From positions 1-30,852 of IMG/VR virus record IMGVR_UViG_3300020436_000051: a stretch of DNA of 30,852 nt; one strand, given 5' to 3'. The notes beneath the pieces were generated by a model. It saw only the letters and a program-made list of their open reading frames with translations, had not been told where the DNA came from and searched no databases. The translations under genes were made by a program, and so were the position numbers. How positions within the stretch are numbered: position 1 is the first letter of the stretch; every line of letters starts with the position of its first letter. The DNA comes from a virus. Shown here in pieces: positions 1-30,852 of the stretch.

Positions 1-435
1 GGTTATAACATAACTTCCATACCAGCTGGTGACCAAGCTCGACTAGAAGAAGCACTTAATAATGTTCAGGATTCTTTTTGGGTAAGTAAAATAGTAGAGC
101 AAATAGGTAGGTGTGATGAAGCTGAGAAAAGAACTGATATGACTGGTAGTATAAACAATAATAATATTCCAAAAAATAGAATAGAAAGTATACTTGGTGA
201 TGTTGACCGTACTGTATCAACTTCTGATTTTAGACAAACTTTAAAAACTTGGACGGAAATTTATATTTATGAGACAGATAGGCTTGCAATGCATCTCTAC
301 GTACCCAATTACCGCAATCCAGAGCAGGCTAGATATAGATTTAATAGAGAGGGTGCAGAGTTTATACAAGCTCTCCCAGGACCAGCTGACGTTGCTGTAG
401 GGACACGGTTATTTTTAGAATCAAATCACAGGTAA
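1..435 (+). CDS. Virion structural protein, C-terminal part (5' truncated)
   Basis: The reading frame is open from the first base of the window, so this is the C-terminal end of a gene that starts upstream; the ATG at 139 is internal. The visible 144 residues are mostly polar, with a conserved-looking ending rich in Arg and aromatic residues (YVPNYRNPEQARYRF, then a Pro/Gly segment). No signal peptide or membrane segment is visible. The gene is followed after 6 bases by another small structural-type gene on the same strand, so it probably belongs to the late structural operon. I do not recognise the family; virion protein is inferred from context only. Confidence 0.6.
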   Translation, partial: GYNITSIPAGDQARLEEALNNVQDSFWVSKIVEQIGRCDEAEKRTDMTGSINNNNIPKNRIESILGDVDRTVSTSDFRQTLKTWTEIYIYETDRLAMHLYVPNYRNPEQARYRFNREGAEFIQALPGPADVAVGTRLFLESNHR

Positions 436-441
436 AGCACA

Positions 442-789
442 ATGGCAATAAATCACTTTCAAGATACAATATTTTTTACTGATGCCACTCTAATTACTCC
501 CGGAGATGGAACATCTTTACAAGTAGCTTTAAACAGTTTTTTCGCTACAAAAAGTTATACTCTTATAGTTACGGTTACTGAAATTGATACTAATGTTGTT
601 GTTCGTTTAGATGGAAGCATCGATGGGACAAACTATGCCCCAATTATTCCGGCTCAAACTATAACTTCGAATGGAACTTATGCATATAGTGTTGCAGATA
701 GACCAGTTAAATATATAAAAGGTGTGTTTGTGAGTGAGTCTGGCGGAGATAATTCTGCAACAGTCACTTTTAATTTAGCTGCTTTATAA
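442..789 (+). CDS. Small beta-rich virion protein
   Basis: A 115-residue protein, almost entirely alternating hydrophobic and polar residues with many Thr, Ser and Val, as in a beta-sandwich. It contains a segment reading VRLDGSIDGTNYAPI, a pattern common in small phage proteins that decorate tails or heads. There is no signal peptide or membrane segment. The style resembles the gene at 7917-8258, also a roughly 110-residue beta protein with a TVTF- or VAVSY-type final strand, but I see no strong identity. The stop codon is followed directly by the ATG of the next gene, which implies translational coupling. Function is inferred; no specific family is recognised. Confidence 0.6.
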   Translation: MAINHFQDTIFFTDATLITPGDGTSLQVALNSFFATKSYTLIVTVTEIDTNVVVRLDGSIDGTNYAPIIPAQTITSNGTYAYSVADRPVKYIKGVFVSESGGDNSATVTFNLAAL

Positions 790-1050
790 ATGTCTGTTTT
801 ACCTAGAACACAACTTGGTTATACATTAGGTATAAGAAGAGATAAGAATATTTATGGACAGGGAGAGAAGATTGCTAGAAACCCTTTTGAGGAAAGTAGA
901 GGGCGTACTAGAATGGCAGGTGACAGACGAGTAGATATCTTCACCGCAGAAAGGGACTACATGAGAGCCCCAACTGTTAGAGGAGATTACCTCCCTAATC
1001 GTTTTGTAGCATCTGTACCTGTATCTAGATTGGAGAAAACTGATGGCTAA
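790..1050 (+). CDS. Hypothetical basic virion-associated protein
   Basis: An 86-residue protein with many Arg residues (for example RTRMAGDRRVD) and no membrane segment. Its ATG abuts the previous stop (TAAATG). Its end overlaps the start of the Lys-rich gene at 1043 by 8 bases, the usual arrangement in compact phage operons. A reverse-strand ORF covers the same bases but is a shadow. The family is not recognised. A structural or assembly role is inferred only from its place between structural genes. Confidence 0.55.
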   Translation: MSVLPRTQLGYTLGIRRDKNIYGQGEKIARNPFEESRGRTRMAGDRRVDIFTAERDYMRAPTVRGDYLPNRFVASVPVSRLEKTDG

Positions 1051-1210
1051 AGGAAAAATGCCTCCCCAGCTTCTTGAATATTTTAAAAACAAAAACAAGA
1101 AGAAGGAAGATGGCAGTGGTGAAAAAATGTCTGATAAAGAAAAACGTAAAGAAGCTTTAGATAAAGCTAGAGATGCTAAAAGTAAAAAAGGAAAAAAAGA
1201 AGAAAAATAG
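1043..1210 (+). CDS. Short Lys-rich protein (MAKGKMPPQLLEYF type)
   Basis: A 55-codon gene that starts at an ATG inside the last codons of the preceding gene and ends at TAG 1208-1210. The N-terminus MAKGKMPPQLLEYF followed by a long Lys/Glu/Asp tail resembles tiny conserved proteins I have seen in marine phage structural operons. The composition is extremely charged and probably disordered or helical. The 8-base overlap with the upstream gene and the clean stop support it as real even though it is very short. The role is unknown; a scaffold-like or assembly function would be a guess. Confidence 0.55.
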   Translation: MAKGKMPPQLLEYFKNKNKKKEDGSGEKMSDKEKRKEALDKARDAKSKKGKKEEK

Positions 1211-1258
1211 GAAAAAAACCTTCCTATATAATTAAAGTAAGTTTCTTAAAAAGTAAAA

Positions 1259-2050
1259 GTGTCAAGTAGTAGTTCAAACAAACAACCTTTAATGGTGGAT
1301 CGCCCAGCAACCGCTTCCACATTATGCACGGTTTCTTCGGGTCAGTCTTTTCTAACAAGTTTGATACCAACATCAGTTGGTGGTGCTACAAAAGTATTTG
1401 ATGTTGATTCAGGATTGACAGATACTGCAATTAGTGGAGCGTATATAGACGAAATATTTTTTAGATATACAAAAAGAAGTCTTCAGGCTATAGATTCTTC
1501 AGCAGTTACAGCAGGTACATACTCTGCAGATAGCACTACTTGCACAGTGACAATAGCTAATGGACATAATTTAGAAATAGGACAAAATGTATTTTTAGAT
1601 TTTTCTACATATAGTTCAGGAACTGTTCCAAAAGACGATACTTTTGAGGTAAAAGACACAACTAACTTTACTTCTACAACATTTGATGTTGATATTCCTT
1701 CGTTAAGTGGACCAATTACAGGTAATGTAAATGCATCTTTGCCTACTGATTTTTGTTTTTATCTTGTAAGTACTGGAACAGTAACAAACGTAAATCAATT
1801 TTTCCCTTTATTTGTAGCAAGTATAGATTCTAGTCAGCAATATTACAGTTTAACTTTAAATGAGATACTGCCTCTCATAAATCATCCTACTGTTCAAGCT
1901 GGATCTAATTTTGGATCAGGTAATAATGAAATAGCTCCAAAACAAAGAGGTTTAATGTTAAAGAGAGGACAAGCTTTATATGTAGCTGCGAGTGGAGCTA
2001 CTGCTTTAACAAATGGATTTTATTGCAATGTACAGGGCGGTTTCTATTAA
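1259..2050 (+). CDS. Virion protein with one HxLxxG-type beta domain
   Basis: A 263-residue protein starting at GTG 1259. Residues about 85-160 hold a domain with the pattern CTVTIANGHNLEIGQNVFLDFST, then a T-x-F-x-V segment and a closing GPITGNV strand. The same domain occurs three times in the next gene. The rest is Ser/Thr/Gly-rich and lacks membrane segments. The C-terminal part (MLKRGQALYVAASG) looks like a jelly-roll or fibre-type fold. The gene lies between small structural genes and the 758-residue protein, 5 bases from the latter's start, so the two may form one tail substructure. Function is inferred. Confidence 0.65.
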   Translation: MSSSSSNKQPLMVDRPATASTLCTVSSGQSFLTSLIPTSVGGATKVFDVDSGLTDTAISGAYIDEIFFRYTKRSLQAIDSSAVTAGTYSADSTTCTVTIANGHNLEIGQNVFLDFSTYSSGTVPKDDTFEVKDTTNFTSTTFDVDIPSLSGPITGNVNASLPTDFCFYLVSTGTVTNVNQFFPLFVASIDSSQQYYSLTLNEILPLINHPTVQAGSNFGSGNNEIAPKQRGLMLKRGQALYVAASGATALTNGFYCNVQGGFY

Positions 2051-2055
2051 ACATA

Positions 2056-4332
2056 ATGGCATTCGAAATAAGAGATTTTGGTAAATCGTCAAATTTCGAT
2101 TTTAATAAAAAATTTAAAAATTTTGATAATAAACCAAAAGATCCAAGTATTTATCCAAGAGGATCTGATGGTTATGAATTAGAGAGCGAAGTAAAGTTTT
2201 ATAATCAAGATTCTTTGTGGACTAGATGGAGAAGAGGATATGAACTATATGTAATGATGCAAACAATATTAGGATCTACTTCTAAAGAAAGAGATAAAAG
2301 AGGAGATTACAGATTATTTTTTACATTTCAACAGTTTCCCGGAGTTTTTATTCCTGCAAGAATATTTACTTTTCCCTCAAAAAATAAAGAGTTAGGTGAA
2401 CATGTTTGTGGAATGAGAGATACAGATGGATTTAGTTTTTATGATTTTGGATTACCAATACTTGCTGTAAGATATTTAGCACCTTCAGTAGATGCAACTT
2501 ATCAACAAAACGGAACAACTTTAACTGTAACTAAAACAGATCATGGATTATTTCCTGGTGACGATGTTTTCTTTGATATTTCTACTGGAAATGCAATAGA
2601 TGAGACTTTACAAATTGTAAGTAAAACACAGAATACATTTACTGTTACAGCGACTAATTCTCAAACAACTTCGGGTGATGTTACATATCACAATTCAACA
2701 GCATTTAATGACACAAGATGGAGATTTGTGAGAGTTCAATTAAGAACTTTACCTACAGAGGTAGCTTTTCTTGCTGGTGAAAGAATGGCAGATCGAATAA
2801 TTGAAAAAGACCCCGGAATTTCTTCTACATATACAAGGTCAGGTTCTGAGGTAATTGTTACTTGTAGTTCAGTACATGGATTATCAACAGGTAATAAAGT
2901 GTTTTTAGATGTTAGTACTGGTAATGTTTCTTCTGGAAGATATACAATAGAAGTCACATCAAGTACTGAGTTTAAAGTTACTACAATAACAAGCGGAACC
3001 ACTTCAGGAAATCTTACTCTTAGCAGATTACTAAGAGGATTTAGGTATGACGATTATGTAGGATATACAGTTACAGGATCTGATGCAAATACTAATGAAA
3101 TTATTTTTCAAAAGAAAGATAGTTATGGAGCAAGAACTGTAGATACAATTGCTAAAACAACAGTACCAGCTCATAGAGGTTTTGCAGTAGGTAGATTTTT
3201 AACAACAGAATTAAGATGGAACTGTTCGTGTCAGGATTTTTCTAGAAGAGACAGTTATGATTTATTTAAAAGATCAAATAATTCAAGATTTCCTGTTACT
3301 CCTATAAGAGATACAAAACCCGGAAATGTTCTACAACCAGATGGAACTTTGAGTAATGAAAGAGATATACCCGGTACTTTCAGAGATTTAGGTTATGTAA
3401 CTATAAATAATTTTTACGAATTACCAGAATATGAAGATGAAAAAGAAAATTCTTTTCAAAATTTACAATATTATCAGCTTCGTTGGTGTAAGCATATTTA
3501 TGCAGCTATGTGGTCTTTAGTTCATGATGAAGGTAATGAGCCATTGAAATTAGCAGCAAAGTATTCTCAATCAGGAGTAAATATAACTGTTAATTTTGAA
3601 GATCATAATTTAAATAAAAACGATAAAATTCAATTAAATTTTACAAGCGGAAATGCTATCTCTGGAGAATACACAATAACTGATGTTCCGGATACAAATA
3701 GTTTTGTTGTTATTTATCCATTTGATGAGACAACCAGTGGTTATGTGACTGTTGAAAATTTAAAAAAACACGAATATGTAGGAGCATGGCTGTTAGAACC
3801 AAATGATAAACCTATAGGTAAAGGTCTTGAATCATGGGAAAGAAATTGGAGAAAAGAACAAGAAAAACTTAAAGAATCTGCAGAGATATTTGCTCTATAT
3901 AATCGTTCAACTAAATGGGAAGGTAATAAAGAAATTATTGGTAATTTTAACAATAAACAAAAAGTGGCTAATTTTGATCCATCGGTTGTAGCTATGACAT
4001 TGACAGATAGTTTGAAAAGAGATGCAAAAGGTGGATTAGATAGATCTGGAAAATCTTTAAATACAACAAATAGAATGATCGCAATGGTAAATAAATTATT
4101 TAATAAATCTCCAACAGTTTTAGATGATATAAAGTTTGGAATTATAAACAAACCTCTAATTGAATTTACTGATATTTTTGAATCAGGATTAATTAATTCA
4201 GGTGATTATATAAATGGTGAGCTTGTTGATTCTGCTGTAAACACAAGTAATCTTGATGCAAGTACTTATAATCCAGATACTAATCAGGATACAGTAGTAG
4301 ATGCAGGATTATATATAAATGTAGAGAGTTAA
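2056..4332 (+). CDS. Large tail/structural protein with triple beta domain and SWIM-like motif
   Basis: The frame is open from 2023, but ATG 2056, just after the upstream stop at 2050, is the sensible start; this gives 758 residues. Three copies of one roughly 60-residue domain lie near residues 148-205, 258-318 and 503-565. Each has the sequence 'VT...H.L..G..VFFD.STGN' and ends with TSG plus a beta strand. Between copies two and three, C390-S-C392 and C478-K-H480 (bases 3223-3231 and 3487-3495) form a CxC...CxH arrangement like a SWIM zinc finger, with a long 85-residue insertion. It is the largest gene here and lies just before the fibre array, so a tail or baseplate role is likely but not proven. 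Confidence 0.7.
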   Translation: MAFEIRDFGKSSNFDFNKKFKNFDNKPKDPSIYPRGSDGYELESEVKFYNQDSLWTRWRRGYELYVMMQTILGSTSKERDKRGDYRLFFTFQQFPGVFIPARIFTFPSKNKELGEHVCGMRDTDGFSFYDFGLPILAVRYLAPSVDATYQQNGTTLTVTKTDHGLFPGDDVFFDISTGNAIDETLQIVSKTQNTFTVTATNSQTTSGDVTYHNSTAFNDTRWRFVRVQLRTLPTEVAFLAGERMADRIIEKDPGISSTYTRSGSEVIVTCSSVHGLSTGNKVFLDVSTGNVSSGRYTIEVTSSTEFKVTTITSGTTSGNLTLSRLLRGFRYDDYVGYTVTGSDANTNEIIFQKKDSYGARTVDTIAKTTVPAHRGFAVGRFLTTELRWNCSCQDFSRRDSYDLFKRSNNSRFPVTPIRDTKPGNVLQPDGTLSNERDIPGTFRDLGYVTINNFYELPEYEDEKENSFQNLQYYQLRWCKHIYAAMWSLVHDEGNEPLKLAAKYSQSGVNITVNFEDHNLNKNDKIQLNFTSGNAISGEYTITDVPDTNSFVVIYPFDETTSGYVTVENLKKHEYVGAWLLEPNDKPIGKGLESWERNWRKEQEKLKESAEIFALYNRSTKWEGNKEIIGNFNNKQKVANFDPSVVAMTLTDSLKRDAKGGLDRSGKSLNTTNRMIAMVNKLFNKSPTVLDDIKFGIINKPLIEFTDIFESGLINSGDYINGELVDSAVNTSNLDASTYNPDTNQDTVVDAGLYINVES

Positions 4333-4334
4333 TT

Positions 4335-4769
4335 ATGGCAGTACAAATTCAAACAAGAAGATCAAGCACAGCTCATGACAGACCTTTTCCCACAAGATTA
4401 GGAACTGGTGAGTTAGCTTTAAATAATAATGATGTAAGCCCCGGATTATTTTTCGCTGATAATACAGCCTCACCAAGTACAGGATTAATAAAAGTAGGTC
4501 CTGTGCATATTGGTAATACTGCACCAAATAGTTCTGCAACTGGATTTACATCATCAAGCAAGGGTGAAACTTGGCTAGATACAGCAAGCACTCATATTTT
4601 TAAAATTTTTGATGGGACAACATTTCAATCTGTAAAAGCAGTGGCATCAGTATCTTCTGGACAACCTGCTAATCCAGTTGATGGACAATTACATTGGGAT
4701 ACATCTGGTGGTGGTAGTGGGGTACTAAAAATATATCTAGCTTCCAGTTCTGCTTGGGTGAATGTTTAA
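4335..4769 (+). CDS. Short tail fibre-like protein
   Basis: A 144-residue protein that starts 2 bases after the 758-residue gene. The N-terminus MAVQIQTRRSSTAHDRPF followed by GTGELALNNND is a variant of the 'RRGT...H..F.GA.GE...' N-terminal module that opens many phage fibres and is also at the start of the gene at 7511. The rest has the repeated G-x-T-W-L-D and G-Q-L-H-W-D phrases typical of cyanophage fibre shafts, ending in SSSAWVNV. It is probably a virion fibre or fibre adaptor at the host-contact end. Two reverse-strand ORFs here are shadows. Confidence 0.7.
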   Translation: MAVQIQTRRSSTAHDRPFPTRLGTGELALNNNDVSPGLFFADNTASPSTGLIKVGPVHIGNTAPNSSATGFTSSSKGETWLDTASTHIFKIFDGTTFQSVKAVASVSSGQPANPVDGQLHWDTSGGGSGVLKIYLASSSAWVNV

Positions 4770-5014
4770 TTAGTGTGATTTAATAAATGATCTAAAATTC
4801 TATCTAATTTAGTATGTACACCTTGCATTTCTCTTAAAAAATCTTCTTTTAAGACATAATCGTGAATTACACTATTTTTTAAATCATCCACTTCTCGTTG
4901 AATCTTATCAAATTTTCTATCTAATTTTTTATTAAAATTTCCCAAAGCCCTTGATATACCAGCAAAAGCTCCAACACTTCCTGAAATAATAGCAGCTATG
5001 ACTTGTGGTTCCAT
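4766..5014 (-). CDS. Small membrane protein with coiled coil, holin-like
   Basis: An 82-residue reverse-strand gene in an otherwise empty 300-base gap; its stop overlaps the end of the preceding fibre gene by 4 bases. Residues about 4-24 (VIAAIISGSVGAFAGI) form one membrane helix. A heptad-like charged helix follows (LDRKFDKIQREVDDL), then a conserved-looking HDYVLKEDFLREM segment and a second short helix. One membrane segment plus a cytoplasmic coiled coil fits small holin-like or accessory lysis proteins. I recall similar short proteins in cyanophages but cannot name a family. It is the only reverse gene in the first 16 kb. Confidence 0.6.
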   Translation of the reverse strand: MEPQVIAAIISGSVGAFAGISRALGNFNKKLDRKFDKIQREVDDLKNSVIHDYVLKEDFLREMQGVHTKLDRILDHLLNHTN

Positions 5015-5068
5015 ACTTTTATTATAATGGTAGGCACAGTTTAAAATAGATAATTATATATAATTAAC

Positions 5069-5599
5069 ATGGCAACAGGATACGAACCAAATATACAAGG
5101 AGCTATCTCTGTATTAAGAGATTTGATGGTAGCTAATAGTGTGAATATGACTCGTGAACCATACGATCCTAATTATAGAGGATTAGTGGATGCAGTTATT
5201 GATTTGAAAGAAGGATTTACAACATTTGCTCCTGCCAAAGTTACTTTTAATGCTATTGCTTTTGAGGATGTGTCCGAAGGTGATGCTTTATATATGAGAA
5301 CGAGCGATGGTCAAGTAGGAAAAGCTAGTGCTGCAGACGGAAGTGTAGAAAATGCATCTGTAATTGGATTTGCAAATCTTTCTGGTTTAGCAAATGAAAC
5401 TATACAAGTTGTCGTAGCCGGTCTAAAAGAGATTTCAGGTTTAAACGCAGGGGATTTATTCTTTTTATCTCCTACAACAGCTGGAGCAATAACTGTAACT
5501 CCTCCTTCATCTGCAGGTCAAGCAGTCGTGAGAATAGGTGAAGCTGCAAGTACAACTCTATTGTCTATTCAAATTGAACCTCCAGTTAAATTAAGTTAA
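5069..5599 (+). CDS. Virion beta-domain protein, tandem paralogue A
   Basis: A 176-residue protein. The C-terminal 120 residues have the pattern of a domain common on phage virions: 'G-D-A-L/V-Y-x-R-x-S-D-G-x-x-G-K-A' (near residues 70-90), 'A-x-V-I-G-F', a G-L-x-x-G-x-x-F-F-L-S segment, A-G-A-I-T, then P-P-S and VRIGEAASTTLLSI. The next gene encodes the same domain with the same ending (EPPVKLS against EPPVELS), so this is a tandem duplication. The N-terminal 50 residues (a NIQGA-type start) are also shared. Such domains usually belong to fibre shafts or capsid decorations. The start is 18 bases after an AT-rich tract. Confidence 0.7.
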   Translation: MATGYEPNIQGAISVLRDLMVANSVNMTREPYDPNYRGLVDAVIDLKEGFTTFAPAKVTFNAIAFEDVSEGDALYMRTSDGQVGKASAADGSVENASVIGFANLSGLANETIQVVVAGLKEISGLNAGDLFFLSPTTAGAITVTPPSSAGQAVVRIGEAASTTLLSIQIEPPVKLS

Positions 5600-6051
5600 T
5601 GGCTTATCAACCTTATCCTCCTAATGCTCAAGGTTTTACTGAAGCATTAATAGATTTAAAAACAAATTACCCAGGACAAATTACTAATAAAGTAAACGGA
5701 TTTGAAGCTGAGGCTTTTGAAAATGTAGTTCAAGGTGATGCTGTTTTTTCAAGAGCTAGTGATGGAAAATTAGGAAAAGCAATAGCAAATGATACCCAAG
5801 ATAAAGCAAGAGTAGTTGGTTTTGTGGAAACAACTACGTCTGCAGGTAATCTAGTCCGCTGTATTGTAGAAGGTGTTACTCCAATAACAGGATTAGAGTC
5901 TGGTAAAAAATATTTTTTATCAGCTAGTTCTGCAGGATCAATAACAAAAAATCCTCCAGTAAACTCAGGACATTTTGTTACAAGAGTAGGACAAGCTGCT
6001 ACTACTGCTTCATTAATAGTAAAGACAGAACCACCTGTTGAGTTAAGTTAA
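5599..6051 (+). CDS. Virion beta-domain protein, tandem paralogue B
   Basis: A 150-residue paralogue of the preceding gene, sharing its last base in a TAATG stop/start overlap. It keeps every landmark: GDAVFSRASDGKLGKA, RVVGFVE, a GLESGKKYFLS segment, AGSITKNPP, VTRVGQAATTASL and the PPVELS ending. It is 26 residues shorter than paralogue A because the N-terminal helix region is trimmed. Translational coupling suggests near-equal production, so the two may form a hetero-oligomer on the virion. The exact position (fibre or head decoration) cannot be read from the sequence. Confidence 0.7.
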   Translation: MAYQPYPPNAQGFTEALIDLKTNYPGQITNKVNGFEAEAFENVVQGDAVFSRASDGKLGKAIANDTQDKARVVGFVETTTSAGNLVRCIVEGVTPITGLESGKKYFLSASSAGSITKNPPVNSGHFVTRVGQAATTASLIVKTEPPVELS

Positions 6052-6074
6052 CAATTTAGTGGGATTAAAATAAA

Positions 6075-6082
6075 TATAAATA
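6075..6082 (+). promoter_or_regulatory. Possible T4-type late promoter (TATAAATA)
   Basis: An exact TATAAATA octamer lies in the 66-base gap before the long fibre gene at 6118, 36 bases from its ATG. T4-like phages, including cyanomyoviruses, use this octamer as the late promoter box. In DNA this AT-rich a chance match is quite possible, but its place in one of the few gaps of the fibre array supports it. A short TTCTT/AAGAA inverted repeat follows at about 6085-6100. Confidence 0.4.
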
Positions 6083-6117
6083 AGTTCTTTTGAACAAGAA
6101 TCTAATCTAGATATAAG

Positions 6118-7506
6118 ATGGCAACTAGAAAATCATTAGTACTTGTTTCAGGGCTTTTTGAGGAGTTAGATTCATCTTCTGATAAATTAGATTTTGCTGG
6201 TAATACAACTGCAGATTTAACTGAAAATACTAATCTTTATTACACTGATGCAAGATCAAGAGCTGCCGTATCTGTAACTGATTCTGGGGGTGATGGTAGT
6301 CTTTCATATAACAGTTCAACTGGAGTAATTACATATACAGGACCTTCTGCATCTGAAGTAAGAGCACATATAAGTGTGGCATCTGGTTCAGGATTAACTT
6401 TTTCTGGTGGTGAGATTGGGACATCCGCTATACCAAATTCCCAATTAGCAAATTCATCTTTGACAGTTGGAAGTACTTCTATTAATTTAGGAGCTACTGC
6501 AACAACGATTGCAGGTTTATCTGCTCTTACTTCCACCACTTTGACTGCAACAACTCTAGTTTCTGGGGTAGCAGACGCAGCAAACGCTATATCTATAGCT
6601 GGGGGAAATATAACTTTTGAAGGGTCAAGTGCTGATACTGACGAAATAATATTAACAGCAGCTGATGCATCAGGTGGAGATAAAACAATTACTCTTCCTA
6701 ACACAACTGGAACCGTTGCATTGACTAGTGATATTGTCTATCCAGTCACTTTGACAAACTCTGTCACATTAACAAATAAAACACTAGCTCTTGGTTCTAA
6801 CACAATATCTGGTACAACTGCAGAATTTAATACTGCATTGACTGATGGTTCGTTTGCTACACTGGCTGGTTCTGAAACTTTAACAAATAAAAGCCTTACT
6901 TCTCCTACTTTAACTGGATCTTCTACTTCTGCAGGTAGCATAATTTTTAAAGAAGATACAGATAATGGAACTAATTCAGCAACATTAGTAGGACCAGCTT
7001 CCACAGCCGATGTGACAATAACATTACCTGCTGAAACAGGTACTGTATTAACAACTGCTTCTTCAATTGCTAATAGTAATCTTGCAAATAGCACAATAAC
7101 GATAGGTAGTTCTTCTGTTGCATTAGGATCTAGTCAAACTACATTTACTGGAATAGCTTCAATTACTTCAACTGCTGTAGTAACAAATGACAGTGGGTTT
7201 AGAGTTAGAAATAATAGCGACAATACAAAAATAGTTGCACTTGATTGTTCTGGAATTACAGGAAGTACAACAAGGACATTAACAATACCTGATCAGGATG
7301 GAACAATTGCTTTAGTTGGAGGGGGATCAACTGAGTTTGCAGATGATGTTTTCAGAGTTACTGACAATGGGGATTCCAGCAAAAAATTAGCTTTTGAATG
7401 TTCTGGAATTACAGGTAGTACAACAAGAACCATGACTGTCCCTGACAGTGATGGGACAATAAGTACGGAGAGTTTTGCTACCGCAATAGCAGTAGCGTTA
7501 GGATAG
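6118..7506 (+). CDS. Tail fibre shaft protein
   Basis: A 462-residue Ser/Thr/Gly-rich repeat protein, fibrous in character. It contains repeated phrases common in cyanophage fibres: 'LTNKTL...P.LTGSS', a 'D-N-x-T-N-S-A-T-L-x-G-P-A-S-T-A-D-V-T' phrase, 'ITLPAETGTVLTT', and two near-identical segments reading LDCSGITGSTTRTLTIPDQDG and, near the end, ECSGITGSTTRTMTVPDSDG. It lacks a bulky C-terminal knob and ends in FATAIAVALG. The next gene ends in a similar LALIIALG, so this may be a shared assembly or docking tail. The role is a trimeric shaft that carries or extends receptor-binding parts (inferred). Confidence 0.75.
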   Translation: MATRKSLVLVSGLFEELDSSSDKLDFAGNTTADLTENTNLYYTDARSRAAVSVTDSGGDGSLSYNSSTGVITYTGPSASEVRAHISVASGSGLTFSGGEIGTSAIPNSQLANSSLTVGSTSINLGATATTIAGLSALTSTTLTATTLVSGVADAANAISIAGGNITFEGSSADTDEIILTAADASGGDKTITLPNTTGTVALTSDIVYPVTLTNSVTLTNKTLALGSNTISGTTAEFNTALTDGSFATLAGSETLTNKSLTSPTLTGSSTSAGSIIFKEDTDNGTNSATLVGPASTADVTITLPAETGTVLTTASSIANSNLANSTITIGSSSVALGSSQTTFTGIASITSTAVVTNDSGFRVRNNSDNTKIVALDCSGITGSTTRTLTIPDQDGTIALVGGGSTEFADDVFRVTDNGDSSKKLAFECSGITGSTTRTMTVPDSDGTISTESFATAIAVALG

Positions 7507-7510
7507 TATT

Positions 7511-7915
7511 ATGGCAACTCAAGTTCAATTTAGAAGAGGAACAACAGCTCAGCACAACAACTTTAGAGGTGCTGATGGAGAAGTAACTGTAGATACTTCT
7601 ATAAAAACTCTTGTAGTACATGACGCATTAACACCGGGTGGATTTCCTTTATTAAGACAGGATGCTTCTAATTCTGAATTAGTAAGAGGTTCTACTACTA
7701 ATTGTGCTTTAAAATTTTCTGGAGATTTTGATACAGGTATAATAAGTCCAGCTTCTGACGAGTTAGCTTTAGTTACTGGTGGGTCAAGTCGTCTTACAAT
7801 AGATTCTAATGGAGCTGCGACCTTTACAGGTAATGTCCAAATAAATGGACAATTATCAATTACTGGTAATGTTAACTCTGAGGAAAACTTAGCACTAATT
7901 ATTGCTTTAGGATAA
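7511..7915 (+). CDS. Tail fibre protein with Mtd-like N-terminal module
   Basis: A 134-residue protein beginning MATQVQFRRGTTAQHNNF, then GADGEVTVDTSIKTLVVHD. This is the N-terminal module seen in many phage fibres, including those related to the major tropism determinant. After it comes a short shaft with FSGDFDTGIISPASDELAL and a TGNVQINGQLSITGNV repeat. The C-terminus LALIIALG resembles that of the preceding fibre. It sits 4 bases after that gene and 1 base before the next, so it is in the same transcription unit. It is probably a short fibre or adaptor. A large reverse ORF here is a shadow. Confidence 0.7.
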   Translation: MATQVQFRRGTTAQHNNFRGADGEVTVDTSIKTLVVHDALTPGGFPLLRQDASNSELVRGSTTNCALKFSGDFDTGIISPASDELALVTGGSSRLTIDSNGAATFTGNVQINGQLSITGNVNSEENLALIIALG

Positions 7916-7916
7916 T

Positions 7917-8258
7917 ATGGCAAACACCTTCAAAGTCGATACGAAATCAAGTTGTGTAACTGATGCACATACCAGCACTAATGCAAATGTTTTAACAGCT
8001 GGTAGCTCTGCAACATTAGTTCTTCTAAGTATATTAGTTTCCAATAAAACAGCATCTAGTGCTGATGTAGATGTTTTTTTAGTTACAAATACAGGAGATG
8101 ATGTATTTCTTTTAAGAAATGCTCCAGTTCCAGCTGGATCTTCTCTTGAATTAATTAGTGGATCAAAAGTTATTATGGAATCTAATGATGTTTTGAGAAT
8201 AAGAACTGATACTGCAAGCACTCTTGATGTAGCTGTAAGTTACTTAGAACAGACTTAA
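7917..8258 (+). CDS. Small beta-sandwich virion protein
   Basis: A 113-residue protein beginning MANTFKVDTKSSCVTDAHT, with the landmarks LVLLSILVSNKTASSADVDV, then VFLLRNAPVPAGSSLEL, a KVIMESNDVLRI segment and a final LDVAVSYLEQT strand. I recognise this pattern from a widespread family of small structural proteins in cyanophages and other marine phages: a short beta-sandwich with the phrase 'VPAGSSLE...G.K.V(M/L)E..D.(I/L)R'. Its job on the virion is not known to me. It lies between a fibre gene and a chaperone-like gene with 1-base spacings. Confidence 0.7.
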   Translation: MANTFKVDTKSSCVTDAHTSTNANVLTAGSSATLVLLSILVSNKTASSADVDVFLVTNTGDDVFLLRNAPVPAGSSLELISGSKVIMESNDVLRIRTDTASTLDVAVSYLEQT

Positions 8259-8259
8259 A

Positions 8260-8577
8260 ATGGGATTATCAGTTAATAATGATCTTGTAACTTTATCAAA
8301 TAATTTTGAAAGTCTTAAAGCAAAAGTTGAGGCTATTGAAATTATAGTTTATGGTGAAAAAGTTTTAGAACTAGATGATTCTTCTTGGGAAAACATTAGA
8401 AAAAAAAGAGATTATATTTTAAAATCTACAGACTGGACTGTCACTCCAGGTTGTTCTGTTGATCAGGCTCAGTGGTCTGCCTACCGACAAAATCTTAGAG
8501 ATATACCTCAAACATATACCGTAATCGATGATGTAGTTTGGCCTACTCAGCCATCTACATTAGGACCTAATAGTTAG
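8260..8577 (+). CDS. Tail assembly chaperone-like protein with coiled-coil N-terminus
   Basis: A 105-residue protein. The C-terminal half carries the signature of the phage tail assembly chaperone family (PF16778 type): IRKKRDYILKSTDWTV, then W-S-A-Y-R-Q-N-L-R-D-I-P and a closing VVWPTQP. This domain recurs in the genes at 12192 and 15374. The N-terminal half differs from those two: it is a coiled-coil-like helix (LVTLSNNFESLKAKVEAIE) instead of the MNKYVNGV module, so the domain has been fused to a different head. Proteins of this family usually help fold or attach fibre tips. Here it follows a block of fibre genes. Confidence 0.7.
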   Translation: MGLSVNNDLVTLSNNFESLKAKVEAIEIIVYGEKVLELDDSSWENIRKKRDYILKSTDWTVTPGCSVDQAQWSAYRQNLRDIPQTYTVIDDVVWPTQPSTLGPNS

Positions 8578-8644
8578 AAAAACCCCATATTTACTAAGCT
8601 TAAAATAATTAAAGAAATTAAGAAGAATTCTGGATTAATCTGCT

Positions 8645-9346
8645 ATGCCATATATTGGAAATAATATTCGTTCTGCTGATGATTACAGATTAATTGATGA
8701 TGTAAGCAGTAGTTTTAACGGAAGCACTACGAGTTTTCCTTTACAAGTTTCAGGAGTTTCTCCTGCACCTTTTCCAAAATCACCACAACAAGTTTTAATA
8801 TCTGTAAATGGTGTTATTCAGGAACCTGATCCCACTGGAACTGCAGGATTTAATATTGTAGGAAATAATATAGTTTTTAGTTCAGCTCCAACGAATGGAC
8901 AAGCATTTTTTGGAATAATATATGCAACAGCTGATTACATAAATGCAGGAGGAACATTTCCTGCAGGTTCGAGTAATCTTCCTTCTATAACTTTTTCTGC
9001 AGATACAGATACAGGATTATATAGAAAGGCATCTGGTACTGTTGGATTTGTTTCAGACGGTACTGAAGTTGGAAGTTTTGATAGCAATGGAATAAATAGT
9101 AGTGCATTGAATATAACAGGTACTGTTACTGCAAATGCTTTTTCAGGAGATGGATCGGCCTTAACAGGATTACCAGGAGGTACAGTTGGTCCAGGTAATG
9201 AAAAATTGTTTGTTGAAGCTGAAAACCAAATGGATGCCAACTTTACAACACAACAGAACTTTAACTATGTAGCAGCTAGTCCTATGACTATTGCTTCTGG
9301 TGTTGTTCTTACAATAAATACAAACTCTACAATGACGTTTGTTTAA
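8645..9346 (+). CDS. Tail fibre protein (SFNGSTTSF N-terminal module)
   Basis: A 233-residue fibre after a 67-base gap. Its N-terminal module has DDVSSSFNGSTTSFPLQVSG, a VLISVNGVIQEP strand and an IVFSSAPTNGQAFFGIIY strand. The same module opens the fibre at 14076, so it is probably the part that docks to the tail. The shaft has 'FSADTDTGLYRKASGTVGF' and AFSGDGSALTGLPGG; the latter phrase also occurs in the fibre at 11346. The C-terminal 60 residues (ASPMTIASGVVLTINTNSTMTFV) are a short beta tip. It is followed closely by another fibre gene. Confidence 0.75.
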   Translation: MPYIGNNIRSADDYRLIDDVSSSFNGSTTSFPLQVSGVSPAPFPKSPQQVLISVNGVIQEPDPTGTAGFNIVGNNIVFSSAPTNGQAFFGIIYATADYINAGGTFPAGSSNLPSITFSADTDTGLYRKASGTVGFVSDGTEVGSFDSNGINSSALNITGTVTANAFSGDGSALTGLPGGTVGPGNEKLFVEAENQMDANFTTQQNFNYVAASPMTIASGVVLTINTNSTMTFV

Positions 9347-9367
9347 CTTCTTTCTTATTTAAAAATC

Positions 9368-10072
9368 ATGTCAAAAGTTATTGTTGATGAAATCCAAACT
9401 GATACCACGAATGGGAATGTAAGAGTTATTCCTAACGGTTCTGGTGCTTTAGAGGTAAAAGGTGATGGTAGTAGTAATGATGGTGCTCTACAGCTAAATT
9501 GCCATGCAAACAGTCATGGTGTAAAACTTAAATCCCCTGCCCACTCTGCTGGTCAATCATACACAATGATTTTGCCTGACAATCAAGTAGCAGCAGATAA
9601 GTTTTTGAAGGTAAAAAGTATTACAGGCTCTGGAGCCACAGCAGTAGGACAGTTAGAGTTTGGTGATGCGTCTGTTAATAATTTCTCAGGTTTACTTAAA
9701 GAAGGTGTAAATATAACTGCTGGTAAGTTGAGTGATAATACAAATATTGACCTAGAAAATGGTATGGTACATCTTTTTACTACAGCAGAAACAACTACAT
9801 CCACACCTAATATTAGATTTAATAGTTCTACTACTCTCAACTCTAGTATGAGTGTTGGACAAGCTATATCAGTAACTATTATTACAACTGCTGCTGCTGC
9901 TGGTTATTCTGCACAGTTAACTATTGATGGTGCTGCGGTGACAGAGAATTGGGTTGGTGGTTCTGCTCCAGCAGATGGTGGTTCAAGTGGTGTTGATATT
10001 TACTCTTATACAATTATTAAAGAAGGAAATAATTCGTATTATGTGATTGGGAACCAAAGTAAAACATCATAA
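9368..10072 (+). CDS. Tail fibre protein, cassette 1 (partner of glycine-rich adhesin)
   Basis: A 234-residue fibre. It begins MSKVIVDEIQTDTTNGNV, then carries a conserved central module near residues 28-100 (EVKGDGSSNDGALQLN, HGVKLKSPAHSAGQSYTM, ILPDN and KFLKVKSITGSGATAVGQLE). That module recurs in the fibres at 14076 and 28343. The C-terminal domain (W-V-G-G-S-A-P, then SGVDIYSYTI and YVIGNQ) matches the C-terminus of the fibre at 28343, and both are followed at once by a glycine-rich protein. I infer that this domain is the docking tip for that adhesin. Confidence 0.75.
   Translation: MSKVIVDEIQTDTTNGNVRVIPNGSGALEVKGDGSSNDGALQLNCHANSHGVKLKSPAHSAGQSYTMILPDNQVAADKFLKVKSITGSGATAVGQLEFGDASVNNFSGLLKEGVNITAGKLSDNTNIDLENGMVHLFTTAETTTSTPNIRFNSSTTLNSSMSVGQAISVTIITTAAAAGYSAQLTIDGAAVTENWVGGSAPADGGSSGVDIYSYTIIKEGNNSYYVIGNQSKTS
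9452..9669 (+). repeat. Intragenic fibre module repeat, copy 1
   Basis: A 218-base segment that is highly similar in DNA, not only in protein, to bases 14649-14866 in another fibre gene. Long runs are identical, for example around the codons for DGSSNDGALQ and GATAVGQLE. A more diverged third copy lies near 28625-28830. The unusual DNA conservation points to recent duplication or gene conversion between fibre genes. Confidence 0.75.
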
Positions 10073-10075
10073 TTC

Positions 10076-11242
10076 ATGAAACAGGATTATTGGACATACA
10101 ACAAGCCTTTGTCAATGACAGGGTTGGGCGGTGGTGCTACCTCACTTTCAAATACTGGTGCTGCTGGATTTATTTCATACAATGAACCTAAACTCTCAGA
10201 TGGCAGTGGATTAACATTTGGACCTTACGATAATGTTGGAAATGTTCTAGTAGGTTATCTTGGGCCTACTAAAGCAAATTTAAGAATATATTATAAAAAT
10301 AGCAGCTCTTGGGGTAGTTGGGTTGATAATGATGATTATTTCAGCACTACATCAACAGGAATACAAGTATGGCGTGTACCAGAGTCAAGAACTTACACTA
10401 TTGAAATGCAGACTCCTAAATTTCATGTTTTGAATGGTCGTGGGAGGCATTTAAGATTTGATTATGATTTAACAGCAGGTGATAGACTTTTCATACTTCC
10501 TGGTCAAAGATGTAATCCAGTTGTAGATAGTAATACTTCTATGGGTGGTAATGGAGGAACTTTTCTTGTGATGGGTGATAGCTCTGAAGCAGATTTAGAT
10601 GCCGACTTACTGAGTCGTAATGTTTCTGATGTGATAGCAGTTTGTGGTGGTGCAGGTAGAGGATATACCACCGCAAGTGATGCTGCTGCACCAGGTAGTC
10701 ATCCCTCTGGCAGTGATGCAGAGACTAGTGTAAATCATGGTAGTGGTAGAGGAATTCAAAATTATCATGGTTTACCTGATGGAGGACCTTCTGGGGGAGC
10801 TGGATTTCTAAAGGGTGCGTGTCAGCACAACGTTACTGCTACTCAGTTTTTTGTATATAGTGATAAGCAAGATTCAACATCGTTTATATATGATGCTGAC
10901 TCTTTTGTCAGAGGTGGATTAGGTGGAAGAGGATATAATCACACACAATGGAGTTCTCCATCTCAATTAGGTCAATCAAATAATGGATTTAACGGATCAG
11001 GTGGATTTGGAGGAGGAGGAGGTCAGAGTACTGGAAATAGTTATAATTCTGGTGCTGGTGGATTTCAGGGAGGCAATGAGAATGATGGTGGTAGTACTGG
11101 TACTTACCCATCTAATTATAAATATTCAAATGGAGCAGATCGTATTCAAGGTGGGGGTTCATACGTAAAATCTGGGATAAGTTTAACTACAAATCAGTAT
11201 GGAACTGGAAGTTTAGGATATGTGAATATTAAATTTACATGA
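10076..11242 (+). CDS. Glycine-rich receptor-binding adhesin, gp38-like (cassette 1)
   Basis: A 388-residue protein that starts 3 bases after its fibre partner. The N-terminal part (residues 1-150) is a mixed beta region containing SGLTFGPYDNVGNVLVGYLG and WRVPESRTYTIEMQTP. From about residue 155 it becomes glycine-rich, with runs such as GGAGRGY, GGLGGRGY, GGFGGGGGQS and GGSY, ending in YGTGSLGYVNIKFT. The layout, a glycine-rich distal protein directly downstream of a fibre gene, is that of T-even gp38-type adhesins, whose polyglycine-II sandwiches hold receptor-binding loops. Family membership is inferred from architecture. A +1-frame ORF inside is a shadow. Confidence 0.7.
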   Translation: MKQDYWTYNKPLSMTGLGGGATSLSNTGAAGFISYNEPKLSDGSGLTFGPYDNVGNVLVGYLGPTKANLRIYYKNSSSWGSWVDNDDYFSTTSTGIQVWRVPESRTYTIEMQTPKFHVLNGRGRHLRFDYDLTAGDRLFILPGQRCNPVVDSNTSMGGNGGTFLVMGDSSEADLDADLLSRNVSDVIAVCGGAGRGYTTASDAAAPGSHPSGSDAETSVNHGSGRGIQNYHGLPDGGPSGGAGFLKGACQHNVTATQFFVYSDKQDSTSFIYDADSFVRGGLGGRGYNHTQWSSPSQLGQSNNGFNGSGGFGGGGGQSTGNSYNSGAGGFQGGNENDGGSTGTYPSNYKYSNGADRIQGGGSYVKSGISLTTNQYGTGSLGYVNIKFT

Positions 11243-11294
11243 TATTAGTTGCAAAAACAGATAAAAAGTAGAGTTATTTGTTGTTTTCAGATTT

Positions 11295-11364
11295 ATAAAA
11301 TTAGTCATTTTAAACTAGATATTATAGGAAAATTATTTTTTAGGTATGTCAACAATAAAGGTAG
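11295..11364 (+). repeat. Cassette-boundary repeat, copy 1
   Basis: A 70-base sequence running from the gap before the fibre at 11346 into its first codons. It matches 12516-12585 at 68 of 70 positions by eye (differences at TAGTCA/TAGACA and TATAGG/TATAAG). Its core ATTTTAAACTAGATATTATA is AT-rich and could include a promoter. A shorter third copy is at 14029-14052. All copies sit directly upstream of a fibre gene. Confidence 0.85.
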
Positions 11365-12191
11365 AAGAGATACAACATCCGTCTAATTCTAATAATGCAG
11401 TTTCTGTCGCATCAGATTCAAGTGTTTCACTAAAACACTCTGGAAATCAAAAATTAGTGACAAGTTCGAATGGTGTAGATATTACTGGTACATGTACAGC
11501 AACTGCTTTTTCAGGTGATGGATCAGCATTAACTGGTTTACCTAGCAGTGGTATTAGTGGTATCAATGTACAAGATGAAGGTAGTGCGTTATCTACTGCT
11601 GCAACTACTCTTGATTTTGTTGGTGCTGGTGTAACTGCATCTGGCACTGGAGCGACTAAAACAATTACAGTACCGGGTGGTGGTGGTGCATTAGAATTTG
11701 TAAGCAGAACTTACGTTTCATCTACTACAAATGCTATTGATTTAACAGGTTTTGATTATGAGCGTGTTTACAAATTAATATTTAAAAGAGGTCAATGGGG
11801 TGGTTCATCTTCTCAAAATTTATATGTACGATTTTTTATCAATGGTGGTTCCAGTCCTCAAACTGCTGGTGTTTATAATTACACAATTGAACATGCTGGT
11901 GGGCATTATACTCAAAATAATGATGATAAATTAAATTTTTATCAATATGGGGGAGAAAATGAGTATGTAACAGCCACCTTTGAAATTTATACAGGATACT
12001 ATGGTTACTTAAGAGGGCCTATGCACCATGTAGGTACAACTAATGGCATACGTTATGCTGATATTAGAGCTACTTTAAATCCTAGTGTCATGACTGCACA
12101 AAGAATTAGTGGTGTGAGACTATATACAAGTAATTATAGCGATTGGCAAGTCGGCACCGAAGTTTTACTATTTAGATACAAGGAGAGTTAA
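11346..12191 (+). CDS. Tail fibre protein, cassette 2 (partner of chaperone-like gene)
   Basis: A 281-residue fibre. It starts MSTIKVEEIQHPSNSNNAV, the same leader family as the gene at 12567. The shaft contains SVSLKHSGNQKL and AFSGDGSALTGLPSS. From about residue 115 a C-terminal domain begins (ALEFVSRTYVSSTTNAIDL) and ends RISGVRLYTSNYSDWQVGTE, then LLFRYKES. The same C-terminal domain, with a matching GVRLY...G.Q.L.YKYK ending, is in the fibre at 14076, and both are followed without a gap by a tail-chaperone-like gene. The domain is likely a receptor-binding knob that needs that chaperone. Confidence 0.75.
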   Translation: MSTIKVEEIQHPSNSNNAVSVASDSSVSLKHSGNQKLVTSSNGVDITGTCTATAFSGDGSALTGLPSSGISGINVQDEGSALSTAATTLDFVGAGVTASGTGATKTITVPGGGGALEFVSRTYVSSTTNAIDLTGFDYERVYKLIFKRGQWGGSSSQNLYVRFFINGGSSPQTAGVYNYTIEHAGGHYTQNNDDKLNFYQYGGENEYVTATFEIYTGYYGYLRGPMHHVGTTNGIRYADIRATLNPSVMTAQRISGVRLYTSNYSDWQVGTEVLLFRYKES

Positions 12192-12500
12192 ATGAACAAG
12201 TACGTAAACGGTGTATTAGTTGCTATGACTGATGCAGAAATCGCAGAATACAATTCGGAGAAACCAACTGATGCAGAAATTATTGCACAAAAATGGGTAG
12301 AGGTACGAGCAGAAAGAAACACAAAATTGGCTGCAACAGATTGGAGAGCTAATAGCGATCTTACATTGTCGGATGATTGGAAAACTTATCGTCAGGCACT
12401 TAGAGATATACCAACACAAACGGATGCAATATCACTTGCTGCTGATTCTTCTGTTATAGATAATATTACTTGGCCTGCAGTACCAGGTAGTGGTAATTAA
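12192..12500 (+). CDS. Tail assembly chaperone-like protein with internal scar
   Basis: A 102-residue protein that starts immediately after the fibre stop. The N-terminal module MNKYVNGVLVAMTDAEIAEY and the C-terminal chaperone-type domain (VRAERNTKLAATDW, W-K-T-Y-R-Q-A-L-R-D-I-P-T-Q, NITWPAVP) match the gene at 15374. Between the IPTQ and NITWP motifs it has an extra DAISLAADSSVI segment that the paralogue lacks. That segment matches the start of the adjacent fibre gene, so it looks like a recombination insertion. The role is inferred: folding or attachment of the upstream fibre tip. Confidence 0.75.
   Translation: MNKYVNGVLVAMTDAEIAEYNSEKPTDAEIIAQKWVEVRAERNTKLAATDWRANSDLTLSDDWKTYRQALRDIPTQTDAISLAADSSVIDNITWPAVPGSGN
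12423..12456 (+). repeat. Ectopic 34-base fibre-gene fragment
   Basis: Bases 12423-12456 inside the chaperone-like gene match bases 12615-12648 inside the next fibre gene at 32 of 34 positions by eye, in the same reading frame (DAISLAADSSV). The paralogue at 15374 lacks this segment, so it is probably a small in-frame insertion by recombination with the neighbouring fibre gene. Confidence 0.75.
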
Positions 12501-12515
12501 ATAGTCAGCTAATTG

Positions 12516-12585
12516 ATAAAATTAGACATTTTAAACTAGATATTATAAGAAAATTATTTTTTAGGTATGTCAACAATAAAGGTAG
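12516..12585 (+). repeat. Cassette-boundary repeat, copy 2
   Basis: The second copy of the 70-base boundary sequence at 11295-11364, with two differences. It covers the gap before the fibre at 12567 and that gene's first six codons (MSTIKV). Its presence before two fibre genes with different tips suggests either a shared promoter and leader or a crossover site for exchanging the downstream modules. Confidence 0.85.
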
Positions 12586-13073
12586 CTAATATACAATCTA
12601 GGCAAAGTACAGATGATGCAATATCACTTGCTGCTGACTCGTCTGTTACTTTAAAACATTCTGCTTCGGCAAAGTTGACCACAACATCTACTGGTGTAAG
12701 TATTACTGGAGCGTGTGCTGCAACATCAGTTACAGCTACATCAGTTGAAGATTCAAAAGGTGATTTAAGGAATATTCCTCAAAGAGCACAAGCTTCAGCC
12801 ATTACACTTGTCGCTGCTGATGCAGGGAAACATGTCGTTGCTAATAATAGTGCAAATGTAACAATTCCTGCCAGTGTTTTTTCAATTGGTGATGCTATTA
12901 CAATCGTTAACAATAGTGGATCTGACATAACGATTACTTGTAGTGCAGTAACCACATATCTTGCTAATGATACAAGCACTAAAAGTTCACTAACCTTAAA
13001 AGCAAGAGGAATAGCAACCTTTTTATTTGTTTCAACTACTGTTGTTTATGGCTCTGGAGCAGGACTAGAGTAA
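12567..13073 (+). CDS. Tail fibre protein, cassette 3 (partner of glycine-rich adhesin)
   Basis: A 168-residue fibre beginning MSTIKVANIQSRQSTDDAIS, with the same leader as the gene at 11346. A short shaft (SVTLKHSASAKL, then a TGVSITGACAATSV segment) leads to a C-terminal beta domain with AGKHVVANNSANVTIPASVF, IVNNSGSDITITC and ARGIATFLFVSTTVVYGSG. That last domain is a common phage fibre tip type, seen in proteins ending with 'G....L....'. The stop overlaps the next ATG (TAATG), so the glycine-rich protein downstream is translationally coupled and probably binds this tip. Confidence 0.75.
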   Translation: MSTIKVANIQSRQSTDDAISLAADSSVTLKHSASAKLTTTSTGVSITGACAATSVTATSVEDSKGDLRNIPQRAQASAITLVAADAGKHVVANNSANVTIPASVFSIGDAITIVNNSGSDITITCSAVTTYLANDTSTKSSLTLKARGIATFLFVSTTVVYGSGAGLE

Positions 13074-14032
13074 TGACTATACAACAGATGTTTTTTGGAT
13101 CTAGTTCTGCTAGTGCAAAGGATATTAATATATTATTTAATGGTAAATGGGGTACTGACAGTTACGGAACGGTAAGTGCTCAACAAGGTGCTAGTTTAGC
13201 TACCTATTGGTCTAGTGCAACTCAGAATAACTATACTGGACAAAAAGCTAATGAATATGTACAATCTGACTTTACTAGAGTAGGGGATGGTATTCTTAGT
13301 TTTACTCTTCCTGCTGCCAGTTACAAAATTTATGCAAGAAGTGGTAGTGGTTCAGGGAATAATCGTTGGACAGGAGCTACAGCCACTGCGGATTTAACTC
13401 TTTCTAGTGAAACTAACCTTTTACTTTTAATTCCGAATCATGGTTCGGGTAATTATGGTGCAGGAGGTGGACTTTTTCTTATTAAAGGAACTGATTACAC
13501 TGATTCTAATAATAGTGCTATTTTTATTTTAGGAGGAGGTGCTGGTGGTTATCAGGCCGTAACTACTTACGGAGCACCTGGTGATTTAACTACATCTACT
13601 TCTACTGCTGGAACTCGAAGAGGTCCATCGTCTGGAGCCTCTGGAAATTATGACCACGGTGCTGGTTGGTTAGATAGTTATACAGTGACACCTTATCAGG
13701 CAGGAACCCAAGCTAGGCATTTTGTAGAAGGTGGTAAAGGTGGAACATCTTCTGCATGTAGTACTCCAGGTGGATTTGGTGGTGGCGGAGGAGGTTGCCC
13801 TGGAGGTGGTGGAGGTTACGTAGGCGGTTATCCAGGTACAGATAGTCATAATGGTGGCACTGGTTATGGTGGCACAGGGAATAGTCAATACTCAGGAGGA
13901 GGCGGAGGTACATCATTTTATGATATTAATTACATATGGGTCACCAGTGGTTCTTATGGAGCAACTAATAATTCTACTTTGACTTCAGAGACTCAATCAG
14001 ACCAAGGCTACTTTGGAATTTATACAGTATAA
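13073..14032 (+). CDS. Glycine-rich receptor-binding adhesin, gp38-like (cassette 3)
   Basis: A 319-residue protein overlapping its fibre partner by one base. Residues 1-110 form an N-terminal domain with ILFNGKWGTDSYG, LSFTLPAASYKIYARSGSG and LTLSSETNLLLLIPNHG. Residues about 150-290 hold glycine runs, including GGGAGGY, GGKGGTSS, GGFGGGGGGCPGGGGGYVGG and GGGGGTSF, separated by variable loops that would be the receptor contacts in a gp38-type fold. The end is QGYFGIYTV. Two Cys-flanked glycine runs are unusual. The assignment rests on architecture and neighbourhood. Reverse ORFs here are shadows. Confidence 0.7.
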   Translation: MTIQQMFFGSSSASAKDINILFNGKWGTDSYGTVSAQQGASLATYWSSATQNNYTGQKANEYVQSDFTRVGDGILSFTLPAASYKIYARSGSGSGNNRWTGATATADLTLSSETNLLLLIPNHGSGNYGAGGGLFLIKGTDYTDSNNSAIFILGGGAGGYQAVTTYGAPGDLTTSTSTAGTRRGPSSGASGNYDHGAGWLDSYTVTPYQAGTQARHFVEGGKGGTSSACSTPGGFGGGGGGCPGGGGGYVGGYPGTDSHNGGTGYGGTGNSQYSGGGGGTSFYDINYIWVTSGSYGATNNSTLTSETQSDQGYFGIYTV

Positions 14033-14052
14033 AATTAGCCATTTTAAACTAT
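14029..14052 (+). repeat. Cassette-boundary repeat, partial copy 3
   Basis: This is the left part of the 70-base boundary repeat (ATAAAATTAG-C-CATTTTAAACTA). It begins in the stop codon of the glycine-rich gene and lies 24 bases before the fibre at 14076. The right half is diverged (ATATATAAAGTAATAG in place of GATATTATAGGAAAAT). It again marks the border between one fibre cassette and the next. Confidence 0.6.
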
Positions 14053-14075
14053 ATATAAAGTAATAGAAAATTTAG

Positions 14076-15374
14076 ATGGCATACATAGGAACAGAACCTA
14101 ATTTCCTAAATCAGAATAGGGAGGTTGATGATATAAGCGGTAGTTTTAACGGAAGTACTACAACTTTTAACTTACAAGTTTCTGGTCAAAATGTAAATCC
14201 AGAAAGTGTTAATAATATTTTAGTTTCTGTTGGTGGTGTATTACAAAATCCAGGAACAGATTATACGATTAATGCAGCCACTATAGTTTTTGCAACAGCT
14301 CCAGCTAGTGGATTAGATTTTTGGGGATTGATATTAGGTGAATTAGTCAATATCGGATCTGTATCTGATGGAACAATAACAACATCAAAAATTCTTGATG
14401 ATGCTGTGACTGCTGGTAAATTAGCAGACACGTCAGTTACTGCTGGTAGTTATACAAATGCAAGTATCACAGTTGATGCACAGGGAAGACTCACAGCAGC
14501 CTCTTCTGGTTCTGGTGGAGGAATCACTAATGTTGTAGACGATACTAGTCCAGAGCTTGGTGGTAATTTAGATGTATTAACAAGAGAAATAACTACATCT
14601 ACATCAAATGGAAATATAATATTTTCTCCTAACGGAACAGGAGCAGTAGAAGTAAAAGGTGATGGTAGTAGTAATGATGGTGCTCTACAGTTAAATTGTC
14701 ATGCAAACAGTCATGGCGTTAAACTTAAATCTCCTCCTCACAGTGCTGGTCAATCATACACAATGGTTTTGCCTGACAATCAAATAGCTCAAGATAAGTT
14801 TTTAAAAGTTAAAAGTATCACAGGTAGTGGAGCCACAGCAGTAGGACAGTTGGAATATGCAGATGCAGGTGGTGGAGCATATGAATTTATTAGTAAGACA
14901 ACTGTTTCTAGTGGTAACGTATCTTATTTTGATTTCACTTTAGATCAGGACAGTATTTACAAAATAGTATGTAGCAGGATGAGTGCAGGGAATGGTTCTA
15001 CATATCCTATGATTAAATTGTTCACGAATGGTAGTTCTTCACTAGATACAACTAATAATCATCGTACTGAGTTCCATTATCGAAGAAGTGGAGGAAGTTA
15101 TAGATCTGGTGTTAATGATATGGAAATTGATGCTGGTCAATATGGTGCAAATTTGTATTATGAGATGGATATTAGCACCTACCTTTATGGTTGGATAAAA
15201 GTTCATGGGTCACTTTTACAGCCCCCAGGTGGGTACCAAGACTGTAGATTTGACTCTTATTGTCAACACGATGATTTTGCCAACAAGTATATCTCTGGCG
15301 TAAGACTCTACGGTAGATTTGCAAGCATGTATCCTGGCACTCAATTTTTAGTTTACAAATACAAACAAAGCTAA
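14076..15374 (+). CDS. Long tail fibre protein, cassette 4 (partner of chaperone-like gene)
   Basis: A 432-residue mosaic fibre. The N-terminal module (MAYIGTEPNFLNQ, DISGSFNGSTTTFNLQVSG, ILVSVGGVLQNPG) matches the fibre at 8645. Next comes a shaft with TSKILDDAVTAGKLADTSV and ITVDAQGRLTAASSG, then the ELGGNLDVLTREITTSTSNG module shared with the gene at 28343. The 218-base duplicated module follows (VKGDGSSNDGALQLN to GATAVGQLE), and last a C-terminal knob like that at 11346 (YEFISKTTVSSG to ISGVRLYGRFASMYPG, VYKYKQS). Four borrowed modules in one gene show how these fibres evolve. It overlaps the next gene by one base. Confidence 0.8.
   Translation: MAYIGTEPNFLNQNREVDDISGSFNGSTTTFNLQVSGQNVNPESVNNILVSVGGVLQNPGTDYTINAATIVFATAPASGLDFWGLILGELVNIGSVSDGTITTSKILDDAVTAGKLADTSVTAGSYTNASITVDAQGRLTAASSGSGGGITNVVDDTSPELGGNLDVLTREITTSTSNGNIIFSPNGTGAVEVKGDGSSNDGALQLNCHANSHGVKLKSPPHSAGQSYTMVLPDNQIAQDKFLKVKSITGSGATAVGQLEYADAGGGAYEFISKTTVSSGNVSYFDFTLDQDSIYKIVCSRMSAGNGSTYPMIKLFTNGSSSLDTTNNHRTEFHYRRSGGSYRSGVNDMEIDAGQYGANLYYEMDISTYLYGWIKVHGSLLQPPGGYQDCRFDSYCQHDDFANKYISGVRLYGRFASMYPGTQFLVYKYKQS
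14649..14866 (+). repeat. Intragenic fibre module repeat, copy 2
   Basis: The second copy of the 218-base module at 9452-9669, with the same length and no visible gaps. Most differences are silent third-base changes. It supplies the central shaft module of the fibre at 14076 and would serve as homology for recombination between the two fibre genes. Confidence 0.75.
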
Positions 15375-15658
15375 TGAACAAGTATGTAAATGGTGTTTTA
15401 ACACCAATGACTGACGCAGAAATTGCAGAATGGAACGCAACAAATGTTCCAACAGATGAACAACTTCTTGCTTTTAAATGGGAAGGTATAAGAAAGCAAA
15501 GAAATCAATTATTATCAAAAACTGATTGGGTAGCAGCAAGAGCATCTGAAACAGGAGTTGCTGTAAGTGATGATTGGAAAACCTATCGCCAAGCTCTTAG
15601 AGATATTCCAACACAATCCGATCCAGATAATATTACTTGGCCTACAATGCCTAGTTGA
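15374..15658 (+). CDS. Tail assembly chaperone-like protein
   Basis: A 94-residue protein whose ATG shares the final A of the fibre stop (TAATG). It has the MNKYVNGVLTPMTDAEIAEW module and then the chaperone-type domain: IRKQRNQLLSKTDWVA, W-K-T-Y-R-Q-A-L-R-D-I-P-T-Q and NITWPTMP. It is the cleanest copy of the three in this window and lacks the extra segment found at 12192. Its constant position right after fibres with the GVRLY-type knob suggests that it helps that knob fold or attach (inferred). Confidence 0.75.
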   Translation: MNKYVNGVLTPMTDAEIAEWNATNVPTDEQLLAFKWEGIRKQRNQLLSKTDWVAARASETGVAVSDDWKTYRQALRDIPTQSDPDNITWPTMPS

Positions 15659-15727
15659 AACGAGATAGTTATTAGCAACTTGCAGTAATTAGATCAATTT
15701 AGTAAAATTTAAATAAATACTAAAAAA

Positions 15728-15955
15728 ATGCAGAAAATTTTTAATGCAATAGCCGTTGCTTCAGGAGTACTCTCTTTAACAGTTGTAGGTAGTGGTTTGT
15801 TTGTTTACATCAATAAAGATGCAATAATAAACACTATAAAAGAAAAAGCTATGGAATCGATTACAGGTAATCTAGGAGAATCTTTAGGAGACTCTATTCC
15901 CATACCTGATGTTACTGGTCCAGTAGTACCTAAACTTCCTTCAACTAATTTCTAA
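15728..15955 (+). CDS. Small single-membrane-segment phage protein
   Basis: A 75-residue protein with an N-terminal hydrophobic segment near residues 5-28 (NAIAVASGVLSLTVVGSGLFVYI), then a charged helix and a Pro-rich tail (IPIPDVTGPVVPKLPS). I recall short proteins with this 'NA(I/V)AVASGV.SL.VVG' start in cyanomyoviruses next to the gene that follows here. An AATAAATA box (one mismatch to the T4 late octamer) lies at 15711-15718, only 9 bases before the ATG, so its role is doubtful. The function is unknown; membrane or virion association is inferred. Confidence 0.65.
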   Translation: MQKIFNAIAVASGVLSLTVVGSGLFVYINKDAIINTIKEKAMESITGNLGESLGDSIPIPDVTGPVVPKLPSTNF

Positions 15956-15957
15956 AA

Positions 15958-16719
15958 TTGTCTGATATTCCAGAAATTTCAATTAATACTGTAGTTATTC
16001 CTAAACTTGATAATTATTATTTTTCAACTGTACAATCATTACCGCAGAGTCCTCCAGTGACTTTACAGATTGGTAATCCAATCATAGATTTGCCAGGCTG
16101 TGTTAAATTTAATGATTTAAACAAAAAATCAAAAAATTTAGTAGATGAGGATGAGAGAGGTAATGTAATTTTATGTGATGCTGGATCTCCTACTTATGAA
16201 GCAATAGATTACCAGCCAGAAGAATTAATTTATGTTGAAGATGCTGTAGTTCCTAATGTACGAACTGCCCCAAGAAAAGAACAAGAACAAAAAGAAGAAG
16301 AAAAAAATAATGAAAGTGAACTAGGAACTCCTGATCCAAAATTAGATAACATACCAAAAGATAATCAGAAAGAATGCCCAGCTCCAAATCAACCAAGAGT
16401 TGGAGATTTAACACGTAGTGGAGATGAGATAGTTGTAGGTCATGAATTACAAGGAAATATTTGTGTAATTTTGTATGAACCAAGCTCTAGTCTTGAAAAA
16501 TTACTTCCAAATACATCACAAGTAAGTACTACAGCTGCAATTGCAGTCGTAGCAACGGCTTCAGCAGCTGCAACACCCATCTTATTAAAATTAATAAAGC
16601 CCTTAATAAAGCAACTTATAAAGAGAATTAAAGGTTTATTAGGAAAAAAAGATAGAGAAAAATTTAAAGGATTGAAAAGAAAAAAGAAACTTATTTCGGA
16701 ATCGAATGACGATGATTAG
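15958..16719 (+). CDS. Cyanophage-type virion structural protein
   Basis: A 253-residue protein that starts at TTG 15958, 2 bases after the previous stop; no ATG fits the conserved N-terminus (SDIPEISINTVVIPKLDNYY). The N-terminal half has PPVTLQIGNPIIDLPGCVKF, YEAIDYQPEELIYVEDA and a GNVILCDAG segment, phrases I know from conserved cyanomyovirus structural proteins. A Lys/Glu-rich linker (residues about 100-130) follows. Near residues 180-205 is an Ala/Val-rich hydrophobic segment (AAIAVVATASAAATPILL), and the end is strongly basic. It overlaps the convergent reverse gene by 29 bases at its 3' end. Confidence 0.7.
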   Translation: MSDIPEISINTVVIPKLDNYYFSTVQSLPQSPPVTLQIGNPIIDLPGCVKFNDLNKKSKNLVDEDERGNVILCDAGSPTYEAIDYQPEELIYVEDAVVPNVRTAPRKEQEQKEEEKNNESELGTPDPKLDNIPKDNQKECPAPNQPRVGDLTRSGDEIVVGHELQGNICVILYEPSSSLEKLLPNTSQVSTTAAIAVVATASAAATPILLKLIKPLIKQLIKRIKGLLGKKDREKFKGLKRKKKLISESNDDD

Positions 16720-17503
16720 GAACAACACCGTGAGGATTTGCAACTACAATATCCGCACAAATTTGAGCTGATGGACTAGTTTTTGCAAACGTCACTCCCA
16801 ACCGTTTTTGCTCGGCACAGTGCTTCAATCTTGCCATCTCAAAATCTAATCTTTTATTAGCTAATATTTGTTTATTTATTTGATTCTGATTGCTGGAAGC
16901 ACGTAGACAATTTTCATTGTGTCTTTTATCAAGCGGTATGGTTATATTCATACTGATACCCCATCCAATATTATGATTTGTTTTTTGACCTGTTCTTACA
17001 GGTTTTTGATAAAGAATAGCCCCAGGATTGTCTAATAAACCATCATTATCTACATCTGAATTGTCATACACGTTATCGAGATAAGAAGGTTCATAAGGTT
17101 CTTTCCATGAGTCTTGCAATGTAGCAAAAGGAGTAATTGTAAGAGTAGATCCTTGACAGGACACCCCACCTCCATATGTATTAGTAAGGTACGGTCCGGC
17201 TAAATTTTGCACTGCTAAATTTGATACTGACCCAGAAGAATTCGCAATCGGGTTTGCAGTAGCTGAAACCCCTCCCACCTCGTTTGCATATATAGGAGCA
17301 CTAAATATATTTAAAGCTAAAAGTAAATATTTTACTGACTGAAGGTTGAAGTTGTATCTGTTACAGATTTTATGTCGGTAGTCCTCTGAATTATGGTCTG
17401 TGACTTCAATCCCGGCTGGCTCAGTGTAGTTGTCATCTGCCAAGGCTTTGTCTCGTCTATGATCGAGAAGTTTGGCATATTTGAGGAATCTAAATTTGTC
17501 CAC
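16691..17503 (-). CDS. Secreted cyanophage protein (signal peptide internal to ORF)
   Basis: The ORF opens at GTG 17503, but the true protein surely starts near 17350, where VKYLLLALNIFSAPIYANEV reads as a signal peptide ending at YA-NE. Upstream codons only overlap the preceding gene out of frame, and no ATG, GTG or TTG lies between that gene's stop and the signal peptide (nearest TTG at 17443). The mature part has NTYGGGVSCQGSTLTITPF, a DNDGLLDNPGAILY segment and ANKRLDFEMARLKHC, with five Cys, then ICADIVV. Similar secreted proteins are conserved in cyanomyoviruses; their function is not known to me. Confidence 0.6.
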   Translation of the reverse strand: MDKFRFLKYAKLLDHRRDKALADDNYTEPAGIEVTDHNSEDYRHKICNRYNFNLQSVKYLLLALNIFSAPIYANEVGGVSATANPIANSSGSVSNLAVQNLAGPYLTNTYGGGVSCQGSTLTITPFATLQDSWKEPYEPSYLDNVYDNSDVDNDGLLDNPGAILYQKPVRTGQKTNHNIGWGISMNITIPLDKRHNENCLRASSNQNQINKQILANKRLDFEMARLKHCAEQKRLGVTFAKTSPSAQICADIVVANPHGVVPNHRHSIPK

Positions 17504-17775
17504 GTTGAATTAACTCCATTCAGCGTTTGAGTAACACTTTTGGCTGGAGGAACCAAACTACTACTATCTGTCTTTATATTATTGCCAGTTACGGTATATT
17601 GCCAGCCTGTTTGATAATCAATTACATTTATTGTCTCAGTCACTTTTGAAGTAGTCTCAGTATGAGACTGAAGTACACCTGTATTAAAGTTTGGAACTAC
17701 TGGTACTGCCTTCGCAGTCGTGCTCATCAGACTTAGAAAGATTACAGGTATTATTTTTCTCATCTGTCTCATCAT
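17332..17775 (-). CDS. Secreted phage protein, paralogue of the 17815-18312 gene
   Basis: A 147-residue protein with an N-terminal signal peptide (MRKIIPVIFLSLMSTTAKA, cleaved before VPV). The ORF opens at 17775, but the ATG at 17763, which starts the signal peptide directly, is also possible. The mature part is Thr/Ser-rich and beta-like, with WQYTVTGNNIKTDSSS, comparable with NSYSVSGNNVTTQYT in the next gene, and W-S/T-F-type ends, so the two are probably distant paralogues. It is the middle of three reverse-strand secreted proteins. The role is unknown; surface or periplasmic action is inferred from the signal peptide. Confidence 0.65.
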   Translation of the reverse strand: MMRQMRKIIPVIFLSLMSTTAKAVPVVPNFNTGVLQSHTETTSKVTETINVIDYQTGWQYTVTGNNIKTDSSSLVPPAKSVTQTLNGVNSTWTNLDSSNMPNFSIIDETKPWQMTTTLSQPGLKSQTIIQRTTDIKSVTDTTSTFSQ

Positions 17776-17818
17776 CTTCTTTTTCTTTTATTGCAAAGGC
17801 ATGATCCTTTAATTTCAT
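17684..17818 (-). CDS. Possible 44-residue overlapping acidic protein
   Basis: Its ATG at 17818 overlaps the stop of the secreted gene at 17815-18312 in an ATGA arrangement, the usual phage coupling. The predicted product is short and very acidic (KEKEDDETDEKNN) with two Cys. Its last two thirds overlap the signal-peptide gene at 17332-17775 in another frame. The coupling favours it, while the heavy overlap and low complexity argue against it. It may instead be only the leader that carries the ribosome site of the next gene. Confidence 0.25.
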   Translation of the reverse strand: MKLKDHAFAIKEKEDDETDEKNNTCNLSKSDEHDCEGSTSSSKL

Positions 17819-18312
17819 TTTATTGAAATTTCGCTTACGAATTGGCCTGTAGCCACTGTGCCAGCTCCTCCGGCTGTTAGAGCTATTGTTGAAGATGAAT
17901 CAATTGTACCTGCAAGTGATCCTGCGACCCCTGCTGCAGTTGAAGTTTGATCAGAATAAGCACTTACGGCACCTGTACTTGGAGCACTTGTGGCTATCGC
18001 ATCTGCTTGTGTAAATGATTGAGTGAAACTCCAAGATTCACCTGCTGTTGCTTGTACTGCTGAAAGTGTAGGTATTGAACCAACTCCTGAAGATATTGTC
18101 AATGAACCAATTGAGTTAGTAGCTGAACCACCTTCAGGTGTATACTGAGTAGTCACATTGTTTCCAGAAACACTATAACTATTTCCGATTCGTGATACTT
18201 GAGTGGCAGCAGCATTTACTTGTAGCTGTATGCTGCTAGATAATTTATGAGTGATATCTGCTCTGGCTGCTGGGGCAAATATCAATATCAACAAAGGGAA
18301 TAATTTCCGCAT
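17815..18312 (-). CDS. Secreted Ser/Thr/Ala-rich cyanophage protein
   Basis: A 165-residue protein with a clear signal peptide (MRKLFPLLILIFAPAARA, cleaved before DIT). The mature part has LSSSIQLQVNAAATQVSRIG and NSYSVSGNNVTTQYTPEGG, then a run of Ser, Thr, Ala and Gly, ending GQFVSEISIK. I recognise this type from cyanomyoviruses, where it is conserved but uncharacterised. It is the first gene of the reverse block, and its start faces the gene at 18383 across a 70-base divergent spacer that probably holds both promoters. It may be a virion or exported surface protein. Confidence 0.7.
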   Translation of the reverse strand: MRKLFPLLILIFAPAARADITHKLSSSIQLQVNAAATQVSRIGNSYSVSGNNVTTQYTPEGGSATNSIGSLTISSGVGSIPTLSAVQATAGESWSFTQSFTQADAIATSAPSTGAVSAYSDQTSTAAGVAGSLAGTIDSSSTIALTAGGAGTVATGQFVSEISIK

Positions 18313-18382
18313 TTTTAGTACCTTTTAATTACTATACATAAGTTTACATGAGGGTAGACTTAGTATGTATTGAGATTATAAA
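18313..18382. promoter_or_regulatory. Divergent promoter region
   Basis: A 70-base spacer between two divergent genes. It is AT-rich, with short TACCTTTTAATTACTATACATA-like and TTATAAAATG-adjacent tracts, but has no convincing exact promoter box by eye. Both flanking genes start here, so it must hold start signals for each direction. No terminator-like hairpin is seen. Confidence 0.3.
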
Positions 18383-18829
18383 ATGACTGAAAATTCAAAA
18401 GAGTCTTCTAAGACACAAGAGAAAAAAAATGTTTTTACAAAAATCAAAGAAAACATTGATGACAAAGAAGAGCAATTAGCCTTTATCTCAGTTATAGTAA
18501 GGCTTGTCGTAGTTGGGTGGTCCGGATTCATCGTCAGCTTGAACTACATATCTATACCAGGTTATGCAAATGAACCCAAGGATATTACATTTCCGGCTTC
18601 GATTCTGACAGGAGTCCTTTCCAGTTTTGGCGTGGAAGCAGCACGTAAAAGAGGAGATGGAACCATGAAAATGGATAAAAATAATGCTTCTGGTGCTTCA
18701 AGTTTAACTAAAGCTGACCTTGAAAAGTTAATAGAGAAAGCATCTCAAACTGCTCCTACTCAGATCTTGCGTATCGAACAGGCTCCTATTAAAATAGTGA
18801 CAGAGACTAGTTCTAAGAAAAATGTATAG
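18383..18829 (+). CDS. Membrane protein, possible holin
   Basis: A 148-residue protein. A charged N-terminus (residues 1-30) is followed by a membrane segment near 32-55 (LAFISVIVRLVVVGWSGFIV) and a second weak one near 70-88 (ASILTGVLSSFGVEAARKR). The long hydrophilic Lys/Thr-rich tail (TKADLEKLIEKASQT) would be cytoplasmic. Small size, two membrane segments and a charged tail fit a holin-type protein, and I recall a similar 'F.AS.LTG...SFGVEAARKR' protein in cyanomyoviruses. No lysin lies next to it (the lysozyme-like gene is 3 kb away), so the holin call is only a possibility. Confidence 0.6.
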   Translation: MTENSKESSKTQEKKNVFTKIKENIDDKEEQLAFISVIVRLVVVGWSGFIVSLNYISIPGYANEPKDITFPASILTGVLSSFGVEAARKRGDGTMKMDKNNASGASSLTKADLEKLIEKASQTAPTQILRIEQAPIKIVTETSSKKNV

Positions 18830-19373
18830 CAGGTATAGGAGAAATTGGGGAATAATAGCTTTAGTATCCATCTTAGGGATATCTAATATCTCTTTGATGA
18901 GTACTTTAGTTACTAATAGATTTAAAAGTCCATATCCTAATGTTAATTTTCCAGTTGGTCCGTACACTTCTTACAGTATTGTTGCATCTGAAAAAGGCTA
19001 CAGTATCAAATATAAAGCAAACGATCCAAAAGTTTTAAACCGAGTTAAGTTACTTACTGAGCCAAAAGGATTATTTGGTGGTAAAGAGTCAAAATTAAGT
19101 TTAAGAGAAACTTATACAATGCAACGTGAATTAGGTAAAGATGGAGTAGAGGGAACCGTAATGACTGAGAAAGACATTGCTTGCATAAAAGTAGAAGGTA
19201 GTGGAAACGCTACAGGAAAAGTCGTAGGAGCCTCTGTAGGAGTTAAAGCTGCACCTGCATTTAGTAACATACCGATCGTTGGATGGCTTGCTGCAGGCTT
19301 TGTAACTATGTTTGCACAGGATAAAGGATCAGAGATAGGTGGACAGATAGCAAGAGACTACAATGATTGTTAA
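18822..19373 (+). CDS. Membrane-anchored protein with glycine-zipper C-terminus
   Basis: A 183-residue protein overlapping the previous gene by 8 bases. It has one N-terminal membrane segment (WGIIALVSILGISNISLM) with positive charges before it. The central domain (YSIVASEKGYSIKYKAND, KLLTEPKGLFGGKESKLSL) is mixed. The C-terminal third is a Gly/Ala-rich hydrophobic zipper (GKVVGASVGVKAAPAF, VGWLAAGFVTMF, GSEIGGQIARDY) ending in Cys. Such zippers insert in or line membranes. Coupling to the upstream membrane protein suggests that the two act together at the host envelope. The family is not recognised. Confidence 0.6.
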   Translation: MYSRYRRNWGIIALVSILGISNISLMSTLVTNRFKSPYPNVNFPVGPYTSYSIVASEKGYSIKYKANDPKVLNRVKLLTEPKGLFGGKESKLSLRETYTMQRELGKDGVEGTVMTEKDIACIKVEGSGNATGKVVGASVGVKAAPAFSNIPIVGWLAAGFVTMFAQDKGSEIGGQIARDYNDC

Positions 19374-19416
19374 TAGATAATTCTAGGGTTATACTCAAAG
19401 TAGTTACATATTAAAA

Positions 19417-19644
19417 ATGTCTTGCGGAGTATCATTAGAGAATCTTAAAAATTTTGATAAGCAAATAGATGAGCAAGCTACGACATTATCAAAACAAATA
19501 CAGCAATTAGAATCTCAACTTATAACAGCTAAAAATTCTTATTTAAAAGTTTTAGGTGCTAAAGAAATTATAGAAATACAGATTAAAGAAGCAGAAGCTG
19601 CTGAGAATACTCCAGTATTGGTGCCAGAGGCAAGTGGTGATTAA
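19417..19644 (+). CDS. Small coiled-coil protein
   Basis: A 75-residue protein that is almost wholly one amphipathic helix: a heptad-like pattern from about residue 7 to 60 (LKNFDKQIDEQATTLSKQIQ, then QLESQLITAKNSYLKVLGAKE). A short acidic tail (VLVPEASGD) follows. There is no signal peptide, Cys motif or membrane segment. The AT-rich gap before it (19374-19416) is not long enough to hold another gene. It looks like a phage small protein of the accessory kind. Its function is unknown. Confidence 0.5.
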   Translation: MSCGVSLENLKNFDKQIDEQATTLSKQIQQLESQLITAKNSYLKVLGAKEIIEIQIKEAEAAENTPVLVPEASGD

Positions 19645-19645
19645 G

Positions 19646-19870
19646 ATGTTAAAGGAGATGAATAGAGATAGATATAAAGCCTTACAATTACTAGCAGATC
19701 ATTTACGCACTCCGTCAAAAGATTTATCACTTAATGCAATCTTTAATGATGTAAAGGATGAAGATCTTAAATGGGTTACAGAAAAAATTCATTATTATTT
19801 ATTAAGACTTCTCGAAGACGCAGACTATGAAAAAGAAGAGGATGTAGAGCTAGTTTCATTATTGGATTAA
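19646..19870 (+). CDS. Small acidic/helical protein
   Basis: The frame opens upstream at GTG 19634, but ATG 19646, just after the previous stop, is the better start and gives 74 residues. The protein is helical and acidic, with MLKEMNRDRYKALQLLADHL, a DVKDEDLKWVTEKI segment and an EDADYEKEEDVELVSLLD tail. No known motif is seen. It sits in a run of small accessory genes just before the HNH endonuclease. Function is unknown. Confidence 0.5.
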   Translation: MLKEMNRDRYKALQLLADHLRTPSKDLSLNAIFNDVKDEDLKWVTEKIHYYLLRLLEDADYEKEEDVELVSLLD

Positions 19871-19928
19871 CCACTACATTTGTGTAAGTTTATGCAGCAT
19901 AAAGTTTCTACAAGGTTGCAAGGTACAT

Positions 19929-20336
19929 GTGATTCACTGCGAGCAAGATTTATTAGCCAATTTAATTGAACTCTCTCCAAAAAATGCTCGCCATAAATTT
20001 CGACAATGTATATTTGAATCTTGGAATTGGAAATGTGCCTACTGTGATAAAGAAGTAAACAAAGATACTGCGACAATCGATCATATACTTCCGAAATTCA
20101 AAGGTGGACATAATGTTAAATCGAATATGATTTGTTCTTGTTCAAAATGTAATAGATTAAAAGGATCACACCTTCTTGAAGATTGGTACAATCCTAAATT
20201 TAAATTTTTTCAAAAGGAGAGACTTGATAAGATAAAGCAGTGGATGGATCAAGACAGTTCTATAAAAATCCTATCCCCAGATAAAGCAACACCTTATATA
20301 ACAAATGACTTCTACATCGGATGGGTCGCTTCCTGA
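19929..20336 (+). CDS. HNH endonuclease
   Basis: A 135-residue protein that starts at GTG 19929. It is a compact HNH nuclease of the McrA/HNH_5 type: C36-x2-C39 and C71-x2-C74 would bind the structural zinc. The catalytic core reads ATIDHILPKFKGGHN (D51-H52 giving the H of HNH) and KSNMICSCSKCNRLKG (N66 and N75). Such proteins in phages are often free-standing homing endonucleases or DNA-packaging nicking partners. No intron or intein is visible next to it, so free-standing homing is likely. The start is helped by an AAGGT tract just upstream. The last 32 bases overlap the next gene. Confidence 0.8.
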   Translation: MIHCEQDLLANLIELSPKNARHKFRQCIFESWNWKCAYCDKEVNKDTATIDHILPKFKGGHNVKSNMICSCSKCNRLKGSHLLEDWYNPKFKFFQKERLDKIKQWMDQDSSIKILSPDKATPYITNDFYIGWVAS

Positions 20337-20514
20337 AGACCAAGCAAAAGCATTTGCAAGACAATATGCTGAAGACTTACAAGCAGAAAAAAGGTCTAAG
20401 AATAATAAATTAGTCAATAGCAGAATTCAAGAAGCAGGAGATGATGCTTTATATGGCATGCGAGGTATGGATTTAGTATCGAAAGTGAGAGCAGGAGAAA
20501 TCAATTTTATTTAG
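20305..20514 (+). CDS. Small hypothetical protein overlapping the HNH gene
   Basis: A 69-residue protein starting inside the end of the HNH gene in another frame. It is hydrophilic and helical (DQAKAFARQYAEDLQAEKRS), with SRIQEAGDDALYGMRGMD and SKVRAGEINFI at the end. No motif is recognised. The 32-base overlap could mean that the HNH gene was inserted upstream and its 3' end grew into this gene, but the DNA shows no border. Confidence 0.45.
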   Translation: MTSTSDGSLPEDQAKAFARQYAEDLQAEKRSKNNKLVNSRIQEAGDDALYGMRGMDLVSKVRAGEINFI

Positions 20515-20575
20515 TAGTAAAATCAATAGCATCTAAGAGTTAGAATTATTTATACAAGTATTAAGAAAAAGACTG

Positions 20576-20863
20576 ATGTCTAAAAGGGCAAAAGCTAAAA
20601 AACTTTCAAAAGAGCATTTGAAATGTAATAAGCCTAAAAAGACTCCTAATCATAAAACAAAATCTCATGTTGTAAAAGCATGTGAAGATGGAAAAGAAAA
20701 ATTAATAAGATTTGGTCAACAAGGAGTAAAAGGTGCTGGTAAGAATCCAAAAACCGCTAAAGAAAAAGCTAGAAAAAAAGCATATTATGCAAGACATGAT
20801 GCTCAAGACAAAAATCCTGACAAAATGTCAGCTAGATACTGGTCACATAAAGTAAAGTGGTAA
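20576..20863 (+). CDS. Basic conserved protein (GxKGAGKxPKTAKEKARKKAYYARH type)
   Basis: A 95-residue very basic protein. The N-terminus has two Lys-rich stretches. The C-terminal 60 residues (CEDGKEKLIRFGQQGVKG, then AGKNPKTAKEKARKKAYYAR, KNPDKMSARYWSHKVKW) match a domain of unknown function that I have seen in many phages and bacteria, with the invariant phrase YYARH...DKMSARYW. The charge suggests nucleic-acid binding. It sits 61 bases after the previous gene with no clear ribosome site. Function is not established. Confidence 0.65.
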   Translation: MSKRAKAKKLSKEHLKCNKPKKTPNHKTKSHVVKACEDGKEKLIRFGQQGVKGAGKNPKTAKEKARKKAYYARHDAQDKNPDKMSARYWSHKVKW

Positions 20864-20889
20864 AATAAAATCAAATACAAAAAGTACCT

Positions 20890-20988
20890 ATGGAAGTGAT
20901 TGCTATTAGTTTTGTCATTTTATTTGGCGGAACATATGGAGTGGGGACACTTTTATTAGGACGAACAGGTTCTGACGAACATAATTGA
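20890..20988 (+). CDS. 32-residue single membrane segment peptide
   Basis: A short ORF (MEVIAISFVILFGGTYGVG..., ending with a polar GRTGSDEHN tail) in the 175-base gap between two genes. It has the shape of the small one-helix subunits of cyanobacterial photosynthetic complexes: a short N-terminus, one hydrophobic helix and a short charged end. It does not match closely any subunit I remember (PetM is the nearest in length). It may be real because cyanophages often carry such peptides, but the evidence is only length, hydrophobicity and position. Confidence 0.35.
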   Translation: MEVIAISFVILFGGTYGVGTLLLGRTGSDEHN

Positions 20989-21038
20989 TTGCTCATTAAT
21001 TCACTGTTGGTACTATATGTATAAAGGTTTTTATTTAT

Positions 21039-21251
21039 ATGGATCTTAACCTTCCAACAAATGTTGAATTTTCTATTCATGCTGCATCTTTAGCAATACA
21101 ATCTTTAGATAGAGTAGAATTAGAAGAGGCATTTATTGAGCTTTTACATCAGAAAGCATTAGATCGTCAGATGTTTTATGGCATCATGAAGGATCATGGC
21201 ATTGATGCCAACATCCAATTCCAGCTCTCTACTGAAGGGCAAATTTCTTAA
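21039..21251 (+). CDS. nblA: NblA-like phycobilisome degradation adaptor
   Basis: A 70-residue, mostly helical protein. Residues about 9-50 align without gaps to the NblA family pattern: 'F-[x12]-L-[x6]-EE-F-x-EL-x-x-Q-[x6]-M(F/Y)-[x4]-K-x-H', here FSIHAASLAIQSLDR, then LEEAFIELLHQKALDRQMFY and GIMKDHG. NblA proteins are short helix-turn-helix adaptors that bring phycobilisome subunits to Clp protease. Some cyanophages are known to carry them to release amino acids. Identity over the core is only moderate and length (70 against about 55-65) is slightly greater, so the family call is likely but not certain. Confidence 0.45.
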   Translation: MDLNLPTNVEFSIHAASLAIQSLDRVELEEAFIELLHQKALDRQMFYGIMKDHGIDANIQFQLSTEGQIS

Positions 21252-21256
21252 GAAAC

Positions 21257-21640
21257 ATGGCTACAAGAACAATTGAGGCAACTCTAGATAAATTCAGTGT
21301 TGATGCTGGATCAGAAATTACATATCTTGGTCCTACAGCAGCAGGTAATAAAGGCGATGCAGTAAGGGGATTTAGAGTTAATCCCGGAGGTACAGGAGAT
21401 ATTAAGGTAACTCTTGATAGATCTGAAGGTGTAAATACAATTCAAATTTTTCAAGAGGATGCATTTGCAACAGGAGATGCACCTACTGGTTATCATAAAT
21501 TCTTTGATATAGCTAAGGCAGGTAAAGGTAAGGGAGCTGTTGGTGTTACAGTTACTAACGCAGCTAAAAACTATGTTGTACTTTTAGAATTAGATGGTTA
21601 TTCTGAAGTAAGCTATAACGGATCTGTTGTCGTCCCATAA
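21257..21640 (+). CDS. Small beta-rich virion-like protein
   Basis: A 127-residue protein 5 bases after the NblA-like gene. It starts MATRTIEATLDKFSVDAG, then has GNKGDAVRGFRVNPGGTGD and VTNAAKNYVVLLELDG, ending VSYNGSVVVP. The composition (Gly, Thr, Val, many strands) suggests a compact beta sandwich. There is no signal peptide. A 14-base overlap links it to the lysozyme-like gene. I cannot name the family. It may be a virion decoration protein or bind a small ligand. Confidence 0.55.
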   Translation: MATRTIEATLDKFSVDAGSEITYLGPTAAGNKGDAVRGFRVNPGGTGDIKVTLDRSEGVNTIQIFQEDAFATGDAPTGYHKFFDIAKAGKGKGAVGVTVTNAAKNYVVLLELDGYSEVSYNGSVVVP

Positions 21641-22343
21641 ATATTCATTATTTACAGAAAAAGGCTATAAATTAACAAAAAAATATACTGTTCCTAGAAC
21701 TTATTTAGGAATGGGTAGATATGCAGCGTATAAAGACTTTGGTGAAAGTATTTGGAGAATAGGTTATGGAAGTGAAACTATTGATGATCATTATTTAGAT
21801 GCTAATGATAAAGCTATTCAAGAAGATATAGATAAACAATTCTATGAGGATTTAAAAAGTTTCTCTAAGGAAGCCGAAAAATATGTATTTGTGAATTTAA
21901 ACATAAATAAAAGAGCTGCTTTACTTAGTTTTGCTCATAGCATTGGTTTAAGCTCATTCAAATCTTGTAGATTACTTGATTTAATAAATAGTTATGCCTC
22001 GAAAAATAAAATAATAAAGGAATGGAGTCCCTATATAAATCGTATATGGATGTCAGGAGGCGATTTAATGACCGCTAGAAGGCGTACAGAGCTTGATATG
22101 TACTTTGCACCAGATAAAGAGATACCAACCTTCTACCGCCATAAATGCCACGCTAAAGTTTGTTTATTAAATATTGCAGAAACTTACAATGGATCTGCAA
22201 CACAAATAAAAGGGATTGAGTATTTAGAAAAAAAAATTAAAGAACTTGATCCATCTGGGGAGGTTCTGCGTCAGTTTTTTCGTTATTGGAACAGTACTCC
22301 AAGTGGTCTAGGATCTCCTTTGCGTCGTAAGGTCGATCCTTGA
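21627..22343 (+). CDS. GH24-like lysozyme / muramidase
   Basis: A 238-residue protein that starts at TTG 21627, inside the end of the previous gene. The N-terminus has TEKGYKL (E11 is a candidate catalytic acid), AAYKDFGESIWRIGYGSE and then an INKRAALLSFAHSIGLSSFKS segment. These match the landmarks of phage lysozymes of family GH24: 'E-G', 'Y-x-D-x-x-G-x-x-T-I-G-Y-G', 'Q-x-A-L-x-S-F-x-x-N-x-G-x-x-x-F', and a WMSGGDLMTARRRTELDMYF ending like 'G-L-x-x-R-R-x-x-E'. The family cleaves the cell-wall sugar backbone for lysis. The last 60 residues are outside the domain, and the gene overlaps a convergent gene by 107 bases. Confidence 0.65.
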   Translation: MSSHKYSLFTEKGYKLTKKYTVPRTYLGMGRYAAYKDFGESIWRIGYGSETIDDHYLDANDKAIQEDIDKQFYEDLKSFSKEAEKYVFVNLNINKRAALLSFAHSIGLSSFKSCRLLDLINSYASKNKIIKEWSPYINRIWMSGGDLMTARRRTELDMYFAPDKEIPTFYRHKCHAKVCLLNIAETYNGSATQIKGIEYLEKKIKELDPSGEVLRQFFRYWNSTPSGLGSPLRRKVDP

Positions 22344-22494
22344 GCCAATCAATACAATCCATCAGTAAGAGTTGCCTACTATAATTTTTTTCAAATTCTT
22401 GATAATTAATCGAAGTCTCTGGCATGGTCAAGGATGTTTGTTTCTGCTCTGACTCCTTTGCCATAGATTGATGTTGCGATTTCGAGGATGTCAT
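22237..22494 (-). CDS. Small hypothetical protein overlapping two neighbours
   Basis: An 85-residue reverse-strand ORF from ATG 22494; internal starts at 22464 and 22425 are possible. The C-terminal part is acidic and helical (LLLMDCIDWLKDRPYDAKEI, LDHLEYCSNNEK). Its end overlaps the lysozyme-like gene by 107 bases in the convergent sense. Its start overlaps the next reverse gene by up to 89 bases, or by 20 if 22425 is used. Such a long convergent overlap is uncommon, so one of the two 3' ends may be an extension or shadow. No family is recognised. Confidence 0.4.
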   Translation of the reverse strand: MTSSKSQHQSMAKESEQKQTSLTMPETSINYQEFEKNYSRQLLLMDCIDWLKDRPYDAKEILDHLEYCSNNEKTDAEPPQMDQVL

Positions 22495-22771
22495 TGTGTT
22501 TATCTGCTTCCATACTTATTTTTAGCAGTACTAAATATCCGATAAGATCATTAACTACATCTTCATCAGTAGCTAATAATCCAGCTCCTTTCATAATTCG
22601 ATTTAATTTATCATCTATACGCACTAAAAGTTGTTCTGTAGCAGAGCATTTACTAAAAATTCGGTTTGGTTTTAATGCAGAGTTACCATATTTTCTATTC
22701 TTATGAATTAAAAGTTCTTTAATATCATCACAGACAGAACTTATTTTCATTTCAATTTCATTCATTGTCAT
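22406..22771 (-). CDS. DUF1599 / nucleotide-modification-associated (Nmad1-type) protein
   Basis: The open frame reaches TTG 22783, but ATG 22771 has GGAG 7 bases upstream, a proper ribosome site, giving 121 residues. Landmarks of the DUF1599/Nmad1 family are seen: HKNRKYGNSALKPNRIFSK (residues 23-41), VRIDDKLNRI (49-58) and DEDVVNDLIGYLVLLKI (68-84). The family is small, all-helical and MazG-like in pattern, with acidic residues that may bind metal. It is linked to phage nucleotide modification by genome context rather than by a shown reaction. It sits in the same reverse block as a Dam-like methyltransferase, which fits a DNA or nucleotide modification theme. Confidence 0.7.
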   Translation of the reverse strand: MTMNEIEMKISSVCDDIKELLIHKNRKYGNSALKPNRIFSKCSATEQLLVRIDDKLNRIMKGAGLLATDEDVVNDLIGYLVLLKISMEADKHNDILEIATSIYGKGVRAETNILDHARDFD

Positions 22772-22795
22772 GTTCAGCTCCAATACAATAGAGGT

Positions 22796-22993
22796 ATGAA
22801 ACCTCAGTCTACTTCAAGTTACGACGTTGACAATCGTTACAGATTTTATAAGTCGTTAAATTCAAGAGAAGATATATCTCCTGACAGGAGAGGGGTCAGA
22901 CCAGGTGTTGATAATAATAGCTCTCAAAATTTTTTGAGATCTTATATAGGACAATTAAGGGACATGAATTTTCCTCGGCAAATGATTGATTAG
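22796..22993 (+). CDS. Small hypothetical protein, divergent from the Nmad1-type gene
   Basis: A 65-residue forward gene between two reverse genes. An AGAGGT tract 1 base before the ATG may act as a weak ribosome site. The sequence is polar, with YDVDNRYRFYKSLNSREDIS, RRGVRPGVDNNSSQNF and a RSYIGQLRDMNFPRQMID end. Its stop overlaps the convergent methyltransferase-like gene by 4 bases. No family is recognised. The tight borders on both sides favour a real gene. Confidence 0.5.
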   Translation: MKPQSTSSYDVDNRYRFYKSLNSREDISPDRRGVRPGVDNNSSQNFLRSYIGQLRDMNFPRQMID

Positions 22994-23610
22994 CAGATTA
23001 CTTTGCCAATATGAGAAAATATATTTTTAAATCTTTCTGTTTGATTAAAACCTAAATCTAATTCAGGTAAATAGATAAAATACCCCCAACTTATAGGTGA
23101 TTCTAAACATTCGAATTTTTTACCATGTATTAGATTAGCTCGATCAGTAGGAACACAAACTGGGAAATCCCACATTTCTGGACATGTTCTTATCATTTCA
23201 GAATAGGTAGTGAAAAACAAAGCTTCTGGTATATTTCTTAATTTCCATTCTTTTAATAATCTTCTGAACCATATTACAGACGGAGCTTTTGCTCCTTGAC
23301 CTGCAGATAAACTCCATCTCCATGTCCCTCTTTTCTTTGCAAAAGAACATCTTCCAAAAGTGGGAGGAAATAAATAAGTTTTACCAGTCCAAGGTTCCTC
23401 AATATTTAAACCATCAATATCGTATGTATATATTTTCTTTGCTCTTAAAAATTGATTATTTGCATCATATGTTGAGCATGGATCTAAATCTATATTTTTT
23501 AATAATGCATCTATGTAAGGTAAATAATCACATGGAGTCAACCAATCATGAGTTATGTGATCTACTTGTGCTAATGATCTTCTACTAGCACCCCATGATC
23601 CTTTAGTCAC
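22990..23610 (-). CDS. Phage Dam-like N6-adenine methyltransferase with altered motif IV
   Basis: A 206-residue protein. It follows the phage Dam-type family (PF05869): HDWLTPCDYLPYIDALLK, then IDLDPCSTYDANNQF (motif I region), DGLN...PWTGKTYLF and a C-terminal ISWGYFIYLPELDLGF. In this family the catalytic tetrapeptide is (D/N/S)PP(Y/F/W); here it reads F81-P-P-T84 (bases 23359-23370), so both variable positions are lost. It may be inactive, bind without methylating, or use another residue. It overlaps the next gene by 4 bases (ATGA) and is the last of an operon of at least three genes. Confidence 0.6.
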   Translation of the reverse strand: MTKGSWGASRRSLAQVDHITHDWLTPCDYLPYIDALLKNIDLDPCSTYDANNQFLRAKKIYTYDIDGLNIEEPWTGKTYLFPPTFGRCSFAKKRGTWRWSLSAGQGAKAPSVIWFRRLLKEWKLRNIPEALFFTTYSEMIRTCPEMWDFPVCVPTDRANLIHGKKFECLESPISWGYFIYLPELDLGFNQTERFKNIFSHIGKVIC

Positions 23611-24014
23611 ATTTGTTTAAAGCTTGCACCTTCACTATCAATTTTATAGTGAACTAGAGACATTTCTTTATCATCTTGAATAATAAATAAAGCTTCTTTA
23701 TCAGGATCTAATTTTTCTGCTCGAACTATAGCCTGTTTCATTACATCTGCAGCACCTTCTAAATCATTCTTATTGAGGTCATCTACAGCAGTAATAAGGT
23801 TATTAACTGTTAAATAGAACATAGATTTCTTTTCATCTTCCTGAGTTGGGACATATACCATCGCCCCTGGACCATCATTGTGATAAAACTTGTAATAGAA
23901 TTCACACATATCAGCACATATTCGTTCAATAGTTAATTTATAAAGTTTTTTTTCATCTTCACCTATTGCTGTCCCAATTAATTTTTTTAATAGTTGATTT
24001 CTTCTGCTAGTCAT
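23607..24014 (-). CDS. Hypothetical protein in the methyltransferase operon
   Basis: A 135-residue protein coupled on both sides by ATGA overlaps: its start to the gene at 24011 and its end to the methyltransferase-like gene. It is rich in charged helices (KKLYKLTIERICADMCEFYY, then DDLNKNDLEGAADVMKQAIV) and ends VHYKIDSEGASF. No nuclease or binding motif is recognised. Coupling implies a shared role with the Dam-like protein, but the sequence itself does not show it. Confidence 0.6.
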   Translation of the reverse strand: MTSRRNQLLKKLIGTAIGEDEKKLYKLTIERICADMCEFYYKFYHNDGPGAMVYVPTQEDEKKSMFYLTVNNLITAVDDLNKNDLEGAADVMKQAIVRAEKLDPDKEALFIIQDDKEMSLVHYKIDSEGASFKQM

Positions 24015-24616
24015 TTAGTTTCCCCAACTGTTACATTGTTATCCTTTTTTTTATCTTTGTCAATTTTTATAAGATCTTTTAACCCTGATTTTTTAAGTGT
24101 TTCTAATAATTTTGGTAGGGGTCTATAAAGAACAACAGCTTTCTGCATATTTCCAATTTTTTTTATTAATTTTCCGTTTTTATCTCTTAATTTTGTAAGT
24201 TCTCCTTGTCTAATTAAATATTCTGCAACACATCTATATCTTCTTTTTTCAGCTAAATTTATCTCTGGATATCTATCGCAGATTGTACTAGTTTTCATAT
24301 CACTGAAAGTAAGTCTTATCTGATCAGCCAGTGATAATCCAAGTATTAAGTCTTTCGTGCTTGTTTCATAGCTTGAAACTAATTCTAAATATCTTCTAAG
24401 ATCTTGATTATTAAAACTACCAGAGGGAGGTATAAATATTTCTACTTGTTCTATTAAAGACTTGCACAATTTTTTTCTAAAATTTTTTGTTGTGACTGAA
24501 TTTATATCTAAATCAACAAATCTGTAACTCTGATAGAGATTATCAGGATCTTTGTGTGGTGCATAATTTGTCGTATCTAAGATATCTACCCAGTCCTCTA
24601 ATTGTTGTGCTTCCAT
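24011..24616 (-). CDS. Hypothetical basic protein in the methyltransferase operon
   Basis: A 201-residue protein, acidic at the N-terminus and very basic at the C-terminus (KSGLKDLIKIDKDKKKDN). The middle has AEKRRYRCVAEYLIRQGEL and RDKNGKLIKKIGNMQKA, which could be a small winged-helix or DNA-binding element but is not a clear match. It is the start of an ATGA-coupled run of three genes, 29 bases downstream of the gene at 24646. Function is unknown. Confidence 0.6.
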   Translation of the reverse strand: MEAQQLEDWVDILDTTNYAPHKDPDNLYQSYRFVDLDINSVTTKNFRKKLCKSLIEQVEIFIPPSGSFNNQDLRRYLELVSSYETSTKDLILGLSLADQIRLTFSDMKTSTICDRYPEINLAEKRRYRCVAEYLIRQGELTKLRDKNGKLIKKIGNMQKAVVLYRPLPKLLETLKKSGLKDLIKIDKDKKKDNNVTVGETK

Positions 24617-24645
24617 TCGAGGACACTATCTGTTCAGATACTAGC

Positions 24646-25014
24646 TTACTTTTTAATATCGTTCCATTGTTGTCTATGACTAATTAGTAAAGCCCAGATA
24701 TAGTAATACTTTAGGCTTCTAAAATGATCTTTTAGTTTTACATGTTCATCCCAATCTTCACCATATAATTCAGTTAATCTTTTCTTACATTTTTCTAGTG
24801 AGCCACTATAATTTGTAGCTTCCCATAATGATTTAGCTAAAAGCATTTCTTGAAGTGTACATAGTCCTTGAAGATCTAGAGTAGACAGACCATGTAGAAG
24901 TTGGCTAATATCGGAGAGATATGGATATTGTTCGTCATGCGTCGCCCTATTACTTACGCTGAATTGATTTTGATTCTGTTCCTTCTCCCTGTTGGGTATA
25001 TCGGAGTTAATCAT
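24646..25014 (-). CDS. Hypothetical protein at the head of the reverse block
   Basis: A 122-residue protein. It has a polar N-terminus (NREKEQNQNQFSVSNRATH) and a helical C-terminus (LQGLCTLQEMLLAKSLWEAT, KKRLTELYGEDWDEHVKLKD). It lies 29 bases before the coupled trio and probably shares their transcript, whose promoter would be in the 56-base divergent gap 25015-25070. The forward side of that gap has a TCACTATAG string that recalls a T7 promoter end, but I do not rely on it. The family is not recognised. Confidence 0.55.
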   Translation of the reverse strand: MINSDIPNREKEQNQNQFSVSNRATHDEQYPYLSDISQLLHGLSTLDLQGLCTLQEMLLAKSLWEATNYSGSLEKCKKRLTELYGEDWDEHVKLKDHFRSLKYYYIWALLISHRQQWNDIKK

Positions 25015-25070
25015 TTGTATGAGTTTGTTTCAGATAGAATCACTATAGAAATTAAATTTAAAGAAAGATA

Positions 25071-25652
25071 ATGTCAAGTCTTTTTGGAGGGGGATCATCA
25101 CCACAAATTGTGATTCCTGAGCAGCAAAAATCAAAAGCATTTCAAACTATAATACCGCAGCAGACTTTTCAAAATGCAGCGGAATATATGGGAAGATTAG
25201 ATAATGAATACAACAGAATACTTGATAGACAATATGATCAGGTAGGAACTCCTGCAGACCAAGGAGCAAGAGCAAGAGGAAGACAGCTTCAAGGGCGTTC
25301 AACTTATCTATCATCATTACCAAGCACAGCTGGACAAGATGTAAGAGATGTAGCACAAATGAGAGTAGATGATGCAAAACTTGCTTATAAAGATGCTTTA
25401 GACAGAGCTAAAACGTCTGAGCGTAAATACGCACCTGTAACTAGATCAGGATTTGATAGCAGGCAATATTTAGAAAATTACAAAGATCTAAGAGATGCTT
25501 TTGGTAATGATTTAGAGAAAGCTAAACAACATTACATAGACTTTGGAAAGGATGAAGGCAGAACTGATGAAGATATTCATGGATTAAATAAAGGAGTACC
25601 AGGCTTTGCTAGATCTACTCAATCATCATTTCTACCTAGAGAAGTAAATTAA
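25071..25652 (+). CDS. Small structural-like protein with FDxxxYLxxYxDLxxAFG motif
   Basis: A 193-residue forward gene between two reverse genes. The N-terminus MSSLFGGGSSPQIVIPEQQK is typical of small phage virion proteins. The middle (residues about 35-120) is one long charged helix region. Near residue 127 the sequence FDSRQYLENYKDLRDAFG, followed by HYIDFGKDEGR, is a known short repeat of cyanobacterial and cyanophage surface proteins; here it occurs once. The last part is Ser-rich. It may be a minor virion protein. It ends 14 bases before the convergent gene. Confidence 0.6.
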   Translation: MSSLFGGGSSPQIVIPEQQKSKAFQTIIPQQTFQNAAEYMGRLDNEYNRILDRQYDQVGTPADQGARARGRQLQGRSTYLSSLPSTAGQDVRDVAQMRVDDAKLAYKDALDRAKTSERKYAPVTRSGFDSRQYLENYKDLRDAFGNDLEKAKQHYIDFGKDEGRTDEDIHGLNKGVPGFARSTQSSFLPREVN

Positions 25653-25666
25653 GGAAGTAAATTTTT

Positions 25667-26344
25667 CTAGAGAATGACTTTACCAAAGTCCACAGAATCT
25701 TTTATATTGTCAGTAATTTGACCAAAATTAATCTGTTCTTCAACGGTTTCTGATGTAAGTCTCCAATCTGTCACTGATACATTTAATCCAATAGAGTAAG
25801 TTGTTTCTAAATATCTAATATCATTTGTGATAACAAATAAATATTTTCCTTTTTGTAATAATGAAGATGGATAATCATCTAATAAAATTCCAGTGTCATC
25901 ATCTTCATAATCTATTGATGAATCACGAAACACATATCCATCATCATTTATAGGTAATTCTTGTCTGTGCCCATTTTCATCAATTTCATAAAAGGCTAAT
26001 AAAGTATTTCTGTTAGTTTGATTTTCATATGAAGTAGCAGAAAATTCTTGAGTAAATTGAATTGATCTGGGCAAAGATAAATTTATTTCATAAAATGTGC
26101 TTTGTATTCTTGATAATCCACCATGAGTATTAGTTATAACTTGTGTTTTGAATAATTCTGTAAAATCTCCAAGATCTATTGGGTTATTTAAATTATCTCC
26201 TTGTTCTGCAGGTCTAGGATCAGAACCAAAATAAGAAGTAGGCCCATATGCAGTAGGACCTGCTCCACCTGTGGGGTAAGCTTCAACAGTACCTAAATTA
26301 AAAAAACCTAAATTAGTTGGGATAGTAGTAAGAAATCTTGCCAC
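25667..26344 (-). CDS. Hypothetical beta-rich virion-type protein
   Basis: A 225-residue protein on the reverse strand. It starts MARFLTTIPTNLGFFNLGTV and has a Gly/Pro-rich segment (PTGGAGPTAYGPTSYFGSD), then a beta domain with YEINLSLPRSIQFTQEF, a TLLAFYEIDENGHRQEL segment and KGKYLFVITNDIRYLETTYS. The end (NIKDSVDFGKVIL) is a short helix plus strand. The PNPIDLG and Y...S.D.. spacing recalls calcium-dependent pre-peptidase-type beta domains, but I am not sure. It is flanked by the degenerate HNH gene one base away. Confidence 0.55.
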   Translation of the reverse strand: MARFLTTIPTNLGFFNLGTVEAYPTGGAGPTAYGPTSYFGSDPRPAEQGDNLNNPIDLGDFTELFKTQVITNTHGGLSRIQSTFYEINLSLPRSIQFTQEFSATSYENQTNRNTLLAFYEIDENGHRQELPINDDGYVFRDSSIDYEDDDTGILLDDYPSSLLQKGKYLFVITNDIRYLETTYSIGLNVSVTDWRLTSETVEEQINFGQITDNIKDSVDFGKVIL

Positions 26345-26345
26345 T

Positions 26346-27461
26346 TTAAGTTTGTTTATTCCTTTCTCTATGATACTGCAGAATATTTTCGTGATGAAGC
26401 TTAACGTCTTTTATAGCTTTACATTCAGGTATTTCTTTTACACCTTTTATCATCAAATGCTTAGGATTACAGCAAAATGCTGTGCATTCCGGCTTATTGA
26501 AAATACGATATTTACCTGTATATCCACGACTTAACCAGAAAGCTATACGTGGAGCAGATTGTGTTTTACCTGAGTGAAAAGGAGAGGGAAAATATGCAGT
26601 AGATTCTGTCCCATTTTTTCTAGTAGCACCTTGCCATACCCAACAATCATCTTCTTCTTTTATATCTACTTGTTCCCAAAATCTTTTTACTTGCCAATAC
26701 CACTTCATTTCGAATTCTCTAACATCTACTGTGCATCTAGCTTTTTTTATTTCTTCCATACAATCAAGGCACTCTCCCATTAATCCAAAGTTACCTTTAT
26801 GTTTGTTAGTTCCTTGTATATGCCAAGGACATTCGTAGTGTTGAGTTTCTGTCACGACTCCTCTAAAATTTTTTGCTTCATTTGGATGAGCTCTCATTAA
26901 ATTTACACAAGTGTCTGAGAGATTTGACCAAATCTTTTCCTCATTATATTGATCTTCTTTATCTTCGACATTCTCATAAGTCTCCCCAGAGCAAATTCTT
27001 CTTACTGAATGATATGGCAAACGATAATGTTTAGATAATTTTCTACTACTTACACCACTTTGATTTTCGTTTCTCAACTTAGTTATTAAGTCAATATTTA
27101 TAGATTTTTCACTAACTTTTGCATTTTCATATGCTACATCTTTTCTTGTTCCCCAATAATAATGAGAAGGATTTAGACAGAATTGAGATTTACATTCACT
27201 TCTTTTGACAATTATTGGTTTTTCTTCCGAATAATTTCTTCCAGTCATATTTAATATTAAAGGTCTAGCATCATGTCCTTTATACATAAGTTTTGTTTTT
27301 TTACTTGTAGTAAAACCTTTGAATCCAGCACTATTCATCTTCGTCAAACACCAACAAGATTCTTTACCAAAGTGTTCTAAAGCTGTTTGAAAAGCTCGTA
27401 CAAATAATATTTGATCATATGCAGTCAAATTCTTATATAAAAATGCATCACTATTCTTCAT
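26346..27461 (-). CDS. Tandem degenerate HNH-like protein with HTH and zinc motif
   Basis: The frame is open from 27611, but I prefer ATG 27461 (MKNSDAFLYKNLTAYDQ). The longer N-terminus would cross the repeat elements of the gene-free region; ATG 27497 is another choice. This gives 371 residues. Two HNH_3-like halves are seen: near the N-terminus SECKSQFCLNPSHYYWGTRK...EN, and at the C-terminus DDCWVWQGA, APRIAFWLSRG and CTAFCCNPKHLMIKG. Between them are a helix-turn-helix-like segment (SSRKLSKHYRLPYHSVRRIC) and a CxxH...CxxC zinc pattern (CPWH, CLDC). In both halves the usual first catalytic His is absent, so it may bind DNA without cutting. Confidence 0.6.
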   Translation of the reverse strand: MKNSDAFLYKNLTAYDQILFVRAFQTALEHFGKESCWCLTKMNSAGFKGFTTSKKTKLMYKGHDARPLILNMTGRNYSEEKPIIVKRSECKSQFCLNPSHYYWGTRKDVAYENAKVSEKSINIDLITKLRNENQSGVSSRKLSKHYRLPYHSVRRICSGETYENVEDKEDQYNEEKIWSNLSDTCVNLMRAHPNEAKNFRGVVTETQHYECPWHIQGTNKHKGNFGLMGECLDCMEEIKKARCTVDVREFEMKWYWQVKRFWEQVDIKEEDDCWVWQGATRKNGTESTAYFPSPFHSGKTQSAPRIAFWLSRGYTGKYRIFNKPECTAFCCNPKHLMIKGVKEIPECKAIKDVKLHHENILQYHRERNKQT

Positions 27462-27521
27462 GCAAAGTAGGGGGTAGGTGTACTCGTAAGCATACATCCC
27501 TTTGATAGCAATGGCAATCGT

Positions 27522-27532
27522 TGAACACCCAA
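27522..27532 (+). repeat. Inverted repeat arm, left
   Basis: TGAACACCCAA at 27522-27532 is the exact reverse complement of TTGGGTGTTCA at 27671-27681, 138 bases away. Outside this core the arms stay partly alike (a poly-T/A tract and GGTA/GGAA). It overlaps the possible N-terminal extension of the degenerate HNH ORF, which supports a later start for that gene. Confidence 0.6.
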
Positions 27533-27577
27533 ATACCAAAAAATTTTGCCTATTTATATTACTTCTATAGAAGATGA

Positions 27578-27625
27578 GGTTAGGTGCATGACTGTTTAAC
27601 TTTATATACACTCACTTACCTAACC
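27578..27625 (+). repeat. Direct repeat copy 1, also palindromic at its ends
   Basis: This 48-base element starts GGTTAGGT and ends ACCTAACC, so its ends can pair as an 8-base stem. Inside are ATGACTGTTTAA and TATACACTCA, both repeated exactly in copy 2 at 27792-27840. The spacing between copies is about 214 bases. The purpose is unknown; an operator pair or a recombination site fits. Confidence 0.75.
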
Positions 27626-27670
27626 ACCGCATACATGAAGGTAAGTAAAATGCCATTATTTTTTAGGAAC

Positions 27671-27681
27671 TTGGGTGTTCA
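27671..27681 (+). repeat. Inverted repeat arm, right
   Basis: TTGGGTGTTCA, exact reverse complement of 27522-27532. The run of T just before it (TTATTTTTTAG) also mirrors the AAAAAATT tract beyond the left arm, so the imperfect inverted repeat extends to about 24 bases. Confidence 0.6.
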
Positions 27682-27791
27682 TAGTAAACCTCAGTCATAT
27701 AAATCTATTTCAAATGCAAAGTACAAATATTTGCACTAACCCTACCACTATTTTTCGATAAAAAATGCGAAAAAAGTTTTTGAAGGTTTTG

Positions 27792-27840
27792 GGTTAGGTA
27801 GATGACTGTTTAAAAAGGGTATACACTCATATACCTAGTC
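27792..27840 (+). repeat. Direct repeat copy 2
   Basis: A 49-base element starting GGTTAGGT, then ATGACTGTTTAA, TATACACTCA and TACCTAG. The first 8, the 12-base core and the 10-base core are identical to copy 1; the short stretch between the cores differs. It lies 51 bases before the ATG of the gene at 27891, a natural place for an operator or promoter. Confidence 0.75.
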
Positions 27841-27890
27841 TCAAAGTCTTGTCGATGATATTATTGAAAAAACAACTTTTGTAAAGATAA

Positions 27891-28112
27891 ATGCCAGGAT
27901 ACCCAATGCAAGCTGGATTTGATGAAAGTTCTTTGATGTCAGATCCGAAATTAAAACAAATGGATACTATGAATCAAGGAAATATGGTTAGTGCTCCTTA
28001 CTTTCAAGCTAATAAGATGGCAGCTGAAAAAACTAATCCAATGAATGCTATTTCACAAGAAACTCCAGTCGGTGACAGAGTTGATGATTTTTTAAATAGA
28101 ATGGGTGCATAA
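27891..28112 (+). CDS. Small Met-rich hypothetical protein
   Basis: A 73-residue protein with an unusual number of Met residues (12), for example SLMSDPKLKQMDTMNQGNMV, and a helical end (PVGDRVDDFLNRMGA). No membrane segment or motif is recognised. It is followed 1 base later by the next small gene. The start is the first ATG after the repeat region. It may be a small virion or assembly protein. Confidence 0.5.
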   Translation: MPGYPMQAGFDESSLMSDPKLKQMDTMNQGNMVSAPYFQANKMAAEKTNPMNAISQETPVGDRVDDFLNRMGA

Positions 28113-28113
28113 A

Positions 28114-28299
28114 ATGGGAGATAATGATTTTCCAGCTGTAATGGCAAATGGAGGAGGTAAGAATTTTTTATCAGGATTTGTCAAAGGTATGAGTAAATAT
28201 AGTCAATCAGGAACAGATATAGATGACTTCGAAATTGAAAGAGAATACGAGCAAGATCTAGGGAAACCAATGATAGAAACAGTGAGATTTCGTAAATAA
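28114..28299 (+). CDS. Small hypothetical protein
   Basis: The frame is open from GTG 28105, but ATG 28114, just after the previous stop, is the natural start, giving 61 residues. It has GDNDFPAVMANGGGKNF, then GFVKGMSKYSQSGTDIDDFE, and a charged end (EYEQDLGKPMIETVRFRK). No known family. The tight spacing to the gene before it suggests a two-gene unit. Confidence 0.5.
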   Translation: MGDNDFPAVMANGGGKNFLSGFVKGMSKYSQSGTDIDDFEIEREYEQDLGKPMIETVRFRK

Positions 28300-28342
28300 A
28301 GTTATCGTAAAATTGATTTAACAATCAAGTTTTTAAATATAA

Positions 28343-29245
28343 ATGACACAGACTAAGGCACAGTTAGTAGATCTATCAGTAGAGGGTGTAAATGCTAATA
28401 ATTTAAGTTCTGGTACTATACCAGATGCTAGATTCCCTGCAGTTTTACCAGCTGTATCAGGTGCAAATTTAACAAATTTACCTGCTAGTAGTAGTGGTAT
28501 TAGTCATGTTGTTGAGGACACGAGTCCGCAACTTGGTGGAAATTTAGACGTATTAACGAGAGAGATAACCACAAGTACAACTAATGGAGATATAGTATTT
28601 ACTCCAGATGGAACAGGAATCATAAAAATAAAAGGTGCAGGATCTACAGACGGAACACTTCAATTAAACTGTTCAGCACAATCACATGGTGTGAAGATAA
28701 AGTCTCCTGCTCATAGTGCAGGGCAATCTTACACTATGGTTTTACCAGACAACCAGATAGCAGCAGACAAATTTTTGAAGGTGAAAAGTATAACAGGAAG
28801 TGGTGCAACTGCAGTAGGGCAGCTGGAATATTCTGGGGTAAGTGTCTTTGAACCTAATGTTTTGCAAGAGTCATTTCATAATGACACAAATGCTATTACT
28901 GGTACATATAATCATGACATTTTAACCTATGGGATGGTATGGAATGGATCAACTAATGCTTCTGGTGCTTTTACTTTTAATATAAGAGGAGATGGGAGCA
29001 CTACATTTGATAGTTTAATAAGCACTGGTAAAGTCACGACAATGACAATATTTTCTGCGAATAATAATACTTCATATTATATGTCTGCTTTTCAAATTGA
29101 TGGATCAACCCAAACTGTAAAATGGGCAGGTGGATCTGCACCATCAGCTGCTGAGGGTAGCGGTGTGGATGTCTACTCTATGACGATAATGAAAACTGCT
29201 GCAAATACTTATTCAGTATTTGGTAATTTAACTAACTTTGCTTGA
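28343..29245 (+). CDS. Tail fibre protein, cassette 5 (partner of glycine-rich adhesin)
   Basis: A 300-residue fibre, 13 kb from the main fibre array. It begins MTQTKAQLVDLSVEGVNANN and then has DARFPAVLPAVSGANLTNLP, the ELGGNLDV-type module (LGGNLDVLTREITTSTTNGD) as in the fibre at 14076, and a diverged copy of the shared central module (AQSHGVKIKSPAHSAGQSYT, GSGATAVGQLEY). The C-terminal domain (W-A-G-G-S-A-P, then GSGVDVYSMTIMK, VFGNLT) matches that of the fibre at 9368. As there, a glycine-rich protein follows directly (TGATG overlap), so the pairing of this tip with such adhesins is repeated. Confidence 0.8.
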   Translation: MTQTKAQLVDLSVEGVNANNLSSGTIPDARFPAVLPAVSGANLTNLPASSSGISHVVEDTSPQLGGNLDVLTREITTSTTNGDIVFTPDGTGIIKIKGAGSTDGTLQLNCSAQSHGVKIKSPAHSAGQSYTMVLPDNQIAADKFLKVKSITGSGATAVGQLEYSGVSVFEPNVLQESFHNDTNAITGTYNHDILTYGMVWNGSTNASGAFTFNIRGDGSTTFDSLISTGKVTTMTIFSANNNTSYYMSAFQIDGSTQTVKWAGGSAPSAAEGSGVDVYSMTIMKTAANTYSVFGNLTNFA

Positions 29246-30222
29246 TGAAAGAAAATTTTAGAAAAGAAAGTCCTATTTTATCTTTACCGAGTCTTGGTGG
29301 TGGAGCTAATGCACCTTCGGTAGCAGGAGGAGGAGCAGTAGAACCTGCAATAGGTCAAGTCGAATATACATCTGCTGGTACGTACAATTGGACTTGTCCT
29401 GCAGATGGAAGTATAACTACAGTTTCTGTAGTATGTATAGGAGCAGGAGGGGCAGCTCAAACTTATGGTGGAGTTGGTGGCTCATTAGCCTACAAAAACA
29501 ATATAACCGTAACACCAGGTCAGACATATCAAATTGTTGTAGGAGCGACAAACACAACTAGCATGGGGTATGGTCAGTTAGCTAATGCTTCTGCCGGTCC
29601 TAGCAGTGCTTTTGGGACTACTGCTACAGGTGGTCATGGAGGATATGTTACCAGCCACGCTGCACCATATGGTTCAAGAAAAACTATTGGTACAAACTAT
29701 GACGGAGGTGGTAGAGGAGGTATGGGATCACAGGATTACTATGCTTCAGGTGTAGGCTATTATTCAGGTGCAGGAGGAGGTGCAGGCGGTTATAGTGGTG
29801 ATGGGGGTAATGGAGCTTTTGGTGGCTCATCAAGTAATACAAATGGTGTTAATGCTCAGGCTGGGGCAGGAGGAGGAGGCGGTGGAGCAGCCCACTATTT
29901 AGCTTCAAAACTAGGAGGAGCAGGAGGCGGAACTGGTATATATGGTGAAGGATCTAGTGGTGCAGCAGGTACTACTTCAAGCACTCAATCCACATCTATA
30001 GGACATGGTGGATCTGGTGGTACGGATGGTATGCAAGCAAGATCTGGGACTGGTACTGCTGCTACTCAACCATATGGTGGACAATTTGGAGGAGGTTCAG
30101 GTATTATTTATGCAGATACAAATACATTTCCAATTGACACAACTAAACAAAATGGGGCAGTCAGATTTATATATCCTGGTGATGTAAGACAATTTCCTTC
30201 AACACGAACAGCAAACGAGTAA
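29245..30222 (+). CDS. Glycine-rich receptor-binding adhesin, gp38-like (cassette 5)
   Basis: The frame opens at TTG 29242, but ATG 29245, overlapping the fibre stop as TGATG, is the likely start, giving 325 residues. The N-terminal 35 residues include SPILSLPSLGGGANAP, then a beta domain (EYTSAGTYNWTCPADGSITT, VVCIGAGGAAQTYGG). A long glycine-rich core follows (GGGRGGMGS, GAGGGAGGYSGDGGNG, GAGGGGGGAAHY, GGAGGGTG) and the end reads GAVRFIYPGDVRQFPSTRT, a C-terminal signature I know from cyanomyovirus fibres. It is thus probably the receptor-contacting tip. The ORF in another frame near 30005 is a shadow. Confidence 0.75.
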   Translation: MKENFRKESPILSLPSLGGGANAPSVAGGGAVEPAIGQVEYTSAGTYNWTCPADGSITTVSVVCIGAGGAAQTYGGVGGSLAYKNNITVTPGQTYQIVVGATNTTSMGYGQLANASAGPSSAFGTTATGGHGGYVTSHAAPYGSRKTIGTNYDGGGRGGMGSQDYYASGVGYYSGAGGGAGGYSGDGGNGAFGGSSSNTNGVNAQAGAGGGGGGAAHYLASKLGGAGGGTGIYGEGSSGAAGTTSSTQSTSIGHGGSGGTDGMQARSGTGTAATQPYGGQFGGGSGIIYADTNTFPIDTTKQNGAVRFIYPGDVRQFPSTRTANE

Positions 30223-30224
30223 CT

Positions 30225-30497
30225 ATGAGTATTTACAAAATTGAAACAAGCCAAATTAATTCAATGGAGGCAGTTATTAAAACAAGTGAATATGATCAAA
30301 TTGATTTATCAGAAGTAACAGATATAGAAGGAACACATGCTTCTTTAAGATTCATTATGGATTCAAATATATTCATTAATAAATCATCTGTAAATTTAAA
30401 AATATTAAATCCAGACTTTGATCCAGAGGGGAAGATGGATGAGTATATGACTGAGTTAAAAAATGCCACAAGTGGTAATGTTGAAAAAATATCTTAA
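30225..30497 (+). CDS. Small protein after the adhesin, possibly an assembly helper
   Basis: A 90-residue acidic protein, 2 bases after the glycine-rich gene. It has SIYKIETSQINSMEAVIKTS, then IDLSEVTDIEGTHASLRFIM and NLKILNPDFDPEGKMDEYMT. No membrane segment is seen. Its place right behind the adhesin suggests a chaperone role like those of the chaperone-type genes in the main array, but it has none of their W/YR/LRDIP signature. The family is not recognised. Confidence 0.5.
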   Translation: MSIYKIETSQINSMEAVIKTSEYDQIDLSEVTDIEGTHASLRFIMDSNIFINKSSVNLKILNPDFDPEGKMDEYMTELKNATSGNVEKIS

Positions 30498-30502
30498 GAT
30501 AC

Positions 30503-30510
30503 AATAAATA
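30503..30510 (+). promoter_or_regulatory. Weak late-type box before the PsbN-like gene
   Basis: AATAAATA (7 of 8 to the T4 late octamer) lies 12 bases before the ATG at 30523. The leader would be very short, as with the same box before the gene at 15728, so its use is uncertain. Confidence 0.2.
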
Positions 30511-30522
30511 TCTTTTTTTCAT

Positions 30523-30753
30523 ATGCAGATAGTAAATTTTTTTCTATCTAGACCGTCTGTTTACACTCTTCCCGGAACTTGGGAAAAACAACCTTTAATT
30601 AAACATGGTAATTATGCTGGTTTGCCACCAGAGGGACAAATAATTGCTATTATTCTGATACTGCTATTCTTAGTCACTGGATATGGACTATATGTAGCTT
30701 TTGGACCACCTAATAAAAATTTGACTGATCCTTGGGATGAGCACGACGATTAA
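30523..30753 (+). CDS. psbN: PsbN-like photosystem II protein with N-terminal extension
   Basis: A 76-residue protein. Residues about 36-76 match PsbN: one membrane helix ([20 protein letters not shown]) followed by [19 protein letters not shown], very close to the PsbN C-terminal pattern 'TG(F/Y)G(L/I)Y.AFGPPS..L.DPF(D/E).H.D' of marine cyanobacteria. Cellular PsbN is about 43-46 residues; here about 34 extra residues precede the helix ([20 protein letters not shown]), with no in-frame ATG closer to it. PsbN in chloroplasts aids assembly and repair of the photosystem II core and sits in thylakoids. In a phage it would presumably keep photosynthesis running during infection. It follows a fibre cassette, not other photosynthesis genes. 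Confidence 0.7.
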
Positions 30754-30826
30754 AGCAATCTTAAAATTCATTATTATTTTTTCTGGTGTAGTAACTTTTT
30801 TTGAAATTTTTTCAGTTTTCTTTTAA
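30737..30826 (+). CDS. Possible 29-residue hydrophobic peptide
   Basis: A tiny ORF that starts inside the last codons of the PsbN-like gene (ATG 30737) and ends at TAA 30824-30826. The product ([20 protein letters not shown]...) is basic at the start and one membrane helix thereafter, ending in Phe. This is the shape of a one-helix photosystem-type peptide, but AT-rich DNA gives Phe/Ile-rich frames easily. No ribosome site is evident. Confidence 0.25.
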
Positions 30827-30852
30827 TTTTTTAAAATAATCTCCAGCATTTT

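What the first reader, a model, noticed from the sequence alone, without database searches (positions are those of the whole stretch)
30523..30753. PsbN-like photosystem gene with an unusual N-terminal extension
The C-terminal half fits PsbN closely ([18 protein letters not shown] after one membrane helix), while the first 34 residues are not part of normal PsbN and have no in-frame ATG nearer to the helix. The extension is polar and Pro-rich and could be a new lumenal or stromal domain, a targeting element or a partner-binding part. The gene stands alone behind a fibre cassette. Whether phage psbN has been described before cannot be told from here.
Basis: partly seen in the sequence, partly recalled or inferred. 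Interest (0 to 1): 0.8.

Follow-up and report, generated by a model that had tools for sequence, protein, structure and literature searches.

The report
Cyanophage PsbN with a fused lumen cap
A marine cyanophage carries a photosystem II assembly-factor gene (psbN) whose odd front end turns out to be a conserved small module. Other phages, and Prochlorococcus itself, encode the module as a separate membrane protein. The joined and split gene forms therefore point to an unrecognised partner of PsbN.

Summary
The ORF at 30523-30753 (76 aa) is real. Residues 43-76 are PsbN (Pfam E=1e-15). The ~39-residue extension is translated and constrained (dN/dS 0.06) and has no conserved alternative start. 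Phage psbN itself is known (Sullivan 2010).

What I could not find described is the extension: a strictly N-terminal cap, M-x-F-L-S-x-P-x-[VA]-[YW]-x-L-P-G-T-W. It is present once in each of 14 cyanomyovirus isolates tested. Eleven have it fused to PsbN. Three have an uncapped PsbN plus a separate cap-TM-basic-tail protein; in some metagenomic phages the two are adjacent or overlapping genes (TAATG). The same cap sits on two PsbN-tail lineages, matching canonical host PsbN and a second, longer host PsbN-like protein. Cysteines flank the motif in 60 of 207 distinct proteins as a pair, never singly.

A homologous stand-alone ~64-aa host protein occurs in 43 of 300 genomes of the Prochlorococcus family (HHalign 98%). 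Charge distribution and published PsbN topology place the cap in the lumen and the PsbN tail in the cytoplasm.

Best reading: a two-sided PSII assembly/repair factor made by fusing PsbN to a lumenal partner module. The anatomy is well supported; the mechanism is inferred. 'Stands alone' is a contig-end effect: sister contigs continue into hli genes.

The parts
30523..30753 (+). capped psbN gene, 76 aa, ATG start, TAA stop
30538..30594 (+). cap core, residues 6-24 ([19 protein letters not shown]), predicted lumenal; homologous to stand-alone phage and host cap proteins
30595..30639 (+). linker, residues 25-39 ([15 protein letters not shown]); uncapped phage PsbN proteins begin in the equivalent segment (MIIPHYN..., MTFINLIPHGNYPGLSPEGQ)
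30628..30702 (+). membrane helix, residues 36-60 in the AlphaFold2 model (block-mean pLDDT 95 and 91 for residues 41-60; 75 for 31-40)
30703..30750 (+). canonical-type PsbN C-terminal tail, residues 61-76 ([16 protein letters not shown]), predicted cytoplasmic/stromal side
   Evidence: topology from PMC4823308

Best explanation
The gene encodes a phage PsbN, a single-helix factor expected by homology to assist assembly/repair of the photosystem II reaction centre during infection, to whose N-terminus a ~25-residue lumenal cap module is fused. The cap is an independent module: elsewhere it is a separate single-helix protein (cap, TM, basic tail) in phages and in Prochlorococcus-family hosts, and some phages encode that protein next to an uncapped psbN. 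The proposed mechanism is that one helix places the PsbN tail on the cytoplasmic face and the cap on the lumenal face of the thylakoid, so that one polypeptide contacts both sides of D1/D2 assembly intermediates. That joins two functions which the host, and split-gene phages, keep on two proteins. Shown: the sequence anatomy, conservation, fused and split forms, host homologue and paired cysteines. Inferred: topology, physical partnership of cap and PsbN, and action on PSII.
For: PsbN membership of the C-terminal half (tree places it with host canonical PsbN, 100/99). The cap is phage-wide and always N-terminal, with the motif's first proline 5-11 residues after Met in all 207 distinct proteins. 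Exactly one significant cap and one PsbN match per genome in 14 isolates: fused in 11, split in 3 (one further cap match in S-SSM7 at E=0.008 is noise-level; the P-SSM7 PsbN match is below the Pfam cut-off). In L323, L450, L453 and L454 the stand-alone cap gene runs into uncapped psbN with a stop/start overlap TAATG. Host stand-alone cap: HMM hits in 42/300 genomes, best chromosomal hits E~1e-9, against 2/300 weak hits (E~0.006) with the reversed-sequence control; HHalign probability 98%, 65% identity over 20 columns. Topology: ten representative stand-alone caps have 0-1 K/R before the helix and 2-6 after it, which predicts N-out; PsbN N-terminus lumenal, C-terminus stromal, role in PSII RC assembly from the review PMC4823308. 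Paired cysteines 60 both, 147 neither, 0 single, as expected for a disulfide in the oxidising lumen.
Against: No experiment links the cap to PsbN or PSII. A Synechocystis psbH psbN double mutant looked no worse than the psbH mutant (PMC4823308), so PsbN may matter little in cyanobacteria. The fused protein's own charge distribution (acidic C-tail) does not by itself predict C-in. The cap model has low confidence (pLDDT 55-71). Stand-alone caps lie next to the plastoquinol terminal oxidase gene in P-RSM4 and S-TIM4, and fused psbN precedes it in S-SSM4, which could mean a plastoquinone-related rather than assembly role. The host cap was found only in part of the sampled family (43/300, many genomes incomplete).
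Confidence: 0.55

Rival explanations
1. The cap is only an insertion, orientation or stability element: a short N-tail that sets N-out topology or protects the small protein, with no partner of its own.
For: It is short, strictly N-terminal, always followed by one helix, and found on helices of different sequence.
Against: Invariant residues within the motif and dN/dS 0.037 for the core are more than a topology signal needs. The motif exists as its own protein in hosts and phages, and as a separate protein alongside uncapped PsbN in split-gene phages, where it cannot orient PsbN in cis.
Confidence: 0.15
2. The cap serves plastoquinone/electron-flow rerouting (with the phage plastoquinol terminal oxidase) or another thylakoid complex, and PsbN is joined to it for that purpose.
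For: Stand-alone cap genes directly precede PTOX in P-RSM4 and S-TIM4, and fused psbN directly precedes PTOX in S-SSM4.
Against: Most capped psbN genes are not next to PTOX. S-SSM7's cap gene is not next to PTOX either.
Confidence: 0.15
3. The capped PsbN is an inhibitor or decoy that blocks host PSII assembly or captures host factors rather than helping PSII.
For: The protein differs from host PsbN precisely by an added module; nothing in the sequence shows the sign of the effect.
Against: Sister contigs of the window carry hli genes next to it, and one related contig carries psbA; such genes are understood to sustain host photosynthesis. The PsbN tail is kept under strong constraint (dN/dS 0.046).
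Confidence: 0.1
4. The extension is an annotation artefact and the protein really starts near TTG codon 34, giving an ordinary ~43-residue PsbN.
For: TTG34 in the window would give a 43-residue protein of normal PsbN length.
Against: TTG34 is absent from 10 of 20 close relatives; codons 1-39 show dN/dS 0.06; the same cap appears in separate genes.
Confidence: 0.02

Closest known systems
Cyanobacterial and plastid PsbN (PF02468; NF009650)
   Same: Single membrane helix followed by the conserved GPP/GPK...LTDPWD(D/E)HDD tail; Prochlorococcus canonical PsbN ends KLTDPWDDHDD.
   Different: Canonical host PsbN starts MQTLSSAPDPA and has no cap; the window protein scores 62.7 bits against the NF009650 equivalog cut-off of 70 and is not in a psbH context.
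Cyanophage T4-GC163 'possible PsbN' (Sullivan et al. 2010, PMC3037559) / PHROG 8051
   Same: Same gene family: PHROG 8051 covers window residues 6-76 (E=5.5e-24); P-SSM2, P-HM1, P-SSM4 and P-SSM7 GC163 proteins carry the same cap.
   Different: The passage on GC163 found in that paper names PsbN only and does not mention an N-terminal module; most records still annotate it as hypothetical; the window's contig belongs to a phage lineage with a D5-type primase and PolA-like polymerase in its sister contigs, not a recognised T4-like contig.
Cyanophage T4-GC646 / PHROG 33944
   Same: Same cap at the N-terminus.
   Different: Cap followed by a different helix and a basic tail (RRKRKRI), no PsbN tail; present in phages whose psbN is uncapped.
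Cyanophage PsaJ-PsaF (PsaJF) fusion of photosystem I
   Same: Phage fusion of two small photosynthetic membrane proteins that hosts encode separately (PMC3903132).
   Different: Both PsaJ and PsaF are known PSI subunits; here one half is an uncharacterised host protein and the other is an assembly factor, not a subunit.

Membership tests
PsbN (PF02468) | Profile match above the curated cut-off | tested here: met
   57.7 bits vs 25, residues 43-76 on profile 10-43
PsbN (PF02468) | NCBI equivalog model NF009650 at its cut-off | tested here: not met
   62.7 bits vs 70; the match starts at model position 12, so the canonical N-terminus is missing
PsbN (PF02468) | One transmembrane helix followed by an acidic conserved C-tail | tested here: met
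   Helix 36-60 in the model, tail [11 protein letters not shown]
PsbN (PF02468) | Groups with host canonical PsbN in a tree | tested here: met
   Canonical-tail clade 100/99 containing host canonical PsbN; short alignment, inner order weak
PsbN (PF02468) | ~43-residue length with only a few residues in the lumen | tested here: not met
   76 residues with about 35 before the helix
PsbN (PF02468) | Promotes PSII reaction-centre assembly | not testable with these tools
   Known for tobacco PsbN from the review PMC4823308; not tested for any phage protein here
Cyanophage capped PsbN (T4-GC163 / PHROG 8051) | Cap core plus PsbN tail on one helix | tested here: met
Stand-alone cap protein (T4-GC646 / host 64-aa protein) | Cap core at the N-terminus | tested here: met
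   hhalign 98% between the phage cap and host cap profiles
Stand-alone cap protein (T4-GC646 / host 64-aa protein) | Basic C-tail without PsbN tail | tested here: not met
   The window protein has the PsbN tail instead

The most novel reading that the evidence does not exclude
The fused and split gene forms reveal an uncharacterised Prochlorococcus membrane protein (cap, TM, basic tail) as a lumenal partner of PsbN. Phages have built from the two a two-sided PSII assembly factor, in some lineages locked by a lumenal disulfide. That would identify a partner for PsbN, for which the review read here says it remains to be shown whether it acts alone.
Probability: 0.4. Interest if true: 0.75.

Novelty: new variant of a known kind. 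Interest (0 to 1): 0.62.

Why it matters
psbN is a core gene of Prochlorococcus myoviruses (PMC3037559), is reported with psbA/psbD among the most abundant photosynthesis genes in one marine viral survey (PMC8940887), and lies in a further phage lineage here, yet its role in infection is unknown. Its mode of action in plants is also open: the review read here (PMC4823308) says it remains to be shown whether PsbN acts alone or with other proteins. Finding one module fused to two PsbN types, and separate but adjacent in other phages, gives a concrete candidate partner and a host protein that can be tested. It also changes annotation: two 'unknown function' PHROGs (8051, 33944) and a family of host small proteins become linked.

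Tried and rejected
Alternative start or artefact: rejected by codon-level selection and the lack of a conserved internal start. Cap confined to phages: my first scan of 84,980 species genomes suggested this (3 hits, all cyanophage-like DNA), but the profile search of host genomes overturned it; the first scan used one short peptide pattern that requires VY, whereas the host has VW/AW. Similarity to solved structures: none for the cap or host cap; the single phmmer hit to cytochrome b reductase (E=0.009) spans the residue 13-48 join and was taken as chance. Weak Pfam hits of the host cap (ERG4_ERG24 E=0.026; PAGK E=0.21) are below cut-off and were dismissed. Fold searches were not run because the cap part of the model is low-confidence. 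Uncapped split PsbN as the ancestral form: the tree nests it within capped Cys-type PsbN (94/88), so splitting looks derived in that lineage, with a short alignment as caveat. Direction of transfer between host and phage caps could not be decided.

Full report
Observation. The ORF at 30523-30753 reads [76 protein letters not shown]. Residues 43-76 are PsbN (Pfam E=1e-15). The frame is closed five codons upstream and there is no ATG between the first codon and the helix. Among 20 distinct close relatives of the same length the extension shows dN/dS 0.06 (residues 1-39) and its core 0.037 (6-24), against 0.12 for the helix and 0.046 for the tail. The only internal start-like codon before the helix in the window, TTG34, is present in half of them. 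The extension is therefore translated and functional.

The extension is a conserved module. tblastn and pattern searches found it in 44 phage records (Prochlorococcus and Synechococcus phages and marine single-cell virus records) and in over 300 IMG/VR candidate stretches (306, 343). In 207 distinct proteins, host ones included, the motif's first proline lies 5-11 residues after Met and a single membrane helix follows. Two cap types exist...S[KR][14 protein letters not shown]... and ...SCPPVYxLPGTWxKC.... The two cysteines occur together in 60 proteins, neither occurs in 147, and neither occurs alone, which suggests a disulfide.

Several tails, one cap. Among the distinct phage proteins collected, 86 carry a canonical tail ([10 protein letters not shown] type; two more with a slightly altered tail were counted as 'no tail'), 61 carry a longer tail (LRDPIDEHAKMHELGIAHGH...) and about 27 carry no PsbN tail. 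Prochlorococcus genomes encode two uncapped proteins that match the first two types: canonical PsbN (50 aa...KLTDPWDDHDD) and a second PsbN-like protein of roughly 65-95 aa (MLGTIKDPTLF...LRDTIKEHARMHELGIAHGHN...). In a tree of the PsbN part, each phage type groups with its host counterpart (100/99 for each side). The same cap therefore sits on both PsbN lineages, with and without the cysteine pair, which indicates modular exchange.

Fused or split. In 14 cyanomyovirus isolates each genome has one significant cap match (S-SSM7 shows one further noise-level match, E=0.008) and one PsbN match (P-SSM7's below the Pfam cut-off). Eleven are fused. P-RSM4, S-TIM4 and S-SSM7 have an uncapped 49-aa PsbN (MIIPHYNFDPNITF...DPFDDHDD) and, elsewhere, a 55-aa protein of cap, helix and basic tail. 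In several metagenomic phages the two genes are neighbours. In L323, L450, L453 and L454 the cap gene's stop overlaps the psbN start (TTAATG), and in L334, L335, L337, L342, L345, L351 and L352 they are separated by about 160 bases. Each phage examined as a whole genome thus keeps both parts, in one chain or two.

A host homologue. A profile of the cap found 42 of 300 genomes of the family of a Prochlorococcus single-cell genome. One of these hits, on a 189-kb contig of that single-cell genome, is a co-sequenced cyanophage. The others that I read are chromosomal ORFs such as MVFLSNPQVWHLPGTWSEQPIDGPYLGMTSSQLSWVAASILVTLLIAFSVYILETSNSKRKRSS and MFFLSIPQAWHLVGTWSEQL...NKKESKKIKG. A profile of this host protein found it in 43 of 300 family genomes at E<=1e-32 and, in a phylum-wide sample, only in genomes already found in that family plus three marginal matches. 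Profile-profile comparison of phage and host caps gives 98% probability and 65% identity over 20 columns. The reversed-sequence control gave 2 of 300 weak matches (E about 0.006). The host protein has no Pfam or NCBIfam family. It does match the phage PHROG 8051 at E=2e-7.

Topology. Ten representative stand-alone caps have 0-1 K/R before the helix and 2-6 after it, predicting N-out/C-in. PsbN is reported with its N-terminus in the lumen and its conserved tail in the stroma, is not a PSII subunit, and is needed for assembly of the PSII reaction centre in tobacco (review PMC4823308). The split and fused forms therefore predict the same arrangement: cap in the lumen, PsbN tail in the cytoplasm. 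The AlphaFold2 model gives a confident helix 36-60 and a low-confidence cap with short strands at 6-8, 14-16 and 25-27.

Context. The window ends 99 bases after psbN. In sister contigs (L003, L008, L011, L013, L021) the next genes, on the other strand, are a small cyanophage membrane protein (PHROG 7843) and one or two hli-like genes. A D5-type primase-helicase follows and, where the contig reaches it, a PD-(D/E)XK-like gene. Sister contigs of the same lineage encode terminase, major head protein and a PolA-like polymerase. One related contig carries psbA at its edge. So the gene does not stand alone; the contig was cut.

Mechanism. My best reading is a phage PSII assembly/repair factor in which PsbN and its lumenal partner module are joined on one helix. 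The review notes that PSII reaction-centre assembly needs factors on both membrane faces (HCF136/Ycf48 in the lumen, PsbN on the stromal side) and that it is unknown whether PsbN acts alone. The known PsaJF fusion in cyanophage photosystem I (PMC3903132) is a precedent for such joining. The partnership is inferred from gene fusion and operon structure; no binding was tested. A PTOX-related role remains possible.

Known or new. Phage psbN is known (PMC3037559; PMC8940887; PMC7029224). I found no description of the cap, of its stand-alone form or of the host homologue in the literature held, which lacks most subscription papers. I therefore rate it a new variant of a known kind.

Noticed in passing
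L221-L238 (Prochlorococcus-family genomes): A second, longer PsbN-like host protein with tail LRDTIKEHARMHELGIAHGH and, in many, a His-rich end; weak PF02468 match (E about 1e-5 to 1e-9), separate from canonical psbN. It appears to be the counterpart of the long-tailed phage PsbN.
   Followed up: partly
L100 / L187 (assembly labelled Nonlabens xiamenensis, contig 188,235 bp): The first 20 kb is 98.4% identical over 97% to cyanophage P-TIM40 (188,632 bp), so this bacterial assembly seems to contain a cyanophage genome as a contaminant.
   Followed up: partly
L101 / L186 / L233 (Prochlorococcus sp. AG-418-C09, 189-kb contig): Contig carries capped psbN and phage tail genes similar to P-HM2, so it is probably a co-sequenced infecting cyanophage in a single-cell genome.
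   Followed up: partly
L011:5359-5538(-), L013:5468-5647(-): Small cyanophage membrane protein MPELSLTNDITPFQAILWCFYPIGFVVLIELTLRA...GGGVMSPVYQGV (PHROG 7843, unknown function) next to hli genes; found in 35 phage records.
   Followed up: no
L323, L450, L453, L454: Cap gene and uncapped psbN overlap as TAATG, suggesting translational coupling.
   Followed up: yes
L335:81-275 and 1105-1299: Two different stand-alone cap genes on one phage contig, one about 160 bases upstream of psbN.
   Followed up: no
S-SSM7 (NC_015287) 224068-224217 and S-SSM4 (NC_020875) 145882-146091: psbN (T4-GC163 label in S-SSM7; capped PsbN in S-SSM4) occurs in Synechococcus phages, so its description as exclusive to Prochlorococcus phages does not hold in these records.
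   Followed up: partly
window 30465-30522 and upstream of the L001-L018 matches: An AT-rich TATAAATA/AATAAATA-like string lies 5-25 bases before the psbN start in many relatives; could be a late-type promoter or an untranslated leader.
   Followed up: no
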